NCBI GenBank assembly: GCA_945877575.1
Contig: CAMDUE010000014.1
Location: 1 to 64,000, forward strand
Reading direction: 5' to 3'
Source of the DNA: Chitinophaga pinensis
GTDB lineage: Bacteria; Bacteroidota; Bacteroidia; NS11-12g; UBA955
Length of the DNA stretch: 64,000 bases
In this document: in pieces, positions 1 through 64,000 of the stretch
How the letters are laid out: the number at the start of each line of letters is the position of its first letter
Position numbering within the stretch: position 1 is the stretch's first letter
Program-made: the position numbers and the translations under genes
The notes under the pieces: generated by a model
Told to the model about the DNA's origin: nothing
Seen by the model: only the letters and a program-made list of their open reading frames with translations
The model's database searches: none

Positions 1-266
1 ACTGTCCACCGGGAGATTCCGAGCAACAAACTCACCTCATTTACGCTCAAAACCTCCCTGGCTTGAATCATCACTACAGGGGCAGTTAATTGACTTTTTA
101 CAAGTGTCTTATCTTGGAGTAATTTCTCCTGTCTTTTGTTCTCTTTATAAGCCCTGGAGCCACATTTGTGAGAGCAGTACAAAGTGGTACTTTTCCTTGC
201 CAAGAACGCTTCTTGGCAGAAAACACAGATTTTTGGATATGGGTGTTTACTAGCAGTCATTGTCAT
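1..266 (-). CDS. Excisionase-like zinc-finger/HTH protein (partial, runs off left edge)
   Basis: The reading frame starts at 266 (a second in-frame ATG lies at 260) and continues past the left edge, so the C-terminus is missing. About 87 residues are visible. The N-terminal part holds a CxxC (CVFC) and a CxxxC-type pair (YCSHKC), suggesting a small zinc-binding module. A basic helix follows, then LSVNEVSLLLGIS, which reads as the first helices of an excisionase/MerR-type helix-turn-helix (HTH_17). In Bacteroidota, proteins of this design usually sit next to a tyrosine recombinase and act as directionality factors. The integrase would lie left of the window and is not seen. The 3' end of mnmE about 250 bp away is a known integration target in other bacteria. 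The family call is inferred from motifs only. Confidence 0.6.
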   Translation of the reverse strand, partial: MTMTASKHPYPKICVFCQEAFLARKSTTLYCSHKCGSRAYKENKRQEKLLQDKTLVKSQLTAPVVMIQAREVLSVNEVSLLLGISRWT

Positions 267-280
267 TTCGCCGTTATGTA

Positions 281-318
281 GCAGCATGGTGCACGGTGGT
301 GCAGCATGGTGCAGGGTG
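281..318. repeat. Two 18-bp direct repeats, 20-bp period
   Basis: GCAGCATGGTGCACGGTG (281-298) recurs as GCAGCATGGTGCAGGGTG (301-318), one mismatch, with a partial third GTAGCA at 318-323. They lie just upstream of the excisionase-like gene. One helical turn-pair of spacing fits binding sites for a DNA-bending or recombination-directionality protein, or an autoregulatory operator. The role is inferred. Confidence 0.6.
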
Positions 319-358
319 TAGCAATTTTTTTTGTTACGTTCTAAATTTGTTGCTGGCA

Positions 359-394
359 TGTTGCTCAAAATATCTGGTGTACAGATGAGCAACA
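359..394. repeat. 9-bp perfect inverted repeat, 18-bp spacer
   Basis: TGTTGCTCA (359-367) and TGAGCAACA (386-394) are perfect inverted copies. A related TTGTTGCT lies at 347-354. They fall between the excisionase-like gene and the mnmE terminator, where recombinase core or arm sites would be expected. Function is not established. Confidence 0.5.
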
Positions 395-449
395 AAAGTG
401 ATGCAAAACGCCAAAAATGACGAAAAATGACCGTTGGTCTAAAAACACT

Positions 450-474
450 AAAACCCTTGACTAGCAAGGGTTTT
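450..474 (-). terminator. Hairpin downstream of mnmE
   Basis: Perfect 10-bp arms AAAACCCTTG and CAAGGGTTTT enclose the loop ACTAG. Read on the minus strand it lies about 45 bp after the mnmE stop codon and is followed by a short T-rich stretch. The A/T-flanked arms could work in both directions. Confidence 0.6.
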
Positions 475-516
475 AGTTATCAATGTTTGTTTTTGATTAT
501 CGTTGTATGTAAGGGT

Positions 517-1908
517 TTATTTGCCGATACAAAACCTACTAAAAATATTCCCCAATATCTCCTCAGTATCTATCTCGCCTGTGATTGCGGCCAAGGCGCG
601 GATGCCGCTGCGCAAATGAAAAGACAATAGGTCGCCGGTCATTTGGTATTCGATGCCCTCCAAAAGTTTTTCAAGTTCTTGGGAGCACTGATCAAGAGCG
701 TCTGCGTGGCGCGCGTTGGTGACTACCGTTAAGCCATCCAAAGAACGCAATTCTGCCGTGAATCGCTGTGACAGCTCTGCGGTTAATTGCTGTACCGATG
801 TGCGATCTTTGGCAACAACACGAAGTAATTCGCCTTCTTGCCCCTCATGTTCCTTCATCAATTCAGAGTTGGAAAACGATTGAATGTCCCCAGAAAAAAC
901 ATCCATCTTATTAGCCACTAACCAGATCCGTGTGGTCTTTTCGCGGAGCATTTTTAGGTCTGACTCAAATTCATCGAGGGTCAGTTCTGACGGATCAAAC
1001 AAATACAGTGTTGCACCGCCCGCTTCGATGTGTTTGAAGGTGCGGTTGATTCCCTCGCGTTCTATCGAATCGCTGGCCTCTCGGATGCCTGCCGTGTCAA
1101 CCAAACGAATGCGGACATCTCCCAGATTCAACACCTCTTCTATCGCATCGCGTGTGGTGCCCTTGATGTCGCTCACTATGGCCCGATCTTCGTTCAAAAG
1201 GGCATTAAAGAGCGTGCTTTTTCCGGCGTTGGGACGTCCGGCTAGAACCAAAGTAAATCCTTTTTTCAAAGCATTTCCAAGGGCGAAAGAATCTCTCAAA
1301 TGATCAACCCTTTGCTTCAAGTCAAGAACCAGGTTCTGCAGTTCAGCGCGCGAAGCAAATTCAACGTCTTCCTCGCCGAAATCAAGTTCCAATTCTATCA
1401 AGGAAACAAACCAAAGCAACTTATCTCGCAGCTCTGCAATGTCTTTGGAAAACCCTCCACGAAGCTGCTTCAACGCCTGTTCGTGGGCAAACTTGTGCTC
1501 AGCAGCTATGACATCGGCAACGGCTTCGGCTTGCGCCAAATCAATCTTCCCGTTGAGGAAGGCTCTTTGGGTAAACTCACCAGGGTCAGCCATCCGAATT
1601 CCCACCGACAACAAAGCTTTAAGCAAACGTTGTGCAATGTAATCGCTTCCGTGGTAGGCTATTTCGACCGAGTTTTCACCGGTGTAACTTTTGCCATCCC
1701 TGAAAACCGTTATGAGCGACTCGTCTATAAGTCCCTCGGAATCAAAAATCCGCCTTAAAACCGCCCTGTGAGATTCAACCTCATCTAGGGGTTTCTTTAG
1801 CAATGCATTAACTTTCAATAAACTTTCAGCACCAGAAACGCGTATAAGTCCTACAGCTCCAATACCGGATGCGGTGGCGATGGCGGCGATACAATCTTGG
1901 TGCTTCAT
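517..1908 (-). CDS. mnmE: tRNA modification GTPase MnmE (TrmE/ThdF)
   Basis: MnmE, with MnmG, builds the carboxymethylaminomethyl group on U34 of certain tRNAs. The 463-residue protein has the standard order: N-terminal tetrahydrofolate-binding domain beginning IAAIATASG, helical domain with an inserted G domain, and the C-terminal CIGK whose Cys is essential in the family. G motifs are GRPNAGKS near residue 224, GTTRD near 250, DTAG near 271 and NKMD near 335. I chose the ATG at 1908 over an ATG 15 bp upstream because MKHQDCIAAIATA fits the family start and a TATTTTTG promoter element at 1913-1920 ends only 4 nt before it. The gene is divergent from fhs. Its 3' end abuts the putative integrative element. 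Confidence 0.97.
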   Translation of the reverse strand: MKHQDCIAAIATASGIGAVGLIRVSGAESLLKVNALLKKPLDEVESHRAVLRRIFDSEGLIDESLITVFRDGKSYTGENSVEIAYHGSDYIAQRLLKALLSVGIRMADPGEFTQRAFLNGKIDLAQAEAVADVIAAEHKFAHEQALKQLRGGFSKDIAELRDKLLWFVSLIELELDFGEEDVEFASRAELQNLVLDLKQRVDHLRDSFALGNALKKGFTLVLAGRPNAGKSTLFNALLNEDRAIVSDIKGTTRDAIEEVLNLGDVRIRLVDTAGIREASDSIEREGINRTFKHIEAGGATLYLFDPSELTLDEFESDLKMLREKTTRIWLVANKMDVFSGDIQSFSNSELMKEHEGQEGELLRVVAKDRTSVQQLTAELSQRFTAELRSLDGLTVVTNARHADALDQCSQELEKLLEGIEYQMTGDLLSFHLRSGIRALAAITGEIDTEEILGNIFSRFCIGK

Positions 1909-1912
1909 TCTG

Positions 1913-1920
1913 CAAAAATA
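1913..1920 (-). promoter_or_regulatory. -7 promoter element of mnmE
   Basis: Read on the minus strand this is TATTTTTG, a match to the Bacteroidota -7 consensus TAnnTTTG. It ends 4 nt before the mnmE ATG, implying an mRNA that is leaderless or nearly so. Confidence 0.65.
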
Positions 1921-1946
1921 CATCGAAAATATTAGTAACTTGCCGT

Positions 1947-3611
1947 ATGCTCACCGATATAGAAATTGCGCAACAGGCCCAGTTAAAGCCTATTGCTGAG
2001 ATAGCTCGTGAAATTGGAGTTGATCAAGATTCATTGGAACCTTATGGAAAATACAAGGCCAAAATTGAGTTTTCTCAAGATGCCCAAAAACGCGCTAAAA
2101 GCAATCTCATTCTAGTCACGGCCACCACGCCCAACAAAAGCGGCAGCGGAAAAACCACCACTTCGGTTGCCCTCACACAGGGATTGCAAAAAATTGGTAA
2201 AAAGGCCATTGTAGCTCTTCGCGAGCCGTCTCTCGGGCCTTGTTTTGGGATGAAAGGAGGAGCTGCTGGCGGCGGATACTCACAAGTACTTCCCATGGAA
2301 GACATTAACTTGCACTTTACAGGCGATTTTCACGCCATTACAGCCGCTAATAACACCTTGGCTGCCCTAGTAGACAACTATCAGTACAATCACCGCGGAA
2401 AGACCACGCAATTGAAATCCGTGCTTTGGCGCCGCGTTCTTGACGTCAACGACCGTTCTCTCCGCAACATCAATACCGGTCTCGGAGGAAGCACTAACGG
2501 TATTCCCCAAGAAACTGGCTTCGACATCACTCCTGCCAGCGAAATCATGGCCATCCTTTGCCTTTCAACCTCGTTTGAGGATTTGAAAAGACGCTTAGGA
2601 CAGATTCTTTTGGGTTATACTTTCGAGGGACATGCATTCCGCGTAGCTGACTTGGGCGCTGTGGGTGCATTGGCCATCTTACTCAAAGACGCAATAAATC
2701 CAAATTTGGTTCAAACCTTAGAAGGTGGGGCAGCATTTATCCACGGTGGACCTTTTGCGAATATCGCACACGGATGTAACAGCATCATGGCAACTTACGC
2801 AGCCATGGAACACGGTGAGTACGCCATCACCGAAGCTGGATTTGGCAGCGACCTCGGCGCTGAAAAATTCTTAAACATAAAATGTCGAGCGGCTGGCATT
2901 ACACCCAAAGCCACAGTCTTGGTTACCACAACCCAAAGCTTAAAACTTCACGGTATGGTCCCAGAATCCGACATCAAACTTCCCAATAAAGAGGGTTTAG
3001 CAAAAGGATTACTCAACTTACAAAGACACGTTGAAAATCTTCAAAACTTTGGCCAATCAGTGATTGTCGCATTGAATCAATTCCACTTTGACACCGAAGA
3101 AGAATTGCAAATGGTGGAAGACTACTGCAAACAACTAGGTGCCTCTTTCGCCAGAAACCAAGGATTCGCCAAAGGCGGAGAAGGCGCGATAGAATTGGCT
3201 AAAAAAGTAGTTGAAATAGTAGAAAATAATCCATCGAAACCCATTCAACACACATATGAGTTAAATCAATCGGTTGAAGAAAAACTCACTCAAATTGTTC
3301 AGAAAGTATATGGCGGCGCGAAAGTCGTTCTCGGTGAAAAGGCTCAAAGCAGCTTAAAACAAATCAAAGAACTGGGCGCAGATCAATGGCCCGTTTGCAT
3401 TGCCAAAACCCAATTCTCGTTCACAGACAACGCCAAAAAAGTAGGCATTGAAAAAGACTTCACCATCACCATTGACAACCTCATCATCAACGCTGGAGCA
3501 GAGTTCATAGTAGCCGTAGCTGGCAGCATCATGCGCATGCCGGGTTTACCCAAAGATCCAGCCGCAATGGGAATGGATATCAATGATGGTGTGATTACAG
3601 GGTTATCGTAG
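1947..3611 (+). CDS. fhs: Formate--tetrahydrofolate ligase
   Basis: Cytosolic one-carbon enzyme: formate + ATP + tetrahydrofolate gives 10-formyl-tetrahydrofolate. The 554-residue length is typical. The family P-loop TPNKSGSGKTTT lies at residues 61-72, and the conserved block GGAAGGGYSQVLPMED follows near 104-119. I chose the ATG at 1947 (MLTDIEIAQQ) because this matches the family N-terminus; frames open further upstream overlap the mnmE promoter. The sequence TAACTTGC just before it is a weak promoter-like match. The stop codon TAG lies inside the first unit of the heptamer array that begins at 3608. Transcription probably ends at the hairpin at 3819-3850. Confidence 0.97.
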   Translation: MLTDIEIAQQAQLKPIAEIAREIGVDQDSLEPYGKYKAKIEFSQDAQKRAKSNLILVTATTPNKSGSGKTTTSVALTQGLQKIGKKAIVALREPSLGPCFGMKGGAAGGGYSQVLPMEDINLHFTGDFHAITAANNTLAALVDNYQYNHRGKTTQLKSVLWRRVLDVNDRSLRNINTGLGGSTNGIPQETGFDITPASEIMAILCLSTSFEDLKRRLGQILLGYTFEGHAFRVADLGAVGALAILLKDAINPNLVQTLEGGAAFIHGGPFANIAHGCNSIMATYAAMEHGEYAITEAGFGSDLGAEKFLNIKCRAAGITPKATVLVTTTQSLKLHGMVPESDIKLPNKEGLAKGLLNLQRHVENLQNFGQSVIVALNQFHFDTEEELQMVEDYCKQLGASFARNQGFAKGGEGAIELAKKVVEIVENNPSKPIQHTYELNQSVEEKLTQIVQKVYGGAKVVLGEKAQSSLKQIKELGADQWPVCIAKTQFSFTDNAKKVGIEKDFTITIDNLIINAGAEFIVAVAGSIMRMPGLPKDPAAMGMDINDGVITGLS

Positions 3612-3817
3612 CGGGTGCCGGGTACCGGGTACCGGGTAGCGGGTACCAAGTACCGGGTACCAAGTACCGGGTACCAAGTACCGGGTAGCGGGTAGCGGGT
3701 TTCGGACCACGGACCAAAGACCACGGACCACGGACCACAGACCACAGACCACAGACCACAGACCACAGACCACAGACCACAGACCACAGACCACGGACCA
3801 TTGACCATTGACCAAAA
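3608..3817. repeat. 30-unit heptamer tandem array (array 1)
   Basis: The 210 bp parse into exactly 30 consecutive 7-bp units with no break in register. The first 14 are of the type GTACCGG, GTAGCGG or GTACCAA; the last 16 are ACCACAG, ACCACGG, ACCATTG and similar, including eight identical ACCACAG in a row. The first unit contains the fhs stop codon, and the last abuts the A-tract of the terminator. Open frames on the minus strand that read as repeats of L-W-S-V-V-C-G are a by-product of the array. A second array with shared units lies at 34557-34941. Confidence 0.95.
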
Positions 3818-3818
3818 T

Positions 3819-3850
3819 AAAAAAGCCCGATGTTTCCATCGGGCTTTTTT
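3819..3850. terminator. Bidirectional terminator between fhs and the giant secreted-protein gene
   Basis: AAAAAAGCCCGATG, loop TTTC, then CATCGGGCTTTTTT. The perfect GC-rich stem is flanked by A6 and T6, so it can end transcription from both convergent genes. Confidence 0.93.
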
Positions 3851-3853
3851 ATT

Positions 3854-6800
3854 TTAATTAGGTCTTATCAAGTTGACCGAACCATTTACACGGTTAATCT
3901 TCTCTTTACCCTTGAATCTGTATTCCATTTGGTAGAAATATGTACCTGAAGGCGCATCTGGACCGTCGTTGTTAATTTGACCGTTCCATTTAACCTTAGG
4001 ATCTTCACTCTTGAATACTCGCTCACCCCAAAGGTTGAAGATACGAATCTCGAAGTGATCTTGACCTTGCAATGGCACGTCAAAGTAATCATTCTTACCG
4101 TCTTGGTTACCTGGTGTAAAGACGTTTGCTAGATAAACAAACAAATCAACAGTTACAGGCTTACAAATAGTGTCTTCGCAACCGGTTGAATTCTTTGCGA
4201 TCAAACAAACCCAATATACCCTAGTACTATCGTATGACCATTCAACTTTAACATCATTAGACTTCAAATCTTGCATGAAGGTTCTTGGCAGACTATTAGC
4301 AATGTCATTGCTATGTCCAAATCCCCAACGCCACTCAACACCATTGATATCCTTACGAGTAAATACGAAGTCAGGCTTGTTTGATGAATCAATATCAAAG
4401 TCTGCATAAACTGAGTCTACCATAAAGGTTAAACTATCCATATCCGACGGACACCAAGGACGTGGATGTTGTGGATCGTAATCAGCATAGTGATAAACGG
4501 TATAGTTACCTGGATCATCAAACATTCTTGCATAACGCTTTGAACCTGTAGTAACCGTATCCGTCACATAAGTACCGAGCTTCTTACTGTAGTGCACAAA
4601 TTTCCACTTGTAAACTTTCAGAATGGTATCAGAATTATCAATGAATACATTCGAGTCACCCGGACAAATAGATGCCCGCAAGATAGTTCCTCTGACTGAG
4701 TCCCTCGGAAGAACCAAAACTTGGAATTTCTGTTGGAATGAATTGGTATCAGGGAATATTGCTGGGCAATATCTGAAAGTATTAGGAGGTAAGAACAAGG
4801 TATCATACTGTTGTAGGTAAATTTCATACAAACCAGCTTTGTTATAAGTATGCCAAACCTGGTTTTCAGTAGTATCATTCTTAATGTTACCATCACCGAA
4901 GTACCAAGTCCAAACTGCACCTTTTGTAGCTGAGTCCGACATGTTACTGAACTCAATAGAGTCTCCCACACAAATTGTTACAAAGTTTCCAGCCTTTGTG
5001 GTATACTCAAATTTAGGACGTGGACCAGGGATCTTCACCCATTTAAAGAATGTATCTGAACAACCTTGTTCTGTAAACAACACGTATTGAATCTTAAACC
5101 AACCATTTCTAGTGTATTTATGACCTATACGTGGAGGAAGTCCTTCGTCGTTAAACTTCAACTTTTCATAATAGTTATCATAACCATCACCCCAATCAAT
5201 GAACCATTTGTTTATGTAGTCACAAGACATTGGAGTCGCTCCTGTACAATTCTTCATTGCCCAACTGCATGGATCATGTAGAATAGAGCTATCAAAGAAT
5301 TCAATGGTAGTATTACAACTTGGTACCTCTAGGTTCAAGCCGAACTTCACATCCAAACGAGTAATGAATAAACGTTTAGTCATGGTATCCTTACAACCTG
5401 TAGAGTCTCCAGCTACATTTCTAAAGGTATAAACACCAGAGTCATTTTTGTAGTACAAATCACTTCCACCACCCAATTGAATGTATGGATTGTTCGTTGA
5501 ACCAACCGAAGTTCCACCGTATGGCGATCCACCAAAAATAGTCACTTTATTGGTAGTATCGTCATCACCTTTATTCCAATCCCAACGAGTTCTTGGCTCT
5601 AAATTCTTACCGTAACGATTTGCATCTTTCCAATAATCGTATTGGGTTGGGTTTTCTAATGGATTAGGATTCCAGTAGTAATTCCAATCCCACTGACCAT
5701 TATTCTGAGGGTCAACGTTGAAGTAACGATAATCTGGTGCAAACACCAAACTCTCACCTTGATCTTGACAAACAATAGAATCCGTAAACTTATCTTGTAT
5801 CATCGCAAAACCTACGATGATGGGTTGTCCCCAAATAGCTTCACACTTTCCATTGTTTGAGGTCATACTCAAACTCATGATATGGAACCCTGAATATTCA
5901 GGAACAAAGCGATAAGCTCTAATCTTTTGTTTATTCGCTGGATTAGTCCAAGTATCTATGGGAGTAATCACAGAATCTCTGAAATGCAACACAAAAGTTG
6001 AATCTGGATCTGGAACATAATAGTATCTAATGTCTTTACCAAAACCGGTAGTATCAATACAACCATAAGCACCTGTTTTAGGCTGACCAATAACTCCAGT
6101 ATCATTCCAAATCATCTTGAAAATTTGAGCATCAGTCAAAGAGAATGGGTCAAATCCGCGATCTTCCAATTTCTTCTTGATATTTTCCCAAACTTTGGAA
6201 ACGTCAGCAGCCATGGTATACTTTCTGATTTCAGCAGTAATTATTGTATCTGGACCGCCATATACTTTAGCTTGACCATCATACCAATCATTTGAACATG
6301 CTCCCTGGTAAGGTCTTTCACGACCTCTGGTTTGAACAATGTAATTATAAATATACTTTTTATTCTGACCAGGTACGTTCTTTTGATAATGGAAATAATC
6401 CTCTTGAATGAATGAATTCCAGCTTCTTGCATAGTATGGACCTGCATCACCAGTTGACAACATCCATCTCATTGATTTCAAGTCACGGGTATTGGTCTTG
6501 TTAGCAGCGATTTCGCGCACAATGACCTCATCCCACTTACAAATCTTGCGGAATCCGCTTGGACCAGGAGTTGGCTTTACAATTTCAGATGCAGGATCTA
6601 TCAATGGGAAACAAGCAAACTTATCATAGTAATGGGTATCTTGACACAACGGACGCTTACCATTATTACCATTCCACTTAGTCCATAAAGTAGCACCCGG
6701 AACTTTTTGAATTCCGTTACCCACTATAATACCAACAGTTACACACTGAGTCTTGGTATTACAAACTCCAGAGGCAGGATATTGCCAAGAGAATCTGCTT

Positions 6801-9424
6801 GGTACACTTCCGCTCAAGTTATAGGCTGTATTCCACCAAGGACCGGGAGGATTCAACGGACGTCCACCTGGGTTTAATCCATTCAATGGCACCCAACCAT
6901 TTGGATTACAGAATGTATCGTAATTGATTTGAACCTCAGAAAATGAACATCCAGGTTTCAAATCACTCAATATAAACGTGACACCATAGGTTGGATTCGC
7001 AGCCCCTAAACACTCAACGGCGTCCTTAATCAATCCACTTCCAACACCACCAGCGTTTGCATGCAATAATGCCAATTGCTTAACTGCTTCACTTTCACAC
7101 TTCAACACATGGCAGGTATCTCTATGATTTAATTTCACCTGGTTACAAGATGGAATGCGTGAATAATACAGCTCTCTGAAACGGTTATAATTAATGAAAT
7201 AATCAAAACCAGCCTTACCATTTGGAATGCGTTTGAAAGAATCAATGATGTTCAGTTTCTCTCCCTTTGCCCAACGAATCTTCATCAAATTCCTTGGTAG
7301 TGTATCGGGTTTCAAGTATAGTGTAAATAGGTATTCAAAACTATCCGTTTTGCTCTTAATCAATATATTTGAATTGGGCCTCATTAAAGTATCTGTCGGG
7401 CCCACAATCATTTGTTCTGAACCTTTGACACCAGCATAAATAGTATCCTTTGCTCCTAAACGAACCTTGATGTAATCTTCCATGTAACGCTCAGCCGGAC
7501 CCAATACCTTTTTCTCCAATCTCCATATTGGTTTCACTTTTGAACCAGTAGATTGATATGTGGCTGAGTCTTTTTCCCATCTACCAGTCCAAACACCCGT
7601 TGCCGGATTAAATGAATAATTTGGATTCCAAACAGGAGGGATAGCCATCAACGAATCAAAATAAACATAGAATATAGAGTCCGCAAAAACAGGAACTCGC
7701 TTACACAATCCGTTGCTATCTATGAAAATCGCATCTTCCATCGGACTTCTCTTAAAGTCTGATAGCATCACTAAATCCCAAGAGCGATAGTAGTGAAAAG
7801 GAATAGAGTCATGTGAATATGCACAGTTTACCGTAACGTTTTTATTTTTTACAACGTCAGTGGTACATTTCGATCCAAAATTATCTCCGAAATCCCACAA
7901 GCGAACAACACAATAATTTTCCCTTTTCAATGGATCGTTTCCTCCAGCAGGCGAAACACCACCACTAGGTACATATACTGTAGAGTCACCACGGGTGTTT
8001 CTTTCTTTGCGCTTTGGCGCTTCCCAAATTTGAATAGGCTTCTTTGTCACGTTATTCCATTGGAAAGTATGTCCCAATGCAGTAGTACCATTCTTATAGA
8101 ATGTACTATCATCATCGGTATAATCTTTATCGTTGTGATAGAACGTAGAATAGTTTCTAAATCCTACCGTATCCATAACATCTTTCGGACACTGATATAC
8201 CTGCCAATCAGGAATTCGGTCACCCATAATGTCAATGGTTGAATTAGGTCCTAATATAATAATGGTATCATAAACTTCACGGTCACCACAAATTGGATGC
8301 TTGTATTGAAGTTTAACCAAAAACGGACCTAGACCAGAGAAATCGTGACTTGGCGACCAAGTTCTGTTGTTAAAATTCTGAGGACCTGTATTAGGGTCAC
8401 CAAAAGTCCATAATAAACCACTCGCTCCTGATGGAACTATATTGGTTCTAAAATCAATGGTTGGTTCAGAAATACAGGTACTGTCTTTACTTGCTAATAT
8501 GATTACATTAGAAGCAAAAACAGTTGCAGTTGCTGTCATAGAGAATGAATCTTTACAACCATCCTTGGTACGAATAATCAATTTAGAATTGTAGACACCT
8601 TGTCCATAAAACCATTTTTTCAAGTCTGGACCCCATGTTTTGGAAGTAATATTTGGGTCTGCTTCCATCCAAACGGTTCCGTCTCCCCAATACCACCATA
8701 TTGAGTCAACCGCGTTAACACCAATACGAGAAACATTTTTCACCAACGCCAATACTGAATCACACTGAATAGGCTTATTACTTGTAAAGGCAGCTCCAAT
8801 CTTTTCACGTACAAAAACTGCACCCACTAAATTTTGAGTATCAGTACATCCGTTTTTATCTATTGCCTCAACAAACAAATCAAACGGACCTCCGCGTACG
8901 TCCTTAATTGAAAAACAAATTTTGTTTGGCAACACTGATGGTGGAAAGTCATAATCAAACAACTGTCCGTCAGAAACCAAATATTGCGTGCGAATCACAG
9001 GCGACCCACTTGGAGTTTCGGTGCTATCAATGAAACAGAACAAGTTGTTCTGAAAACATTGACTGTCCATAGTAACAATACTCATTTTGATCTTTGGTTT
9101 ATCCTTGATAACCAAGTTCACCGTGCTCGTACATTGCTGTCCATTTGACAAAGTAGTAATGTAAGTAGCTTTGGCATTGCCTGCCTTTGAAAATGCAAAC
9201 GTAGCATTCTGAGGACCGTTGTTGGTAAAATCTGTACCTCCATCGTTGAATGTCCATTTGTGATTGCTACCTTGAGCACTTCCTACGAAAGTAATGGGTG
9301 CACCTACGCACAAACTACCGTCGAAAGTAATGTTACAAGTTTGAGCTGTCAGTTGAAACGCCGAAAAAACCGTCACTACAAATAGTGACAGCCAGCCTTT
9401 CAGATTTGAGGAAAATCCTTTCAT
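3854..9424 (-). CDS. Giant secreted PKD-rich protein with type IX type B (CHU_C) sorting domain
   Basis: About 1856 residues. I chose the ATG at 9424 because it begins a good signal peptide (MKGFSSNLKGWLSLFVV, cleavage after LTAQ); an in-frame ATG 99 bp upstream would add a charged extension. Repeated PKD-like signatures such as WTFNDGG, WWYWGDGT, WTFGDP, WTWYFGDG and WRWGFGH are spread along the chain. The last ~85 residues (NVFTPGNQDGKNDYF, then FNLWGERVF and APSGTYFY) are the gliding-motility-associated CHU_C domain (TIGR04131 type), which routes proteins through the type IX system to the surface. There are many Cys and aromatic residues. It is the last gene after sigA-like and anti-sigma-like genes and ends in a strong terminator. 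It is probably a surface adhesin or matrix protein; the substrate is unknown. Confidence 0.88.
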   Translation of the reverse strand: MKGFSSNLKGWLSLFVVTVFSAFQLTAQTCNITFDGSLCVGAPITFVGSAQGSNHKWTFNDGGTDFTNNGPQNATFAFSKAGNAKATYITTLSNGQQCTSTVNLVIKDKPKIKMSIVTMDSQCFQNNLFCFIDSTETPSGSPVIRTQYLVSDGQLFDYDFPPSVLPNKICFSIKDVRGGPFDLFVEAIDKNGCTDTQNLVGAVFVREKIGAAFTSNKPIQCDSVLALVKNVSRIGVNAVDSIWWYWGDGTVWMEADPNITSKTWGPDLKKWFYGQGVYNSKLIIRTKDGCKDSFSMTATATVFASNVIILASKDSTCISEPTIDFRTNIVPSGASGLLWTFGDPNTGPQNFNNRTWSPSHDFSGLGPFLVKLQYKHPICGDREVYDTIIILGPNSTIDIMGDRIPDWQVYQCPKDVMDTVGFRNYSTFYHNDKDYTDDDSTFYKNGTTALGHTFQWNNVTKKPIQIWEAPKRKERNTRGDSTVYVPSGGVSPAGGNDPLKRENYCVVRLWDFGDNFGSKCTTDVVKNKNVTVNCAYSHDSIPFHYYRSWDLVMLSDFKRSPMEDAIFIDSNGLCKRVPVFADSIFYVYFDSLMAIPPVWNPNYSFNPATGVWTGRWEKDSATYQSTGSKVKPIWRLEKKVLGPAERYMEDYIKVRLGAKDTIYAGVKGSEQMIVGPTDTLMRPNSNILIKSKTDSFEYLFTLYLKPDTLPRNLMKIRWAKGEKLNIIDSFKRIPNGKAGFDYFINYNRFRELYYSRIPSCNQVKLNHRDTCHVLKCESEAVKQLALLHANAGGVGSGLIKDAVECLGAANPTYGVTFILSDLKPGCSFSEVQINYDTFCNPNGWVPLNGLNPGGRPLNPPGPWWNTAYNLSGSVPSRFSWQYPASGVCNTKTQCVTVGIIVGNGIQKVPGATLWTKWNGNNGKRPLCQDTHYYDKFACFPLIDPASEIVKPTPGPSGFRKICKWDEVIVREIAANKTNTRDLKSMRWMLSTGDAGPYYARSWNSFIQEDYFHYQKNVPGQNKKYIYNYIVQTRGRERPYQGACSNDWYDGQAKVYGGPDTIITAEIRKYTMAADVSKVWENIKKKLEDRGFDPFSLTDAQIFKMIWNDTGVIGQPKTGAYGCIDTTGFGKDIRYYYVPDPDSTFVLHFRDSVITPIDTWTNPANKQKIRAYRFVPEYSGFHIMSLSMTSNNGKCEAIWGQPIIVGFAMIQDKFTDSIVCQDQGESLVFAPDYRYFNVDPQNNGQWDWNYYWNPNPLENPTQYDYWKDANRYGKNLEPRTRWDWNKGDDDTTNKVTIFGGSPYGGTSVGSTNNPYIQLGGGSDLYYKNDSGVYTFRNVAGDSTGCKDTMTKRLFITRLDVKFGLNLEVPSCNTTIEFFDSSILHDPCSWAMKNCTGATPMSCDYINKWFIDWGDGYDNYYEKLKFNDEGLPPRIGHKYTRNGWFKIQYVLFTEQGCSDTFFKWVKIPGPRPKFEYTTKAGNFVTICVGDSIEFSNMSDSATKGAVWTWYFGDGNIKNDTTENQVWHTYNKAGLYEIYLQQYDTLFLPPNTFRYCPAIFPDTNSFQQKFQVLVLPRDSVRGTILRASICPGDSNVFIDNSDTILKVYKWKFVHYSKKLGTYVTDTVTTGSKRYARMFDDPGNYTVYHYADYDPQHPRPWCPSDMDSLTFMVDSVYADFDIDSSNKPDFVFTRKDINGVEWRWGFGHSNDIANSLPRTFMQDLKSNDVKVEWSYDSTRVYWVCLIAKNSTGCEDTICKPVTVDLFVYLANVFTPGNQDGKNDYFDVPLQGQDHFEIRIFNLWGERVFKSEDPKVKWNGQINNDGPDAPSGTYFYQMEYRFKGKEKINRVNGSVNLIRPN

Positions 9425-9526
9425 AATTGAACGTTTTTCTGCTAAAATGTCAAAAATAAACGATTTGCGCCGGAAACCCAAAGCACAAGCATCGTTTGTT
9501 TCAGTATATTTCTTCATTTTCATATT

Positions 9527-10375
9527 TTATCTAATTAAATTTAACACCCATTGGTCGCCTTCCGACACTTGCGTCTTTTTGTTTTTAGTCTTCAATATCA
9601 CCTTATAAGTTCCTGCCGAACAAGGAATTCCCAAGTGATCTCCAGCCCATTTTCGATTCTTATCTGTGGTACCAAACACCTTCATTCCTGCACGATTTAA
9701 GACTACTATCTCAAGAAAATCTGAAGTATTTAATTCCACAAAAAACGAGTCGTTTATACCATCTCCGTTGGGCGTAAAAACATTTGGTTTGACATCATTA
9801 TCCGCACCCCAATGTTCAGGCAAACCAAAGGTTTGAATTTCTTCTTTCTGTTTATCCATCAGATCATTTTTGACATTAATCCGACTTTCACTAATGCCCC
9901 GAACTGGAATATTTTCCTCAACATTTAGCGCCGAAAAATCATTTTCCGCCAATTCTTCTTCAACATCTTCCACCATCACATCTACAGTAGGTTCACCAAA
10001 TGTGTAATCAATGGTTTGAATAACACCTCTAATAGTATCTGAATAAACCTCCTGAGGAGCTACCAGTTTTTCAGGCATCAAAATTTCTTTAATTTCTTCT
10101 TTCTTTTCGGGGGATATTTTCACTTGTTTAAGTTCATCATCTCCCATCCATAAAACACCGCCAACCGAAATTCCAACTATAGCTGTAACACCTGCAATTT
10201 TCAATCCCAATGCACCACCCCAAAAAGTTGATGTGGATTGAGCCACTGCTTGTTGTGATACACCTGTAGTTAACTGATTTTGAACAGCCTCCATCATTCC
10301 TGATGGAGCAGAAACTTGAGCATCACTCAATTTTGACCGAAATAATTCATCGATATGTTCCAAACCTTCAGTCAT
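9527..10375 (-). CDS. One-span anti-sigma-like protein with C-terminal CHU_C sorting domain
   Basis: 282 residues. Residues 1-50 are cytoplasmic-looking and resemble the N-terminal segment of Bacteroidota anti-sigma-type proteins (IDELFRSKLSDAQVSAP). A single membrane segment lies near 53-77 (LKIAGVTAIVGISVGGVLW). An acidic linker of about 115 residues follows, and residues 196-282 (NVFTPNGDGINDSFF to SAGTYKVILK) match the CHU_C domain found at the C-terminus of type IX cargo. There is no cleavable signal peptide, so the sorting domain should stay tethered in the periplasm. The start codon overlaps the end of the sigma-factor gene by 8 bp, implying translational coupling. The anti-sigma role is inferred from position and topology. 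Confidence 0.72.
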   Translation of the reverse strand: MTEGLEHIDELFRSKLSDAQVSAPSGMMEAVQNQLTTGVSQQAVAQSTSTFWGGALGLKIAGVTAIVGISVGGVLWMGDDELKQVKISPEKKEEIKEILMPEKLVAPQEVYSDTIRGVIQTIDYTFGEPTVDVMVEDVEEELAENDFSALNVEENIPVRGISESRINVKNDLMDKQKEEIQTFGLPEHWGADNDVKPNVFTPNGDGINDSFFVELNTSDFLEIVVLNRAGMKVFGTTDKNRKWAGDHLGIPCSAGTYKVILKTKNKKTQVSEGDQWVLNLIR

Positions 10376-10904
10376 TTTTCAATCGTTGTTGAAGCCATTT
10401 TCTGGCCTTAAAAAGTTGTGTTTTACTGGTACTCTCTGATATCCCCAAAGAACTTGCAATTTCTTGGTGAGTAAATCCTTCAATTGCATACAAGTTAAAA
10501 ACCGTTCTATAACCAAGTGGGAGCTTCGACAATAGTTTTAGTAGGTCGTTGGCTTGCAATTGATCCGCTGCAGTATTGAACTGAACCTCTACAGATTCAT
10601 TTGATTCCAAATCATCAAATAGTTTAGATTTATCCTTTCTTATAGCATCAAGACATTGATTCACTGTTATGCGCTTCATCCAGCCCTCAAATGAGCCTTC
10701 AAACCTGAAATCAGGTAACTTTTGAAAAATGCGTATGAGTGATTCTTGAAACATGTCCTTCGCTTGATCATCTGAAGATGCGTACCGACAACAAATGGCA
10801 AAAAGTTTGGATGAAAACAATTGATAAAGTTGATTTTGTGCCGATGGCAATCCATCGATACAACTCTTGATCAACTCTTGTTCTTGTTCCGTACTCAATG
10901 ACAT
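10368..10904 (-). CDS. ECF-type RNA polymerase sigma factor
   Basis: 178 residues, normal for group 4 (ECF) sigma factors. Region 2 lies near residues 25-92 (DMFQESLIRIFQKLPDFRFE, GWMKRITVNQCLDAIRK) and region 4 near 118-175 (LPLGYRTVFNLYAIEGFTHQ, then the HTH EIASSLGISESTSKTQLFKAR). It is the first gene of a three-gene unit with a membrane anti-sigma-like protein and a giant secreted protein. The gap to the upstream delta' gene is 68 bp, so it may have its own promoter. By analogy with other sigma/anti-sigma pairs, it probably directs transcription of its own operon; that is inference. Confidence 0.93.
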   Translation of the reverse strand: MSLSTEQEQELIKSCIDGLPSAQNQLYQLFSSKLFAICCRYASSDDQAKDMFQESLIRIFQKLPDFRFEGSFEGWMKRITVNQCLDAIRKDKSKLFDDLESNESVEVQFNTAADQLQANDLLKLLSKLPLGYRTVFNLYAIEGFTHQEIASSLGISESTSKTQLFKARKWLQQRLKND

Positions 10905-10972
10905 TTGATGAGTTCATTTCCTCAAATTTCCTTTAAGATGCGTATTCACTTCTCAAAGTTGTCTGAGATTGA

Positions 10973-12088
10973 TTAATTTTTTTTATCGAGCATCACTCGT
11001 ACAATCTTAAATGTTGCGTCAGTAAAAAGCGCTTTCAAATGAGCATTTCGTTCAACTTCAAATAGACATTGCTCCAAAACTTGAACCAATTTTTCTATTT
11101 GCTCAACAGAAAATTGCAATTTTTTAAAGCTCTCAACAAACTCTCCTTCCCTGCCCTTCCATGTATTCAATTCAGGCACATAAGCTATCACCAAAACAGA
11201 CCTCATTAAGGCCAAACCGTATGCTAAAAATGCTTTGATTCCTTCTTTCCCCAATGTTGACAACTCATCGGTCCAAGCATTGGCTTCAGCCGGTTTTACA
11301 CGGTAACACATTCCCATCCAATTCCTCCACATCTCAAAATAAGGACTCTCAACACCCTGCATAAGATCTACAGCTACCCTAAAATCACCATCGGCCATTA
11401 ATGCGATTCGCGTTGATTGATCTTCACTTAACTGAAAATCTGCAACCAAGTGATCTCTTAATTCTCCCATCTCAATAGGAGGAATTCTCACCGATTGAGT
11501 TCGCGATAAAATAGTTCCCAAAACCTTCTCAGAACTCTCAGCTACCAGTAAAAACAACGTATTTAACGGCGGTTCCTCAATGATTTTCAGCAAGGTATTT
11601 CCAACATCCCCCAAAAACTCAGGAAGCCATAAAATCAGCACTTTATACTCTGATTCAAACGCCATCAAAGACAAGCTCTTGATAATTTCTCTGCATTCTG
11701 CAATGGGTATGTTTCCTTGCTTCTTCTCGGCCCCTAAATCTTTCATCCAAGTATTGTAATCAATATATGGATTTGACAGAAATGACTTCCTCCAAGTTTC
11801 CAGATTCTCGGATGCAATTTTTCCTTTATCTGAGGAAAACGGAAAACTGAAATGCAAATCAGGATGAGTCAATGTTTCATACTTTCTACATGAACTGCAC
11901 TCTCCACAGGAATCATGCTCCAACCTATTTTTACAAGAAATAAATTGGGCGTATGCTACGGCTAAAGGCAACGATCCGTGTCCTGATTTCCCCAAAAACA
12001 ATTGTGCATGAGGAATTCTTCCAGCATTCACATTGCTTCTCAACTTATCTTTCAAAGTTCTATGCCCTATAATTTGAGAAAACTTCAA
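10973..12088 (-). CDS. holB: DNA polymerase III delta' (HolB-like) clamp-loader subunit
   Basis: 371 residues. The N-terminal block FSQIIGH and GRIPHAQLFLGKSGHGSL is typical of delta' subunits. The P-loop position reads GKSGHGSL with Ser instead of the Walker Lys, as expected for delta', which does not hydrolyse ATP. Four Cys at 52, 61, 64 and 67 form the zinc module. The start appears to be TTG: it lies at the conserved N-terminus, an in-frame TAA sits 12 bp upstream, and there is no ATG between. It follows the HIT gene by 20 bp, in the greA operon. Confidence 0.88.
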   Translation of the reverse strand: MKFSQIIGHRTLKDKLRSNVNAGRIPHAQLFLGKSGHGSLPLAVAYAQFISCKNRLEHDSCGECSSCRKYETLTHPDLHFSFPFSSDKGKIASENLETWRKSFLSNPYIDYNTWMKDLGAEKKQGNIPIAECREIIKSLSLMAFESEYKVLILWLPEFLGDVGNTLLKIIEEPPLNTLFLLVAESSEKVLGTILSRTQSVRIPPIEMGELRDHLVADFQLSEDQSTRIALMADGDFRVAVDLMQGVESPYFEMWRNWMGMCYRVKPAEANAWTDELSTLGKEGIKAFLAYGLALMRSVLVIAYVPELNTWKGREGEFVESFKKLQFSVEQIEKLVQVLEQCLFEVERNAHLKALFTDATFKIVRVMLDKKN

Positions 12089-12108
12089 AAAATATATTTA
12101 GAAAAAAC

Positions 12109-12501
12109 CTACAGAAACCGTTTTATTTCCTCAGCTATTATAGCTAATTCTTCCTGAGTAGGGGTTAATTTGGGTTGAGTAAAATTGATGTCGCCCACAT
12201 GATTTAAAGGCACCAAATGAATATGTGCATGTGGAACCTCCAAACCAATAACGGCTATACCCACTCTCTTGCATGCAATAGCCTCCTTTACAGCGTGTGC
12301 AACAGGCTGTGTAAAAGCCCATAAGGCTGAAAGTTCAGTTGGCGTTAAATCATAAATATAATCAACTTCCTTTTTTGGGATGCACAAAACATGTCCCATA
12401 ACCAAAGGCATGATATCTAAGAAGGCCAAATGATGATCATCTTCGTAGATTTTATGACAGGGTATTTCACCTGAAACAATTTTGGAGAAGATGGTGCTCA
12501 T
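12109..12501 (-). CDS. HIT-family nucleotide-binding protein
   Basis: 130 residues, the usual size. It begins STIFSKIVSGEIPCHKIYEDD and ends with the histidine triad in VPHAHIHLVPL (HxHxH), the site of nucleotidyl transfer or hydrolysis. Members of this branch (HINT/HinT type) hydrolyse adenosine phosphoramidates; the physiological substrate is not predictable. It lies 9 bp after greA on the same strand. Confidence 0.94.
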   Translation of the reverse strand: MSTIFSKIVSGEIPCHKIYEDDHHLAFLDIMPLVMGHVLCIPKKEVDYIYDLTPTELSALWAFTQPVAHAVKEAIACKRVGIAVIGLEVPHAHIHLVPLNHVGDINFTQPKLTPTQEELAIIAEEIKRFL

Positions 12502-12510
12502 AATCCCAAT

Positions 12511-12984
12511 TTAAATAGAGATATCTAATACTTCTAATTTCACAATACCTGCTGGTACTTGAATTTCAACAATAGCACCTTTTGCTTTACCCAGCAAACC
12601 AGATCCAATAGCACTTTTAACGGAAATTTTATTCTCTTTTAAATTGGCTTCAGTTTCTGACACTAGTTGATAGACAGCCTCTTTTCCCACATTGTGGTTT
12701 TTCACTTTTACTTTACACAGAATGCATACTTTATCTGTGTTCAATTGGGAACTATCAATCACTCGTGCATTTGCAAGCAAATGATCCATTTGAGCAATCT
12801 TATCTTCTAAGTGACCCTGAGCTTCTTTCGCAGCATCATATTCTGCATTTTCAGATAAATCACCTTTATCTCTTGCTTCTGCAATTGCTTGAATAATTTT
12901 TGGACGCTCAACGTGCTTTAAATTGCTCAATTCAGCCTTTAAAGCATCTAATCCTTCACGTGTAAAATATTGTACGTCACTCAT
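12511..12984 (-). CDS. greA: Transcription elongation factor GreA
   Basis: 157 residues, standard GreA length. The N-terminal coiled coil carries the acidic tip sequence (ARDKGDLSENAEYDAAKE, about residues 37-54), whose D and E residues enter the RNA polymerase secondary channel to trigger cleavage of backtracked RNA. The C-terminal FKBP-like domain ends normally. First gene of the greA-HIT-holB run; the upstream neighbour is isolated from it by a strong terminator at 13015-13052, so it must have its own promoter in the short gap. Confidence 0.95.
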   Translation of the reverse strand: MSDVQYFTREGLDALKAELSNLKHVERPKIIQAIAEARDKGDLSENAEYDAAKEAQGHLEDKIAQMDHLLANARVIDSSQLNTDKVCILCKVKVKNHNVGKEAVYQLVSETEANLKENKISVKSAIGSGLLGKAKGAIVEIQVPAGIVKLEVLDISI

Positions 12985-13014
12985 GACAATTCTTTTAGTT
13001 CTATAGGGTTAATG

Positions 13015-13052
13015 AAAAAAAAAGTTGCACCAACAATTTCTGCTGATGCAAC
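13015..13052 (-). terminator. Intrinsic terminator after the PorV-like gene
   Basis: Read on the minus strand, a 12-bp stem (GTTGCATCAGCA pairing with TGTTGGTGCAAC, two G-T pairs, loop GAAAT) is followed by a run of nine T. It closes the three-gene TonB-receptor operon ahead of greA. Confidence 0.9.
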
Positions 13053-13075
13053 ATTTTCAAATATAATAAAAAATC

Positions 13076-14191
13076 TTAATCTTCTGATCCTAATCCAATA
13101 CGAATTCCGAAAGAATGAACACCATTAAATGGATTTGTTGCGCGGTAATTGTAATCTAAAGAAACCACATTACCATCTTTACCGTGCCAATCATAACTCA
13201 AACCAGCAAACGGACCAGTAAACGCCGATGGGCGGGTCTCCTCATTAAAAATACCCTCTTGATAGCAATATCCTCCGCGTAACATAATCATGTCTTTGTA
13301 TGCATACTCCAAAGAAAGTGTTGTTTGGTTCGTAATGAAAGAGTGATTTGTAAAAGCAAATCCTACAGTCAAACGATTATCATACAAACTTGGTACTTTA
13401 TCTAATCTCAAATCATAAGAAGCAGCAATGTTCAATAATGCGGGCAACTTCACCACGTCTGTTTTTACTTGCAAGGTTTTCTCAAACGTTCCATTTTGCA
13501 AAGTAGCTTTGTAACTCAATCCATCTCCGCTGTAGCTCATGTCTGGACCTATATTCTTCACAGATACGCCAAACTTGAAATCATTTCTTTTCAACTTCGA
13601 AGCATTTGCAAATAAAGTAGTGGTGTACTGAACACCTGCATCCAGAGCCAAACCCGATGCACTTGCATCTGGAATACCTTCAGTCACCATTCGCGCTGTA
13701 ATACCCGCCGAAATACTATTACTGAAACTCTTACCATAAGAAACGCCAATATTGGTCATATTCACTCGGTAAGTACCAATACCACCATAAGGATTGTCTT
13801 CCGTAGTTGTTTGAATGGGTTGCACACCGAACTGCATAACTTGAACACCTAATGTCCCTGCAGTACCGTCTTCTCCCATTTTTACTGCAAAACCAAGATT
13901 ATTGATTCCTATTCCAGAACCCATTAACCATTCTGTTCTTGCGAAAACCAATTCTGTTTTGTTGGTCATACGATCCAAACCACCAACGTTCATAAACATC
14001 GCTTCTGAACCTCTAACACCGCCTGCACCTGACCAACCTAAACCACCTGAACGAGCCCAACCATTAATAGTCAATTGCATCGCGCCTGCTTGTCCTTGTC
14101 TTTCAGGATTTCCAGCAAAAACTGAAGTAGCCATCAATCCTAAGCAAAGGGCAGAAAAACCAGACTTTATATGTGTTTTATTTAATTTCAT
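13076..14191 (-). CDS. PorV/PorQ-family outer-membrane barrel protein
   Basis: 371 residues with a signal peptide ending at SVFAGNPERQ. The pattern of a glycine-rich N-terminus (GQAGAMQLTINGWAR, SEAMFMNVGGLDRM) followed by alternating beta-strands and a final strand GVHSFGIRIGLG is that of the PorV/PorQ/UPF0164 family of FadL-like barrels. PorV itself carries folded type IX cargo from the SprA translocon to the attachment complex. I prefer the ATG at 14191 to the TTG at 14200. It is third in an operon with a TonB-type receptor and a large secreted protein, suggesting a dedicated PorV-like partner rather than the housekeeping PorV. Exact paralogue is not certain. Confidence 0.75.
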   Translation of the reverse strand: MKLNKTHIKSGFSALCLGLMATSVFAGNPERQGQAGAMQLTINGWARSGGLGWSGAGGVRGSEAMFMNVGGLDRMTNKTELVFARTEWLMGSGIGINNLGFAVKMGEDGTAGTLGVQVMQFGVQPIQTTTEDNPYGGIGTYRVNMTNIGVSYGKSFSNSISAGITARMVTEGIPDASASGLALDAGVQYTTTLFANASKLKRNDFKFGVSVKNIGPDMSYSGDGLSYKATLQNGTFEKTLQVKTDVVKLPALLNIAASYDLRLDKVPSLYDNRLTVGFAFTNHSFITNQTTLSLEYAYKDMIMLRGGYCYQEGIFNEETRPSAFTGPFAGLSYDWHGKDGNVVSLDYNYRATNPFNGVHSFGIRIGLGSED

Positions 14192-14217
14192 TTTTGTCAA
14201 TCTTAAACTTAAAACTA

Positions 14218-17200
14218 TTAATATGAATCCAAGTCAATGGCGTGCATGATTCCGTACCAACGAATCACTTTTTCACCTAAACGAGGGGCTTTAACATGTA
14301 TCAAATACAAACCGCTCGCAATAGGCACATTGTTCTGATTCTTCAAATCCCACTCCAAATAAGTCGCTTCATCAGCCTTTTTAATCTTACGAATGGTATT
14401 ACCCGCCATATCAAAAATAGTAACTGTACACTCCGGAGGAAGATTGGTAATCTTTACACGTGAATCAATTGGACTGTTCTCATATTTGCTGTATCCTCTG
14501 TAAGGATTAGGTACTACGTTTACCATATCCAAGTTCTTTGTACCTATCTTATCTGAAACCTTAGGTGCTATTTCAGCGCCATCAAATTCGTACATTGGGC
14601 GATCATTATTTCTAGTGTCACCAGTATTGAAAGTAGTATAAGCTTTAGAAACTCTTACGTTGATTGTAACTTCTGTTGGAGGAATACCATCTGTCATAGT
14701 AAATCCAGGAGCCAAATACGTTGGAATAACCCAATTCACCTGAGACAACAAACGAAACTTATCACTATTCGGGGGGCTCGCGCCAGCAGTGGTTGATTGC
14801 AATCCTTTACGGAATCTATCAAAGTAAGTATCTTCTGGACCATAGTATCTTTCTCCAATCACATTTCGAGTGATACCGTGTCTACCGGTTCCGAAAATAT
14901 AAATGAAGTGTTTACCTCCAATGGCAGGATAATTTCCATTGTCGTTATAAACTGTTGATGTTGGATTCCAAATCATGTCTCTACCGTTCTCACCTGGTAA
15001 ATAACTATCCTCACCGAATCCAATGTTCAAACGCTCTCCAGTTTCCAAGTTGATAGCATAACCAGGAAACCAACTCAAACCTTGACTACCTGCTTCATCA
15101 GCGAAGTTCTGATCTTTTGATGTTCCGAAACGCATATTGAACTTAGACATATTTCCTTCTGTTCCACTCTTTACTTCGTCATCACCCATTTCCATTACTA
15201 CGGCACGAGTCCATTTTGATTTATCTGGAGTAATAACCAGTTGGAAGCTGTTCAATTCAGGTAAAGGATTCTGCAACCAGGATGTATTACCGCTCCATGC
15301 AAAACCATACGTATTTTGTCCGGTAGCCGCACTGTAAGAAGCCCTAGCTGTCAATCCATAAGGTGCAATTCTTCCGTTCCAAATACGCTCGTAAGCTTGA
15401 CTTGGATCCAAATAATTTCCATTGACCCCAATAAAGTCATGGGTATATGGGTCAAAAGGAGTAATACCTCTACCTGCGCTACCAGCTCTTATCCAGTTAT
15501 TAAACCCTTGAGATGCATCATTATCAACAACCGCCGTTAACCATTGTTTACCATTATCAGCCCATTTAACATCCCAATTGATAAAGGAGTTGGTAGGGTC
15601 AGCAGTTACATCCTCTGAAGGGTTATACACCTGATTAATTTCAACGCTCAATCCCCAATCAGCCAATGTTTCTTTAGTAGCATTGTAGTTACCCGCACGT
15701 CCTTGAATGGTTTCAAAGCGAATTCCAATAGTTGTATCTGAAAAAATGGTATCATTTCCATTAATACTATCTTTTTTCACCAAGAACCAACCGGTATTCC
15801 TAGTCATAGAATCACGCAAACCAGTATTGTTAGAAGGCGTACGCTCTTTCAAAACCAATTCAAACTTGGCATTAGGTACTTTCAATGGGTCGATAACCTT
15901 AATATTCACAGGACCTGCACCACCCATATACTTAGGCTTCGCAACAAATCCAGTTCTAAGAATGTCTGCAACTGTACCTTCAGTAAATTCTAATGACATT
16001 CCACCGTTACCACGTCCACTGATTCGAGTCAAACTCGGACCTGAACCGTAAGAACTTTGAAGCTCAGTACCAAAGTTTTCAGGTTCAGTAGCATGCGGAG
16101 TAGCGCGATATACTTTAATATTTCTTCTACCAGCAAGGAATTGATTTGGATCTATTTGCATAGTGTCATCCGCCAAAATTGCATAACTCAATACCATGTA
16201 GTAATAGTTTCTAAAGTCTATCAATGAAGTATTCGCATTGGTAGCAAAAAGATCATTTTTGATGCTGAAAGAGTGTTGAACACCTTTATCAGAACCGTCT
16301 ACTTTTTCTACTGGAACCATTTGTGACAACTTAGGATCAAACACTTTGTTAATGATTTGACCACGATTGTTCTTCATATCACACTGGAACATCAAACGCG
16401 CCTTATCAATGTTATCTAAGTCACCGGTATTCACCGTTGCATCTTTCAACTGGTAAATCAAATAACCTTCAAATTTATAGGTCAAATCTTTGTTATTCGC
16501 ATCCTTGTATTTTTCAGTGTAGTTTTCAACTTTATCGGAATTGGTATTCAAGAATTTCAAAACCAACTCTTCATGTAGCTCTTGGATTTCAATATCTGGA
16601 GCATTAGGACCGTCCAAAATTTTGAAATTATTGTTAAACAATGTTTGTGCTTTATCTGAAGCCAACTTCAACAACTGCAATGAACCAGCTGCACCTTGAC
16701 AAGGCGCGCCTGCTCCACCACTGGTAGTTCTTGCCCAAACAACACCTACGGTAATTCTTTGAACTTGACCTGGACGCAAAATAAATGGACCAGTTGATTG
16801 CAAGAAACGACGGTCAGCCGGACGGTTACCCGCGCTCTTCTCATCCCAACATTCACCGGGGAAATCAGGATCTGTTCCACCAGAGAACATATAATTAGTT
16901 TGACGGGTTCCACCAAAACCATTACCACCAAAGGTTACGTTTTGACCTTGCTTCCACTTACCTCTTAAGAAGTTATAGAAACTATTTGGATTACCTCTAT
17001 CAGGGTTTCCAGAAACTGGGTCAGAGTTATTATTGTAGTACATGAAGTGACTCATACCCATCTGATTGCCTGCAGTATCTGTAGGTCCTTCAAAATAATC
17101 TACACCTACTGTAGGTGGATTCAAGCCATAACCCAACACACCTTCGTCATCATCGTCACCATTGAAGCAATATCCCAAAGATCTTCCTACGTCACAACCT

Positions 17201-18114
17201 ACATAGTCGTCAGAGTAGTTACCCAAGTCGGCATCTACCCATTGCCCCATGTAACAATCATTCACCGTTGTGAAACCGCGGTTGATGATTTTAGTTGAGT
17301 AGAAAGTCATATTGTTAACCTCATCATTGGTAGCAAATGCAAATGCAGTGGTTTGACATTCAATACCAATGGGTTGACCTGATGATTCATTGTGCACATT
17401 ACCTTTATCGTTATAAACCCACCAGATAAACATATCTGGTTGTCTGTCAACTCCGTTTTCAGTATTGGGTCTGCGTTCATCCAATACAGGATGTTCTCCG
17501 TCAAACGGATTATAAACTCCATCGTTATTCACCACTTTGTAAGGTGCCAGATAATCAGATTCAGCTCCCAATTTTACTGAACGGTCACTTCCACCGGGCC
17601 ATTCTCTTATTCCCGCACTGATGTTGGTGTACTTTGAATTCTCAAAATCTTCCAACTCATCACGAGTCACCTTCCACATACGATCGTAAGACTTACATCG
17701 CAATGGATCAGTAGAAGCTGTAGTGGTATCTAATGGACCTGGCCAAAAGTCTACTCCAAACTGACGGTAAGTCATGGCCGCCAACTTTAAGTTTCCTCCG
17801 TTGTCTTTACCTCCAATCCAGATTGCACCAGAAAACAAAGAGTGTTTTCTAACCGCATTCGGGTCATTTACTTTAGGCACTTCGTATTTTGGGTTATTTA
17901 TATCCCACCACATATCACCGCCGTTCAACAATTTTGTACGAACGTTATTGATATCTAAGTCAGCAGACTGTGAAGCGGGCTCACAAGTGTTAGCCAATGA
18001 ACCAGCACGCTTGCTAACTTTAAGAGTTGAACGACCATTGAAGTTTTCAATGGGTCTAGCAAACACCTGCGAAGCAATCGCAAATCCTAATGCTATAATT
18101 CCAAATTTTTTCAT
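14218..18114 (-). CDS. Large secreted protein, type IX-like C-terminus, partner of TonB receptor
   Basis: 1298 residues with a clear signal peptide (MKKFGIIALGFAIASQVFA). The N-terminal third has the motif SGAIWIGGKDNGG and many aromatic and Asp/Asn-rich stretches including an acidic GDDDDEG loop. The C-terminal ~100 residues (VVPNPYRGYSKYE, VTIFDMAGNTIRKI, ASGLYLIHV) form an Ig-like fold of the FlgD/type A sorting kind, with a non-standard tail ending AIDLDSY. It lies 22 bp from the TonB receptor gene and 26 bp from the PorV-like gene. No enzyme motif was recognised. I infer that it is a surface protein held by, or working with, the receptor. Confidence 0.72.
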   Translation of the reverse strand: MKKFGIIALGFAIASQVFARPIENFNGRSTLKVSKRAGSLANTCEPASQSADLDINNVRTKLLNGGDMWWDINNPKYEVPKVNDPNAVRKHSLFSGAIWIGGKDNGGNLKLAAMTYRQFGVDFWPGPLDTTTASTDPLRCKSYDRMWKVTRDELEDFENSKYTNISAGIREWPGGSDRSVKLGAESDYLAPYKVVNNDGVYNPFDGEHPVLDERRPNTENGVDRQPDMFIWWVYNDKGNVHNESSGQPIGIECQTTAFAFATNDEVNNMTFYSTKIINRGFTTVNDCYMGQWVDADLGNYSDDYVGCDVGRSLGYCFNGDDDDEGVLGYGLNPPTVGVDYFEGPTDTAGNQMGMSHFMYYNNNSDPVSGNPDRGNPNSFYNFLRGKWKQGQNVTFGGNGFGGTRQTNYMFSGGTDPDFPGECWDEKSAGNRPADRRFLQSTGPFILRPGQVQRITVGVVWARTTSGGAGAPCQGAAGSLQLLKLASDKAQTLFNNNFKILDGPNAPDIEIQELHEELVLKFLNTNSDKVENYTEKYKDANNKDLTYKFEGYLIYQLKDATVNTGDLDNIDKARLMFQCDMKNNRGQIINKVFDPKLSQMVPVEKVDGSDKGVQHSFSIKNDLFATNANTSLIDFRNYYYMVLSYAILADDTMQIDPNQFLAGRRNIKVYRATPHATEPENFGTELQSSYGSGPSLTRISGRGNGGMSLEFTEGTVADILRTGFVAKPKYMGGAGPVNIKVIDPLKVPNAKFELVLKERTPSNNTGLRDSMTRNTGWFLVKKDSINGNDTIFSDTTIGIRFETIQGRAGNYNATKETLADWGLSVEINQVYNPSEDVTADPTNSFINWDVKWADNGKQWLTAVVDNDASQGFNNWIRAGSAGRGITPFDPYTHDFIGVNGNYLDPSQAYERIWNGRIAPYGLTARASYSAATGQNTYGFAWSGNTSWLQNPLPELNSFQLVITPDKSKWTRAVVMEMGDDEVKSGTEGNMSKFNMRFGTSKDQNFADEAGSQGLSWFPGYAINLETGERLNIGFGEDSYLPGENGRDMIWNPTSTVYNDNGNYPAIGGKHFIYIFGTGRHGITRNVIGERYYGPEDTYFDRFRKGLQSTTAGASPPNSDKFRLLSQVNWVIPTYLAPGFTMTDGIPPTEVTINVRVSKAYTTFNTGDTRNNDRPMYEFDGAEIAPKVSDKIGTKNLDMVNVVPNPYRGYSKYENSPIDSRVKITNLPPECTVTIFDMAGNTIRKIKKADEATYLEWDLKNQNNVPIASGLYLIHVKAPRLGEKVIRWYGIMHAIDLDSY

Positions 18115-18136
18115 TTTCTAATTTCCCTTCCTAATT

Positions 18137-21100
18137 TTAATTCAAACTAAAACGAACACCCAAACGAATGGTTCTTGGGGCATTCCAGTTTCCTGTTTGA
18201 GAATTTAACAATAAACGATACAAATCGGTGTAAGACTGAGCATCAATTTGAGTTTTGATCAACAATTGTCCTTGAGGTGATGTCAAGAATCCATCATCGT
18301 TAGGTTGACCCGTGTATGGGAATACACCCAAAACATTCCAAGAGTTCAACACATTGTTCACCCAAAGGAAAGCAGTAAATCTCAAAGGATTCTTCGCATC
18401 TCCGCGGTTCAACTGGAACGCTTTAGAAATGTTGATGTCAAAGTTATACTGCCATGGCAATCTTGCACCAAACGGTACACCTTTGATCTGTGCACGATCT
18501 ACAGCACCAATTTGCACTGGACGATTGGTTGGCGTATACGGCCCACCGCTGTAAGTATTTCCAATTACGTTGAAACTGGTGAATTTGAAGATTTCTTTTC
18601 CAAAGAATACAGGTCCTTTATACAAATTCTTCTTATTCAAGTCTCTTCCTCCTCCCCACTCCCAAGTGGCGCTCACTTTAAGGTTATGACGAATATCTAA
18701 TTCACCCAAAGGAATCACGTTTCTTAAGTTAGGTTGGTTACTAGCAATCAAAGTTGCTTGAGAACTGATGTTTGATCCAGTTCCATCGGCAAATTGCAAC
18801 ATGTAACTAGCTGATAAACTCATTGGTCCAATATCTCTGATACTAAAGTTACCTCTAAAACCAGTGATGGTAGCAAAGTCAATATTGCGGTAAGTAATGT
18901 AAGTCACTGGGTAACCTTGGTTGATTTGATACAAACCGAAATCATTTCTAATTTCAGAATAAGAAGCACTCAACTCTAGACCCTTATCGCCTTTGCGTCC
19001 AAAGATTTGCTTGTATCCAACTTCATAGTCAGTTTTCAAACGAGAATTCAATGATCCGTTTGCCAAGGTAGAACCTTGTCTAAATCTCAAATAGTAAATA
19101 TCGTCAATAGTTACGAAAGAAGCTCCAGCATTCGGGCGCTGAGCCAAGATGTCATAACTTACGTAGAACGTTTTCTTCTTCGGTTCTAATGGGAAAGAGA
19201 ACCAAATACGAGGCAATAGATTTACCGCAGGAGTGTAATCCACGAATGTCTTATCTGTAACTTCTTGCTTATTATAGTCTACCAAGTAGGGCGCGATACG
19301 ACCATTAGAAGTTTGGTTCGCCAATAATTCTGGGTTTTTCAATTCAGACCCATCAGCATTGTACCAACGATCTCCTTCACGGTATCCAATTACTTTAGTA
19401 GGTGATTGCATATCGTTTACATAAACATAAGCATCATCAGAGATATTGGTCGGATGATCAACATTCAAACCATTCAAATCTGCAACTTCCGCTTTGGTAC
19501 GAACAGGATACAAACTGTAAGGATCTTTCAAAACAATCTGATTTGCATCGTAACGCTCCATACGAAGTCCCACACGGAAAATCAAATCTTTAAACTGGAA
19601 CTGGTCTTGCAACCAAGCTGCGATGTAAATGGGTTGGAAAGCTCCAATGGTTCTTCTGTCAGGATCATTCAAGAATTGGTTGATTGAAGGTTTACCTCTC
19701 ACAACGTTTCCAAGGTGATCGTAACCAAAATAATTTACATATCCGTTACCGTTGTTCAATAATTCATTGGCATTGAAATCTCTCAAGTCGAAATCACCAG
19801 GCTTGTAACTATTAACATTGATAAAGGTTTGCTCACTTACTAAATTACCATACACATCTCTTCCGCCTTGAGAAATCAAACGATTTCTGAAAGAGCGGTC
19901 GAAATGAGATTGCTCAGATAAATTAACCAATCTATTGTAGCGAACAGTATCTGTGAAAACACCATTTTCATCGTATGATAAAATTGGATTGGTTATGTCT
20001 AACTCTGTAATGTGTTTGTTCATCAACTGACCCATCAAAATCCAAAGTCCATTTGCATTCAAATTATATCCTCGGTTGATGTTTTGCTCATAATAGAATC
20101 CAGCTTGTAAGTCGTGAGGAGTTCTTTCGCGTCCACCCACAGTTTTAGGCTTCACTTGCATTTGTCCTAAAGCAAACAAAGAATATTTCTCAGTTGACGA
20201 TTTACCCCAACCACCCACAGATGTTCCTGGAGTAGCCCAAAGTGAGTAAACATTATTAGGTTGGTAACCGTTCAACAAACCTTGACCCATCAATACCTGA
20301 AGAGAATTGGTCAAGTTAAATCCACGATCTTGATAAAAATCAAACACATTTTGAGTGTAATTTGCTCGAACGCGATTCAAATTACTTCTTTGGAAAGTCA
20401 AAAGTGTATCAGCATAACCAACATGCTCCCAATAATTTCTCAATTGTACTATATTGCCGTATTGGTCTTGAACTACTCGTGGCTCCTTGTTTGGATTCTG
20501 TTGCTGATCATAGTTTGAGTAGGCAAAAATCTCTGTGGGGTAAGATTTAAATTCCCCGATGTACCCGTAATCAAAGAAATTACGACCGTGCTCCTCGTGT
20601 TGGTTGGTAGACCAAGCATTTTGATATTCAGCACGAATGGTGTAAAACGCATTCTTAATGGTACCTTCTTTATTTACTTTAAATTCTTGTCTGAATTGCA
20701 AGTATGAACGGAAAGTATGGTTATCACTGGTACCATTTTCATTGTAGTTCATGATAGCATTCGTAGCGTTTCTTCCACCACCATAAAAATAACTCGCAAA
20801 ACCTGTCAAGTTGATGTACTTGTTAGGGTTAAACTCTAACTTACCAATGAAGTTTCCATTGTACTGTTGTGAAGTTGGACGTGCGGCCAATAAATCAAAA
20901 TCAGACTCCTTTAAATAAGAAGCAGCATGAACAAACCCATTTGGCGTGAAAACCAAAGGATTTTTCTCAATCTCCGCTAATTTATCTTCCTTCAGAATAT
21001 ATACGCCAGTTCTTGTTGGACTTGGATCGTAATAAAAACCTACGTTTCCATTTAATGTGAAGCCCAATTTAACCAAAGATTCGGTCTTGCCGGCAAGGTT

Positions 21101-21886
21101 CTTTTTACGTTTAACCCATAGTGGACCAGATATAAACCCTTCCACGGTGTTGTATCCATAAGGGTCTAATCCACTTGAAGTAATGCCCTCAAAAATGGTG
21201 ATGAATTTTTCAGTTGCACTTTTTGAAGTATACGAGAACGCTCCACCGGTTAAGTCACCATACATAGCAGGAATACCGCCAATACTCACTGACAATTGGT
21301 CAACCCCTAAGTTAGGAACTGCACCGCCACCAATAACACGCATACCATCAACGAATGTTCCGTTACCATCGGCACGCGTACCGCGAACTGAAATTCCTTG
21401 ACGCGATTCTATAATAGCCGAGTTGGTAGCAGTTAATGCTCCTACACCTCTTCGGCCGCTATTGATCATATTTTTACCCGAAATATTGGATTCATTTTTC
21501 TCTAATGCTATTACACTTCCTTTAGAACGCGTGACAACATTAACGACCGACATAGAAGTGGTCATTGATACTTTTAGCGGTTCATTTAAACCACCGGTCA
21601 ATTCAACATCTGGGTAAGTTTGTTTTGAAAAACCATTCTTGAAAACTTCAATTCTGTAAGTTCCAGGGTTCAATGTTTGGAAGATAGCATTACCGTCGCT
21701 ATCTGTTGTGTCTGATGCCTTCTCAATGTCATTCAAAAACAATTTCACCTCTACCCCACTCAACGACTTTCCATCACCATCTTGCGTTTTAATACGAAAG
21801 TCAGCATAGTTCGTCTGTCCGAATGCGGTTGTGAAACCCATTAACAACACCGAAAACAATAACAATTTCAGTAGTTTATCCTTCAT
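18137..21886 (-). CDS. TonB-dependent receptor with carboxypeptidase-regulatory-like N-domain
   Basis: About 1249 residues. The ATG at 21886 gives a good signal peptide (MKDKLLKLLLFSVLLMGF, cleavage after AFG). Residues 25-110 form a carboxypeptidase-regulatory-like beta-sandwich (GKSLSGVEVKLFLNDIE, LNPGTYRIEVFKNGF). The plug follows (GISVRGTRADGNGTFVDGMRV), and the remainder alternates amphipathic beta-strands and ends in RTIRLGVRFSLN, a normal barrel end. First gene of the three-gene operon. No SusD-type partner is present; instead the partner is a 1298-residue secreted protein, so a SUS-type glycan uptake role is not supported. Substrate unknown. Confidence 0.85.
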   Translation of the reverse strand: MKDKLLKLLLFSVLLMGFTTAFGQTNYADFRIKTQDGDGKSLSGVEVKLFLNDIEKASDTTDSDGNAIFQTLNPGTYRIEVFKNGFSKQTYPDVELTGGLNEPLKVSMTTSMSVVNVVTRSKGSVIALEKNESNISGKNMINSGRRGVGALTATNSAIIESRQGISVRGTRADGNGTFVDGMRVIGGGAVPNLGVDQLSVSIGGIPAMYGDLTGGAFSYTSKSATEKFITIFEGITSSGLDPYGYNTVEGFISGPLWVKRKKNLAGKTESLVKLGFTLNGNVGFYYDPSPTRTGVYILKEDKLAEIEKNPLVFTPNGFVHAASYLKESDFDLLAARPTSQQYNGNFIGKLEFNPNKYINLTGFASYFYGGGRNATNAIMNYNENGTSDNHTFRSYLQFRQEFKVNKEGTIKNAFYTIRAEYQNAWSTNQHEEHGRNFFDYGYIGEFKSYPTEIFAYSNYDQQQNPNKEPRVVQDQYGNIVQLRNYWEHVGYADTLLTFQRSNLNRVRANYTQNVFDFYQDRGFNLTNSLQVLMGQGLLNGYQPNNVYSLWATPGTSVGGWGKSSTEKYSLFALGQMQVKPKTVGGRERTPHDLQAGFYYEQNINRGYNLNANGLWILMGQLMNKHITELDITNPILSYDENGVFTDTVRYNRLVNLSEQSHFDRSFRNRLISQGGRDVYGNLVSEQTFINVNSYKPGDFDLRDFNANELLNNGNGYVNYFGYDHLGNVVRGKPSINQFLNDPDRRTIGAFQPIYIAAWLQDQFQFKDLIFRVGLRMERYDANQIVLKDPYSLYPVRTKAEVADLNGLNVDHPTNISDDAYVYVNDMQSPTKVIGYREGDRWYNADGSELKNPELLANQTSNGRIAPYLVDYNKQEVTDKTFVDYTPAVNLLPRIWFSFPLEPKKKTFYVSYDILAQRPNAGASFVTIDDIYYLRFRQGSTLANGSLNSRLKTDYEVGYKQIFGRKGDKGLELSASYSEIRNDFGLYQINQGYPVTYITYRNIDFATITGFRGNFSIRDIGPMSLSASYMLQFADGTGSNISSQATLIASNQPNLRNVIPLGELDIRHNLKVSATWEWGGGRDLNKKNLYKGPVFFGKEIFKFTSFNVIGNTYSGGPYTPTNRPVQIGAVDRAQIKGVPFGARLPWQYNFDINISKAFQLNRGDAKNPLRFTAFLWVNNVLNSWNVLGVFPYTGQPNDDGFLTSPQGQLLIKTQIDAQSYTDLYRLLLNSQTGNWNAPRTIRLGVRFSLN

Positions 21887-22035
21887 CATATCAATTAATT
21901 CAACTATTTGCATTACTCGTGTTCAAAAAGTTACAACACTTTCACGGTTTAATCAGCAAGTTTATCGAAAAATCAAGGATTTATCAAGTTTATTTTGACG
22001 TACTTTTCTGTAAATAAAAAAAACAAAATGGAACC

Positions 22036-22058
22036 AATCGAGGAAAAACACCTCAATC
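22036..22058 (-). terminator. Probable terminator overlapping the dehydrogenase stop codon
   Basis: On the minus strand GATTGAGG and CCTCGATT form an 8-bp stem (two wobble pairs) around TGTTTTT, followed within about 10 nt by a T-rich tract at 22013-22028. Modest stability. Confidence 0.5.
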
Positions 22059-22992
22059 AAATATCAGTCAATAATTTAGACAATAATACCTCTGATATAT
22101 TTTGATAACTTTCTACACTCCAACCAGCAACATGTGGCGAAAACATTACATTACAGTTTTTACTTAGTTGCTGAAAATACTGTGACAATTCATTGTCTAA
22201 CTTCATTGGAGGTTCTTGGGGGTATACATCTAACAATAGACCTCCTATTTTACCCCTTTCTAAAGAGCTATATATCGATTGAATATCAATCACTTCGCCT
22301 CTTGAAGAATTGATTAAAACCACCCCTTCTTTGCACCCTTCAATGAACTCCTCGTTCACCCAATTTCGAGTTAAATCAGTCAAGGGCACATGTAACGATA
22401 TGACATCTGCATGACCAATCAATTCTGATATATTCACCTCCCGAACATACTCATTTCCTAAGCCTTGTTTGAAACGATCATAAGCCAATATTTCAACATC
22501 AAAGCCACGCAATTTCCGAGCCAATGCTGACCCTGTAAATCCGTATCCAACAATGCCAACTACTTTGCCTTTTAACTCAAATCCGCGATGCCCTTCCCTA
22601 TCCCATACACCAGAAACTACTGAACTATGCGACAACAATAGTTTGTGTCTGAAGGCCAATAGCATTCCAATTACACGTTCCGCAACTGAATCGGCGTTTG
22701 CACCTGCTGCATGAAACAATTTGATTCCCCTCTCAGAGGCTGCTTTTTCATCAATATTGTCTACACCCGCTCCCGCTCTGCCAATCCATTTTACACTGGA
22801 AACACGACTAAAAAACGATTCACCTAAATGTAACTTACTTCTTACAATCAAACCATCAGGGCGCAAATCAATACATCTATCAGCAACCTGTACAACAGGA
22901 ATACTCGGCTCATAGAAAACTTCGTGTCCCGCGGCAATTAAGCCACTTACCAACGATTCATACACATCATCGATGATAAGAATTCGAGCCAT
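22057..22992 (-). CDS. D-isomer 2-hydroxyacid dehydrogenase (phosphoglycerate dehydrogenase-like)
   Basis: 311 residues. NAD-binding GxGxxG is VGYGFTG near residues 147-153. The catalytic trio is present: Arg in NSSRGEVID, Glu in YPQEPP and His in SPHVAGW. The protein is of the short form without ACT domain and matches the SerA/2-hydroxyacid dehydrogenase fold, so either 3-phosphoglycerate or another 2-hydroxyacid could be the substrate. The start codon overlaps the stop of the biotin carboxylase gene by one base (TAATG), indicating a coupled pair of unknown metabolic logic. Confidence 0.88.
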   Translation of the reverse strand: MARILIIDDVYESLVSGLIAAGHEVFYEPSIPVVQVADRCIDLRPDGLIVRSKLHLGESFFSRVSSVKWIGRAGAGVDNIDEKAASERGIKLFHAAGANADSVAERVIGMLLAFRHKLLLSHSSVVSGVWDREGHRGFELKGKVVGIVGYGFTGSALARKLRGFDVEILAYDRFKQGLGNEYVREVNISELIGHADVISLHVPLTDLTRNWVNEEFIEGCKEGVVLINSSRGEVIDIQSIYSSLERGKIGGLLLDVYPQEPPMKLDNELSQYFQQLSKNCNVMFSPHVAGWSVESYQNISEVLLSKLLTDI

Positions 22993-24491
22993 TATCTTAA
23001 TTTTTTACGATTGCGCGCCCAATTAGAAATTGTAGATCCCTGTGTGGGTTCAGCTACTGAGATATCAACTCCTTTTCTATTCTCCCAAAAATAGGCAGCG
23101 GCTGAAGTCAAATCTAATAATTCATCACTCACCAAACTAGCTTCGGCGTTAGGTTGAAAATAATTTTGAATGAAATGCGTATTAAAATCCCCAGAAATAA
23201 AATTCGGATGATTCATAACAAATGTTCCAAATGGCAAGGTTGTTTGAATGCCCGTAATGATGTACTCTTCAATGGCACGCTTCATGCGCTCAATCGCTTC
23301 TTGACGGGTTGGCGCCCAAACCACCAACTTAGACAACATGTTGTCATAGTAAATGGGAATCTCCAAATGGGGCTCCATACAGTCATCAATGCGAATTCCA
23401 GGACCGGCGGGGATAACATAAGATTTTACCGTTCCAATATTGGGTAGAAACTGTTGGTAAGGATCTTCTGCACACACTCTCAACTCTAGAGAATGCCCGT
23501 TAATGCTCAAATCCTCTTGTTTAAAAGGGAGTTTCTCTCCTTGTGCCACTAAAATTTGCAATTGAACCAAATCAAGACCTGTAATCATTTCAGTTACAGG
23601 GTGTTCCACTTGCAATCGGGTATTCATTTCAAGGAAATAGAAATCCTCGCCATCTCCCAACAAAAACTCAACGGTACCAGCTCCTGAATAATTACACGCT
23701 TTTGCCACATTCACTGCAGCCTCGCCCATTCTGTGGCGCATCTCAGGAGTTAAAACGGCGCTAGGTGCCTCTTCTACCAACTTTTGATGTCTTCTTTGGA
23801 TGCTGCATTCTCTTTCAAATAAATGCACCACATTCCCATGGTTATCTGCTAAAATTTGAAATTCAATGTGCCTTGGATTGCCCACATATTTTTCTATAAA
23901 TACACTGTCATCACCGAAGGCATTTCTGGCTTCATTTTGGGCGGTCACCAGAGATGAAAGAAACTCGTTTTCTTCATATACAGCCCTCATTCCCTTTCCA
24001 CCACCACCGGCAGAAGCTTTTATTAAGACAGGGAAACCTATACTCTTAGCCACTTCTAAAGCAGCATCTACATCTTTAATGGCTTCATTAATCCCCGGAA
24101 CCAAAGGAACCCCGTACTTTTCAACGGCTTGCTTAGAGGCAATTTTGCTGCCCATCATTTCCATCGCTTCGGCTGTGGGCCCAATTAAGATGAGACCCTC
24201 TTCTTTTAATCGTCGAGCAAAAACTGCATTCTCAGATAAAAACCCATAACCTGGATGTACTGCTTGAGCACCCGTAGATTTGCAAAGATCAATGATGGTT
24301 TCCATTTTCAAATAGCTTTCGCTGCTAGGTCCGGCGCCAATGCAATAAGCTTCATCAGCAAAGCGTACGTGCCTTGCTAATTGATCTGCCTCACTGTAAA
24401 CAGCCACCGTTTTAATACCCATTTCCTTGCAGGTACGCATCACTCTGAGAGCAATTTCGCCGCGATTCGCTATAAGAACTTTAGAAATCAT
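22992..24491 (-). CDS. accC: Biotin carboxylase subunit (AccC-type)
   Basis: 499 residues. It begins MISKVLIANRGEIALRVMRTC, the standard N-terminus, which fixes the ATG at 24491. The ATP-grasp domain has the glycine-rich loop KASAGGGGKGMR and the conserved EMNTRLQVEHPVTE with catalytic residues. It carboxylates biotin on a carrier protein using bicarbonate and ATP. The chain runs about 50 residues longer than E. coli AccC, as in many Bacteroidota acyl-CoA carboxylases, so it could serve acetyl- or propionyl-CoA carboxylase. No carrier or carboxyltransferase gene is adjacent. Confidence 0.9.
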   Translation of the reverse strand: MISKVLIANRGEIALRVMRTCKEMGIKTVAVYSEADQLARHVRFADEAYCIGAGPSSESYLKMETIIDLCKSTGAQAVHPGYGFLSENAVFARRLKEEGLILIGPTAEAMEMMGSKIASKQAVEKYGVPLVPGINEAIKDVDAALEVAKSIGFPVLIKASAGGGGKGMRAVYEENEFLSSLVTAQNEARNAFGDDSVFIEKYVGNPRHIEFQILADNHGNVVHLFERECSIQRRHQKLVEEAPSAVLTPEMRHRMGEAAVNVAKACNYSGAGTVEFLLGDGEDFYFLEMNTRLQVEHPVTEMITGLDLVQLQILVAQGEKLPFKQEDLSINGHSLELRVCAEDPYQQFLPNIGTVKSYVIPAGPGIRIDDCMEPHLEIPIYYDNMLSKLVVWAPTRQEAIERMKRAIEEYIITGIQTTLPFGTFVMNHPNFISGDFNTHFIQNYFQPNAEASLVSDELLDLTSAAAYFWENRKGVDISVAEPTQGSTISNWARNRKKLR

Positions 24492-24502
24492 AAAATATAG
24501 AT

Positions 24503-24520
24503 TTACCTTCGCGAAGGTAA
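24503..24520. promoter_or_regulatory. 18-bp perfect palindrome carrying two opposed -7 elements
   Basis: TTACCTTCGCGAAGGTAA lies between divergent accC and ccmB. On each strand it contains TACCTTCG, which fits the TAnnTTTG/TAnnTTCG promoter pattern seen elsewhere in the window. It ends 5 nt before the ccmB ATG and 11 nt before the accC ATG. Confidence 0.6.
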
Positions 24521-24525
24521 TTAAG

Positions 24526-25185
24526 ATGAAGAGTATTGCCAAGGTATATTCGCTTATTCGATTTGAGCTGAAGCTTGATGCGAAAAAACCCGGAGTCATT
24601 GCCTCCGCAATACTTCAATTGTTTGTCACGGCATTGTTGAGCATGCTCAGTCAACCCAAGATAAACGCTTCCACTTGGAATACCCTTTTTTGGATCACCC
24701 TTATATTAGGAAGCATAAATGCCGTATCCAAGAATTTTACCCTCATTTCCAAAGGCCGCTGGCTCTATCTAAATCAGCTCTCATCACCTTTAGAAATGCT
24801 CTGGTCTAAAATCATATACGGGTGGTTAAACATGATTTTCCTCACTGCGGTAAACATGCTGATGTTTGCGTTTTTCATGGGAATTCCCGTGGAACACATT
24901 CTACCATATACTACATTGTTGCTTTTAGTTACCGGGGGAATTTCATCTGTTTTCACCTTCATAGGTGCCGTAGCAACCAAAGCAGAAGGAGCTGGATTTT
25001 TAGCTCCAGTTTTAAGTTTGCCTATTGTGCTTCCCTTTTTATTGGTTGGAATTAAAGCTTCGACAAAAGCCTTCAATCCTATATTGGTGAGCTCATTCAA
25101 CACCGATACCTTACTAGTCTTATCTTTAGACGTTCTGGTATTGGTATTGATATCGGTTTTATTTACTTCCCTTTGGAAGGATTAG
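24526..25185 (+). CDS. ccmB: Heme exporter CcmB, ABC permease subunit
   Basis: 219 residues with six predicted membrane spans. The N-terminus (LIRFELKLDAKKPGVIASAILQ) and the segment RGRW-like SKGRWLYLNQLSSPLEMLWSK match CcmB, the membrane component of the CcmAB transporter of system I cytochrome c maturation. Neither ccmA nor ccmC is in the window, so the set is dispersed. The ATG at 24526 lies 5 nt after the palindromic promoter. Its 3' end overlaps the S41 peptidase gene tail-to-tail by 23 bp. Confidence 0.85.
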   Translation: MKSIAKVYSLIRFELKLDAKKPGVIASAILQLFVTALLSMLSQPKINASTWNTLFWITLILGSINAVSKNFTLISKGRWLYLNQLSSPLEMLWSKIIYGWLNMIFLTAVNMLMFAFFMGIPVEHILPYTTLLLLVTGGISSVFTFIGAVATKAEGAGFLAPVLSLPIVLPFLLVGIKASTKAFNPILVSSFNTDTLLVLSLDVLVLVLISVLFTSLWKD

Positions 25186-27274
25186 CCTTTGAACCAGCCT
25201 TCTTTACTACAGGTTTTTCTCCGTAAGTACACCATTGATAGAGAACTTCAGCAGCAACATCTAATGTTGCATCAGATTTATATCCTTTGAACCAAGCTGT
25301 TCTTTGAGTAGTTTTTGTTGAGTCACCAGAAACTTCAGACAAATCTACTGGCAACGCGTATAATGTATCACTCTTACCCACATACTTATTGTCACGGAAT
25401 GCCTTATCTTGTTTTTTCAGCAACTCCTGTTGTTCCTTGTAAGATGCCAAATCTAACTTGTATGTAGTTGATTTTCTTGATTCTCCAATTTCTTTGGAAC
25501 GCTTTTCAACTGCTTTAAAATAAGGCTCTTTGGAAACTAATTGCTTGCCCACTGCCGCAGCTAACTTATACCTTTGAGTTTCGTAATTGTCGTATTTCGC
25601 TGCAGGAATTTGATCAAAATCCAAATGGAAATCCAATTCTTTTTCTCCTCTTTCTACTAAATCGTAAGGATCAGGAACAATGACATCAGGTATTACACCA
25701 TGCAACTGGGTTGTACCTCCATTGATTCTATAAAACTTTTGGATGGTTACTTTAACTTCCCCAAATCCACGCGGGAAAACCTCAGTTTTCTCGCCTCGTA
25801 ATGGCACCATTGTTTGAACAGTACCTTTCCCAAAAGTACTCTTACTTCCAATGATTACGGCTCTTTTATAATCCTGAAGAGCCGCCGCTAAAATTTCTGA
25901 TGCCGATGCACTGTAAGTATTCGTTAACACCACCAAAGGACCTTTATATTGCTGATTAGGATCTGGATCTTCTGCTTGTTGAATTCTTCCCTGAGGATCT
26001 TTCACTTGAACAACCGGACCGTTTTTGACAAACAATCCACTCATTTCAATTGCATCAGCCAAACTTCCACCTCCGTTATTCCTGAGATCTAAAACTATAC
26101 CATCAACATTCAACTTTTTCAATTTTTCAATCTCATTGTGAACATCTCCAGCACAATTCCTGCCTCTTCCGCGGGCAGCAAAATCAGCGTAAAAACTAGG
26201 CAATTGAATCATTCCAAACTTCTTAGATTGGTACTCAAATACAAAACTGCGAGCGTAACTTTCTTCAATAACCACCACATCGCGAATGATGGGTATAATC
26301 TTTATTTGTCCGTCTGGCTTTTTAACGGTCAATTTCACCACAGTTCCTTTTTTTCCTCTGATCAATTGAATGGCGTCATCCAATTTCATATCTACAACAT
26401 CAACTGCTTCTTCATCAGATTGAGCAACTTTCAAAATCAAATCGCCTGCTTTTAAATCACCTTGCTTGTAACTAGCAGATCCTGGTACAATGCGCTCAAC
26501 TTTAATGTAACCATCTCTTTCACTCAACGTAGCTCCAATACCTTCTAATTTTCCGGTCATGGAAATATCAAAATTGTCTTTATCTGCCGGTGGAAAATAA
26601 TTGGTGTGCGGGTCATAAATCTCAGCTAAAGTATTTCCGTAAAATGATAGCTGATCTGCACGGTCCATTTTCCTCCAACGTTTGAACCAATCTTGAACCA
26701 ACTTTACCGTTTCACTTCTAGATTTAAGTTCAAGAGTATCGTATGACTTCGCTGAATCATTTTCCATCTTGCGATACAACCGATCAACGGTTTGAAAACG
26801 AGACCACTTTGACCATTTTTCTTTCAATTCAGCATCGGTCTTTGACCAATTCTCTTCTTTCTCTTTTACCTCATAACTTATCTTCTCCTGATAATTCAAC
26901 GGTTTTGCCAAATCAGCAACCACCCAAGGTTCAATTTGATCCAATCGCTTCATCATGACACTCCAAACAGTATCAAAGAAATCAAACCTTCCAGCAGAAA
27001 TTTGATCGTCAATAGATGTTTTGTATACTTCAAATCGTTTGATATCCTGAACAGTAAAAAATTGTTTATCACCATCCACTCTGTCAAGCACATTTTGATA
27101 CATCAACAATGAGAATTTATCATCCATTTTACGTGGTTGATAATGTTGACTATTCAAAGTGTAAACCAACCTCTTCAAAAGGGGCTCCTCTCCGTTAAAA
27201 GGTTTATTAGAACAAAAGCTAAGCACCACAATAGTGGCGGCAATGCTGCTCAAGGAAATCCATTTTCTCATCAT
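25163..27274 (-). CDS. prc: Carboxy-terminal processing peptidase (Prc/Tsp type, S41A), lipoprotein
   Basis: 703 residues. The N-terminus ends in a lipobox (VVLSFC-S, Cys 21), so it is probably a lipoprotein facing the periplasm. An N-terminal helical region is followed by a PDZ domain near 240-325 and the S41 catalytic domain. The Ser-Lys dyad falls at Ser459 (SASASEILAAALQDY) and Lys483 (STFGKGTVQ). A DUF3340-type C-terminal extension follows, as in E. coli Tsp. The enzyme cleaves periplasmic proteins from their C-termini. It starts 3 bp after the M49-like peptidase gene, in one operon. Confidence 0.93.
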   Translation of the reverse strand: MMRKWISLSSIAATIVVLSFCSNKPFNGEEPLLKRLVYTLNSQHYQPRKMDDKFSLLMYQNVLDRVDGDKQFFTVQDIKRFEVYKTSIDDQISAGRFDFFDTVWSVMMKRLDQIEPWVVADLAKPLNYQEKISYEVKEKEENWSKTDAELKEKWSKWSRFQTVDRLYRKMENDSAKSYDTLELKSRSETVKLVQDWFKRWRKMDRADQLSFYGNTLAEIYDPHTNYFPPADKDNFDISMTGKLEGIGATLSERDGYIKVERIVPGSASYKQGDLKAGDLILKVAQSDEEAVDVVDMKLDDAIQLIRGKKGTVVKLTVKKPDGQIKIIPIIRDVVVIEESYARSFVFEYQSKKFGMIQLPSFYADFAARGRGRNCAGDVHNEIEKLKKLNVDGIVLDLRNNGGGSLADAIEMSGLFVKNGPVVQVKDPQGRIQQAEDPDPNQQYKGPLVVLTNTYSASASEILAAALQDYKRAVIIGSKSTFGKGTVQTMVPLRGEKTEVFPRGFGEVKVTIQKFYRINGGTTQLHGVIPDVIVPDPYDLVERGEKELDFHLDFDQIPAAKYDNYETQRYKLAAAVGKQLVSKEPYFKAVEKRSKEIGESRKSTTYKLDLASYKEQQELLKKQDKAFRDNKYVGKSDTLYALPVDLSEVSGDSTKTTQRTAWFKGYKSDATLDVAAEVLYQWCTYGEKPVVKKAGSKANPSKGK

Positions 27275-27277
27275 AAA

Positions 27278-29101
27278 TTATTTCGCATCAAATCTTTGCA
27301 AACCCAAGGTGTTGATTCCTTGATCAAAAATCAAATCTACAGGAATATTTGCAGTACTTAAAACTTGCAAATCTGTTTTCAAATCTGCAGGAACAGTTCC
27401 TCTGTCGGCCAACATTTTTTGTACGCCGGCAAGATCTCCATTGCCCTGTAACTGCAACAACTCAGAAGCCAATTTTTCAATGGCTAGTTTCATTGCATTT
27501 ACATCTACTTCATAACCCTTGTTCGACTTTTTCACGCAACCATTTTTCATCAACGTATTAAACGTAATCATGTTGGCTTTCCCGTGTGCACTGGAAGCGC
27601 CGAACCTTACCGATCTGAATACGGATGCAACAAAGGTCACATAGTAATCATCCAATTTTCCGGGCAATTCGCCTTTTTCATAAAGTTTGGTAACCATGTA
27701 AAGTCCCAATACATCTGCTTTACACTCCTCAATGGCTGAATAAGTAGCTCCTAAGGCTTCTCTTACGGTTTTATCCGGTTGATTTACCAAGTTCTTTACA
27801 CCCAAACCGTGTGCCACCTCATGGAACATCACATTGTTGAAGAAAGCATCAAACTTGATGTTCTTGCGTTGATTTGCTACTATCAATTTCTCTGAAATAG
27901 GAACCACAATTTCCTCAAATTTGGCCTTCATGGTATTTTTTAACTGAGATCTGCGAGTGCCAAAGTACTGTTGTAAAACCTCGTCATTGGGCAAATTAAC
28001 TGCTATAGTCTTGCTACCTGCGTTGCAATCTCCACCGTAATAGACCACATCAAATACCGCCAATGAACTCAATGGTTTCGATGGTTTTTCAAGTGGAGGA
28101 TAACCAGGAACTTCAATGACTTTGGGGCCTCGATTCATAATAATATCCCCATTCTCCAAAAGAATAACAGATGAATCAGATTCATCTCCCAACAACGGTT
28201 TATAAGGTGCATCTACAGGCAAACCCGCTTGAAGTTCCGGCAAATAACCAATAAGTCTGTCCAATTTTGCACCCCATTCGCGATCTCTAACCAAAACATA
28301 AGCCTCAAATGATGTCTTTGCACCCGCCAATTTATCTTCGTAATTTTCAATCGGGCCTATTACAACATCCAAATGTGATTTCAATGCCAACCACTCAGCA
28401 TCTGATCTGATGTAGTCATTGGTCATAACGGCTTGAGCCCTACCTTTTAAATAAACGGCAAAGGCAGAATCTTCTTTTTCTATTGCAGCGGCTGCTTTTT
28501 CCAATTCCTCCATGATAGAGATACACTCTTTTTGATATTCTATACTGAAATCTGCTATTTCCACTTCCTTTCCATTTTTTAATGGAAACTTCTCCATTGG
28601 AGGCGGCATGTTCTGAGGATCTTTTTTCATCAATTCCTGCATTTCCTGCATGGTTCTAGCATTTCTCACTACCGTGTAGGGCGACAACACTCTAAATTTC
28701 ACCCCTTCATCTACTTGGGAAACATCAAATCCTTCAGGATAAAAATTCACACCTACAGGCTTCACCCCTGCACCTTTTAAAAATGGAGCATCATCATTGA
28801 GTCGGTCCCAAGGTCCGTAATTAATCTCCATGAATTTTTTCAAATCTGGATCTTTGATTCCAGCCAAAGCCTTAGATTTCTCCATGTAAGATTGCTTCCA
28901 GAAAACTTCGTCGGCCTTCTGAGCCGCTTTCATCAAATGCACGAGACACTTTTTCTCTGCATCAGACAATAAATTTGTATCGGTTTCAAGTTTAATTTCC
29001 TTGTAAATTGATAGTCTTTGTTTTAAAGGATAATCCTTCGCTACGGTTTGTGCGCTCAGCGACGTGCAAAATCCTAAAAATATAACAGCTAGTATTCTCA
29101 T
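27278..29101 (-). CDS. Secreted M49-like (dipeptidyl-peptidase III-type) zinc peptidase
   Basis: 607 residues with signal peptide MRILAVIFLGFCTSLSAQ. The zinc signature is HEVAH at 427-431, and the second-ligand motif EECKAD lies at 458-463, about 27 residues later, as in dipeptidyl-peptidase III (EECRA). Canonical DPP III has the six-residue HExxGH; this protein has the five-residue HExxH form. The family is widespread in Bacteroidota and poorly characterised. A TAACTTTG promoter element lies at 29124-29131. Export plus linkage to a Prc-type protease suggests a role in periplasmic peptide turnover. Confidence 0.82.
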   Translation of the reverse strand: MRILAVIFLGFCTSLSAQTVAKDYPLKQRLSIYKEIKLETDTNLLSDAEKKCLVHLMKAAQKADEVFWKQSYMEKSKALAGIKDPDLKKFMEINYGPWDRLNDDAPFLKGAGVKPVGVNFYPEGFDVSQVDEGVKFRVLSPYTVVRNARTMQEMQELMKKDPQNMPPPMEKFPLKNGKEVEIADFSIEYQKECISIMEELEKAAAAIEKEDSAFAVYLKGRAQAVMTNDYIRSDAEWLALKSHLDVVIGPIENYEDKLAGAKTSFEAYVLVRDREWGAKLDRLIGYLPELQAGLPVDAPYKPLLGDESDSSVILLENGDIIMNRGPKVIEVPGYPPLEKPSKPLSSLAVFDVVYYGGDCNAGSKTIAVNLPNDEVLQQYFGTRRSQLKNTMKAKFEEIVVPISEKLIVANQRKNIKFDAFFNNVMFHEVAHGLGVKNLVNQPDKTVREALGATYSAIEECKADVLGLYMVTKLYEKGELPGKLDDYYVTFVASVFRSVRFGASSAHGKANMITFNTLMKNGCVKKSNKGYEVDVNAMKLAIEKLASELLQLQGNGDLAGVQKMLADRGTVPADLKTDLQVLSTANIPVDLIFDQGINTLGLQRFDAK

Positions 29102-29123
29102 TAGATGAATTTTTGTTAAATCA

Positions 29124-29131
29124 CAAAGTTA
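29124..29131 (-). promoter_or_regulatory. -7 promoter element for the M49-like/prc operon
   Basis: TAACTTTG on the minus strand matches TAnnTTTG exactly. It ends 22 nt upstream of the ATG, leaving a short leader. Confidence 0.65.
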
Positions 29132-29218
29132 ACCGATGGGGGCAGTAAAAAAAATCCATCCATTGAATTGCTGAAAATTAACGATGAAAATATCAAACCG
29201 AACGATTTTCGCATTAAG

Positions 29219-30247
29219 ATGACAAAAATTAATTGCAACTTCGCGCCCTTGAAAAACGCTGTTCAACTGTCAGAAAATCTCCAAAACAAACTTTTTCCAG
29301 GGCTCTCAAACCAAGCCGGAAAAGTGCAAGTGGGTGAGCATCAATATCCCATGAGCGTCATGGAGCTCAACCACCCTACAGGTAAATACGTCAACAAAAT
29401 TCTCATCGCCATCTTTAACGCCTTTTCCCGCAAAGGAGTGATTCAAACAGTTGGAAATGCAAGCGCTCCTGGACTAATCTTTCCTGAACTAGTTTCAAAT
29501 ATTGGAATAAATCAATTTGATACCGCCCAAAATAAATGTCCCATCATTTCAGTGAATATCTTAGGTTCGGAACAATTTCCCGATTCTGTTACCGTTCAAG
29601 CTGAACCCTTCATGGTATTACAATTCAACCCCCTTTGGTCCAACACCAAAGAATATCTCTCTGAGATGAGTTCAAAATATAGGGTTCGCGCTCAAAAAGT
29701 TCTGACTGTAAGCAGCGAATTAACCAAAACAAAATTATCCGACTTGCCTTCAAATGAATGGATTGCCCCTTGCTCTGCTCTCCTTTACCAATCGCTCCAA
29801 GATAAAACCATTGCTATTGGAAAAAATCTGGCTGACCTGTTGCATTGCTATTCCAAAAGTTTAGGCCAGAATTTCCATGTTTTTGGCTACTACCACGAGG
29901 GTTCATTGGTGGGTTTTACTTCGTGCATCACAGATGAAAACAACCTTTTTGCCATGCATTTAGGCATGAAAAAAGGCGTAAACGAAGACTTAAAACTTTA
30001 CCAAAGAATGCTCTTTGATTTGGTTGAATTTGGAATAGATAACCGAGCAAATAGCATCAACTTTGGCCGCACGGGCACTGAAATAAAAAGCTGTTTGGGT
30101 GCTAAACCAGTGGAAAATTCTTTTGTGGTTTTCACCCGTTCTAAATTCCTTCTTTCCCTCTTCAGAATCTACCTAAAGTACTTCCGTAACTCAAAATCAT
30201 ACACCGTTCGCGAACCTTTTAAATCAAAATCTAAAGTATTGGCTTAA
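29219..30247 (+). CDS. GNAT/FemAB-like acyltransferase-fold protein
   Basis: About 342 residues from the ATG at 29219 (an in-frame TTG lies 51 bp upstream). The central motif MSSKYRVRAQKV and the later YYHEGSLVGFTSCITDENNLFAMHLGMK resemble Bacteroidota proteins annotated as GNAT or peptidoglycan-bridge (FemAB-like) N-acyltransferases. There is no signal peptide or clear membrane span. The acceptor substrate cannot be predicted. It is followed within 9 bp by a secreted C1 peptidase gene. Confidence 0.55.
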   Translation: MTKINCNFAPLKNAVQLSENLQNKLFPGLSNQAGKVQVGEHQYPMSVMELNHPTGKYVNKILIAIFNAFSRKGVIQTVGNASAPGLIFPELVSNIGINQFDTAQNKCPIISVNILGSEQFPDSVTVQAEPFMVLQFNPLWSNTKEYLSEMSSKYRVRAQKVLTVSSELTKTKLSDLPSNEWIAPCSALLYQSLQDKTIAIGKNLADLLHCYSKSLGQNFHVFGYYHEGSLVGFTSCITDENNLFAMHLGMKKGVNEDLKLYQRMLFDLVEFGIDNRANSINFGRTGTEIKSCLGAKPVENSFVVFTRSKFLLSLFRIYLKYFRNSKSYTVREPFKSKSKVLA

Positions 30248-30256
30248 ATTAGACCC

Positions 30257-31432
30257 ATGAAGTGGTTTAATTTTACCTCTATTTCTCTTTTTTTCGGGGG
30301 ATGTTTTTTCGGTCCAACCTACGCTCAATTCAGCACCAACAAAGAGGGCAGCTTGTATTCATTTGAAAAAATCTCTCATGTCGAAAATACCAAAGTGAAA
30401 GATCAGTGCAAAACTGCCACCTGTTGGAGCTACTCCACACTTTCACTGATTGAATCTGATCTCATCCGCAAAAACAAAGGAAATCACGACCTGAGCGAAA
30501 TGTACATTGCTCGCTGTGCCTACGTTGAAAAAGCCATTACCTATGTAAGAATGAACGGAAAACACCAGTTTGACGAGGGCGGAGAGGGACACGACATCAA
30601 TTACATCATTTCCAAATACGGCATTGTTCCTGAAGAAATTTATACCGGATTGTTAAACGGCAAAATCCGCCACGACCACTCCGAGCTGGTAGCCGTTTTA
30701 AAATCGGTGGTTGAAACCGTGTTAAAACAACCATCGGGTAAAATTGGTACCGAGTGGATTGGCGCCATCAATGGAATTTTAGATGCTTACCTCGGTAAAA
30801 TCCCCACAGAATTTACCTACCGCGGCAAAAACTACAATCCCAAAACATTTGCAGAATCTTTAGAATTAGATCAAAATCAATATAAAATCTACACCAGCTT
30901 TACTCATCATCCTTTCTATCAATCTTTTGCTATTGAAGTCCCCGATAACTGGTCCATGCAAATGGCAGAAAACCTACCCTTAAACGAGATGACCCAAGCC
31001 GTAGATAAAGCCTTAAAAAAAGGAATTTCTGTAGCATGGGCAGCAGATGTAAGCGAAAAAGGCTTTAGCTTTAGAGATGGCATTGCACTTATTCCAATGC
31101 ATGATTCACTCATCAAAAAAGAAGGACAAGACAACAAGCAATTCAACAATGCGGGCGCAGAAAGAAAAGGGAATGCCTTTACCATCCCTTGCGAGCAAAA
31201 GTCGATTACCCAAGAGTCACGACAAGAAGCATTTGATCTTCAACAAACCACAGACGACCACGGAATGCACATTGTAGGACTTTACAAAGAAAAAAGCACA
31301 GGAATGGAATATTATTTGGTCAAAAATTCATGGGGAACCGTCAACAACCTAAATGGTTACATTTTTGTCAGCAAGCCCTACTTCCTTTACAAGACCATTT
31401 CAGTGATGATTCACCAAGAAGGTATAAAATAA
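30257..31432 (+). CDS. Secreted C1-family cysteine peptidase (bleomycin hydrolase/PepC type)
   Basis: 391 residues. The signal peptide ends near GPTYAQ. The papain-fold residues are present: Cys56 in TCWSYST, His338 in DDHGMHIVG, and Asn357 in VKNSWG. These contexts match the C1B group (bleomycin hydrolase/aminopeptidase C), which is normally cytosolic; export to the periplasm is common in Bacteroidota versions. It lies 9 bp after the acyltransferase-like gene. Confidence 0.88.
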   Translation: MKWFNFTSISLFFGGCFFGPTYAQFSTNKEGSLYSFEKISHVENTKVKDQCKTATCWSYSTLSLIESDLIRKNKGNHDLSEMYIARCAYVEKAITYVRMNGKHQFDEGGEGHDINYIISKYGIVPEEIYTGLLNGKIRHDHSELVAVLKSVVETVLKQPSGKIGTEWIGAINGILDAYLGKIPTEFTYRGKNYNPKTFAESLELDQNQYKIYTSFTHHPFYQSFAIEVPDNWSMQMAENLPLNEMTQAVDKALKKGISVAWAADVSEKGFSFRDGIALIPMHDSLIKKEGQDNKQFNNAGAERKGNAFTIPCEQKSITQESRQEAFDLQQTTDDHGMHIVGLYKEKSTGMEYYLVKNSWGTVNNLNGYIFVSKPYFLYKTISVMIHQEGIK

Positions 31433-31444
31433 TTATGACTATTA

Positions 31445-31477
31445 AATCAATTATTTATTAACTATTAATAATTGATT
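31445..31477. repeat. AT-only inverted repeat after the C1 peptidase gene
   Basis: Perfect 11-bp arms AATCAATTATT and AATAATTGATT separated by 11 bp, 12 bp after the stop codon. It may be a weak terminator or a protein-binding site for the following gene. Confidence 0.4.
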
Positions 31478-31548
31478 AATAACACATTAGCATACATTTC
31501 AAACTCCATTAATACCCAATTCTAATCAAAGTACTTTCTTCGAGGAGC

Positions 31549-32403
31549 ATGCAAAGCCCTCAAAGAAGAACTTTGGAAGTTTGCGTTTTAAGCGATCTTC
31601 ACCTCGGAACATTCGGGTGCCACGCGCTCGAAATTGTAGACTATCTAAAATCTATACAACCCAAGATTCTCGTTCTCAATGGCGACATCATTGACATTTG
31701 GCAATTCAGAAAAAAATACTTTCCCGCAGCGCATATACAGGTAATTCGAGAAGTATTCAAATTGATGGAATTGGGAACCCATGTTTACTACATTACCGGA
31801 AACCATGACGAAGCCCTCAGAAAATACTCAGGCACCAAACTAGGAAATCTTACGCTTGACGATAAACTCGTTCTAGAGCTTGATGGTAAAAAAACATGGA
31901 TCTTTCACGGCGATATCTTTGATGCCACCACACGAGGCAGTGCCAAAATCATTGCCAAACTCGGCGGACAAGGCTATGATTTGCTGATATGGTTGAATCA
32001 TGTAACCAACAAACTACTTACTGCACTTGGCTATGAGAAACGAAGCTTCTCCAAAAAAATCAAGAACAGTGTCAAACAGGCTGTAAAATGGATTGGGGAC
32101 TTCGAAGTAACTGCAGCTGAGTTAGCCATTGAAAATCAATTTGACTATGTGATATGTGGACACATCCACCAGCCTCAAAAAAGAGTCATCACAAAAAACG
32201 GCAAATCAACGACTTACCTTAATAGCGGCGATTGGTTAGAAAATCTAACGTCATTGGAATACCAAAAAGGCCAATGGGAAATTTATTACCATCAGCAAAA
32301 TGCATCCCAAAAAAGCCAAAGCACCATAGAAGCTTATCAAACACCAAAAGTACCTGATGTTCTAACCGAACAGGTTGCATTTTGGATTCAAAGTGCTCTT
32401 TAA
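31549..32403 (+). CDS. LpxH-like metallophosphoesterase (UDP-2,3-diacylglucosamine diphosphatase family)
   Basis: 284 residues. All motifs of a calcineurin-like phosphoesterase are present: SDLHLGT, NGDIIDIW, GNHDEAL, FHGDIFD and GHIHQP, binding two metals. The DIW and LNSGDW contexts match the LpxH group, which cleaves UDP-2,3-diacylglucosamine in lipid A synthesis. The protein is longer than classical LpxH (about 240), so it may be a paralogue acting on another diphosphate lipid. The paired downstream glycosyltransferase supports a cell-envelope role. The sequence GAGGAG precedes the ATG by one base, too close to act as a normal ribosome site. Confidence 0.8.
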   Translation: MQSPQRRTLEVCVLSDLHLGTFGCHALEIVDYLKSIQPKILVLNGDIIDIWQFRKKYFPAAHIQVIREVFKLMELGTHVYYITGNHDEALRKYSGTKLGNLTLDDKLVLELDGKKTWIFHGDIFDATTRGSAKIIAKLGGQGYDLLIWLNHVTNKLLTALGYEKRSFSKKIKNSVKQAVKWIGDFEVTAAELAIENQFDYVICGHIHQPQKRVITKNGKSTTYLNSGDWLENLTSLEYQKGQWEIYYHQQNASQKSQSTIEAYQTPKVPDVLTEQVAFWIQSAL

Positions 32404-32412
32404 TTAAGCCAA

Positions 32413-33411
32413 ATGAAAATCTTATACTGCATCCAAGCTACAGGAAACGGTCACATCTCGCGTGCAATTGAGTTACTTCCTCACCTATATAAATACGCGG
32501 AAGTTGATGTTTTTCTTAGCGGTGCAAATTCATCTTTGAGACCTGATTTACCCATCAAATATCGAAGTGCTGGACTTTCATTGTTTTATCGCCCCGAGGG
32601 AAATTTAAATTGGTGGAAAATCATCAAACAATTAAACCCTTTCCGGCTTTTTAGAGATGCGCTAAACTTACCCGTTCAAAATTATGATCACGTCATCATT
32701 GATTATGAATTCATTGGAAGTCTTGCCTGTAAAATTAGGCGGAAACCCTTCCTCCACATCGGAAATCAGGCCAGTTTCGCATCCAAATTGATTCCACGTC
32801 CTCCGAAAAAACACCTAGCCTCAGAATGGGTGCTGAAAAACTATTGCTATTCCAAGTTTAACATTGGCTATCACTACAAAAACTACGAAAAATGGATTCT
32901 TCCGCCAACCATCAAACAACACTTTTGGGATGCTGAGCCCACTGCGGGTGAGCACATTACCGTTTACCTTCCCCACATTTCTAAACGAGAAATAAACCGC
33001 TACTTTTACGCTATCAGAGGGGTTGAATTTCATATTTTTCACCCTGAAGTTCAGAAAATTGAAATTGATTTCAACATACAATGGCACCCTATTGAGGGAT
33101 CGAAATTTGACCACGACCTCATACACTCCAAAGGTGTTATTACGGCTGCCGGCTTTCAAACTACTGCCGAGGCTTTGTTTCTGGGGAAACCTTTACTGGT
33201 TATTCCCATCCCCAAACAGTATGAACAATGGTGCAACGCCGAAGCCCTCAAAGAGTATGACGTTGAAGTTGTGAATACACTGAATCTAGATTTTGAAAAC
33301 ACATTCAGAAAGTGGTATAAAAAATCTGAACCGCCAAAAAACAAACCTCTCTTTGTTAAGACCGAAGATATTGCGAATCGCATACTTACAGAGTTGCAAA
33401 GCATGCCCTAA
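32413..33411 (+). CDS. Glycosyltransferase family protein (GT28/MurG-like fold)
   Basis: 332 residues. The N-terminal [21 protein letters not shown] is the glycine-rich acceptor-site motif of MurG/GT28-type enzymes. The C-terminal [25 protein letters not shown] is the nucleotide-sugar binding region. No membrane span. It begins 9 bp after the LpxH-like gene. The pair suggests glycolipid synthesis or tailoring at the inner membrane; sugar and acceptor are unknown. Confidence 0.75.
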
Positions 33412-33417
33412 ACCACG

Positions 33418-33425
33418 TATCTTTG
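33418..33425 (+). promoter_or_regulatory. -7 promoter element of ald
   Basis: TATCTTTG matches TAnnTTTG and lies 18 nt before the ald ATG, immediately after the preceding gene's stop codon. Confidence 0.65.
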
Positions 33426-33443
33426 CCCCAATTTTTCAAAACC

Positions 33444-34553
33444 ATGATAATCGGGGTACCTAAAGAAATCAAGAACAACGAAAACCGCGTTGCAGTAACT
33501 CCTGCTGGAGTAAGTGAATTTGTAAAACATGGACATAAAGTTTATGTTCAATCAACCGCCGGTCTAGGCAGTGGTTTCTCTGACGAGGAATACACCAAAG
33601 CCGGTGCTAATCTACTCCCAACCATTGAGGAAGTCTACGGCATCGCCGAAATGATTGTAAAGGTTAAGGAACCCATTGAACAAGAATATTCTTTGATTCG
33701 TGCTGGACAATTATTGTTCACTTATTTCCATTTCGCTTCTTACGAGCCTTTGACCCATGCTATGATCAAAAGTGGAGCCATTTGCTTAGCTTATGAAACC
33801 GTTGAAGTTAACAGATCTTTGCCACTGCTCATCCCTATGAGCGAAGTTGCTGGTCGTATGAGTATCCAAGAAGGTGCTAAATACCTTGAAAAACCCATGG
33901 GCGGCCGCGGAATCCTTTTAGGAGGCGTACCAGGTGTTAAACCTGCAAACGTAGTAGTTCTAGGTGGCGGAATCGTAGGGACTCAAGCAGCCAAAATGGC
34001 CGCAGGCTTGGGTGCTGACGTAACCATCATGGATGTTAGTTTGAATCGCTTGCGTCAACTTGACGATATCATGCCAGCAAACGTTAAAACTCAATACAGC
34101 AACGATTACAACATTCGCGAAGCAGTAAAAACTGCAGACCTCGTAATTGGTGGCGTATTAATCCCAGGTGCTAAAGCTCCAAAATTGATCACCAAAGATA
34201 TGCTTTCTACCATGCGTCCTGGTTCTGTCATTGTTGACGTTGCCATTGACCAAGGAGGCTGTTTTGAAACTTCAAAACCAACCACTCACGCTGAACCAAC
34301 TTACGTAGTTGACGGAGTAGTACACTATTGCGTAGCAAACATGCCAGGTGCAGTTCCTTATACATCAACACTTGCATTAACCAACGCAACCCTTCCCTAT
34401 GCCGTTCAACTAGCCAATAAAGGTTGGAAGCAAGCTTGCTCTGACAACGCTGACCTTCGCCTCGGGCTAAACGTAGTCGAAGGAAAAGTAGTTTACGAAG
34501 GTGTTAGCGAAGCATTTAACCTACCCTACACCCCTGTAAACGAGGTACTTTAA
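33444..34553 (+). CDS. ald: Alanine dehydrogenase
   Basis: 369 residues. It catalyses the NAD-linked interconversion of L-alanine with pyruvate and ammonia. The N-terminus [20 protein letters not shown] carries the conserved substrate-binding Arg, and Lys follows in MIVKVKEP. The nucleotide fold has [17 protein letters not shown], and the catalytic-domain motif [20 protein letters not shown] is nearly invariant in the family. I chose the ATG at 33444, downstream of the promoter element, over an in-frame start 21 bp earlier. A long heptamer array begins 3 bp after the stop codon. Confidence 0.96.
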
Positions 34554-34556
34554 TAG

Positions 34557-34941
34557 GTACCGGGTATCGGGTATCGGGTATCGGGTACCGGGTACCGGGT
34601 ACCGGGTATCGGGTACCGGGTACCGGGTATCGGGTATCGGGTATCGGGTATCGGGTACCGGGTATCGGGTATCGGGTGTTGGGTACCGGGCTTAGGGTTT
34701 CATGCAAAATGCTGTCACTAGACCCTAGTCACTCGTCCCTCGTCTCAAGTCACCAGTCCCTCGTCACCAGTCACCAGTCACCAGCCCCTAGTCACTAGCC
34801 AACAGACTACGGACTATCGACTAAAGTCCAAGTACCAAGTACCATAGACCAGGTACCATAGACCATAGACCAGGTACCATAGACCATAGACCAGGTACCT
34901 GGTACATGTACCAAAGACTAAAGACCATGTCCCAAAGACTA
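34557..34941. repeat. 55-unit heptamer tandem array (array 2)
   Basis: The 385 bp divide into 55 consecutive 7-bp units with no register slip. Three sub-families follow in order: GTATCGG/GTACCGG (19 units to 34689), a degenerate block centred on CTAGTCA/CCAGTCA (about 34711-34801), and AAGTACC/ATAGACC/AGGTACC (about 34830-34899). The end of the array contains the ATG of the alpha/beta hydrolase gene at 34927, so residues 1-5 of that protein are encoded by repeat units. Units GTACCGG and AAGTACC (in phase-shifted form) are shared with array 1 at 3608-3817. The whole intergenic gap is made of this array; nothing else is seen in it. Confidence 0.95.
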
Positions 34942-35700
34942 AATTATAAAATATACGGAGAAGAGCATTCCAAAACCATCATCATTTTGCATGGTGTTTT
35001 TGGAATGCTTGATAATTGGCACTTGGCGGCGAAAGCATTATCAGAAACTCATAAAGTAGTTACCTACGATGCTCGAAATCACGGTAAGTCATTTCATGAT
35101 AAAGATTGTTCTTATCAGGCTATGTCAAATGATTTGCTTCACCTCATGGAAGAACTTAACATTGAAAATGCCTATATTCTAGCTCATTCAATGGGTGGAA
35201 AAACCGCCATGCTTTTTGCAGATCAACATCCCCAGAAAGTAATTAAATTGATACCCGTTGATATTGCACCAAAAGCTTATCACGCAGGACATCTTGAGTA
35301 CATTCAGGCTTTTAAAAGCATCGATTTTAGCAAAATTCAATCCCGTAAAGAGGCGGATGATGCGTTCCTGCCCTATGCCCCTATCTTGGGTGTTAGGCAA
35401 TTCTTGTTGAAAAACCTCGAAGTCAATCCATCTGGGGGATATCAACTTAAAATAAACATCAATGCCATTGAAAATCATTATTACGACATCATTGGCGGAT
35501 TGAATTTTCAGAATGTCTTCAACGGTGAGACCCACTTCATTTTGGGTGAAAAAAGTGGATACCTAAAAGAATCTGACAAACCCTACATTGAACAACATTT
35601 TCCACATTCCAATTATCACACCATCAGCAAAGCAGGACATTGGGTGCATGCTGACAACCCCGAAGAATTTCTGCAAGTGGTAAAAGCAATTATTGATTAA
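34927..35700 (+). CDS. Alpha/beta hydrolase (YbfF-like esterase)
   Basis: 257 residues from the ATG at 34927. HGVFGMLDNWH gives the oxyanion region, the nucleophile is Ser in AHSMGGK, and the His is in AGHWVHAD. The pattern DARNHGKS is typical of YbfF-type acyl esterases. The substrate is unknown. The first residues MSQRL are encoded within the heptamer array. An earlier in-frame ATG at 34906 also lies in the array and cannot be excluded. It leads a three-gene plus-strand run with a barrel protein and waaA. Confidence 0.85.
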   Translation: MSQRLNYKIYGEEHSKTIIILHGVFGMLDNWHLAAKALSETHKVVTYDARNHGKSFHDKDCSYQAMSNDLLHLMEELNIENAYILAHSMGGKTAMLFADQHPQKVIKLIPVDIAPKAYHAGHLEYIQAFKSIDFSKIQSRKEADDAFLPYAPILGVRQFLLKNLEVNPSGGYQLKININAIENHYYDIIGGLNFQNVFNGETHFILGEKSGYLKESDKPYIEQHFPHSNYHTISKAGHWVHADNPEEFLQVVKAIID

Positions 35701-35705
35701 CTTCG
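35698..35705 (+). promoter_or_regulatory. -7-like element overlapping a stop codon
   Basis: TAACTTCG, a TAnnTTCG match. Its first three bases are the TAA stop of the hydrolase gene. It ends 6 nt before the next ATG. Confidence 0.5.
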
Positions 35706-35711
35706 CCTTTC

Positions 35712-36500
35712 ATGAGAAATAAGTGGGTCCTTATTCTGCTTTTGTCGAGCTTCATAAACTTGAAGGCCCAAATGGGTTCGATTTCTGATTCTACTAGAAA
35801 GAAAAATGAAGAAAAAAGCTGGATCCTCATGCATGTCGCAGCAACCTATAGCGTGAATGCCGGTGATTGGGCCGATAGATATCCTGCGTACACCGCTTTG
35901 CCGCTCAGACTGGAATATTACCACAAAAATAAATACACCCTAGGCACCGATTTTAGCTTCTATCTCGGCTCACAAGTAAACTCAGCCGGTATGTTTCCAG
36001 ACATGACCGATGAAGATGGTGCACTTCGCGACAATAATGGTTATCCAGCCGTAGTTAGATATTACATGCGAGGTTGGTCTTCAAGAGCTTACGCCTTAAA
36101 AATCATTCCATTAAACCGCAATACCAAAAAAGAAGCCCGTTGGTCCATGCAATTGGGCGGCGGACTTGGATATACCAGGCATTATACCAAATTCAATTTC
36201 GACTTGGACATGGTTCCTCAGTTGGAAGATGAATATTTGGGCGGCTATGACCGGCTCACCACTGGCACACAATTATTTGAGCAAATTAGATTTCAATATT
36301 TGGATAATTCATCGGTTTCACTTTCTGCAGGATTTGAATTCCTTCAGGGATTCACCAAACACCAACGCGAATATGATTTCACCACCCGAAGTCCACAAAA
36401 TCAAGGTTACTTTGATTTAGGAATTGGTGCATTTATTGGGGTCATCATTCCCATTAAGCTCGGACAAACTTCGGCTTCAGAAGAATATTACATTGATTAA
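35712..36500 (+). CDS. Predicted outer-membrane beta-barrel protein, unknown function
   Basis: 262 residues with signal peptide MRNKWVLILLLSSFINLKAQ. The rest is rich in alternating aromatic/polar beta-strands (YTLGTDFSFYLGSQ, WSMQLGGGLGYTRHY, SVSLSAGFEFLQGF, YFDLGIGAFIGVIIPIKLG), consistent with a small barrel of about 8-10 strands. I do not recognise a named family. The stop codon abuts the ATG of waaA, so the two are probably translated together, hinting at a link to lipopolysaccharide. Confidence 0.65.
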   Translation: MRNKWVLILLLSSFINLKAQMGSISDSTRKKNEEKSWILMHVAATYSVNAGDWADRYPAYTALPLRLEYYHKNKYTLGTDFSFYLGSQVNSAGMFPDMTDEDGALRDNNGYPAVVRYYMRGWSSRAYALKIIPLNRNTKKEARWSMQLGGGLGYTRHYTKFNFDLDMVPQLEDEYLGGYDRLTTGTQLFEQIRFQYLDNSSVSLSAGFEFLQGFTKHQREYDFTTRSPQNQGYFDLGIGAFIGVIIPIKLGQTSASEEYYID

Positions 36501-37778
36501 ATGATTCGGTGGATTTACAATATCCTCGCTCAAACTATAGATGCTGCACTGAACCTTACATCTTGGGTTTTCCCAAATGCCAAGGTTTCTAGAATGATCA
36601 TAGGGCGAAAAACGAGCTTAATCAACATCCAAAATCTAGATTCTCCTCTTCCTAAAATTTGGTTTCACGCGGCTTCTTTGGGTGAGTTTGAAATGGCTTT
36701 GCCCTTGATTGAAACCTTAAACCCAGAGTACCACTGCTGCATCACCTTTTTCTCTCCTTCGGGGTATGAAAATGCCAAAATGCCGCTGAACTGCAGCAAG
36801 TATTACATCCAAAACGATAGCCCAAAGAAAGTAGCTCAATGGTTACTTCACTTGAATCCAAAGGCAGTCATTTTTGTGAAATACGAATTCTGGATCAATC
36901 ACCTTCGGGCATTAAATCAGAATAACATCCCCTTCTTTTATTGGAATATCCTTCTCAGAAGAAACCATTTTTTAGGTTCTTTCTGGGGACGTGAATGGCG
37001 CTCAGAACTCAAAAATTGCAAGAAATTCTACGCCCAAAATTTGCAAACCTCGCAACTGCTTAATGAATGGCTCTCGCTGAACATAAATATAGAAACCATA
37101 GGCGATGCACGCTATTTAAGAGCTGCACAACTTCGTGATTCTGCCAGTGAAATTCCACAGGCTATAATAGATTTCTGCCAAAATTCAGATGTAATTATTC
37201 TCGGATCTTGTTGGGATGAAGAAGTGGAAGTACTTCGGGAAACTCTCTTAAAATTAGAATTTTCCAAATCATTTAGATACATTGTTGCACCCCACGACTT
37301 AAGCGAAACACGCATCCAAAAAATTCAAAAAACTCTTTCAAATTCTGACAACCACGTTTTTAGATTTTCAGAAATCACAGAACCTTCGGCGGTTAATGTC
37401 CCCAGAAAAGAAAAAATAGAAATCGGCATTTTAGATTCCATGGGATGGCTCTCCAGAGTATATCATTGGTGTGATTTGGCCTTGGTAGGGGGAGCATTTG
37501 GCGGCGGACTTCACAACATCATTGAGGCACAGGCGGCGGGTTGTTTTGTGCTTTTTGGACCTAAAACCGAAAAATTCCCAGAGGCACAACAATCAGTGTA
37601 TCAAGGAGTCGCATTACAGGGAGGTTCAATCTCTGAACTTACTGAAAAATTGATATCTGTTATGGCGAGAAGTGATTTCCATGAATTACGGGGTCAAGTC
37701 AATGAGTATTTCAATGGCAATATAACGGCAATCAGTCAGGTAAAAAATGAAATTACTGCCCATATACTGACAAACTGA
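36501..37778 (+). CDS. waaA: 3-deoxy-D-manno-octulosonic acid transferase (Kdo transferase)
   Basis: 425 residues. WaaA adds Kdo to lipid IVA at the inner membrane, the first step of the lipopolysaccharide core. An N-terminal membrane helix precedes the GT-B fold. Recognisable motifs are [12 protein letters not shown] (family HAASLGE), FVKYEFWIN, and the C-terminal [20 protein letters not shown], with [10 protein letters not shown] binding CMP-Kdo. The start codon directly follows the stop of the barrel-protein gene. Confidence 0.94.
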
Positions 37779-37812
37779 CAACTCAAACTGCTATAATTTC
37801 CGATTTTTTCAA

Positions 37813-37828
37813 TTGGCACAGATTTCGT
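37813..37828 (+). promoter_or_regulatory. Possible sigma-54-type promoter before groES
   Basis: TTGGCACAGATTTCGT has the -24 GG and, ten bases later, GT in place of the usual -12 GC. It lies 36 nt from the groES ATG, leaving room for a leader of about 24 nt. No CIRCE inverted repeat is seen here. Confidence 0.3.
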
Positions 37829-37863
37829 TAAAACTGCAGCAGAAACAATACGAAAAAATCAAT

Positions 37864-38139
37864 ATGTCAGTTAACATTAAACCTTTGGCAGATCGCGTTC
37901 TGATAGAACCGGTTGCCGCTGAGCAAACCACTGCGTCAGGTATCATTATTCCAGACACTGCAAAAGAAAAGCCACAAAGAGGTAAAGTAATTGCTGTAGG
38001 AACAGGAAAGCCCGATGAACCCCTAACTGTAAAAGTTGGAGATACCGTTTTGTACGGCAAGTATGCGGGTACAGATATCAGCTTAGAAGGTAAAGATTAC
38101 CTCATCATGAGAGAAACAGACATTTTGGCAATCATCTAA
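37864..38139 (+). CDS. groES: Co-chaperonin GroES (Cpn10)
   Basis: 91 residues. It caps the GroEL cavity as a heptamer. The N-terminal strand [13 protein letters not shown] and the flexible mobile loop ([20 protein letters not shown]) are typical. The ATG at 37864 is chosen by this N-terminus. It is followed by groEL after 19 bp. Confidence 0.97.
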
Positions 38140-38152
38140 TCATTAAAAGTAA

Positions 38153-39799
<1,647 letters not shown>

Positions 39800-39820
39800 T
39801 CATCTTAAATCGAACATTTC

Positions 39821-39854
39821 AAAGAGGCTGCCTCAAAAGGGCGGCCTCTTTTCG
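39821..39854 (+). terminator. Intrinsic terminator after groEL
   Basis: AAAGAGGCTGCC and GGCGGCCTCTTT form a 12-bp stem (one G-T pair) around TCAAAAG, followed by TTTTCG-TTT. It separates groESL from ruvX. Confidence 0.9.
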
Positions 39855-39873
39855 TTTAACCACAATTTGAACC

Positions 39874-39881
39874 TATCTTTG
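39874..39881 (+). promoter_or_regulatory. -7 promoter element of the ruvX operon
   Basis: TATCTTTG, exact TAnnTTTG match, ending 4 nt before the GTG start codon of ruvX. Confidence 0.65.
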
Positions 39882-39885
39882 CATA

Positions 39886-40299
39886 GTGCCAAGAACGATG
39901 GGAATAGACTTCGGGTTAAAAAGAACGGGAATCGCTGTAACTGATCCCCTCAATCTTTTTGCTCAACCCCTCACAACCATTAGAACAGCTGATTTTCCTG
40001 TTTGGTTCAAAGATTATCTACAATATGAACCGGTTGATTGTGTAGTGGTTGGTATGCCCATCAGACTCACGGGTGAAGACACCCATTCTACGCAATCCGT
40101 GCGCGATTTCTTGCAATGGCTCAAAGAAAACTATCCGCAACTGAAAATTGAAACCATCGATGAACGTTTTAGCAGTCACGAAGCTCAAAATCAAATCATC
40201 GCCATGGGGAAATCTAAAAAAGACCGAAAAGATAAAGGCTTAATTGATACCGTTTCGGCAACCATCATTTTACAAACACACCTCCAAAGAATATCATGA
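39886..40299 (+). CDS. ruvX: Holliday-junction resolvase-like RuvX (YqgF)
   Basis: 137 residues. RNase H-fold: MGIDFGLKRTGIAV holds the first catalytic Asp, and DERFSSHEA and DTVSATIIL carry the others. RuvX/YqgF acts in 16S rRNA 5'-end processing and was proposed as a resolvase. The start is a GTG (MPRTMGIDFG), favoured over the internal ATG at 39898 by the family N-terminus and by the promoter 4 nt away. The 3' end overlaps def by 4 bp (ATGA). Confidence 0.93.
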   Translation: MPRTMGIDFGLKRTGIAVTDPLNLFAQPLTTIRTADFPVWFKDYLQYEPVDCVVVGMPIRLTGEDTHSTQSVRDFLQWLKENYPQLKIETIDERFSSHEAQNQIIAMGKSKKDRKDKGLIDTVSATIILQTHLQRIS

Positions 40300-40847
40300 T
40301 ACTTCCAATTTATGCCTACGGACAACCTGTTTTGAGAAAAAAGGCCGAAGAAATTGATTTTAATGACCCTGAATTAACCAAACTTATATCTGATATGTTT
40401 GATACCATGTATGATTCAAACGGCATCGGATTAGCGGCTCCACAAATCGGAAAATCAATCAGACTATTCATTGTTGACGGCTCAGAAATTGAAGACATTC
40501 ATCCCGAAGGATTTAAGGAAGTATTCATCAATCCCACCATTTTGGAAGAATTTGGCACCGAATGGGAATTTGAAGAAGGTTGCTTAAGCATTCCAGACGT
40601 CCGCGCAAACGTTAAGCGCAAAGGTGAACTCAACATTCATTATTGGGATGCCAATTTCCAAGAACACACTAAATCGTTCGATGGAATGGCAGCGAGAATC
40701 ATCCAGCATGAATACGACCACATTGAAGGTATTCTATTCACCGATCGCATCAGCCCACTAAAAAGATCCATGCTTAAACGAAAAATGGATGGTATCACCC
40801 GCGGAATTACTCGCGCTGATTATAAAATGAAGTTTTATAAACGCTAA
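40296..40847 (+). CDS. def: Peptide deformylase
   Basis: 183 residues. It removes the formyl group from nascent Met. All three motifs are present: GIGLAAPQIG, EGCLSIP (metal-binding Cys) and HEYDH (two His ligands and catalytic Glu). ATGA overlap with ruvX and an 9-bp gap to the UbiA-type gene make an operon. Confidence 0.97.
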   Translation: MILPIYAYGQPVLRKKAEEIDFNDPELTKLISDMFDTMYDSNGIGLAAPQIGKSIRLFIVDGSEIEDIHPEGFKEVFINPTILEEFGTEWEFEEGCLSIPDVRANVKRKGELNIHYWDANFQEHTKSFDGMAARIIQHEYDHIEGILFTDRISPLKRSMLKRKMDGITRGITRADYKMKFYKR

Positions 40848-40856
40848 ATTGCGCAA

Positions 40857-41714
40857 ATGATTCATTATCTGAGAATCATTCGCCCCATAAACCTCCTACT
40901 GACTATACTCACTCAGTGGCTTTTCTATTTATCGGCATCTCGTGTCAATGCCGGACTGAGTTTGTTTGATTTTTCCAATCTTCGATTTCCAGAAAGTATC
41001 ACGGCTACTTTGGCCTGTGTTTTTGTTGCCGCAGGCGGATATGTGATCAACGATATCTTTGATATCGAAACAGACAAAATAAATCGACCTGGCAAACGCA
41101 TCGCCGTTGAAAGCACTTCAGTAAAGTCAATGAGAATCTATTACATAGCATTAACTTTAACTGGAATCTCTTTGGGCTTCATCACAGGCCTTGGCATGGG
41201 CATATTATCAACCGTTATAGCCGTACTTCTTTATTTTTATTCCAGCGATTTCAAAGCAGAATTCTTGATGGGAAACCTTTTAGTCTCTTTGATGGCCGGA
41301 ATGGTGGTTTATATTGCATCTAGAGGCGTGTACCTAGTCAATAAAGCCTATTTCGCAGAGTTTTCAAGTATTGCGTTTTTTATCACTTTTGCACGTGAAC
41401 TCATCAAAGATTTGGAAGATTATGATGGTGACAAGGAACAAGGATATGAAACTTTTGCCATCAGCAGCGGCCGCGTAAAAACCAAGATTCTCTCAAGTCT
41501 TTTCATTGCGTGTAGTTTGGCATTACTCGTTTTAATTGGCCTAACGGGAAACGAAATAGAATATTGGATATTTACAAGCACAATTCTTGCGCCTTTACAC
41601 CTTTATCTGCTTTGGAAGATTTACATGTCCTCAGAGAAAAAACACTACAGCCATATTTCAAATTGGCTCAAATATGCCATGTTTATTGGCCTTTTAGCTA
41701 GTTTGGTTAGTTAA
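40857..41714 (+). CDS. UbiA-family prenyltransferase (geranylgeranylglyceryl phosphate synthase-like)
   Basis: 285 residues, eight or nine predicted membrane spans. Two aspartate-rich motifs are seen: NDIFDIETDKIN near residue 64 and DLEDYDGDKEQGYETFA near 182. The N-terminal RIIRPINLLLTILTQ and the second motif fit Bacteroidota proteins annotated as geranylgeranylglycerol-phosphate geranylgeranyltransferase rather than MenA, though the acceptor is not certain. It ends 11 bp from the convergent DUF3109 gene. Confidence 0.8.
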   Translation: MIHYLRIIRPINLLLTILTQWLFYLSASRVNAGLSLFDFSNLRFPESITATLACVFVAAGGYVINDIFDIETDKINRPGKRIAVESTSVKSMRIYYIALTLTGISLGFITGLGMGILSTVIAVLLYFYSSDFKAEFLMGNLLVSLMAGMVVYIASRGVYLVNKAYFAEFSSIAFFITFARELIKDLEDYDGDKEQGYETFAISSGRVKTKILSSLFIACSLALLVLIGLTGNEIEYWIFTSTILAPLHLYLLWKIYMSSEKKHYSHISNWLKYAMFIGLLASLVS

Positions 41715-41725
41715 ATACTGGCAAG

Positions 41726-42319
41726 TTAATTCTCAGAATCCTCCCCTTTAGATTCCTCCCAAGCCTTACTCACCTCTTCCAATTCCTTGTACCATTCAGC
41801 ACCCATTTTTCGAATCAAGGGTTCCTTTAAAAACTCAAATACGCGCACATTCATCTCTGAACCTGCCTTGCATGCCGGATTGCAAATATCCCACTTGTGA
41901 TAGTTGAGTGCGGTGTAATTTCCGTAGCGCTTCGCTCGAATGGGGTACAAATGACAACTTATAGGCTTCTTGAATTCCGTTTCACCAGCTTCATAGGCCA
42001 TCTCAAAGCTGCATTTTGCAATGCCACTCCCATCGTACTGCACAAATACGCATTCACCTGATTTTTGACACTCGGTTACCAATTCACCGTCAGGATCTCG
42101 AGTGTGAAAACCTTTTTCGGCCAAATATTCTAAGGCGTCAGAACGCATGTATTTCTTCACCGTAGGCAACACATTCTCAATGATCTCCAATTCAGCGTGC
42201 AATAAGGGTGCTCCAGCATCACCTTCAATGCAACATGCACCTTTACAATGATCTAACTGACAAACAAACCGCTTATCAAAAATATCTTCCGATAAAATGG
42301 CATCGCCTACAATGATCAT
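41726..42319 (-). CDS. DUF3109-family cysteine-rich protein
   Basis: 197 residues. Multiple conserved Cys motifs: [11 protein letters not shown] near the N-terminus, CQKSGEC and KCSFE, then ISCHLYP and WDICNPAC. Cys-rich YkgJ/DUF3109 proteins probably bind a metal or iron-sulfur cluster; the function is unknown. The start codon overlaps the purE stop by 4 bp. Confidence 0.85.
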
Positions 42320-42831
42320 GAATTTGGATTTAAGTACTTTTCAGGACCCAAATCCTCTAGTCGCTTTGCTTTTTCAAGTACCTCTGACTCCATTTCTTTT
42401 TTGAAAGCAATTACTTTATCTGAGATTTCCTCATCGTAAATGCCCAAGATTTGAGCTGCCAAGATACCTGCATTTTTTGCCCCATTGATAGCCACGGTTG
42501 CTACAGGCACTCCAGGAGGCATCTGAACAATGGAGTATAAACTATCAATGCCGCTCATGGTTTTTGATTGAACCGGTACACCAATTACGGGCAAATGAGT
42601 CATAGAAGCTACCATACCAGGTAGATGCGCTGCTCCGCCGGCACCAGCAATAATCACACAAATTCCGCGATCAGCTGCATGTTCAGCGTATTCAAATAAG
42701 CGTTCAGGAGTTCTGTGCGCCGAAACAATGGTGGTTTCGGTCTCCACTCCCAATTGATTTAAAATAGTGGTGGCTTCTTTCATGACCGGAAGGTCACTGT
42801 CAGAGCCCATGATTATTCCTACTTTTATCAT
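42316..42831 (-). CDS. purE: N5-carboxyaminoimidazole ribonucleotide mutase
   Basis: 171 residues. PurE class [26 protein letters not shown] and [16 protein letters not shown] are the nucleotide and catalytic (Ser, His) motifs. It moves the carboxyl group in de novo purine synthesis. No purK is adjacent. It lies 5 bp after pssA. Confidence 0.95.
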
Positions 42832-42836
42832 TATTT

Positions 42837-43562
42837 TTATTCTGTTGGACGTAATTTAAAACCTAGAAAGGACACTCCGATGTAGGCGAAATAGAACAAG
42901 GCAAAGCCGTAATTTCCAAAAACAATTAAGAAGACCACCGCAAAAGCCAAGACTAGGTATCTGAAAAGATTCAATCCGTCTGTTTTATTGAATTTCAACG
43001 ACAACATTGGGTAATCACTCACCATCATGTAACCCGCAATCAACGGCATATACAACCATACATAAAATTGATTCAACCATTCCAACTCAATGAAGCCGAA
43101 ACGAAATTCAGCTAGACCTGAAACATCGTTAAACATGGCCCAAGAGCCCAAAACCAACCCGGTCAAAGGGGTGGGAATTCCCATGAAGTTCGTTTTTTGA
43201 TTTTCACTTACGTTAAATACAGCCAAACGATAAGCAGCGGCTAGCGGAATTAACATCCAAACATAAGAATTGATGCAAAAACCCGTTGGCGGACAAGCAC
43301 CGCGCATCATCATGAAGTGTCTCCAAATCAATCCTGGTACTACCCCAAAAGATACCACATCGGCTAAACTATCCAATTGTTTTCCCAATTCACCGTCTAC
43401 GCCTAAGGCGCGGGCTGCCATTCCATCAAAAAAATCCAAAATAGAAGCTAAAACCATCAATGCAAAAGCAATCAATGGCTGATTCTGCATAACAAAAGTG
43501 ATAGCCAACAATCCGCAGGCCAAATTGCCTAAGGTAATGAGATTTGGGATAGACTGCTTCAT
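42837..43562 (-). CDS. pssA: CDP-diacylglycerol--serine O-phosphatidyltransferase (PssA)
   Basis: 241 residues, about seven membrane spans. The CDP-alcohol phosphatidyltransferase signature is present as [12 protein letters not shown] followed by [10 protein letters not shown]. Length and N-terminus ([14 protein letters not shown]) fit type II PssA, which makes phosphatidylserine for phosphatidylethanolamine. It is part of the minus-strand run from yicC to DUF3109. Confidence 0.93.
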
Positions 43563-43571
43563 ATTGCAAAA

Positions 43572-45494
43572 TTAGTTAAAAATATGCTGAACGTAGTTGA
43601 CCGAAACTCCCCATGCATTCCATCTGTTGGCGGTTTTGGTTTGATCAAACGGAATTTTAGTTCCTTGATAGTACCAATTGGTAGGCGATAAATCACTTTG
43701 ATACTGAGCCCTAATTCCCAAACTAGTCATATTATCAATATAAAAATTGAACCCAACAGCACCCCCAACCAAAAAACCTGGATCAAGAACTATTACATCT
43801 TTCAATTCATTGTTTAACAATAAAATACTTTTGGATTGTGACTCCATTTTAAGGCGATTTTCATTATAACCTGAAAATCCGACCAAATCAAAAGAAAATC
43901 GGCCAAACTTTTTCTCAAATCCGCCTTGCAACAAAAGATTCCAATTGTTGTAATAAAAATTGGCGGAAGAATCACTGCTTTGATTCAACCTGCCGTTTTT
44001 ACCTTGTTCAGTCAAGGTGTAATTACCGGCAAGGCCAAACTTCCAAAATCCATTCGTAGCCATGATTTCGTGGTAGAAAAATTGCCTAGGTTGCACGTTA
44101 AACTTGCGACCCTCATTAGTGAACCAGTTTGAAACCTGATCTAGCTGCATATTCAAAACTCCCCATCCTGTAAGGCCCAAATGAATGCCCCACTCAGATT
44201 GTGTGGCTCTTTCTACTTCATTCGCAGATTCTAATTCCTCATTCAAGTCTTTTTGAAGTTTGGAATTTCGCTCAAAATTCACCACAGCAAAATCATATTT
44301 TGATTTTAAAGAATTGAGCTGGCTTTCCTTATCATTGAGATCGTAAATCACTATTCCTGGGGTAAAAGCCAATTTCATTTTCTGTATTTCATCTTCAGCT
44401 GTTGCACCGTAAAGTTGCTCGCTTCTATCCCAGTAAAAAATTCCCATGCTCACGGTTTTCAACGTGGAATCTTGAGATTTCAATCTATTCATCACGCTGT
44501 TAAAATTATACCAGCCGCAATCCACATCACTCGGAACATTCGAAATATGACAACGACCAAATTGGCCGAAGAACTTAGATTCAGGATATTTATCCAACAA
44601 GTTTTTCATTCGCGAGTACATTTTACTCTCACGCCAATGAGGTTGATGAGCCGTTCTGCGCAAATCATTCCATTTAAAAACTTCGTCAATTCCTTCTTTG
44701 ATGATTAAAAATTCTGAGTAATCTTCTTTTAACCATTCTTTGTAAACACTCGAGTTGCTGAATAAAGAATCATCAGTAATTAAAGAAGTAAAATCATCGC
44801 TCGTATATGAAAACCCGCCCGACTCCTCATCTTTTTCAATCGTTACGATGGTATCTACCAAAACCTCTTTTTGATATTCTTGCAGACTATTGGTAAAATT
44901 TCGAGTCACGATATTCCTAAATGCATAAACTTTAGCTGCCAAAACCAACGGTAAACCACGTTTTTGTTCCATTTTTTGCAAAAAATCACTCATTCTTAAA
45001 GCAGACAGATCTTTAAAACGCTCCACATCTATTCCGTGAATTCGAATTCGGTCTTCCACCGGCAATTTCATATTCCAATCATGCAGTGAGTAGAACAACT
45101 TCATGTAAGCCGGCGAAGAAATTCCCTGCAAAGCTTGCAAAGCATAACCATCGTCTTCGGTGATGTATTTCTGCAAATAATAAGCCCTTGCAGGACTTAA
45201 TTCGATGATATAATCTCTATAACCGCAATTTTCGTACAAAGCCCTCATGAATGAATATTCCATCAATGCGTTGGCTTCCACTTCCGAATGGTTCTCTCCA
45301 CTCATAACCACCCTGCTTTCGCGGGCCTTCTCATAAAGCATCACCCATCCATCGCCCGTTGAAAACGAAGATGTTTTCATTTCCAAGGTTTTTTTCGGGG
45401 GAAGAACCTGCGCCTCCAATTCTAGGAACCCGAATAAACATCCACCGAAACTAAAAGCCAATAAAGCCAACTTTGAAATTAATTGATTTCTCAT
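43572..45494 (-). CDS. Erythromycin-esterase-like domain fused to an outer-membrane barrel
   Basis: 640 residues. The ATG at 45494, which overlaps the previous stop as ATGA, gives a signal peptide ending at LELEAQ. Residues 50-330 resemble the EreA/ChaN-like fold: GENHSE (Glu67, His69), IELSP (Glu98), GIDVE near 154, and GQFGRCHISN with His316. These fit the catalytic His/Glu of the erythromycin-esterase superfamily. From about 440 on, the sequence changes to amphipathic strands (WGIHLGLTGWGVLNM, WKFGLAGNYTL, FSFDLVGFSGYN) and ends VSVNYVQHIFN, suggesting a barrel. Substrate unknown. Macrolide resistance is not implied by this distant match. Confidence 0.65.
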   Translation of the reverse strand: MRNQLISKLALLAFSFGGCLFGFLELEAQVLPPKKTLEMKTSSFSTGDGWVMLYEKARESRVVMSGENHSEVEANALMEYSFMRALYENCGYRDYIIELSPARAYYLQKYITEDDGYALQALQGISSPAYMKLFYSLHDWNMKLPVEDRIRIHGIDVERFKDLSALRMSDFLQKMEQKRGLPLVLAAKVYAFRNIVTRNFTNSLQEYQKEVLVDTIVTIEKDEESGGFSYTSDDFTSLITDDSLFSNSSVYKEWLKEDYSEFLIIKEGIDEVFKWNDLRRTAHQPHWRESKMYSRMKNLLDKYPESKFFGQFGRCHISNVPSDVDCGWYNFNSVMNRLKSQDSTLKTVSMGIFYWDRSEQLYGATAEDEIQKMKLAFTPGIVIYDLNDKESQLNSLKSKYDFAVVNFERNSKLQKDLNEELESANEVERATQSEWGIHLGLTGWGVLNMQLDQVSNWFTNEGRKFNVQPRQFFYHEIMATNGFWKFGLAGNYTLTEQGKNGRLNQSSDSSANFYYNNWNLLLQGGFEKKFGRFSFDLVGFSGYNENRLKMESQSKSILLLNNELKDVIVLDPGFLVGGAVGFNFYIDNMTSLGIRAQYQSDLSPTNWYYQGTKIPFDQTKTANRWNAWGVSVNYVQHIFN

Positions 45495-47167
45495 TTTGAG
45501 CTTCCTCCTTTCATCAAAACAATTCCGGCCGAAACCCGGTAGAACCAACCTCGCTGATTCAACGTCTCTGGAGCATTTACCCATTCCTTTCCCGACTTAA
45601 ACCGAGTGTCTGAAAAGTCAAATTGATACCCTCCTAAACCTCTAATATAAATCCTCCATATTTGAACGCTCGCATCTACAGCCAATTGGTAGGTCGTGAA
45701 CGGATTGGTTATTTTATCTACTTTATTGAAAGCATAAATTAGTCCAGCAGGTTTATTCAGAGACTTTTGGGCCACTGTAACATTTCCAAAAGAAGAACCT
45801 TGATACATTCCTATTTGAAAAGGCTTTTCACGATTTGTTCCAATCGTAAATCCAACTTGACCAACCCAACTGCTCACATTTTCATTGGATTCTAAGAACT
45901 TGATTTGAGTGGTGCTAGCGTTATTCATTTGAAATCCAAAATCAACGGTACTCATCTTGTTGGGAGAAAACCAATATTCCAAACCAAAGTTCGGTAGCCA
46001 ACGGCCCTGATCAATTCCTGCATCATTCAAAGTAGTCAATGTTTGTCCCCACAAAGGCCTCATAGAAAACAAACTTCCGCCAATACCCATGCCACTAAAT
46101 TCAGTTTTATTAGCGCTTGAGTTTGACTCGTCGTACTCTTCCTCTTCGTACGCATAATCAACAGCAACGGCGGTATCGATGGTCCAATTCTCAATCCAAG
46201 AACCAGAATCAATTAAAACTTCCCTTTTTGACAAAACAGGTTCCGCTGGATGAAAAATCTTGAAAATCTTTTGATAAGAAAGTACCTCAAAACCGGGTTT
46301 TTGAGGCGAGAACGTATCGAAGTAATCCGTATTTGAACTAATCAGAATAATGTGATACCCTTTCCTATTCCATGAAAGCATATCAGAAACGATGCGCTTT
46401 TTTGCTTCATAAAACCTTAAAATACTCGAATTGAATTTTTCTTCATCTTCTCCCAATCTCCCAATATGATTCAATAGGTCACGATATAAAATAGATGCAT
46501 AAACAGGTTGAAGCCGCCTCAATTCGGGCATCCAATCTGACGAATCTACAGCCAAATGTCTAAGTGTATTAATTTGATCAAATGATACGCTTAAGTCACT
46601 GTATGGCTCATCTACCTCACTTGCTTCTTCATCTAAGCCATTTTTGTCATAAGTCAAATCCAAATGCTTGATTTCAGAGCGCAATGCCTGCACACCCAAT
46701 AACATAGTGTCAGCTCCTGACAAGGCCGCATGCAGCAATCTGATCTCTTCTCTGGCTGTTTTAGTGCTTCTTTCTTGCGAATCATCCGGCAATAAAATGA
46801 TCTTTCTGTTGCCGCCTTTCATCTCTCTTTTTACCCGATACAATTCCTTCATCCAATCCCATAATTCCGTATTCTCGGGATCAAAAAACAACAGCTGTTT
46901 ATTGATTTGCACATACAATACTTCATCCGAATCGTTTTTTTGAATCACCGAATTAGCCCAAAATGCAGTCAATACATCCAACCGAGTGTATACAACAACT
47001 GGCGTTTGCGATGTACTATCTTTCCAAAGTTCATTCAACACAGCCGAGACGTTGGCCTTGGGTGAGCAATCTGTGCAATTGGGTCTCACAATCACTTGCT
47101 CTATTTTTTGAGCCCTCAACGATGTCCACATCCCCAAAAGAGCCAAAAGCAACATTCTTATTTTCAT
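45491..47167 (-). CDS. Secreted protein with C-terminal barrel-like region, unknown function
   Basis: 558 residues from the ATG at 47167, which overlaps the yicC stop by one base (an in-frame TTG is 3 bp upstream). Signal peptide MKIRMLLLALLGMWTSLRAQ, then a CTDC motif. The N-terminal 330 residues form an alpha/beta region (VVVYTRLDVLTAFWANS, RKIILLPDDSQ) with no recognised catalytic motif. An acidic linker (YEEEEYDES) leads into strand-rich sequence ending YRVSAGIVLMKG. Layout and co-translation suggest a paralogue or partner of the following EreA-like barrel protein. Confidence 0.55.
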   Translation of the reverse strand: MKIRMLLLALLGMWTSLRAQKIEQVIVRPNCTDCSPKANVSAVLNELWKDSTSQTPVVVYTRLDVLTAFWANSVIQKNDSDEVLYVQINKQLLFFDPENTELWDWMKELYRVKREMKGGNRKIILLPDDSQERSTKTAREEIRLLHAALSGADTMLLGVQALRSEIKHLDLTYDKNGLDEEASEVDEPYSDLSVSFDQINTLRHLAVDSSDWMPELRRLQPVYASILYRDLLNHIGRLGEDEEKFNSSILRFYEAKKRIVSDMLSWNRKGYHIILISSNTDYFDTFSPQKPGFEVLSYQKIFKIFHPAEPVLSKREVLIDSGSWIENWTIDTAVAVDYAYEEEEYDESNSSANKTEFSGMGIGGSLFSMRPLWGQTLTTLNDAGIDQGRWLPNFGLEYWFSPNKMSTVDFGFQMNNASTTQIKFLESNENVSSWVGQVGFTIGTNREKPFQIGMYQGSSFGNVTVAQKSLNKPAGLIYAFNKVDKITNPFTTYQLAVDASVQIWRIYIRGLGGYQFDFSDTRFKSGKEWVNAPETLNQRGWFYRVSAGIVLMKGGSSK

Positions 47168-48042
47168 CAAACAATATTTAAAACTTGTTCCTTAATCTGT
47201 TCTAATTTTTCTTTCATTCCTACAACCGCTTGCTGCATAGGAAAGAAATTACTTTTTACGCCCATGGTATTCATTTCCCGGCCCATTTCTTGGGATATAA
47301 AATTCAATTTCCTCCCTTTGGGTTCCGATTTCAACGACTGTCTGAAAAAATCAATGTGCTGTCCCAGTCGCTGCTTCTCTTCGGCAATGTCGTATTTGTC
47401 TAAATAAATGAGAACTTCTTGCTCCAACCTATTCTGATCAATGGCATCTTGGGAAATGTGTTCCAAAACATTCCCATAAACTCGTTCTCTGATTGCTTCT
47501 CTTCTGTCGCCTTCATATCCCTCAACCACAAAAAGATCAGATTCGATGGAATTCAAAAACTCCGTCAATTTTTTGGCCGTGGCTTGTCCTTCGGTCTGTC
47601 TAAACTTGTCCAACTCTAGAGCGGCCATCTTGGTAACATCAATAATGTGCTGTTTGGTTTCTGAGGATATTTCTCTCTCGCCCATTCCAATCAAATCAGG
47701 CAACTTCAATATTTCCCGCATTGGATCGTGCAATTCAACACCCAACTCGTTCGATAAACTTTTAAGTGCGGTCAAATAATTTTGAGCCGCATCAAAATTG
47801 ATCACTATTTCTTGGTTTTCGCTAGACGGTTTCAACCACTTTATTTGGTAGGTAACGGACAAAGTTCCCCTTTCTAAAAGCTCTGATAACATCCGCCGCA
47901 TTGGCGCATCCAAGTCAGCAAAAACTCTGGGCAACCGAATATCCGCCTCCAAGTATTTGCCATTCAATGATTTAATCTCACATGTGATCTTAACCGCCTC
48001 ATTTTCAAATTGCGCCCTACCGAAACCGGTCATGCTCTTCAT
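47167..48042 (-). CDS. yicC: YicC-family endoribonuclease
   Basis: About 291 residues from MKSMTGFGRA, the standard YicC/YloC N-terminus; two earlier in-frame ATGs at 48063 and 48054 are less likely. The C-terminal DUF1732-type signature QEMGREMNTMGVKSN is intact. YicC-type proteins are conserved ribonucleases that assist RNA decay in E. coli. First gene of a six-gene minus-strand run. In many bacteria it precedes gmk, which is not found here. Confidence 0.92.
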   Translation of the reverse strand: MKSMTGFGRAQFENEAVKITCEIKSLNGKYLEADIRLPRVFADLDAPMRRMLSELLERGTLSVTYQIKWLKPSSENQEIVINFDAAQNYLTALKSLSNELGVELHDPMREILKLPDLIGMGEREISSETKQHIIDVTKMAALELDKFRQTEGQATAKKLTEFLNSIESDLFVVEGYEGDRREAIRERVYGNVLEHISQDAIDQNRLEQEVLIYLDKYDIAEEKQRLGQHIDFFRQSLKSEPKGRKLNFISQEMGREMNTMGVKSNFFPMQQAVVGMKEKLEQIKEQVLNIV

Positions 48043-48137
48043 CGTTACTGTCATAGGAATCATTCGAAATTATGCATTCCCATCGAATATATTCCACAGA
48101 ATCAACGAATTTCACAGAAACTCCGTTCTTAATTGGT

Positions 48138-48145
48138 TAATTTTG
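48138..48145 (+). promoter_or_regulatory. -7 promoter element of the M28 peptidase gene
   Basis: TAATTTTG, exact TAnnTTTG match, ending 4 nt before the ATG at 48150. Confidence 0.7.
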
Positions 48146-48149
48146 TAGC

Positions 48150-49139
48150 ATGTTTGCTCGGACATTGTTTTTTTGGGGGATGCCCTTAGCGCTCACCTTC
48201 ACCGCCTGCACCAACAACCCTAAATCTGTCGAACCTATTGAAACTCCAAAACTTCTTGCGGAAGTAAAATCAAATTTCAGCGAAGACTCTGCCTATTCAT
48301 ACCTTCAGAAGCAGGTTTCATTTGGTTATAGAATTCCAGGTACTCCCGAACATTTAAATTGCGCCAACTGGTTATTCAGTGAACTGCAGCGTCACGGAAC
48401 CACAGCGCAAATCCAAAAAGGCAGCACAACCACCTTCGACGGTAAAAAAATACCGGTTTACAACGTCATAGGCAGCATAAATCCAGAAGCAAAAAAACGC
48501 ATTTTATTTGCAGCACATTGGGATACTCGCCCTTTTGCAGATCAAGACCCCAACAATCAAACCCAACCCATTTATGGAGCAAACGACGGTGCCAGCGGCG
48601 TTGGAGTTCTCCTTGAATTAGCCAGAATCCTCAAAAAACAACCCGCAGATAGTTCCATTGGAATAGATATCATTTTCTTCGACGCGGAAGATTGGGGCAA
48701 ATCGGAAGTTGAAAACTCCTTCTGCTTAGGTAGTCAATATTGGGCAAAAAATCTTCACAAACCCAACTATACCGCCAATTTTGGCGTCCTCCTTGACATG
48801 GTAGGTGGTAAAAATGCTCAATTCCTGTGGGAAGGCAACAGCAACGAATGGGGTAATTTTGCGCTCTCACACATTTGGACCATCGCTCAGGAACTGGGTC
48901 ACTCAAACTACTTCCTAACACAAACTACGGGTGCAATCATTGATGATCATTTTTATGTTCATCAAGGCACCAATATCCCAATGATAGACATCATTGACTA
49001 CAATTCTCAACGCGGTTTTCCTGAAACCTGGCATACCCTCAATGACAACATTGAAAACATCGACAAAAACACACTCAAAGCAGTGGGTTCTACCCTTGAA
49101 AATCTCGTTCACACCCCCCCTACAAGCATACACTACTAA
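48150..49139 (+). CDS. M28-family zinc peptidase / glutaminyl-peptide cyclotransferase lipoprotein
   Basis: 329 residues. A lipobox (LTFTAC, Cys20) marks a lipoprotein. Zinc ligands are AHWDTRP, ANDGASG and DAEDWG, with a further Asp in DMVGG and a late His in TWHTLND. Tryptophan-rich surroundings match glutaminyl cyclases, which convert N-terminal Gln to pyroglutamate, a common modification of Bacteroidota exported proteins. It overlaps bshB1 by one base. Confidence 0.85.
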   Translation: MFARTLFFWGMPLALTFTACTNNPKSVEPIETPKLLAEVKSNFSEDSAYSYLQKQVSFGYRIPGTPEHLNCANWLFSELQRHGTTAQIQKGSTTTFDGKKIPVYNVIGSINPEAKKRILFAAHWDTRPFADQDPNNQTQPIYGANDGASGVGVLLELARILKKQPADSSIGIDIIFFDAEDWGKSEVENSFCLGSQYWAKNLHKPNYTANFGVLLDMVGGKNAQFLWEGNSNEWGNFALSHIWTIAQELGHSNYFLTQTTGAIIDDHFYVHQGTNIPMIDIIDYNSQRGFPETWHTLNDNIENIDKNTLKAVGSTLENLVHTPPTSIHY

Positions 49140-49861
49140 TGAACGTTGATATTCTAGCCTTCGGTGCTCACCCAGACGATGTTGAATTATCGTGCAGTGG
49201 CACATTGATTAAAAGCATCAAAAGTGGCAAAACTGTTGGGTTAATCGATCTAACACGCGGCGAATTAGGCAGTCGAGGCACCGCCGAAATTCGCGATATA
49301 GAAGGCCAAAATAGCGCAAAAATCATGGGGGCCTCGTTTCGCAAGGCGCTCACTTTTCAAGATGGTTTTTTTGAAACCAACGAAGAAAGTTTGCTTAAAA
49401 TCATTCAAATTATCAGAACCCATAAACCCGAAATAATATTAGCCAATACCCCTTCAGACAGACACCCTGACCATGGTAGAGGTTCAGAATTGGTAAAAAG
49501 AGCTAGTTTTTTGGCCGGTTTGAATAAGATCCAAACCATTGGCGATAACGGTGAAGTGCAAAATCCACACAGACCAAAATCCGTATTCTTTTATATCCAA
49601 GATAGACATCTTCAACCTGATTTTGTGGTTGACATTTCTGATGAATTCAATCAAAAAGCAAATTGTATCAAAGCCTTCAAGAGTCAATTTTATGACCCCA
49701 ACAGCAATGAACCCGAAACACCCATCAGCAGTGAAGAGTTTTGGAATTTTATTGAAGGTCGTGCCCGTGAGTTTGGAAGGCCCATTTCTGCTAAATATGG
49801 CGAAGGCTTCATCTCCGAAAAAGGCCTTTTAGGAGTAAATCAACTGTTTGATATATTTTAA
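49139..49861 (+). CDS. bshB1: Bacillithiol biosynthesis deacetylase BshB1
   Basis: 240 residues. LmbE-like fold: AHPDDVELSCSG binds zinc (HPDD), TRGELGSRGT is the BshB family motif, and SDRHPDHGRG gives the later His. It removes the acetyl group from GlcNAc-malate in bacillithiol synthesis. The start overlaps the previous stop as TAATG. Bacillithiol use fits many Bacteroidota. Confidence 0.95.
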   Translation: MNVDILAFGAHPDDVELSCSGTLIKSIKSGKTVGLIDLTRGELGSRGTAEIRDIEGQNSAKIMGASFRKALTFQDGFFETNEESLLKIIQIIRTHKPEIILANTPSDRHPDHGRGSELVKRASFLAGLNKIQTIGDNGEVQNPHRPKSVFFYIQDRHLQPDFVVDISDEFNQKANCIKAFKSQFYDPNSNEPETPISSEEFWNFIEGRAREFGRPISAKYGEGFISEKGLLGVNQLFDIF

Positions 49862-49877
49862 TTTAATATTCGTTTAT

Positions 49878-49885
49878 TAACTTCG
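49878..49885 (+). promoter_or_regulatory. -7-like promoter element of the VWA gene
   Basis: TAACTTCG, fitting TAnnTTCG, ending 4 nt before the ATG at 49890. Confidence 0.55.
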
Positions 49886-49889
49886 CTTT

Positions 49890-51248
49890 ATGCTCTCTCG
49901 ATTTTTCTTTGCTCTTGCCCTTTTGATGAGCCCCTCAATTTGGGCACAAAAGATCAGTACAGAGAAATTAAGTAGAATAAAACCCATTGTCATTCAAGAG
50001 CACCCTACTGAAAAGGAAGACAACGTAATCTTCCTGCCCATGTACTTTTCGTCCTCCCACTTTTTAGATCCCAACATCAAATTCACCGTACCAAAAGGCA
50101 AGGCCGTTATGAGTGTGCATTTGGTCTATACCCGTTTTCGAGTGGTGGATACCTTCGATCAGAGCAGTTTAAATAAAAAGCGCTTTGATAATTTGTATAA
50201 AGTAGCTCCTCAATTGTTTGACAGCGACTCCATTGTTTGGAGAGTTTTTGAACAGAAAAAAGCCAAAACCGAAAAGGATGCACGCAGTATGTACCACGGA
50301 TTTGTGATTTTTTTACGTGAGCCACCCAAAACTGAAGATGTAAGCAAAGAAATCAACCTATTGTATAGAATTTTGATGGATTTTAAGGATACAATCATTT
50401 CAGTTCCTGATCAGATTCTCTATAAAAAACGAAAGCGTTACGTAGAAACGGGTAGATATCTTCCGCGTAGCTATGCAAAAATGAAAGAAGGCATTCGCTA
50501 TGAAAGTAGGTCTATTTGGTTCAGAGAGCCTGAAACTCGCATGGTGATTGATAGCGTTCCAAGAAAAACCATCAAAGGATACAAGAAAAAAGTGGGAATG
50601 TACAACGGAAGTCTCCTCAGAAACACCCATGAATACGATGCACTTTCAAACAAAAAATATACTGGCAAATGGCTTGTTGTAGCTGATGTAACTGGATCCA
50701 TGGCGCCGTTTAACGCACAGGTTTTAGCTTTTATCAGACAGAATCAAGACTTAAGGCAAAAATCGAACTTTTCCTTCTTCAATGACGGTGATGGTGCGCC
50801 ACAAATGATCAAAAGAATAGGATCATCTGGGGGTATTTATACTTGCAAAAATAATCATTTCGACAGCATTTATAAAACCGTGACTTTAGCCATGAAAAAC
50901 GGCAACGGCGGAGATATCCCCGAAAACAACATAGAAGCTGTTCTTGTTTCACTCAAAAAATGGGAAAATGTTGACACTGTGCTCATGATTGCAGATGCTA
51001 AAGCCCCCATCAAAGATTATTCCCTCATTCAATATCTAAAAAAACCAGTGAGTATCTTACTGTGCGGCGATGTGAATGGAAACGTTCCCCTTGATTATTG
51101 GAATTTGGCCCTAAAAACCGGCGGCTCAATTTTGAGGTCAGACGGTGAAATCAGAAACCTAAAACGCATTAAACTAGGAGATATTATTGAATTGGGAAAA
51201 TACACCTACAAGTTGACTCCAATGGGCTTGATTCTTGTCAACGATTAA
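49890..51248 (+). CDS. Secreted von Willebrand factor A-domain protein
   Basis: 452 residues with signal peptide ending PSIWAQ. A VWA-like domain occupies about 258-420: VVADVTGSMAPF gives a metal-site DxTxS variant (Asp266-Ser270), FFNDGDG and GGDIPENNIEA complete it. The N-terminal half (about 30-250) is an unrecognised region of Arg/Lys-rich strands. It has its own promoter and lies between bshB1 and a ferredoxin reductase. Function unknown; metal-dependent ligand binding in the periplasm or at the surface is inferred. Confidence 0.75.
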   Translation: MLSRFFFALALLMSPSIWAQKISTEKLSRIKPIVIQEHPTEKEDNVIFLPMYFSSSHFLDPNIKFTVPKGKAVMSVHLVYTRFRVVDTFDQSSLNKKRFDNLYKVAPQLFDSDSIVWRVFEQKKAKTEKDARSMYHGFVIFLREPPKTEDVSKEINLLYRILMDFKDTIISVPDQILYKKRKRYVETGRYLPRSYAKMKEGIRYESRSIWFREPETRMVIDSVPRKTIKGYKKKVGMYNGSLLRNTHEYDALSNKKYTGKWLVVADVTGSMAPFNAQVLAFIRQNQDLRQKSNFSFFNDGDGAPQMIKRIGSSGGIYTCKNNHFDSIYKTVTLAMKNGNGGDIPENNIEAVLVSLKKWENVDTVLMIADAKAPIKDYSLIQYLKKPVSILLCGDVNGNVPLDYWNLALKTGGSILRSDGEIRNLKRIKLGDIIELGKYTYKLTPMGLILVND

Positions 51249-51301
51249 ATATTGCTTCTGACAATTGTAATAAAATCGTAGTTTGAGCCGGTATCATTAT
51301 C

Positions 51302-51309
51302 TAATTTTG
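51302..51309 (+). promoter_or_regulatory. -7 promoter element of the ferredoxin reductase gene
   Basis: TAATTTTG, exact TAnnTTTG, ending 4 nt before the ATG at 51314. A TTTG (51282-51285) 16 bp upstream is a candidate -33 element. Confidence 0.75.
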
Positions 51310-51313
51310 CACC

Positions 51314-52327
51314 ATGATTGAAACCGATATCCTCATTATTGGTGCCGGACCAGTTGGCCTTTTCACCGTTTTCGAAGCGGGACTTCTAAAACTTCGTTGC
51401 CACATCATTGACGTGCTCCCTCAACCCGGCGGACAATTATCGGAAATTTATCCCAAGAAACCCATCTACGACATCCCTGGCTTCCCTGAAGTGTTAGCCG
51501 GTGACTTGATTGATAATCTAATCAAACAAATTGAACCCTTTAAGCCTACCTACACCTTAGGCGAAAAAGCAGTATCGATAGAAAAACACGATGATTTAAA
51601 TTTCATTGTGACCACTGATTCTGGAAAGCAGCACAAAGCACCAAACATATTTATTGCCGGTGGCTTAGGAGTTTTTGAACCGCGTAAACCGCCCATTTCA
51701 AACATCAACGAACTCGAAAACAAGGGCGTTGATTACATGGTTCGCGACCCTGAAAAATACAGAAATAAAAACATCGTGATTGCTGGTGGTGGTGACAGTG
51801 CCTTAGATTGGACCATTTTCCTGAAAGACGTAGCAAAATCTGTAACTATTGTTCATCGAAGCGGAGAATTTAGAGGCCACCTCGATTCCGTTCAAAAAGT
51901 CATTGATTCCAGCGAAAAAGGGGAGCTCACGCTTAAAACCTTCGCTGAAGTTACTTCGTTAAAACCAGACGAAAACGGCAATTTAACTTCTGTAGGTTTG
52001 ACCATCAAAGATCAACCCGACACCCTTTGGATTGACACAGATTACTTCTTGCCTTTGTTTGGACTATCACCCAAATTGGGTCCCATTGCAGACTGGAAAT
52101 TAAACATAGACAAAAACGCCATTGCAGTGAACACTATTGATTATTCCACGAACATTCCAGGAATTTATGCCGTGGGAGACATCAATACCTATGAAGGTAA
52201 ATTAAAATTGATTCTTTGTGGATTCCATGAAACAACCATCGCTGTGCAAAGTGCTTTTAAACGCATTTATCCAGACAAAAAATTGGTTCTGAAATACACC
52301 ACTGTGAACGGAGTAAATGGTTTTTAA
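51314..52327 (+). CDS. Ferredoxin/flavodoxin--NADP+ reductase (YumC/thioredoxin-reductase-like type)
   Basis: 337 residues. FAD site IIGAGPVGLFTVFE, NADP site IVIAGGGDSALDW, and the C-terminal YAVGDINTYEGK bind the two nucleotides. There is no CxxC redox pair, so it is not a thioredoxin reductase but the flavodoxin/ferredoxin reductase homologue. It moves electrons between NADPH and ferredoxin in the cytosol. Confidence 0.93.
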   Translation: MIETDILIIGAGPVGLFTVFEAGLLKLRCHIIDVLPQPGGQLSEIYPKKPIYDIPGFPEVLAGDLIDNLIKQIEPFKPTYTLGEKAVSIEKHDDLNFIVTTDSGKQHKAPNIFIAGGLGVFEPRKPPISNINELENKGVDYMVRDPEKYRNKNIVIAGGGDSALDWTIFLKDVAKSVTIVHRSGEFRGHLDSVQKVIDSSEKGELTLKTFAEVTSLKPDENGNLTSVGLTIKDQPDTLWIDTDYFLPLFGLSPKLGPIADWKLNIDKNAIAVNTIDYSTNIPGIYAVGDINTYEGKLKLILCGFHETTIAVQSAFKRIYPDKKLVLKYTTVNGVNGF

Positions 52328-52333
52328 ATCCCT

Positions 52334-52978
52334 ATGATCAAACGCATTTTTAAATTCTTAATTACACTTTGGCTCATCAGTTTATTGCCTGTAATTCTGT
52401 ATAAATGGATCAATCCACCGTTTACATTGATTCAGTGGTCTCAAAGTGACCTGCATACCTATGATGGAGAATGGCTGGACATAGAGCAAATTCCTGATCA
52501 CTTCGAATTAGCTGCTTTGGCAGGTGAAGATCAGCTGTTTTTTGATCACAGCGGCTTTGACTTCAAGGCTATTTCCAACGCAGTCAAACACAATGCTCAA
52601 GGCAAACGCATCAGGGGTGGCAGCACCATTTCTCAGCAAACCGCAAAAAATGTCTTTTGTTGGGAGGGACGCAGTTACCTGAGAAAAGCCATTGAAGCAT
52701 ATTACACGCTTTGGATAGAATTAATCTGGGGCAAAAAAAGAATTTTGGAAGTTTATTTAAACGTCATTGAGATGGGTCGAGGTGCCTTTGGAATTGATGA
52801 AGCGGCCCATTACTATTACAATAAAAGCGGCACCGAGCTGAGTAGAAAACAAAGCATTGCCATTATTTCCATGCTTCCCTGTCCAAGAACTTGCGGCAAA
52901 AACCACCCACTTGCTCGCAGAAGACAATATCTCATTGATGTTGCCATGAGAAAGTACGGACTTAAACTTTCGTATTAA
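52334..52978 (+). CDS. mtgA: Monofunctional peptidoglycan glycosyltransferase
   Basis: 214 residues. One N-terminal membrane span (FLITLWLISLLPVILY), then the GT51 domain. The catalytic Glu is in AGEDQLFFDHSGFD, and RGGSTISQQTAKNVF and KKRILEVYLNVIEMG are the other family motifs. It polymerises lipid II without a transpeptidase domain. It follows the reductase by 6 bp. Confidence 0.94.
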   Translation: MIKRIFKFLITLWLISLLPVILYKWINPPFTLIQWSQSDLHTYDGEWLDIEQIPDHFELAALAGEDQLFFDHSGFDFKAISNAVKHNAQGKRIRGGSTISQQTAKNVFCWEGRSYLRKAIEAYYTLWIELIWGKKRILEVYLNVIEMGRGAFGIDEAAHYYYNKSGTELSRKQSIAIISMLPCPRTCGKNHPLARRRQYLIDVAMRKYGLKLSY

Positions 52979-53015
52979 TGTGATTTTTGTCATTTTATTT
53001 GTGGATTGAAATAAT

Positions 53016-53023
53016 TAATTTTG
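53016..53023 (+). promoter_or_regulatory. -7 promoter element of the MbnPH-like cassette
   Basis: TAATTTTG, exact TAnnTTTG, ending 4 nt before the ATG at 53028. Confidence 0.65.
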
Positions 53024-53027
53024 CTTC

Positions 53028-53432
53028 ATGAGGTTCAAAAAATCATCTTCGTATTCGAACAAATGGTTTGCCTCAATGCTATTATTCGCTTTGTTTTTCC
53101 AAAGTTTGATACAACTTTTTCATATCATTCACTTTGAATTCAATAAAGATGAAATCATTAAAACCAGTTGCGTGCAGAGATACGCCGTAAAAAACTGTTG
53201 CCAAGGATCTTGCCACATAAATACTAAACTAAACGTCTCAAAAACATCAGAAGGCACAGAATCTGAAGTACAACCTACCATTGTATTTCCCGAAGTTTTT
53301 TGCGAAAAACAATACAAAAAACAAATTCCATCAGATTTTTTTTCTGTGAGGTTGTTCACTTCAAAAAATGTTTACTTCAAAACCAGTCTACTAAGCAATA
53401 TAGACCCACCCCCACCTAAGTGTTTTTCTTGA
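53028..53432 (+). CDS. Small membrane-anchored Cys-rich protein, first gene of copper-type cassette
   Basis: 134 residues. One N-terminal hydrophobic span (about 14-33) could be an anchor or signal. A NCCQGSCHINTKL motif follows near residue 55, giving a possible CCxxxCH metal site, and the end is DPPPPKCFS. Small proteins with a CxGxC motif and a proline-rich tail recur near metal genes in Bacteroidota. It precedes MbnP- and MbnH-like genes by 56 bp. Function not established. Confidence 0.55.
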   Translation: MRFKKSSSYSNKWFASMLLFALFFQSLIQLFHIIHFEFNKDEIIKTSCVQRYAVKNCCQGSCHINTKLNVSKTSEGTESEVQPTIVFPEVFCEKQYKKQIPSDFFSVRLFTSKNVYFKTSLLSNIDPPPPKCFS

Positions 53433-53488
53433 TTTCGGATCCCCGCGCAATTGACGGGTCATTTAATTGCAATCTAAAACATTAAATC

Positions 53489-54268
53489 ATGAAAAACACC
53501 ATTATTTGGTTGTCTCGTGCTACCCTTTGGGCAGCCTTGACCATTATCGCTTTACCATTGTTATTTTCTTCATGTACAGAAGAAGAAAAACCCAATAATT
53601 CTCCTAAAGTAGGAAACCTAACCATTGAAATTGATCATGTTTGGGGAATGGATCAAAAACCATTCCTCATGAACACCCCAATTGTACATCCTATGTCGGG
53701 CGATACCATGACCTTCAGTCTCATTAAATATTATTTATCAAACTTTGAGTTAATTAAGGCCGACGGCTCTTCCTACAAAGTACCAAATTCCTACTTTTTA
53801 GTGAGCGAAACCGACAATAAAATTGAACTAAAAAATATCCCAATGGGTGAATATACCGCAGTAAATTTTTTAGTAGGTGTAGATAGCGCTGCCAACAACA
53901 GTGGTTTACAACAAGGAGCATTAAATCCATCAAACGGAATGTTTTGGAGTTGGTCAACTGGATACATTTTTATTCGAGTTGAGGGAACATCCCCGCAAGC
54001 TAAAAACAATACCTTTCTTTTTCATTTAGGAGGATACATTCCACCCTACAGTGCAATTCAAAAGAAAAACATGATTCTTGGAGGAAACAGTGTTTCTATA
54101 AAGCCAGATGCAGCTCCCGTTTTACACATCAAAACCAATGTTGCCAGATTGTGGCATGGGCCTGTAAAACTAGCCGATGTAAGCGTAGTGCATAGCATCA
54201 GTGATTTATCTGTTTCAATGTCTGCGAACTTTCGTGACGGAATACTTTTTGACCATATTCATCAATAA
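53489..54268 (+). CDS. MbnP-like copper-binding lipoprotein
   Basis: 259 residues. Lipobox LLFSSC (Cys29). The body matches the MbnP domain: IEIDHVWG (His50), FSLIKYYLSNFELIKADGS, and the conserved segment MFWSWSTGY with Trp153 and Trp155. In methanotroph MbnP a tryptophan is oxidised to kynurenine and helps bind copper; whether one of these Trp is the modified residue is an inference. The partner enzyme gene is 3 bp downstream. Confidence 0.8.
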   Translation: MKNTIIWLSRATLWAALTIIALPLLFSSCTEEEKPNNSPKVGNLTIEIDHVWGMDQKPFLMNTPIVHPMSGDTMTFSLIKYYLSNFELIKADGSSYKVPNSYFLVSETDNKIELKNIPMGEYTAVNFLVGVDSAANNSGLQQGALNPSNGMFWSWSTGYIFIRVEGTSPQAKNNTFLFHLGGYIPPYSAIQKKNMILGGNSVSIKPDAAPVLHIKTNVARLWHGPVKLADVSVVHSISDLSVSMSANFRDGILFDHIHQ

Positions 54269-54271
54269 ATA

Positions 54272-55276
54272 ATGAATGCCCTATCGTTAAAAGGGTTAAC
54301 TAACGGCAGAATATTACTTTTGGTTTTTATTCTGCCGTTAATTGAAACTAGTTGTCAAAAAAACGCTACTGATTCAGAATTTAAATTTCCCGCTGATTTC
54401 CCGTCAATACAATATAAAAATTTAGAAAATCAACTAACTCCACAAAAAATACATCTCGGAAGAGTCCTCTTTTACGACCCCAATCTATCGTCTACCAGAA
54501 CCATTTCATGCGGCAGTTGTCATGCCCAAGTACATGGATTTGCAGATCATAATCTACCTAAGAGTTTTGGCGTACATAATCGCATAGGTATGAGAAATAG
54601 TCCGGCACTTCAAAATTTGGCTTGGAATACGCATTTTATGTGGGACGGAGGCATAACCCATCTTGATGTAATGCCCATTGCCCCCATTACCGATGTAAAC
54701 GAAATGGATCTTCCTCTGGGAGAAGCTATAGAAAGAATAAGAGAGAACAAACAGTATCTTAATTTATTCAAAAAAGCATACGGTGACACCATCATAAACG
54801 AGAAAACCGTGCTCTTTGCTCTTTCTCAATTTATGCTAACGTTGGTCTCAGATCAAAGTAAATATGATGATGTTCGACGTGGAAAAACAAATTTCAATCA
54901 AATTGAATCCAAAGGCTACCAAGTCTTTAAAAATCATTGCGTTAAATGTCACTCTGAACCCCTACTAACAAACAACCAAATGGAATACAACGGTTTGACA
55001 GTAAAATCAAAAGACTTGGGAAGATTTAGAATTACACAAACACTGAAAGATACCTTTCACTTTAAAGTCCCTAGTTTAAGAAATGTTGCTTTAACCTATC
55101 CTTACATGCATGATGGATCCTTTTCTAATTTAGATCAAGTATTGAAAGCCTATCAAACAAAATTTCAACTTGAAAATCATGACCTAGAAGCCCTGAGAGC
55201 TTTTTTAAATTCTCTAACTGACCATAAATTTATTTCCAATTTAAACCATGCAGAAATTCATCCCTTCAATCCATAA
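54272..55276 (+). CDS. MbnH-like di-heme cytochrome c peroxidase-family protein
   Basis: 334 residues. Lipobox IETSC (Cys28). Two heme c sites: C80-G-S-C83-H84 and C223-V-K-C226-H227. The order and the late motif YMHDGSFSNLDQVL place it in the MauG/cytochrome c peroxidase/MbnH superfamily. Next to an MbnP homologue, MbnH is the best reading: it oxidises a partner Trp to kynurenine. The 3' end overlaps the barrel gene by 29 bp. Confidence 0.85.
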   Translation: MNALSLKGLTNGRILLLVFILPLIETSCQKNATDSEFKFPADFPSIQYKNLENQLTPQKIHLGRVLFYDPNLSSTRTISCGSCHAQVHGFADHNLPKSFGVHNRIGMRNSPALQNLAWNTHFMWDGGITHLDVMPIAPITDVNEMDLPLGEAIERIRENKQYLNLFKKAYGDTIINEKTVLFALSQFMLTLVSDQSKYDDVRRGKTNFNQIESKGYQVFKNHCVKCHSEPLLTNNQMEYNGLTVKSKDLGRFRITQTLKDTFHFKVPSLRNVALTYPYMHDGSFSNLDQVLKAYQTKFQLENHDLEALRAFLNSLTDHKFISNLNHAEIHPFNP

Positions 55277-56222
55277 ATCAATAATTATCATTTTTTTCAC
55301 AGCTATAACAGCGACATTAAATGCCTGTGATATATGTGGCAGCGGACTTCGAGATGCTTCTTTTTCTATGGGATATTTACAAACCATTCCTTCTCATTTT
55401 TTGGGTGTTTGGGGAAACTCGCTCGGTTTCAATACCCAAACCGGATATTCCAATGGCACTAAATTCAACGTTTCTGACAGAATCCTTCAAACAGGCATTG
55501 TTTTTAACCAACAAATCAATCAAAAATTACAGATCAATTACCGTCAAGGCATCCAACAGATAAGTAGACACAACGAAGACAATGAAAATAAAACCAATAC
55601 CTATTCGGGTTTATCTGATTTAAGTGTGGCAGTAAATTACACACTAATTGACAGCCGAAAATTCGCCATAAAGAAAACCAAACAACTGGGTTTAACCTCG
55701 TTAAATGTGAAAATACCCAACGGACATTACCAATTGAGAGATGGGTATAAACGAATGCTACCCATGAATTTACAACCCGGAAATGGCTCTTATGGAATAG
55801 GCGGTCAAGTACTTTATGGTATTTTCAAAAACGGATGGAATTGGAACATGCAACTTTCAGCCTTTTATAATTTTGAAAATGAACTGAAATACCAACAAGG
55901 AGACAATCAAATAATTCGTTCAGGAATTGGAAAAGCCTTCAGCTCTAAAAAAATTATATTCTTGCCTATGCTTGGATATCAATACCAACAATTTGGACCA
56001 GATTTAACCTACCGCGAAAGAGTAACAACTACTGGCGGCAATGTTCAAACCATCTTCATTCAACTGGAGTGGATTAGACAAAACTTTTATGGTCGTTTCC
56101 AAGGAAACATCCCAGTGAAACAAACCCTTCCTGATTTTGCACCACAATCTACTAACCCAATCATGCTGACTTTGGGATGGTTGATTAACCAAAATTCAGA
56201 GGATATCAAGAGTTTTGATTAA
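55248..56222 (+). CDS. Outer-membrane barrel protein of the MbnPH-like cassette
   Basis: 324 residues. A hydrophobic signal sequence runs to about residue 23 (FFTAITATLNAC), followed at once by a CDICGSG motif that could bind metal or carry a lipid. Repeated strands such as QINYRQGIQQISR, LSVAVNYTLID, WNMQLSAFYNF and IMLTLGWLI suggest a barrel. It starts inside the end of the mbnH-like gene, so translation is coupled. I infer it exports or imports the metal or its carrier; family not certain. Confidence 0.65.
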   Translation: MQKFIPSIHKSIIIIFFTAITATLNACDICGSGLRDASFSMGYLQTIPSHFLGVWGNSLGFNTQTGYSNGTKFNVSDRILQTGIVFNQQINQKLQINYRQGIQQISRHNEDNENKTNTYSGLSDLSVAVNYTLIDSRKFAIKKTKQLGLTSLNVKIPNGHYQLRDGYKRMLPMNLQPGNGSYGIGGQVLYGIFKNGWNWNMQLSAFYNFENELKYQQGDNQIIRSGIGKAFSSKKIIFLPMLGYQYQQFGPDLTYRERVTTTGGNVQTIFIQLEWIRQNFYGRFQGNIPVKQTLPDFAPQSTNPIMLTLGWLINQNSEDIKSFD

Positions 56223-56227
56223 TTTTG
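56220..56227 (+). promoter_or_regulatory. -7 promoter element of efp overlapping a stop codon
   Basis: TAATTTTG, exact TAnnTTTG. Its first three bases are the TAA stop of the preceding barrel gene. It ends 6 nt before the efp ATG. Confidence 0.65.
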
Positions 56228-56233
56228 CAGAAT

Positions 56234-56794
56234 ATGGCAACGACTCAAGATATTTCTGTTGGGAATTTTATTCGCTATAACGGAGAATTAGTTCAAATCA
56301 TTGAATGGCAACACCGTACTCCGGGTAACTTGCGCGCATTCTATCAAGCTAAAATGCGTCGTGTTAAAGACGGCAAATTAGCAGAAAACCGCTTCAGAAG
56401 TGGTGAATCTGTTGAAATAGTGCGTGTTGAAACCCATGAATTGCAGTATTTATATGAAGAGGGCGATGCCTATGTTTGCATGAATAATGAAACCTATGAC
56501 CAAATTCCAGTGGCAAAACACCTGTTTGGCGAGGGAGCAAAATTCATGAAAGAGGGAGATACCGTGATGATCGCTTTCGAAAGCGAAACTCCAATTTCTG
56601 CTGAACCCCCAAACTATGCAATTTTGGAAATCACCTACACCGAACCTGGTGTTAAAGGCGATACCGCAACCAATACTCTTAAACAAGCCACAGTGGAAGG
56701 CGGTGCTACAGTGATGGTTCCTTTGTTTGTGGATACCGGGGAAAAAATCAGAATTGATACCCGCAACGGATCATACATGGAACGAGTGAAATAA
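56234..56794 (+). CDS. efp: Elongation factor P (variant loop without the modified Lys)
   Basis: 186 residues, three-domain EF-P: N-terminal KOW-like domain and two OB folds, with YTEPGVKGDTATNTLK and IRIDTRNGSYMERVK intact. It relieves ribosome stalling at polyproline. The tip loop that normally reads PGKG (modified Lys) or SGRN (modified Arg) here reads PGNLRAF, with Asn32 in the modified position. The ATG at 56234 is chosen by the family N-terminus and promoter; a start 9 bp upstream would lie at the promoter. Followed by an agmatinase-like gene after 8 bp. Confidence 0.95.
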   Translation: MATTQDISVGNFIRYNGELVQIIEWQHRTPGNLRAFYQAKMRRVKDGKLAENRFRSGESVEIVRVETHELQYLYEEGDAYVCMNNETYDQIPVAKHLFGEGAKFMKEGDTVMIAFESETPISAEPPNYAILEITYTEPGVKGDTATNTLKQATVEGGATVMVPLFVDTGEKIRIDTRNGSYMERVK

Positions 56795-56802
56795 ACAAAT
56801 TC

Positions 56803-57696
56803 ATGAAATTACTGTCCCCAGAAAAAGCGTTTCTCTCTCCCTCGGAAGAAGCTCTAACGCAACTAGAAAATTCCAAAATAGCCATACAACTTGTTCCTTA
56901 CGAACATACCTCTAGTTATATTTCAGGTTCAAACTTAGGTCCTGAAGCCATCATTAATGCCAGCCACTTTGTGGAATTTTACGATGAAGAATTAGACCGT
57001 GAAACGTATAGAAATATTGGCTGCGCCACACTTGAACCTATAGATTTTGGAAATAGCGTTGATGAAGATGCCATGAAAATCATCGAAAATCAAACCGATG
57101 AGCTTCTCAATCTAAATAAATTTGTAGTTTCTCTTGGCGCCGAACACACTGTAACTAACGGCTTTGTGCGCTCGCACCTCAAAAAATACCCAAACCTTTC
57201 GGTTATTCAAATTGATGCCCATTCAGATTTGCGCGAAGCCTATCAAGGAAATCCTTATTCACATGCTAGTGTGATGGCCCGCATTCATGATATGAACGTC
57301 AATTTAGTACAAGTGGGTATTCGCGCTCAATGTATAGAAGAAAGCAACCTGATAAAGTCTTCTGATAACATTCATACTTGGTATGCACACATGCTTGATG
57401 ATCAAGACCAATGGATTGATGCTTGCATTGATAAACTTGGCGATCATGTTTATGTTACCATTGATGCTGATGGATTTGATCCGTCAGTAGCTCCCGCAGT
57501 AGGTACTGCTGAACCCGGCGGATTGACATGGAAACAAGGAAATAAACTTCTTAAGCGCCTATGCGAACGCAAAAAAATAGTAGGTTTTGATATTGTTGAA
57601 ATTGCTCCTCGTGAAATTGACCTCATTACAGAATTTACTATGGCAAAATTGTGTTACAAATTCTTGGGATACCTAGATACCAACAACCAAATTTAA
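56803..57696 (+). CDS. speB: Agmatinase/arginase-family ureohydrolase
   Basis: 297 residues. Two-manganese site: SLGAEHTV (His), IDAHSDLRE and TIDADGFDPS. The protein is agmatinase-length and lacks arginase-specific features I could recognise, so agmatine to putrescine and urea is the likely reaction, though other guanidino substrates are possible. Co-transcribed with efp and followed by a cysteine desulfurase. Confidence 0.88.
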   Translation: MKLLSPEKAFLSPSEEALTQLENSKIAIQLVPYEHTSSYISGSNLGPEAIINASHFVEFYDEELDRETYRNIGCATLEPIDFGNSVDEDAMKIIENQTDELLNLNKFVVSLGAEHTVTNGFVRSHLKKYPNLSVIQIDAHSDLREAYQGNPYSHASVMARIHDMNVNLVQVGIRAQCIEESNLIKSSDNIHTWYAHMLDDQDQWIDACIDKLGDHVYVTIDADGFDPSVAPAVGTAEPGGLTWKQGNKLLKRLCERKKIVGFDIVEIAPREIDLITEFTMAKLCYKFLGYLDTNNQI

Positions 57697-57710
57697 CCCA
57701 TTATCAAAGA

Positions 57711-58847
57711 ATGAACGAATCACCCCGTATTTACCTCGATAACGCCGCAACCACTCCTATTGATCCGGTAGTAGTAGATTCTATGGTAGAAGTAATGAAA
57801 AATCATTACGGAAACCCAAGTTCTACCCACGGACATGGTAGAAAAGTAAAAACACTCGTGGAAGAAAGTCGGGGTAAAGTCGCTTCATTGTTGAATTGCA
57901 AACCGTCTGAAATTTTTTTTACTTCTGGCGGCACCGAAGCTGATAACCTAGCCATACGTGGCTCAGTTGCTAACTTAGGAATTGATACCATCATTTCATC
58001 GCCCATTGAACACCATGCTGTACTGCACACCGTAGAAGAATTGGCACATCAAGGTAAAGTTGAACTTAAAATGGTGAAGGTTCTTCCTGATGGCCACATT
58101 GACATGGAACATCTAAATCAACTTCTTAGTGAATCTGGTAAGTCTTTAGTGAGTCTAATGCACGCCAACAACGAAATTGGCAACCTGATAGATATTGAAG
58201 CGGTTGGTGAACTAGTGCATAAACATGGTGGTGTTTTCCATTGCGATACTGTTCAAACCATGGGACAATACACTTTTGATCTCAGCAAGAATTATGTTGA
58301 TTTCATTTGCGGTGCAGCACATAAATTCAATGGCCCTAAAGGGGTTGGATTCATTTACATCAATAAATCAAATCACATTTCTCCTCTGATTACAGGAGGG
58401 GCACAAGAACGCGAAATGCGCGGCGGAACCGAAAATGTGTACGGAATAGTAGGATTAGCAAAAGCTCTAGAACTTTCTTACGCCGAAGTTGATGCTAAAA
58501 AAGAAAAATTACAAGGCCTAAAAAGGCACATGATTCAACGTCTGAAATCTGAATTTCAAGACATCCAATTCAATGGAGATGCCGAAGGGAATTGCCTCTA
58601 TACCGTATTAAGCGTCTCTTTCCCTCCTACTGAAACCGGAAATTTACTTCTATTTAATTTGGACTTGGTTGGGATCTCCTGTTCAGGTGGAAGCGCTTGT
58701 TCAAGCGGAGCCACTGGTGGAAGTCATGTAATAAACACCATCCGTCCAAACAACAATCGAACCACCGTCAGATTCAGTTTTGGTAAGTTCAATACCGTTG
58801 AAGACATTGATGTTACCATTGAAAAATTAAAAACTTGGTATAATTAA
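57711..58847 (+). CDS. Cysteine desulfurase (IscS/NifS family)
   Basis: 378 residues. Pyridoxal-phosphate enzyme that moves sulfur from Cys to acceptor proteins. Motifs: IYLDNAATTPID, THGHGRKV, SGGTEADNLA, and the Lys in CGAAHKFNGPKGVGF; the active Cys sits in SCSGGSACSSGA. That Cys loop fits the IscS/NifS group rather than SufS. No IscU is nearby. The start at 57711 lies just past the speB stop. Confidence 0.93.
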   Translation: MNESPRIYLDNAATTPIDPVVVDSMVEVMKNHYGNPSSTHGHGRKVKTLVEESRGKVASLLNCKPSEIFFTSGGTEADNLAIRGSVANLGIDTIISSPIEHHAVLHTVEELAHQGKVELKMVKVLPDGHIDMEHLNQLLSESGKSLVSLMHANNEIGNLIDIEAVGELVHKHGGVFHCDTVQTMGQYTFDLSKNYVDFICGAAHKFNGPKGVGFIYINKSNHISPLITGGAQEREMRGGTENVYGIVGLAKALELSYAEVDAKKEKLQGLKRHMIQRLKSEFQDIQFNGDAEGNCLYTVLSVSFPPTETGNLLLFNLDLVGISCSGGSACSSGATGGSHVINTIRPNNNRTTVRFSFGKFNTVEDIDVTIEKLKTWYN

Positions 58848-58848
58848 T

Positions 58849-59274
58849 ATGCCCTTGCTGTATATTACCCGAAAAGAGCATTTCAATGCCGCTCATCAAC
58901 TGTGGAACCCACAAATCTCAGATGAAGATAATTTCACCCTTTTCGGTAAATGTGCCAATCCAAATTTCCATGGACATAATTTTGATTTATACGTTTGCGT
59001 AAAAGGTCAACCAGACCCAGAAACAGGGCTTGTAATGGACCTAAAGAAGTTGAAAATCATTATTAGAGAGCAAGTAATTGATGATTTAGACCATCAAAAT
59101 CTAAATTTAGATGTTTCTTGGCTCCAAGGTAAAATGCCCTCTATTGAGAATATTGCCGTGGCTATCTGGAATAGAATTTCACCTCACCTCCCTGCTGGTG
59201 TAGCTCTACATAAAATCACCCTTTGGGAAACACAAAATAATTTTGTGGAATACTTCGGCGATCAAGTTGTATAG
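58849..59274 (+). CDS. queD: 6-pyruvoyl-tetrahydropterin synthase family / QueD
   Basis: 141 residues. Zinc ligands His16 (FNAAHQL), His41 and His43 (FHGHNF), and the catalytic Cys35 in GKCANPNFHGH. The final ITLWETQNNFVEYFG is typical. Bacterial QueD makes 6-carboxy-tetrahydropterin for queuosine; a PTPS role cannot be excluded. It starts 1 bp after the desulfurase stop and overlaps the convergent DUF4293 gene at its 3' end by 59 bp. Confidence 0.88.
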   Translation: MPLLYITRKEHFNAAHQLWNPQISDEDNFTLFGKCANPNFHGHNFDLYVCVKGQPDPETGLVMDLKKLKIIIREQVIDDLDHQNLNLDVSWLQGKMPSIENIAVAIWNRISPHLPAGVALHKITLWETQNNFVEYFGDQVV

Positions 59275-59719
59275 CAACAATTGACAAAATATTCAAAGCT
59301 AATATTAGAATGACCCAAAAAATATGGGCATTTAATTCATGATTCAAAACGGCAATATTGTTGTTTTTGAATGTAATATATTGGTACATTAATTTTAAAC
59401 CAAGTACCACAATAAATACCGAAGATATCATCACAGAATAAACCTGAAATTTGATAAATCTGAACATGAAAATAGCGGCAAATGACAAACTACCAGACAA
59501 AATGAGTAGTATAAAATTCCACCAATAATGTTCAAAGGATAGTATTCCTGATTGTCCAGTAATTGACTCTCCAAAACTTGACCAAAAAAGAAAAATGGCC
59601 TGATATTCGGAGCCATCATTTACGTAGCCAAACTCCGCGTAAATTGGATTAACAACCAAAAGCAAACCACACATGGCGAACGATATAAACAGAAATATGG
59701 TCTGAATTCGCTGTATCAT
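59216..59719 (-). CDS. DUF4293-family membrane protein
   Basis: 167 residues, four predicted membrane spans. The start MIQRIQTIFLFISF is the signature of DUF4293, a family confined to Bacteroidota. Function unknown. The ATG directly follows the histidine kinase stop codon. Its 3' end overlaps queD by 59 bp. Confidence 0.82.
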   Translation of the reverse strand: MIQRIQTIFLFISFAMCGLLLVVNPIYAEFGYVNDGSEYQAIFLFWSSFGESITGQSGILSFEHYWWNFILLILSGSLSFAAIFMFRFIKFQVYSVMISSVFIVVLGLKLMYQYITFKNNNIAVLNHELNAHIFWVILILALNILSIVAIQLDRRSIPQNYFVFPKG

Positions 59720-60901
59720 CTATTGTAAATTATTACATTTCAAGATAATTCGTATAACTGTTTTGTCAAATGCATGACTTTCTTTAACGAAAATCTGCCC
59801 TTTGTGGTAATCTTCCACAATTCGCTTTGCAAGTGATAACCCTAAACCCCAACCCCGTTTTTTAGTTGTAAAACCTGGCTTAAAAATATCTTTCGTTTGA
59901 TTTCTTGGGATACCTTTTCCGTTGTCAATAACATCTATAAAAGCCAAATTATTCCTACAATTTACTTCAACCCTCAAACTTCCTTTCCCCTCCATGGCAT
60001 CAACACTATTTTTTACAACATTCTCAATTACCCAGTTAAATAAATTCACGTTAATGTTCACCATAACCGGCTTAGGATATAATTTCCATTGAAAATTTAC
60101 TGAGTTGCTGATTCGATTTGATAAATACTTCAACGAGGTTTCTAATACTATATTAACATTTGCAATTTCCAAAACGGGTGTTGAACCAATTTTTGAAAAT
60201 CTCTCGGTTATGATTTGCAACCGATCAATGTCTTTTTTCATTTCATCGGCGGCATTGTCAGGAATGATATCATTTTCTATGCATTCAACCCAACCCATTA
60301 AACTACTTATTGGCGTACCCAATTGATGCGCTGTTTCCTTTGCCAAACCCACCCAAACTTGATTTTGCTCACTTCTGGTTGAAAACGAAAATGCCGAATA
60401 ACTCACAAATACAAACAATGCAACAATGGCCAAAACTACATACGGATAATATTCTAGTTGCCTCAATACAGAACTCTTCCCATAATATACCCGAAATACT
60501 GTGTTTTCATCAATGGGAATCAAAATAGGATCATGTTCTGCAGCAAACTCAGCAATCTTCTCTTTTAATGTAGATTCAGATATGATTTGTTCTTTTTCTG
60601 TTAAATTGATGTATTGAATAATTCTATCTGATTCCGAAACTAAAATAGCTGGAATGGTTTCATTTGACTGAACAATCTTCAAATGAAATCCTAAATCGCC
60701 TTCGCTATTGGGGTCAGACAATACTCTTTCAGCATCAGCCCAAATTTCCATTTTTTTGGTTTCCTCTACCGCAATCTTTTGAACCAATCTTTGAGATAAA
60801 AACAAGGTTAAAATACTGATCAATACTGCTAGTAAAAGGAGAATCACTTTAATAAAGCGACGCAACTCATAGGCATTAATATTTTTAAACGTGTTAATCA
60901 C
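59720..60901 (-). CDS. Sensor histidine kinase
   Basis: 393 residues. Membrane spans near 15-36 and 150-170 flank a periplasmic sensor of about 110 residues. The phospho-acceptor His192 is in AKETAHQLGTPISS. The N box is NVVKNSVDAM near 294-303, and the ATP site is DNGKGIP and KRGWGLGLSLAKRIVE. No HAMP or receiver is seen. No response regulator is adjacent. The ATG overlaps the glycosyltransferase-fusion stop by 4 bp. Confidence 0.92.
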   Translation of the reverse strand: MINTFKNINAYELRRFIKVILLLLAVLISILTLFLSQRLVQKIAVEETKKMEIWADAERVLSDPNSEGDLGFHLKIVQSNETIPAILVSESDRIIQYINLTEKEQIISESTLKEKIAEFAAEHDPILIPIDENTVFRVYYGKSSVLRQLEYYPYVVLAIVALFVFVSYSAFSFSTRSEQNQVWVGLAKETAHQLGTPISSLMGWVECIENDIIPDNAADEMKKDIDRLQIITERFSKIGSTPVLEIANVNIVLETSLKYLSNRISNSVNFQWKLYPKPVMVNINVNLFNWVIENVVKNSVDAMEGKGSLRVEVNCRNNLAFIDVIDNGKGIPRNQTKDIFKPGFTTKKRGWGLGLSLAKRIVEDYHKGQIFVKESHAFDKTVIRIILKCNNLQ

Positions 60902-62844
60902 TGATGCTTAAGATAATCCCACAATATTTCTAAATCACGCCATACCTCATAATCTTTAGCGTACAAGTGATTTACATCAGCTTCAAATTCTGAACCAGTC
61001 CAAACTCCTGCTGAACTAATTACTCCAGGTTTCAAAACGGGCAATTTTTCAGCGCTCAATTGTCCGTGATAACTTACCCAAGTCATTTTACCTAAAAGCA
61101 CTTTGGGTATGTATCCAAAAACATATCTCCAACGTGAAGATCTAAACAACGGATATCCCAAAGCTATAGTTGACCTTATAATCAACAATACTATCCCTAA
61201 AACATCAAAGATTCGCTTCCGACGAAGCATATGATATTCAGACAATTGATATTTTACTTCAAGAGTAAACAGTTCTCCAGGCTCGTTCTTTGAATCTGAT
61301 CCAATGATAAACTCACTACTTTCAGGAGCAATTTTAAGCTGAACCTGCTCCTTTGAAAAACCAGACATAGAGTCCATAATTCTAGAAGCTGATACATCTT
61401 TACCGCTAAAAATGATAGAATTTGCTCGGTAAATCTCTACCAACTCATCCAATTGATTAAAACTTCCTAAAAATCCGGCCTGCCTATCGACGTTGGGTGT
61501 AACGGCACCTAAATAAACATGCGGAACACCGCTCTTATTTAATAAGTCTGTAATGCGCTCTACTTCATTGTTACCACCAACCACAAGAATTCTTTTCTCT
61601 GTTTTTTTGCCCTGGCTGCCTTTCCATCCCAACAAATCTGCAAAAACTCGAATCATCAACATACCTCCAACTGCCCAGGCCGAACCCAATCCCAAAATAG
61701 CCCTAGAAAACTGCCATTCCTTGGGATAAAATCCATAAATCGCAAACATCAATATACTTCCAATCAATGCTCCTCGAAACAATCTGTATGGCTTGTAGGG
61801 ACGATCATATCCGCCCGAAACGTAAACAGCAACCATTGCCACCAAAGCATAAATTGGAATATGAGCCAGATAATATTCATCTGGGTAAAATCCACGTACA
61901 AATTTGTGATAGAGCTCCCAATATTTGGCTATTCCATAAAACCCTAAGTAAATGATAATGAAATCAATAGCCGGAAAAAGCACTTTAGAAACACTCTGAA
62001 AAATCAATGCTACAGAAGCCCTTAAATAAATGGCAATTTGTATCCAAAACGAAAACCAACCTGCCATCCGTTTGGAATAGTGCTTTTTTGCAAAAAGTAC
62101 CATGGCGTTGTAAAATACTTTTACATAATTGACAGATTTTTTCTTGGTACTTTCACCCTTATAGTGAATGATGGTAGTATCAGCAAAATAAACATTCTTA
62201 TACCCACCCAATATGATTCGGTAAGACAAATCAATGTCTTCACCATACATGAAGAATTGTTCGTCTAAAAGCCCAACTTTTTCGAGCATTTCACCTCTCA
62301 TCATCATAAAAGCGCCGGCCAAAATTTCCACTTCATGGGTTTCAAATTCAGACAAATACTTCATGTGGTAACGACCAAAATATTTAGATTTCGGAAACAA
62401 AGAAGCCAAACCCGTCATCTTAAAAAATGCCACTGAAGGTGTTGGAAGGCCGCGCTTACTTTCTGGTAAAAATTGACCTTTTCCATCAATCATTCGAACT
62501 CCAAGTCCGCCAACGCTTGGGTTTGCATCTAAATAGTCAATGCACTTTACGAATGTATCTTCTTGAAGAACCGTATCTGGGTTTAATAACAAAGAATATT
62601 TCGCATTACTCTGCCTCAGAGCCTGATTATTAGCCCTTGAAAAACCGACATTCTCATGGTTTTCGATCAATTTCACCCAAGGAAATTTCTCCTTTACCAT
62701 TTCAATGCTCCCGTCAACGCTGTTGTTATCAACCACCCATGTTTCTACAGTCAAGCCTTTTGAAGCAACCTCTACGCTCAATAATACTTGTTCTAAGAAG
62801 TGCTTAACATTATAATTTACGATGACTACGGAAAGTTGATTCAT
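60898..62844 (-). CDS. GT2 glycosyltransferase fused to a degenerate polyprenyl-phosphate sugar-transferase module
   Basis: 648 residues. Residues 1-250 form a GT2 domain (VVIVNYN, VVDNNSVDGS, LLLNPDTVL as DxD site). About five membrane spans follow (to about 410), then a nucleotide-binding-like domain (RILVVGGNNEVERI) as in WbaP/CpsE-type proteins. The final part (RRKRIFDVLGIVLLIIRS, LPVLKPGVIS) resembles Bac_transf, but the catalytic basic KFRSM-type segment is not found. It likely acts in surface polysaccharide synthesis, perhaps as a GT2 with a membrane scaffold. Confidence 0.72.
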   Translation of the reverse strand: MNQLSVVIVNYNVKHFLEQVLLSVEVASKGLTVETWVVDNNSVDGSIEMVKEKFPWVKLIENHENVGFSRANNQALRQSNAKYSLLLNPDTVLQEDTFVKCIDYLDANPSVGGLGVRMIDGKGQFLPESKRGLPTPSVAFFKMTGLASLFPKSKYFGRYHMKYLSEFETHEVEILAGAFMMMRGEMLEKVGLLDEQFFMYGEDIDLSYRIILGGYKNVYFADTTIIHYKGESTKKKSVNYVKVFYNAMVLFAKKHYSKRMAGWFSFWIQIAIYLRASVALIFQSVSKVLFPAIDFIIIYLGFYGIAKYWELYHKFVRGFYPDEYYLAHIPIYALVAMVAVYVSGGYDRPYKPYRLFRGALIGSILMFAIYGFYPKEWQFSRAILGLGSAWAVGGMLMIRVFADLLGWKGSQGKKTEKRILVVGGNNEVERITDLLNKSGVPHVYLGAVTPNVDRQAGFLGSFNQLDELVEIYRANSIIFSGKDVSASRIMDSMSGFSKEQVQLKIAPESSEFIIGSDSKNEPGELFTLEVKYQLSEYHMLRRKRIFDVLGIVLLIIRSTIALGYPLFRSSRWRYVFGYIPKVLLGKMTWVSYHGQLSAEKLPVLKPGVISSAGVWTGSEFEADVNHLYAKDYEVWRDLEILWDYLKHQ

Positions 62845-62856
62845 GATTAACAGAGA

Positions 62857-63468
62857 TTATACAGAATAATGAGTGCGTTGCAGTAAGCTCCTACCTAATG
62901 TGATTTCATCTACATATTCTAATTCTCCACCTACCGATATTCCGCGAGCTATACTGCTCACCGGTACTTCAAATTCTTGCAATTTTTTAGCAATGTAGTA
63001 CATTGTAGTATCACCTTCCACTGTTGCACTTAACGCCAAAATAACCTCAGATATTCCACCTTGGGTACTTGAAATACGTTCAAATAAAGATTGCAGATTT
63101 AAATCTGATGGACCTACTCCGTCCATGGGAGAAATCAACCCACCTAAAACATGGTATTCCCCTTTGAATTGCGATGTAGCCTCTATGGCCATCAAGTCAC
63201 TAAAATCTTCCACTACACAGATTACTTCTTTCTGTCTCTGAGGATCAGAACAAATACTGCAATACTCAAAATCACTTACTGTTCCGCAATTATTGCAAAA
63301 CTTTAAATCGGTTTTTAGTCGCAAAATTCTTTCAGATATGGAAGCTACTTCTAACTCAGGTCTCTTTAACAAATACATCGCCATTCGCAAGGCAGTTCGC
63401 TTGCCAATTCCGGGAAATGAGGATAAAGCATCAACCGCTTTTTCAACAATATCGGATGTAAATTGCAT
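62857..63468 (-). CDS. recR: Recombination protein RecR
   Basis: 203 residues. HhH region (LSSFPGIGKRTALRMA), zinc motif CNNCGTVSDFEYCSIC and the Toprim domain (ILALSATVEGDTTMYYI). RecR loads RecA at gaps with RecO/RecF. First gene of the run recR-GT fusion-kinase-DUF4293. Confidence 0.96.
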   Translation of the reverse strand: MQFTSDIVEKAVDALSSFPGIGKRTALRMAMYLLKRPELEVASISERILRLKTDLKFCNNCGTVSDFEYCSICSDPQRQKEVICVVEDFSDLMAIEATSQFKGEYHVLGGLISPMDGVGPSDLNLQSLFERISSTQGGISEVILALSATVEGDTTMYYIAKKLQEFEVPVSSIARGISVGGELEYVDEITLGRSLLQRTHYSV

Positions 63469-63506
63469 TCGTGCGAATTTAAGTCAAACTAAAGGTTATT
63501 TGTAAC

Positions 63507-63514
63507 TAACTTTG
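63507..63514 (+). promoter_or_regulatory. -7 promoter element of panD
   Basis: TAACTTTG, exact TAnnTTTG, ending 6 nt before the panD ATG. Confidence 0.65.
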
Positions 63515-63520
63515 CGCCAA

Positions 63521-63868
63521 ATGTATATTGAAGTCCTACAAGCTAAAATACACAATGTTCGCCTGACCCAAACCGAACTAAACTACACTGGGAGTATCAC
63601 CATTGATATGAATTTGGTTGATGCCGCAGGAATGATCCCCAATCAAAAAGTATTGATTGTAAACAACAACAACGGCGAACGCTTTGAAACCTACATCATT
63701 GAAGGTGAAAGAGGAAGCGGCATTATTGGACTCAACGGTGCAGCTGCTAGAAAAGGACAAGTAGGTGACGAACTCATCATAATGACTTTTGTTTCAATGT
63801 CTATTGAAGAGGCAAAAAAACACCAACCCAACAACATCTTCCCTGATCGCAACAACCAATTGATCTAA
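63521..63868 (+). CDS. panD: Aspartate 1-decarboxylase proenzyme
   Basis: 115 residues. It makes beta-alanine for pantothenate. The self-cleavage site Gly24-Ser25 (NYTG-SITID) is in its canonical place, so Ser25 becomes the pyruvoyl group. NGAAARKGQVGDELIIM completes the family core. The ATG at 63521 gives the standard N-terminus; a TTG 9 bp upstream is part of the promoter. The stop overlaps the next ATG by one base. Confidence 0.96.
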   Translation: MYIEVLQAKIHNVRLTQTELNYTGSITIDMNLVDAAGMIPNQKVLIVNNNNGERFETYIIEGERGSGIIGLNGAAARKGQVGDELIIMTFVSMSIEEAKKHQPNNIFPDRNNQLI

Positions 63869-64000
63869 TGAAAATTAGCAAACACCTGTTTACTCGAGCT
63901 TTAATGATCATTTTTGCCATTGGAGTTTTTGTATACATTGGTGTTGAAACTAATTGGGTCGAAACTTGGAAAGCCGTCAAATCTGCAAACTACCTGTATA
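63868..64000 (+). CDS. Membrane protein, N-terminus only (probably lysylphosphatidylglycerol synthase TM/YbhN-like)
   Basis: Only the first 44 codons are in the window. The start is fused to the panD stop (TAATG). Residues 10-27 (RALMIIFAIGVFVYIGVE) form a membrane helix, followed by NWVETWKAVKSANYLY, which fits the first helix and loop of UPF0104/LPG_synthase_TM flippase-like proteins often found beside panD. Too short to be sure. Confidence 0.5.
   Translation, partial: MKISKHLFTRALMIIFAIGVFVYIGVETNWVETWKAVKSANYLY

Follow-up and report, generated by a model that had tools for sequence, protein, structure and literature searches.

The locus described here raises the question of what a sorting domain of the type IX secretion system (T9SS) is doing at the end of a protein that appears to be tethered in the inner membrane and whose gene overlaps that of an ECF sigma factor. 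The window analysed, i.e., the whole stretch of 64,000 nucleotides from a contig assigned to Chitinophaga pinensis (CAMDUE010000014.1; GTDB lineage Bacteroidota; Bacteroidia; NS11-12g; UBA955), contains this protein, called the regulator below, encoded between the sigma factor and a giant protein that carries a type B C-terminal domain (CTD) (Table 1). The regulator start and the sigma stop overlap by 8 bp (10368–10375), and the open reading frame of the giant, as listed (3854–9523, 1889 aa), begins 3 bp past the end of the regulator; the first-pass annotation had pointed out both the overlap and the giant CHU_C protein downstream, and both stand. The best NCBIfam match of the sigma protein, PRK11922, is under its cut-off. 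The genome of the window encodes SprA and six PorP/SprF proteins and gives 29 CHU_C matches, and no PorP/SprF gene adjoins the three-gene locus of the window. A gene of the PorV/PorQ family (13076–14200, reverse strand; 119.5 bits, cut-off 90) is adjoined by a gene for a 1298-aa protein (14218–18114, reverse strand), the C-terminus of which weakly matches PorZ, the two together being found about 2–7 kb upstream of the sigma gene. On the other side, a short tandem-like repeat (3383–3808; VVCGLWS and TRYPVPG when translated) is located between the giant and a gene at 1869–3611, whose product we take to resemble formate-tetrahydrofolate ligase.

Table 1. Positions, in the window, of the three genes, the parts of their products and the putative promoter elements.
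Feature	Position	Strand	Evidence
ECF sigma factor, 178 aa	10368..10904	-	Sigma70_r2 48.7 bits, Sigma70_r4_2 66.1 bits (Pfam)
CTD-capped anti-sigma-like membrane protein (regulator), 282 aa	9527..10375	-	ORF; CHU_C 51.9 bits; kept architecture
Regulator N-terminal cytoplasmic module, residues 1–40, predicted sigma-binding	10256..10375	-	Alignment; AF2 model; ECF sigma neighbour
Regulator single transmembrane segment, ~residues 57–78, predicted N-in	10142..10207	-	Hydropathy 1.85, charge rule
Regulator disordered acidic periplasmic tether, residues 79–195	9791..10141	-	pLDDT mostly <50
Regulator CHU_C / type B CTD-like domain, residues 196–282	9530..9790	-	CHU_C match; pLDDT 86–97; N-R-A-G
Giant Ig/PKD-repeat type B CTD protein, likely start	3854..9424	-	Internal ATG, promoter box 5', Ig-like model
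Giant CHU_C domain, N-L-W-G	3902..4132	-	Pfam
TATTTTTG, matching the Bacteroidota TAnnTTTG -7 box, 5' of giant	9451..9458	-	Consensus from the accessible part of PMC9723704
ECF-type promoter GACAACT-N18-TCTT, 5' of sigma gene	10935..10963	-	Upstream-region comparison

The anatomy claimed earlier for the regulator (one membrane span, no cleavable signal, a terminal CHU_C domain) agrees with hydropathy analysis and Pfam searches. The head has the family form (I/F)DxLFRxxLxxAxxxPPxGxWExV in the alignment and contains two predicted helices (residues 5–16 and 26–38) in the AF2 model; it is predicted, from sequence, to bind the ECF sigma factor. There is one hydrophobic segment, its top 19-residue window having the value given in Table 1, and in the AF2 model this stretch is not a helix. 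No N-terminal (cleavable Sec) signal peptide was found in the regulator, where this sole hydrophobic segment starts near residue 57, behind the kept head. The tether comprises 117–118 residues in the window, including 30 D/E and 12 K/R in 117 residues, and has a median length of 207 residues in 54 relatives, a survey in which the membrane segment was wrongly placed in one protein (L169). Tethers are the least conserved part of the regulators, and no conserved cleavage motif was seen in them in the family alignment. A Pfam search of the regulator gave no match to the FecR domain at E up to 1. A PKD domain before the CTD was considered as a general feature of the regulator family and rejected, PKD_4 being present in only 5 of 35 members and absent from the window copy.

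The first-pass annotation had staked its idea on the survival of the three-gene order in relatives, and the order is kept. Around short CHU_C matches, 40 loci were taken from 97 genomes of the same order; 34 of them have an ECF sigma gene followed directly by a gene for a one-span CHU_C protein of 280–420 aa and then, where the contig allows, by a gene for a CHU_C giant of 1600–1936 aa. A second sampling by the giant alone, which avoids the bias of selecting for short CHU_C proteins, gave 80 loci on named MAG contigs of uncultured Bacteroidota, and the genes for a sigma factor and a CHU_C membrane protein are directly upstream of the giant in 64 of them; the 16 loci lacking them comprise 10 at contig ends and 6 second giant copies. 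The N-terminal module is present in 63 of the 64 good genomes of the order, and the three-gene arrangement is far beyond chance. The second giant copies that have neither sigma factor nor regulator (L213, L219, L220, L223, L239 and L241) come from assemblies in which the other giant copy belongs to a complete trio.

Searches beyond the order used a profile of the first 90 residues only and covered 395 genomes of the phylum and 395 genomes of the class, with matches in 77 of the former (E up to 0.01) and 159 of the latter (E up to 1e-5). Phylum-wide, an ECF sigma gene immediately precedes that of the head in all 29 loci, and a sigma gene is directly upstream in 60 of 60 loci of the class-wide sample outside the order, which supports, at the level of gene neighbourhood, the sigma/anti-sigma pairing put forward earlier. 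The C-termini of the 29 phylum loci include an OMP_b-brl_2 barrel in 10 cases and CHU_C in one, the rest being mostly short or without an assigned domain; none of 19 further phylum loci outside the order (L322–L340) is of the CTD type, and several of these are false head matches such as FecR. CHU_C is found on 50 of the 60 class loci, a proportion that is not an unbiased rate, as the 60 were hand-picked, mostly for strong matches, from about 150 matches listed; the CTD form is the commonest outer end in the class sample examined, and the 50 loci belong to 15 further families. A CHU_C protein (637–1865 aa) is encoded directly after the regulator in 6 of the 36 outside-order loci that have over 2 kb of sequence left. 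Since the giant adjoins few pairs outside the order, the old core is the sigma factor with the CTD-capped regulator, the giant being a regular neighbour in this order only.

One such CTD-capped pair without a giant lies in genome G148, outside the order (L321:2924–4297), with what is presumably an mreB-like gene upstream. In the genome of the window itself, contig C9 (G000:C9; L161:2963–4781) contains another ECF sigma gene, and the gene after it encodes a head and membrane span with a barrel-like C-terminus (OMP_b-brl 25.6 bits, below the cut-off of 28.7); a type A sorting-domain protein is encoded after this pair. At L325:1220–2101, a similar regulator encoded next to a sigma gene ends in TonB_C (27.7 bits, cut-off 24.6), and this end might contact TonB-dependent receptors. 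These forms, together with the CTD-capped one, allow the module to be read, by sequence comparison, as a set of putative anti-sigma factors that are tethered to the outer envelope and differ in an exchangeable outer end (barrel, TonB_C, CTD). The co-occurrence of SprA was tried as an indicator of a T9SS link and was uninformative: SprA is found in 383 of the 395 class genomes, so genome co-occurrence cannot decide the matter; the 12 genomes without SprA include none of the 50 CTD-type genomes.

The CHU_C match of the regulator (Pfam, residues 197–272) scored 51.9 bits against a cut-off of 27, and its score with the NCBIfam type B model TIGR04131 was just below the cut-off (32.3 versus 35). The domain, which AF2 modelled with confidence (pLDDT in Table 1), resembles two CTDs of T9SS substrates in structure, 8glk_D (72 aligned, Z 8.9, rmsd 2.0) and 8gl8_D (73 aligned, Z 8.0, rmsd 2.4); other Ig-like folds score likewise, and PorZ is the second Foldseek match of the regulator model. 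The alignment, from which near-identical CTDs were taken out before counting, revealed the R-aromatic-G motif (R[WYF]G) in only 1 of 104 tethered CTDs, versus 81 of 88 CTDs of cargo and giants (giants 43/44, other cargo 28/33, further cargo 10/11). The core positions are kept in the tethered CTDs (T/S in 101, W in 102 and Y/F in 100 of the 104), with conservation about as in cargo. In a tree of 192 CTDs, 103 of the 104 tethered domains cluster on one side together with 13 of the 88 others (support 0.825). In the accessible part of the study of Flavobacterium johnsoniae (PMC12618676), each of five conserved motifs of the type B CTD is required for secretion, mutation of any one blocking it; R-W-G would be one of these five. 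The window regulator reads N-R-A-G where cargo reads N-R-W-G and, since the R and G remain, it may retain some capacity for export. Loss of the cargo hallmark with retention of the fold residues suggests that the tethered CTD is probably a docking or sensing domain and not an export signal.

The comparisons given above bear on several other explanations. An annotation based on CHU_C only would make the regulator an ordinary type B cargo protein with a mis-called start and no part in regulation. Such a protein would hardly have a conserved cytoplasmic head in place of a signal peptide, a sigma gene adjoining it at every one of the 29 phylum and 60 class loci, and a lost hallmark; conservation at the sequence level has largely refuted this reading, which is barely credible, and the earlier statement that the membrane-tethered regulator is not ordinary cargo holds. 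The first-pass annotation had instead proposed a sensor of export load, in which the tethered CTD competes with cargo for the type IX machinery. In a sharper form of this idea, the CTD would bind SprA or a shuttle of the PorP/SprF kind, competing there with cargo such as the giant, and the load would be reported by whether it is free or bound. The kept fold, like that of CTDs bound in the SprA translocon, a tether long enough in principle for the outer membrane (118 residues in the window, median 207), the type B CTD giant downstream in the order and the binding of type B CTDs to PorP/SprF proteins, as far as the available text of PMC9143113 describes it (six such genes are present in the genome), are all consistent with this. 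However, R-W-G is lost in 103 of the 104 tethered CTDs, secretion requires each of the five type B motifs, and outside the order a giant is missing beside most pairs of the CTD type. Because the tethered CTDs have lost R-W-G, simple competition for the same recognition surface is argued against, and the load-sensing explanation as a whole appears somewhat unlikely.

It is less likely still that the CHU_C fold is a recruited Ig-like domain, ligand-binding or structural, without a present link to the T9SS. The tethered CTDs do form a divergent subfamily, the same head carries other outer modules, and many unrelated Ig-like folds give similar scores, but the fold residues are conserved to about the same degree as those of cargo and the best short structural matches include T9SS substrate CTDs. 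Contact of the regulator CTD with the T9SS is possible, given the retained fold and the T9SS background of the genome (SprA, PorP/SprF proteins and CHU_C matches). Regulated proteolysis is the common fate of membrane anti-sigma factors, and a switch of this usual kind could be supposed here as well, in which the tether is cleaved on induction, the C-terminal part is exported, the head is degraded and the sigma factor is released; the CTD would then clear the released part from the periplasm. The lost cargo hallmark and the absence of a conserved cleavage motif in the aligned tethers speak against this and, in the one system covered by the accessible part of PMC10202324, secretion by type B signals required over 200 residues, while the regulator has about 200 outside the membrane; cleavage followed by export is thus quite improbable. 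The reading of the tethered CTD as a docking or sensing domain is preferred below.

The giant contains PKD and CHU_C domains (Pfam; CHU_C at residues 1798–1874) and scores just over the cut-off with TIGR04131 (36.1 versus 35). Its motif, N-L-W-G, is the sole exception to R[WYF]G among the 44 giants. The true start is likely an internal ATG at 9424, which the signal peptide follows closely, and the 33 codons 5' of this ATG overlap the TAnnTTTG box. A conserved peptide 'KSxIFE' before the giant was rejected as protein, being this promoter box read in frame. Modelling of the first 587 residues from the likely start predicted a signal helix and, behind it, Ig-like beta domains, and the eight best Foldseek matches of this N-terminal part are fragments of GhpA, the grappling-hook protein of Aureispira (E 5e-13 to 9e-12), with low TM-scores (0.25–0.29); the plain reading of the model is that the giant would be a surface adhesin-like repeat protein. 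Giants share 55–68% identity with most of their own family and about 29% with the other family, and the identity of the regulators is much lower, about 22%.

Comparison of 65 upstream regions, reduced to 53 by a redundancy filter, indicated the motif RRCAACY-N18-TCW 5' of the sigma gene in 43 of the 53, mostly 45–63 bp before the sigma ATG and with a spacer of 18 in 43 of 43; the mean expectation in resampled sequence is 0.26. We take this motif to resemble the −35/−10 pair of an ECF promoter, and autoregulation of the sigma operon is implied by the conservation of such a site at its promoter. In genomes G022 and G038, where there is a gap between the sigma and regulator genes, a second copy of the motif precedes the regulator; of the 50 outside-order pairs with a CTD, only 7 have the exact site. 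A large regulon was considered and rejected, as the strict motif revealed no wider set of targets in 24 genomes (91 sites, about 15 of them the operon's own, versus 74 for a reversed-pattern control); a looser motif in the window's own genome was swamped, with 55 matches versus 133 in the control. The claim that the sigma factor controls the giant stands in part: the giant begins directly downstream and the ECF-type promoter of the operon is conserved, but the giant has a housekeeping-type box of its own, TAnnTTTG, which is the sigma-A consensus of Bacteroidota according to the accessible part of PMC9723704, and it adjoins the regulator in few loci outside the order.

Taken together, the data make it probable, if by no means certain, that the regulator is an anti-sigma factor of the overlapping ECF sigma factor, laid out like the dual membrane-spanning anti-sigma (Dma) proteins but with a CTD-derived outer module replacing the barrel. 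The cytoplasmic head would hold the sigma factor, and the inner-membrane helix and the long disordered tether would reach to an outer-envelope module; this CTD-derived module would stay unexported and dock to, or sense, a partner in the outer membrane or the T9SS. When that contact is lost or altered, a signal may pass along the tether, through proteolysis or a conformational change, and free the sigma factor, which would then transcribe its own operon via RRCAACY-N18-TCW and the giant by read-through, while the TAnnTTTG promoter of the giant would provide its basal expression. The pairing of the genes, the layout of the regulator, the identity of its domains, the loss of R-W-G from the tethered CTDs and the conservation of locus and promoter are observed; that the head binds the sigma factor, what the CTD docks to, which signal acts and how the sigma factor is released are the parts of this scheme that we infer. 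Perhaps, and this is offered tentatively, an anti-sigma family spread through the class uses an export-incompetent T9SS sorting domain as a pseudo-signal probe on an inner-membrane tether, reads the state of the translocon or shuttle (occupancy or pulling force) and sets the transcription of surface cargo. If so, the pseudo-signal, barrel and TonB_C forms would together make up a modular family of anti-sigma factors tethered to the outer membrane.

This pair, widespread in the class Bacteroidia, is a concrete candidate for a means by which Bacteroidota sense the T9SS and the outer surface, as it may let the cell monitor its own surface or secretion machine. The head-plus-tether module bears at least three kinds of outer module. 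The CTD form can readily be taken for secreted cargo and, among short proteins annotated as 'type B sorting domain-containing' or 'gliding motility-associated C-terminal domain', many probably act as regulators and not as cargo. No description of a CTD-bearing anti-sigma factor was found among the open-licence papers searched.

Several known systems share some of these features. The type B cargo of the cargo and shuttle pairs SprB/SprF and PG1035/PorP, as portrayed in the accessible parts of PMC9143113 and PMC12618676, has a CHU_C / TIGR04131-type CTD; the giant fits such cargo, while the regulator, over the cut-off for CHU_C and just below that for TIGR04131, differs in being membrane-tethered, without a signal peptide and without R-W-G. 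The PorA-PorXY-SigP system of Porphyromonas gingivalis also has a CTD-bearing protein that acts on a T9SS-tied ECF sigma factor but, in the account given by the available text of PMC7712824, PorA is made with a signal sequence, arrives at the cell surface and works via a two-component system, whereas here the predicted anti-sigma factor itself bears the CTD. The pair THC0290_1774/1773 of Flavobacterium psychrophilum SM6 is likewise an ECF/anti-sigma pair, and its own promoter motif is found before T9SS genes too; its −10 box is CGT (both from the accessible part of PMC9723704), in contrast to TC(T/A) here. The closest likeness is to the Dma proteins, which the accessible part of PMC13088901 presents as confined to Bacteroidota, recently described in Bacteroides and ending in a barrel. 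By their described plan, they share with the regulator a head that binds the sigma factor (predicted for the regulator), one membrane helix (likewise predicted), a long disordered tether and an outer-envelope module, and they are encoded beside the cognate ECF sigma factor, Dma2 in a three-gene operon (PMC13088901); the outer module is a beta-barrel there and a type B CTD-like domain here, where the third gene encodes a giant type B CTD protein. The regulator is kept apart from the Dma class because the defining barrel is absent. The same head, by profile, occurs fused to outer-membrane barrels in other Bacteroidota and, by analogy, the Dma class would explain the plan of the regulator better than the idea of the first-pass annotation.

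Follow-up and report, generated by a model that had tools for sequence, protein, structure and literature searches.

Heptamers rank with the commonest long simple repeats of bacteria, and two questions date from 2007: why the unit should be seven and what drives such repeats. In the account given in PMC4679880, Mrazek et al. (2007) found seven to be the commonest unit length of long repeats in most bacterial genomes and proposed slippage as the cause of heptanucleotide long simple sequence repeats (LSSRs). In Xanthomonas, G-rich GGGNATC heptamers are dispersed between genes in 70 to 75 pairs per genome, with the members of a pair convergent on opposite strands (Rehm et al., 2015; PMC4692102). 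They lie near the end of the 5' neighboring ORF, and their length and sequence differ between species. Heptamer direct repeats were also described in Beggiatoaceae, Cyanobacteria, and some Bacteroidetes, with long intergenic assemblages in Gramella, Aequorivita, and Elizabethkingia and with relatives that lack heptamers at the same gene pair (MacGregor, 2015; PMC4679880). An earlier reading of the present locus, made from the letters alone (the sequence-only reading), knew of no defined function for such repeats in Bacteroidota. The suggestion that nothing was known there is only partly right, because heptamer assemblages had already been noted.

In the window (the whole stretch of 64,000 nucleotides that was analyzed), a heptamer array of 385 bp (34557 to 34941) fills the gap between ald, the alanine dehydrogenase gene (33423 to 34553, plus strand; Pfam AlaDh_PNT_N/C), and an alpha/beta hydrolase gene (34927 to 35700, plus strand; Pfam Abhydrolase_1). 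It begins 3 bp past the ald stop codon (TAA) and extends through the hydrolase start, just as the sequence-only reading had placed it. Lag-7 identity in the array is 0.72, compared with 0.14 to 0.29 (about 0.26) at lags not divisible by 7. TRF reported 19.3 copies of GGTATCG at 34556 to 34690 (score, 200) and more rows with periods of 7, 14, and 21 that reach 34914. When the whole window was scanned at lags 2 to 30 (70-base windows, at least 60% lag identity), qualifying windows were found at lags 7, 14, 21, and 28 alone. The hydrolase gene is followed by a region (35712 to 36500) encoding a protein that has no Pfam match and is kept beside the hydrolase in genus relatives.

The array has two arms and a center. 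The first arm (34557 to 34690, plus strand), defined by TRF and a unit parse, consists of about 19 G/T-rich heptamers of the form GTAYCGG (TATCGGG/TACCGGG). The center (about 34691 to 34717), located by the parse and by the change point of the GC skew, has no heptamer repetition; its approximately four units, GCTTAGG, GTTTCAT, GCAAAAT, and GCTGTCA, are not repeats, and the strand polarity switches here. The second arm lies on the minus strand. Its inner block (34718 to 34829) is built of CTAGTCA/CCAGTCA (TRF, 34714 to 34798, period 7; parse), and its outer block (34830 to 34941) is built of AAGTACC/ATAGACC/AGGTACC (TRF, 34828 to 34899, period 21, 94% matches; parse). This outer block forms a 21-bp higher-order repeat and covers the first codons of the hydrolase. 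Because the first arm is G/T-rich and the second is C/A-rich, the G-rich strand runs inward from both ends.

The sequence-only reading had counted 55 units without a register slip and had seen one unbroken register across changing families. However, 385 = 55 x 7 is mere arithmetic when the center is not repetitive. Only one core, GGTACC, is found in both the first block and the last; it has phase 4 (mod 7) in the former (34556 + 7k) and phase 6 in the latter (34852), 2 bp off. Therefore, these blocks have no common register, and the claim gives way to two arms that are opposite in polarity and differ in phase. A fixed register between arms is rejected more generally, because six of the seven conceivable arm-to-arm offsets occur genome-wide (each value is uncertain by 1 owing to GGG/CCC runs).

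We compared the same gap in relatives. It measures 377 bp in the genome studied here (G000, 99.9% complete) and 167 bp, with different heptamers, in a sister species (G011, 74% complete). In other members of the genus it is array-free and measures 6 to 78 bp, being either 6 to 23 bp long or 76 to 78 bp long with an intrinsic terminator. That terminator is strong in several of the relatives and is missing here. Because an array occupies this gap in independent genomes, an assembly artifact is unlikely.

A second array in the window has the same layout, with a first arm of TACCGGG/TAGCGGG (3608 to 3704, plus strand) and a second arm of GACCACA/GACCATT (3705 to 3814, minus strand), both defined by TRF and parse, and the orthologous G011 gap also bears an array. 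An ordinary bidirectional intrinsic terminator stands beside it (3819 to 3851); its stem, GCCCGATG/CATCGGGC, is bordered by runs of A and of T. At 41693 to 41763, gap comparison with G011 identified the array-free counterpart of a G011 gap that holds an array of about 220 bp. Neither the second array nor the polarity switch at the center of the first had been noticed in the sequence-only reading.

Both genomes are rich in such arrays. G000 has 60 lag-7 arrays in 843 kb, a sample picked in part around known matches, compared with 0 to 4 at lags 4 to 6 and 8 to 13. In 451 kb of contiguous sequence taken without selection (C1:1-180000 and C2), there are 25 arrays, and the total would extrapolate to something above 100 arrays in 2.5 Mb. 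G011 has 44 lag-7 arrays in 412 kb, in a sample with one stretch (L151, C3:45001-65000) picked for a match. No arrays were found in the other genus members sampled or in a 50-kb piece of Escherichia coli. Across the phylum, 80 random Bacteroidota loci (676 kb) yielded 12 lag-7 arrays and 0 to 1 at lags 5, 6, and 8 to 12, and therefore the propensity for seven is phylum-wide. In a scan of 296 genomes, six copies of TNNNNGG were found in 101, and other genomes favored the mirror pattern. The arrays thus fit the broad class of dispersed intergenic heptamer repeats (STRR-like repeats and heptanucleotide LSSRs): they are head-to-tail 7-bp units above chance and above other lags, in many dispersed and mainly intergenic copies per genome. 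The sequence-only reading had staked its case on other 7-bp arrays in the genome and on length variation among relatives; the genome proves to be full of arrays, and the ald gap varies between species as described above, with one genome compared per species.

Several individual arrays deserve mention. Two contigs end inside arrays (the L044 end, G000:C2:270345-270679, and the L189 end, G011:C5:31521-31670); therefore, arrays break assemblies, and copy numbers are perhaps underestimated. A member of the family (G014, L154 7321-8107) has near-perfect GGTAAGT arrays with an AATGGAT cassette every ~360 bp. The array at G011:C2:44675-44857 is built of TTTAGGG, the same sequence as the plant telomere repeat, presumably by coincidence.

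The inward polarity of the ald array is a general property. In arrays whose sign switch is strong, the inward order (GG before CC) was found in 25 of 25 in G000 and in 12 of 12 in G011, and the ratio in other Bacteroidota arrays was 18:1. The lone exception (L273) has a single, G-rich arm, and its edges were misjudged. Inward polarity prevailed beside gene 3' ends (62:11) and also beside gene 5' ends (24:6), and therefore it goes with the array itself and does not follow the sense of transcription. Single-arm arrays are also common. Families are layered within arms. Reading inward, the outer half holds TACCGGG at 14 of 14 loci, TATCGGG at 11 of 11, TAGTTGG at 7 of 7, and, in G011, TGATCGG at 13 of 13. 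TTTCGGG lies further in, and TCTCTAG and TCAGCGG are among the few families with no fixed side. Contigs of a viral collection (IMG/VR; L290 9002-9133 and 654-785, L288 6772-6895) carry inward GGTGATC...CTGATCA arrays with a unique central hairpin, and the two-arm layout may reach further than the host genomes examined in this work.

The arrays favor convergent gaps and lie against stop codons. With gap orientations taken from a coding-score gene caller, arrays occupy 21% (G000) and 30% (G011) of convergent gaps but only 3 to 5% of tandem gaps and 7% of divergent gaps. The median distance from an array edge to a stop codon is 0 bp (at most 10 bp for 49 of 63 edges), and that to a start codon is 87 bp. 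Arrays whose growth is checked by coding and promoter constraints would be placed in this way, and so, equally, would a 3'-end element. Intrinsic terminators were found in 4 of 21 array-bearing gaps versus 12 of 41 other gaps, and in 2 of 14 versus 5 of 22. The difference is not significant, and terminator loss where arrays sit is only a trend.

Position is conserved between the two species, and the words are not. For six G000 arrays, both flanks could be placed in the G011 stretches that were sampled, and in all six cases the corresponding G011 gap also bears an array. The two heptamer vocabularies are nevertheless almost disjoint. TGATCGG occurs at 20 G011 loci and at no G000 locus (Fisher p 1e-9), TTTCGGG at none and 14, respectively (p 3e-4), and TATCGGG at 1 and 13 (p 4e-3). 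DNA identity between the species is ~81%, so neutral spacers would be unrecognizable anyway; the point is that the words are common to unlinked loci within one genome. At one G011 site, two arrays are written in G000-like words (L151 10058-10333 and 10983-11152; G011:C3:55058-56152). The surrounding region has no other match to G000, and these arrays were probably imported along with flanking DNA.

Tracts of 28 bp common to different loci were found in only 1 and 3 locus pairs, so that the spread must be old or must proceed via short tracts; recent long-tract copying between loci is nearly absent. Transposition with common flanks was also rejected, because flanks match only within one cluster or via leftover repeats. 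In some arrays the best-matching lag is 14, 21, or 28, which indicates steps of several units.

At the ald locus, the array has reached a coding sequence. The comparison covered orthologues of the hydrolase in 12 genus relatives, and in relatives the protein begins M-L-V-N-Y-K-I-Y-G (in L162, ATG CTA GTT AAC TAT AAA ATA TAC GG). The ancestral ATG has become AGA here, within the repeat-like AAAGACTA. The nearest in-frame ATGs upstream of the lost start are at 34927 (34927 to 34929, plus strand), identified from the orthologues and the ORF list, and 21 bp away at 34906, and both are inside the array; a protein started at the former would begin MSQRL, and one started at the latter would begin MYQRL. 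In the sister species, the array ends short of the hydrolase ATG, which is kept. These comparisons support the proposal of the sequence-only reading that the hydrolase start codon and N terminus are repeat-derived.

We suggest that the arrays are probably dispersed, noncoding, satellite-like heptamer repeats that are self-expanding, largely neutral, and bounded by coding and promoter constraints. In this model, an arm would lengthen or shorten by one or more whole 7-bp units, through replication slippage or unequal exchange, and phase would therefore be kept within a family block. Growth in 7-bp steps, as the sequence-only reading had proposed, is supported. The two arms are mutually independent, and typically their G/T-rich strands face each other. 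An array would fill its gap up to selected DNA, namely, the stop codon on a 3' side and the promoter region on a 5' side. At the ald locus, it has run into the hydrolase start and substituted an ATG of its own. Because the vocabulary is species-wide and almost wholly different from that of the sister species, there must be a route by which variants pass from locus to locus, and recombination of short tracts between arrays is the simplest. The data show the architecture, the polarity, the placement, the conservation of position under a changed vocabulary, and the array-derived start codon; we infer slippage and exchange as the engine, and likewise the near-neutrality. Slippage alone, however, fails to account for a vocabulary common to unlinked loci, and the near-absence of long common tracts argues against recent long-tract conversion. 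Nor does the satellite model account for the constant inward direction of the G-rich strand; with so strict a polarity, a neutral array requires some additional mechanical rule. As a guess, each arm might grow on the 3' strand of a DNA end that has broken or folded back, before the two ends are joined.

An alternative, which we consider unlikely, is that the arrays are selected 3'-end elements. Between convergent genes, they would then terminate transcription in both directions, act as insulators, or protect the 3' ends of mRNAs, and the inward G-rich arms would be the functional part. The strong bias to convergent gaps and stop codons, the conservation of positions under changing sequence, the strong terminator in the ald gap of several relatives that is missing here, and the somewhat (not significantly) lower number of intrinsic terminators in array-bearing gaps are all in line with it. 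However, the same placement would be expected if growth were tolerated solely where no promoter is affected, the polarity is the same upstream of genes, and the array at 3608 to 3814 adjoins an ordinary terminator. Furthermore, the arms pair no better than controls: folding gave -0.405 kcal/mol per nt for the observed arms, -0.409 with the right arm reverse complemented, and -0.435 with arms swapped between loci, and an RNA hairpin between the arms is therefore rejected. Terminator stems as seeds of the polarity are not supported either, because G-rich and C-rich 5' stem arms are about equally frequent (46:46 in G000 and 21:25 in G011). G-quadruplex formation, as proposed for the Xanthomonas repeats, is very improbable as the explanation. 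The four-tract G3 motif occurs in 38 of 60 G000 arrays but in only 3 of 44 G011 arrays, although architecture and positions match, which largely refutes quadruplexes as a general property at the level of sequence.

Two further ideas bear on the vocabulary. The arrays could be sites of a fast-evolving DNA-binding protein, such as a nucleoid organizer or a Chi-like recombination signal, whose specificity sets the words of each species. Chi sites of other bacteria are likewise G-rich and strand-polar, and the vocabulary is species-specific. We nevertheless find this idea quite improbable: units are heterogeneous within one array, and outside arrays they are not enriched (observed/expected, 0.86 to 1.08 in both genomes), which rejects selection for such sites. 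A dedicated system might instead add G/T-rich repeats to the 3' strand on each side of a break and then join the ends, as in a telomere fusion, giving inward arms and a species-specific vocabulary. It would account for inward polarity, independent arms, a nonrepetitive center, the consistent layering from border to center (TACCGGG outer, TTTCGGG inner), a common vocabulary without long common tracts, and the existence of an array-free counterpart site. Yet single-arm arrays are common, no candidate enzyme was found, and the 99.9% complete G000 genome has no RVT_1 (PF00078) reverse transcriptase, which counts against templated arrays of the retro-element or telomerase type; we give this proposal little credence. 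Its boldest form, a host process not known in bacteria that writes G/T-rich heptamers at breaks, leaving fused telomere-like scars whose vocabulary is replaced genome-wide between species, is highly improbable. The satellite-like reading remains the one we prefer. Plain slippage fails to satisfy three testable constraints seen here: an inward polarity that hardly varies, positions that are kept while the vocabulary is replaced, and placement at stop codons. The arrays further illustrate how the start codon of a gene can be captured by a repeat, and they may be a reason for break points in many Bacteroidota draft genomes.

Like REP/BIME elements, the arrays are dispersed, intergenic, located 3' of genes, and inverted in layout. 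However, they have no palindromic unit of 20 to 40 bp, and the Y1_Tnp (PF01797)/RAYT transposase is absent from G000 and from the 74% complete G011. They share with cyanobacterial STRR sequences short tandem 7-bp units that are dispersed and intergenic, a likeness in kind that the sequence-only reading rightly saw. STRR sequences are defined by particular cyanobacterial heptanucleotide units, and the host here belongs to the Bacteroidota; to our knowledge, a two-arm layout is not part of their definition. In contrast to heptanucleotide LSSRs, our degenerate, multifamily, two-arm arrays largely escape surveys of exact repeats. The repeats of MacGregor (PMC4679880) are likewise long intergenic heptamer assemblages that occur also in Bacteroidetes, but they are direct repeats of a single unit, TAACTGA, lying mostly just upstream of start codons, and neither inward polarity nor stop-codon placement is described for them. 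TAACTGA is not among the tandem families listed here, and our array edges lie at stop codons. The closest precedent for inward polarity is the GGGNATC pairs of Xanthomonas, with which the arrays share convergence on opposite strands. Xanthomonas has one heptamer family, whereas here each array has several, with different families in the two arms; quadruplex-type G3 tracts are not general here; and the vocabulary is almost fully replaced in a sister species at conserved positions. In the open-access literature, we found no description of an inward polarity that holds across a phylum or of a vocabulary that is replaced while array positions are conserved. Heptamer arrays, including convergent pairs, are already known, but the phylum-wide inward polarity and the species vocabularies appear to be new.

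Follow-up and report, generated by a model that had tools for sequence, protein, structure and literature searches.

A conserved MbnP/MbnH–barrel cassette in Bacteroidota and its proposed copper-sensing leader peptide

Four ORFs are packed together at 53028-56222 of the window (the whole 64,000-nucleotide stretch of DNA analyzed here), and they raise the question of what a small cysteine-containing protein and an outer-membrane barrel are doing beside an MbnP/MbnH pair. All window features described below lie on the + strand. In order, the four co-directional ORFs encode a short protein that we read as a regulatory leader, an MbnP, an MbnH-type enzyme, and the barrel. The close packing with a 29-bp overlap described in the first-pass annotation was confirmed: the last two ORFs (54272-55276 and 55248-56222) share these 29 bp, and a gap of 56 nt separates the leader ORF from mbnP. 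The survey of the four-gene order which that annotation suggested was made on MbnP-pattern loci taken from named genomes (Pedobacter, Hymenobacter, Crocinitomix, Owenweeksia, Saprospiraceae, Schleiferiaceae, and others). Among the 68 loci picked on MbnP alone and having room on both sides, the full four-gene set was found in 33, and the leader was located directly upstream of MbnP in 47. Since the loci were picked on MbnP, recurrence in 33 of 68 indicated a four-gene order far beyond chance; the set is thus a conserved cassette, widespread in Bacteroidota. Another order, leader-barrel-MbnP-MbnH, was also observed, as were the partial sets leader-barrel and leader-MbnP-barrel. In addition, the MbnH and barrel genes overlapped in 29 of 44 junctions, which suggests coupled translation. 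The genome to which the window belongs, a 2.5-Mb Bacteroidota draft, carries a second MbnP/MbnH pair on contig C7. A candidate Bacteroidota-type promoter, TTTG-N14-TAATTTTG (52998..53023), ends 4 nt before the leader ORF, so that an almost leaderless mRNA would result; as a pattern match it is weak, because the motif occurs seven times in the window against 5.5 expected, which is the chance level, and we did not retain it.

Gene 2 (53489..54268; 259 aa) encodes an MbnP family lipoprotein, the proposed copper-binding protein of the cassette. It matched Pfam MbnP (PF20243) at 3.1e-50, with 171 bits against a gathering score of 27, and its closest NCBIfam model, MbnP_like_WxW (TIGR04052), gave 50.9 bits, below the equivalog cut-off of 140. 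A profile of 23 relatives found a sole solved protein, the MbnP of Methylosinus trichosporium (7l6g), and the six best Foldseek matches of the AlphaFold model (pLDDT 88.5) were the six chains of the same structure (E 5e-10 to 6e-9, probability 1.0, TM about 0.5). The first-pass annotation had pointed to a tryptophan near residues 153-155, and both Trp153 and Trp155 stand there, in the stretch Met151-Phe-Trp153-Ser-Trp155 (WxW; 53939..53953). Trp153 was present in 23 of the 23 rows of our alignment A3, Trp155 was nearly invariant, and His179 (54023..54025), the proposed copper ligand, was invariant; together with Met151, these residues are kept and align with GMAWNW and the His of 7l6g. A 2021 paper on the MbnP of Methylosinus reportedly shows that the first of the two WxW tryptophans is converted to kynurenine in dependence on MbnH and that Cu(I) lies beside a His and a Met. 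As Trp153 occupies the position of this first Trp, it is the predicted kynurenine. The earlier view of a pair outside a methanotroph and without methanobactin genes holds for a Bacteroidota cassette that keeps the kynurenine-site residues. PF20243 was present in 54 of 57 related genomes, and MbnP/MbnH pairs outside methanobactin operons were already described in 2013 (PMC3621798); the MbnP/MbnH half of our finding is not new and is ordinary for the phylum.

Among 77 MbnP loci in total, WxW was kept in 64 of the 67 with a neighboring MbnH, and the second Trp was lost in eight of the ten without one; WxW was kept in the other two, one of which ends at the edge of its contig stretch. By counts, the tracking of MbnH adjacency by the second Trp is strong, but on the tree the losses amount to only two independent events, and the association is thus no more than suggestive. 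MbnH-like enzymes were found elsewhere in most genomes having an unpaired MbnP, and WxW without an adjacent MbnH was also seen in loci L197, L254, L260, and L269, which belong to a set chosen on WxW.

Gene 3 (54272..55276; 334 aa) encodes the di-heme enzyme, matching CCP_MauG at 8.8e-48 and carrying two CxxCH haem motifs, CGSCH (54509-54523) and CVKCH (54938-54952). Its best NCBIfam model was that of the MbnH family (TIGR04039), with 190 bits against an equivalog cut-off of 363; the MbnP and di-heme MbnH identities given by the first-pass annotation were upheld at the family level, and we accordingly use the name MbnH-type for gene 3. Tyr294 (55151-55153) occupies the position of the peroxidase Met haem ligand, as does a Tyr in 147 of 153 relatives, which is the arrangement in MauG and MbnH. 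The same annotation had called both partners lipoproteins; we retain this for MbnP, but the lipobox of the window MbnH (IETSC) is poor, although that of most relatives is good.

Gene 4 (55248..56222; 324 aa) is modeled as a 12-stranded, channel-like outer-membrane beta-barrel (AlphaFold pLDDT 81). Its best Foldseek matches were 4rl8, a COG4313 channel (1.5e-11), followed by FapF, with which it shares the 12-stranded fold at only 12-15% identity. The barrel itself had no Pfam match, including one to COG4313/Phenol_MetA_deg, and PF13557 was matched by five of 18 relatives; a single-protein scan with the barrel returned no closer named relatives. What is peculiar to this family, unlike the COG4313 channel and FapF, is an N-terminal CDxCGC motif, represented in the window by CDICGSG, whose CDICG (55326-55340) is predicted to be periplasmic; a C..CG-type motif was found near the N-terminus in 63 of 73 relatives. 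The proposal that the two flanking genes form an import or export path is plausible for this barrel, judging from its COG4313-like fold. For gene 1, with its CxxxC, its invariant PP, and its occurrence in varied copper operons, the proposal was not supported.

The leader ORF (53028..53432; 134 aa) encodes a hydrophobic N-terminal segment, a CxxxC(H) motif at Cys58-Cys62 (C-Q-G-S-C-H; 53199..53213), and four prolines, Pro127-Pro130 (53406..53417), four residues before the stop, which are the proposed stalling motif of a CutF/CruR-like, copper-sensing arrest peptide. Across 62 aligned family members, Cys48, Cys58, Gly60, Cys62, and the C-terminal Pro-Pro were invariant. The CxxxC noted earlier in this protein is indeed the core of the family, in conjunction with the C-terminal PP, and its CC doublet turned out to be individual variation. 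All 69 members examined had PP within their last 13 residues, compared with 2.5% of background ORFs; the spacing from CxxxC to PP was mostly 64-70, and the usual ending was I-F-H-P-P plus two to four residues. To these, independent loci added 59 new members located with a profile built without the C-terminal 45 residues, and all 59 had PP within the last 15 residues; given this profile, the PP conservation is not circular. Of the 395 Bacteroidota genomes sampled, 136 carried the family. No credible Pfam or NCBIfam model was found for it, the window protein had no Pfam match, and DUF2946 (PF11162) was rejected as its identity: none of ten genomes carrying the family yielded a match above the cut-off, and the model did not figure among the 25 Pfam entries matched most often by the 62 aligned members. 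The next gene was co-directional in 68 of 69 cases; among 66 next genes, 25 matched the TonB-receptor plug, 17 MbnP, and seven YtkA, and several others were the barrel gene, with PepSY_TM, SCO1, PCuAC, AhpC/TSA, and DUF411 further downstream. The best reading of these sequence features is that gene 1 is a regulatory leader ORF rather than a transport part.

A stem between the end of the leader and the start of mbnP suggests how such control might be exerted. Its 5' arm (53420..53435) overlaps the last leader codons and the stop, its 3' arm (53484..53499) contains the mbnP start codon (53489-53491), and the arms pair at 15 of 16 positions. The region folds with a z of -3.0, none of 200 shuffles being as stable, and none of 3,000 dinucleotide shuffles gave as strong an arm-to-arm duplex. 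Generic folding of the leader-mbnP gap was only weakly enriched (P = 0.02); thus, we used a directed arm-to-arm test. In the family, pairing of the leader end with the next start exceeded that at other gene junctions (P = 5e-10), and the same enrichment was observed in an independent set (P = 6.5e-6) and with a single representative of each of the 21 clusters formed at 40% identity (P = 6.7e-5). Against partners swapped between loci, the same clusters gave P = 0.03, a control that excludes trivial complementarity of TTT-CAT (Phe-His) with ATG-AAA. One locus (L032) showed the same stem geometry with different letters, and some leader relatives lacked leader/start pairing; alifold on the whole set found no shared stem, and compensatory base changes were not demonstrated, the Pedobacter set being too uniform. 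A gap of 2 nt separates the last Pro codon from the 5' arm, which means that a ribosome stalled at the prolines would disrupt the stem.

Taken together, it is reasonably probable, as judged from sequence, that the nascent chain of a stalling leader peptide controls the cassette, which would be a copper-handling operon of the copper-starvation type. We propose that the leader product is short and exported co-translationally and would sense copper through CxxxC. The stem formed by the last leader codons would hide the mbnP start; as long as the nascent leader carries no copper, the ribosome would halt at PPPP, shielding the 5' arm and thereby making that start accessible. With the stem open, MbnP, MbnH, and the barrel would be made, and copper bound to CxxxC would release the halt and turn the operon off. 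MbnP would then be lipidated, MbnH would oxidize Trp153 to kynurenine, and this residue, in conjunction with Met151 and His179, would complete a Cu(I) site, while the co-translated CDICG barrel would probably pass copper or hand it over at the surface. The CruR-like sign of this switch, with the operon active when copper is scarce and shut down once the leader binds copper, is likely, because the leader family otherwise heads copper-uptake-type operons; as CutF and CruR respond oppositely to copper, it is also the least certain step. More tentatively, and with a little less than an even chance in our estimate, a Bacteroidota-wide arrest-peptide family (CxxxC...[I]FHPP) may control copper TonB receptors, MbnP/MbnH, and the CDxCGC channel alike, through a leader-end/start stem opened by the stalled ribosome. 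As a counterpoint to the leader model, EF-P may relieve proline-pair stalling, and an EF-P gene adjoins the cassette downstream; considered as a part of the system, this gene is not kept beside a related cassette (L033), and its adjacency was therefore treated as coincidence.

Several other readings were weighed against this one. The most serious, although clearly the less likely, is that the leader acts as CutF proper, with copper promoting the stall of a copper-induced operon for detoxification: its CxxxC and the stem over the next start are nearer to CutF than to CruR, but the neighboring operons headed by the leader consist of uptake and assembly genes rather than efflux genes. That the small CxxxC protein is instead a working copper chaperone of the membrane or periplasm, or an export or import partner of MbnP, seems unlikely to us. 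Its hydrophobic N-terminus, conserved Cys and His, and location next to MbnP would suit such a function; yet the stretch from CxxxC to PP is barely conserved across the family, whereas PP is fixed near the C-terminus in every member, and the protein also heads operons without MbnP.

For gene 3, a place on the peroxidase side rather than with MbnH would explain why, in a search with the single sequence, bacterial peroxidases came first and the classical peroxidase 3o5c outscored 6e1c (MbnH). We consider this rather improbable, since the family profile put 6e1c ahead of all peroxidases (7e-81), the Met ligand of peroxidases is replaced by the Tyr described above in the window and in nearly all relatives, and an enzyme of this type adjoins MbnP in 67 of the 77 MbnP loci. 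Zinc, iron, or some further metal might be the one handled, given that a Fur-like regulator and a metal P-type ATPase lie near two loci (L144 and L155), but this is very improbable, because the SCO1, PCuAC, YtkA, and DUF411 neighbors, like the site in MbnP, indicate copper.

Control of a copper-handling operon by a stalling leader thus remains our preferred reading, and it would link two themes, kynurenine copper sites made by MbnP/MbnH and copper-sensing leader peptides of the CutF/CruR kind, neither of which, to our knowledge, has so far been tested in Bacteroidota. We likewise know of studies of leader-stalling copper control in Proteobacteria only. A large nameless leader family would gain a concrete and testable job, the MbnP system would gain a putative outer-membrane channel, and the leader ORF could serve as a handy marker for finding copper-uptake operons in Bacteroidota.

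The window pair belongs with the MbnP/MbnH of M. trichosporium (7l6g, 6e1c) in family, fold, WxW, and Met/His positions, as well as in the two haem motifs, the place of the Tyr ligand, and gene adjacency. It differs in falling below the NCBIfam equivalog cut-offs, in its predicted lipoprotein nature, in the absence of methanobactin genes, and in having a CxxxC...PP leader in front and a barrel behind. In the CorA/CorB and MopE/SACCP systems of methanotrophs, a kynurenine-containing copper protein of the cell surface likewise accompanies a di-haem peroxidase (PMC3912023, PMC3621798); going by PMC3621798, their sequences are not markedly similar. CutF of Rhodobacter capsulatus is a short exported protein that stands first in a copper operon and acts by stalling; it has CxxxC and a proline motif at its C-terminus, and a stem-loop hides the next start (PMC9973294). 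The window leader has the features by which the CutF-like class was filtered, namely, fewer than 150 aa, PP within the 15 C-terminal residues, an N-terminal export signal (a hydrophobic stretch recognized by eye), and a same-strand next gene, which that filter allows within 1000 nt (PMC9973294) and which here lies 56 nt away; the two also share CxxxC and a stem covering the downstream start codon. Since the CutF-like survey already includes many Bacteroidota members (PMC9973294), the leader class is not new. Unlike CutF, the window leader family has no detectable homology to DUF2946, its motif is mostly F-H-P-P, and the genes downstream are uptake, MbnP, or barrel genes in place of a multicopper oxidase gene. 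CruR of Bordetella pertussis (DUF2946) is a short exported protein that heads a copper operon and exerts control by stalling, and CruR operons contain TonB receptors, PepSY_TM, SCO, PCuAC, and MbnPH (PMC9426467). Both CruR and the window leader family thus stand first in operons of the same gene list and have a Cys pair at fixed spacing from a C-terminal PP, located three residues before the end in CruR. As the leader has no DUF2946 match, its kinship to CruR and CutF is one of anatomy rather than of detectable homology: CruR has CXXC and RAPP where the family has CxxxC and FHPP, and Rho-dependent termination was shown for CruR, whereas pairing with the start codon is suggested for the window leader.

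A second version of the cassette, free of MbnP, was observed at L172, L175, L176, L178, and L191 among the compared loci. Both MbnP and MbnH are missing from these sets, in which the leader is followed by the CDxCGC barrel, an outer-membrane channel-like protein, and a small lipoprotein with HxxP/HCHP-like residues at its end. Tandem copper operons were found in Flavobacterium-like genomes (L135, L138, L140, and L148), in which a leader, a YtkA-like protein, and a TonB receptor, in that order, are followed by another leader with MbnP and MbnH behind it.

The window's own genome carries a second MbnP/MbnH pair (contig C7, L068, 4753-6686), present without leader or barrel. Its MbnP reads GLHWGW where the window MbnP has GMFWSW; the Met proposed as copper ligand is substituted, and a His adjoins the first Trp. 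Among the MbnP loci compared, this LHW variant is common to many relatives. In another subclass (L049, 4964-5827; L084, 5917-6639; L088, 5917-6642), which forms a single branch in the MbnP tree, W-P-x-x-M-G-G-G-Y replaces WxW and the second Trp is missing; these MbnP genes adjoin MbnH.

Directly 3' of the window's barrel gene lies an elongation factor P gene (56234-56794). Elongation factor P relieves ribosome stalls at consecutive prolines, and the leader ORF of this cassette ends in PPPP. The proximity is probably coincidental, because at L033 the gene does not adjoin the related cassette.

A leader-MbnP-MbnH set was also observed in the gammaproteobacterium Glaciecola amylolytica (L207, CP034120.1), which probably gained it by horizontal transfer, as the sequence of the set is of the Bacteroidota type.
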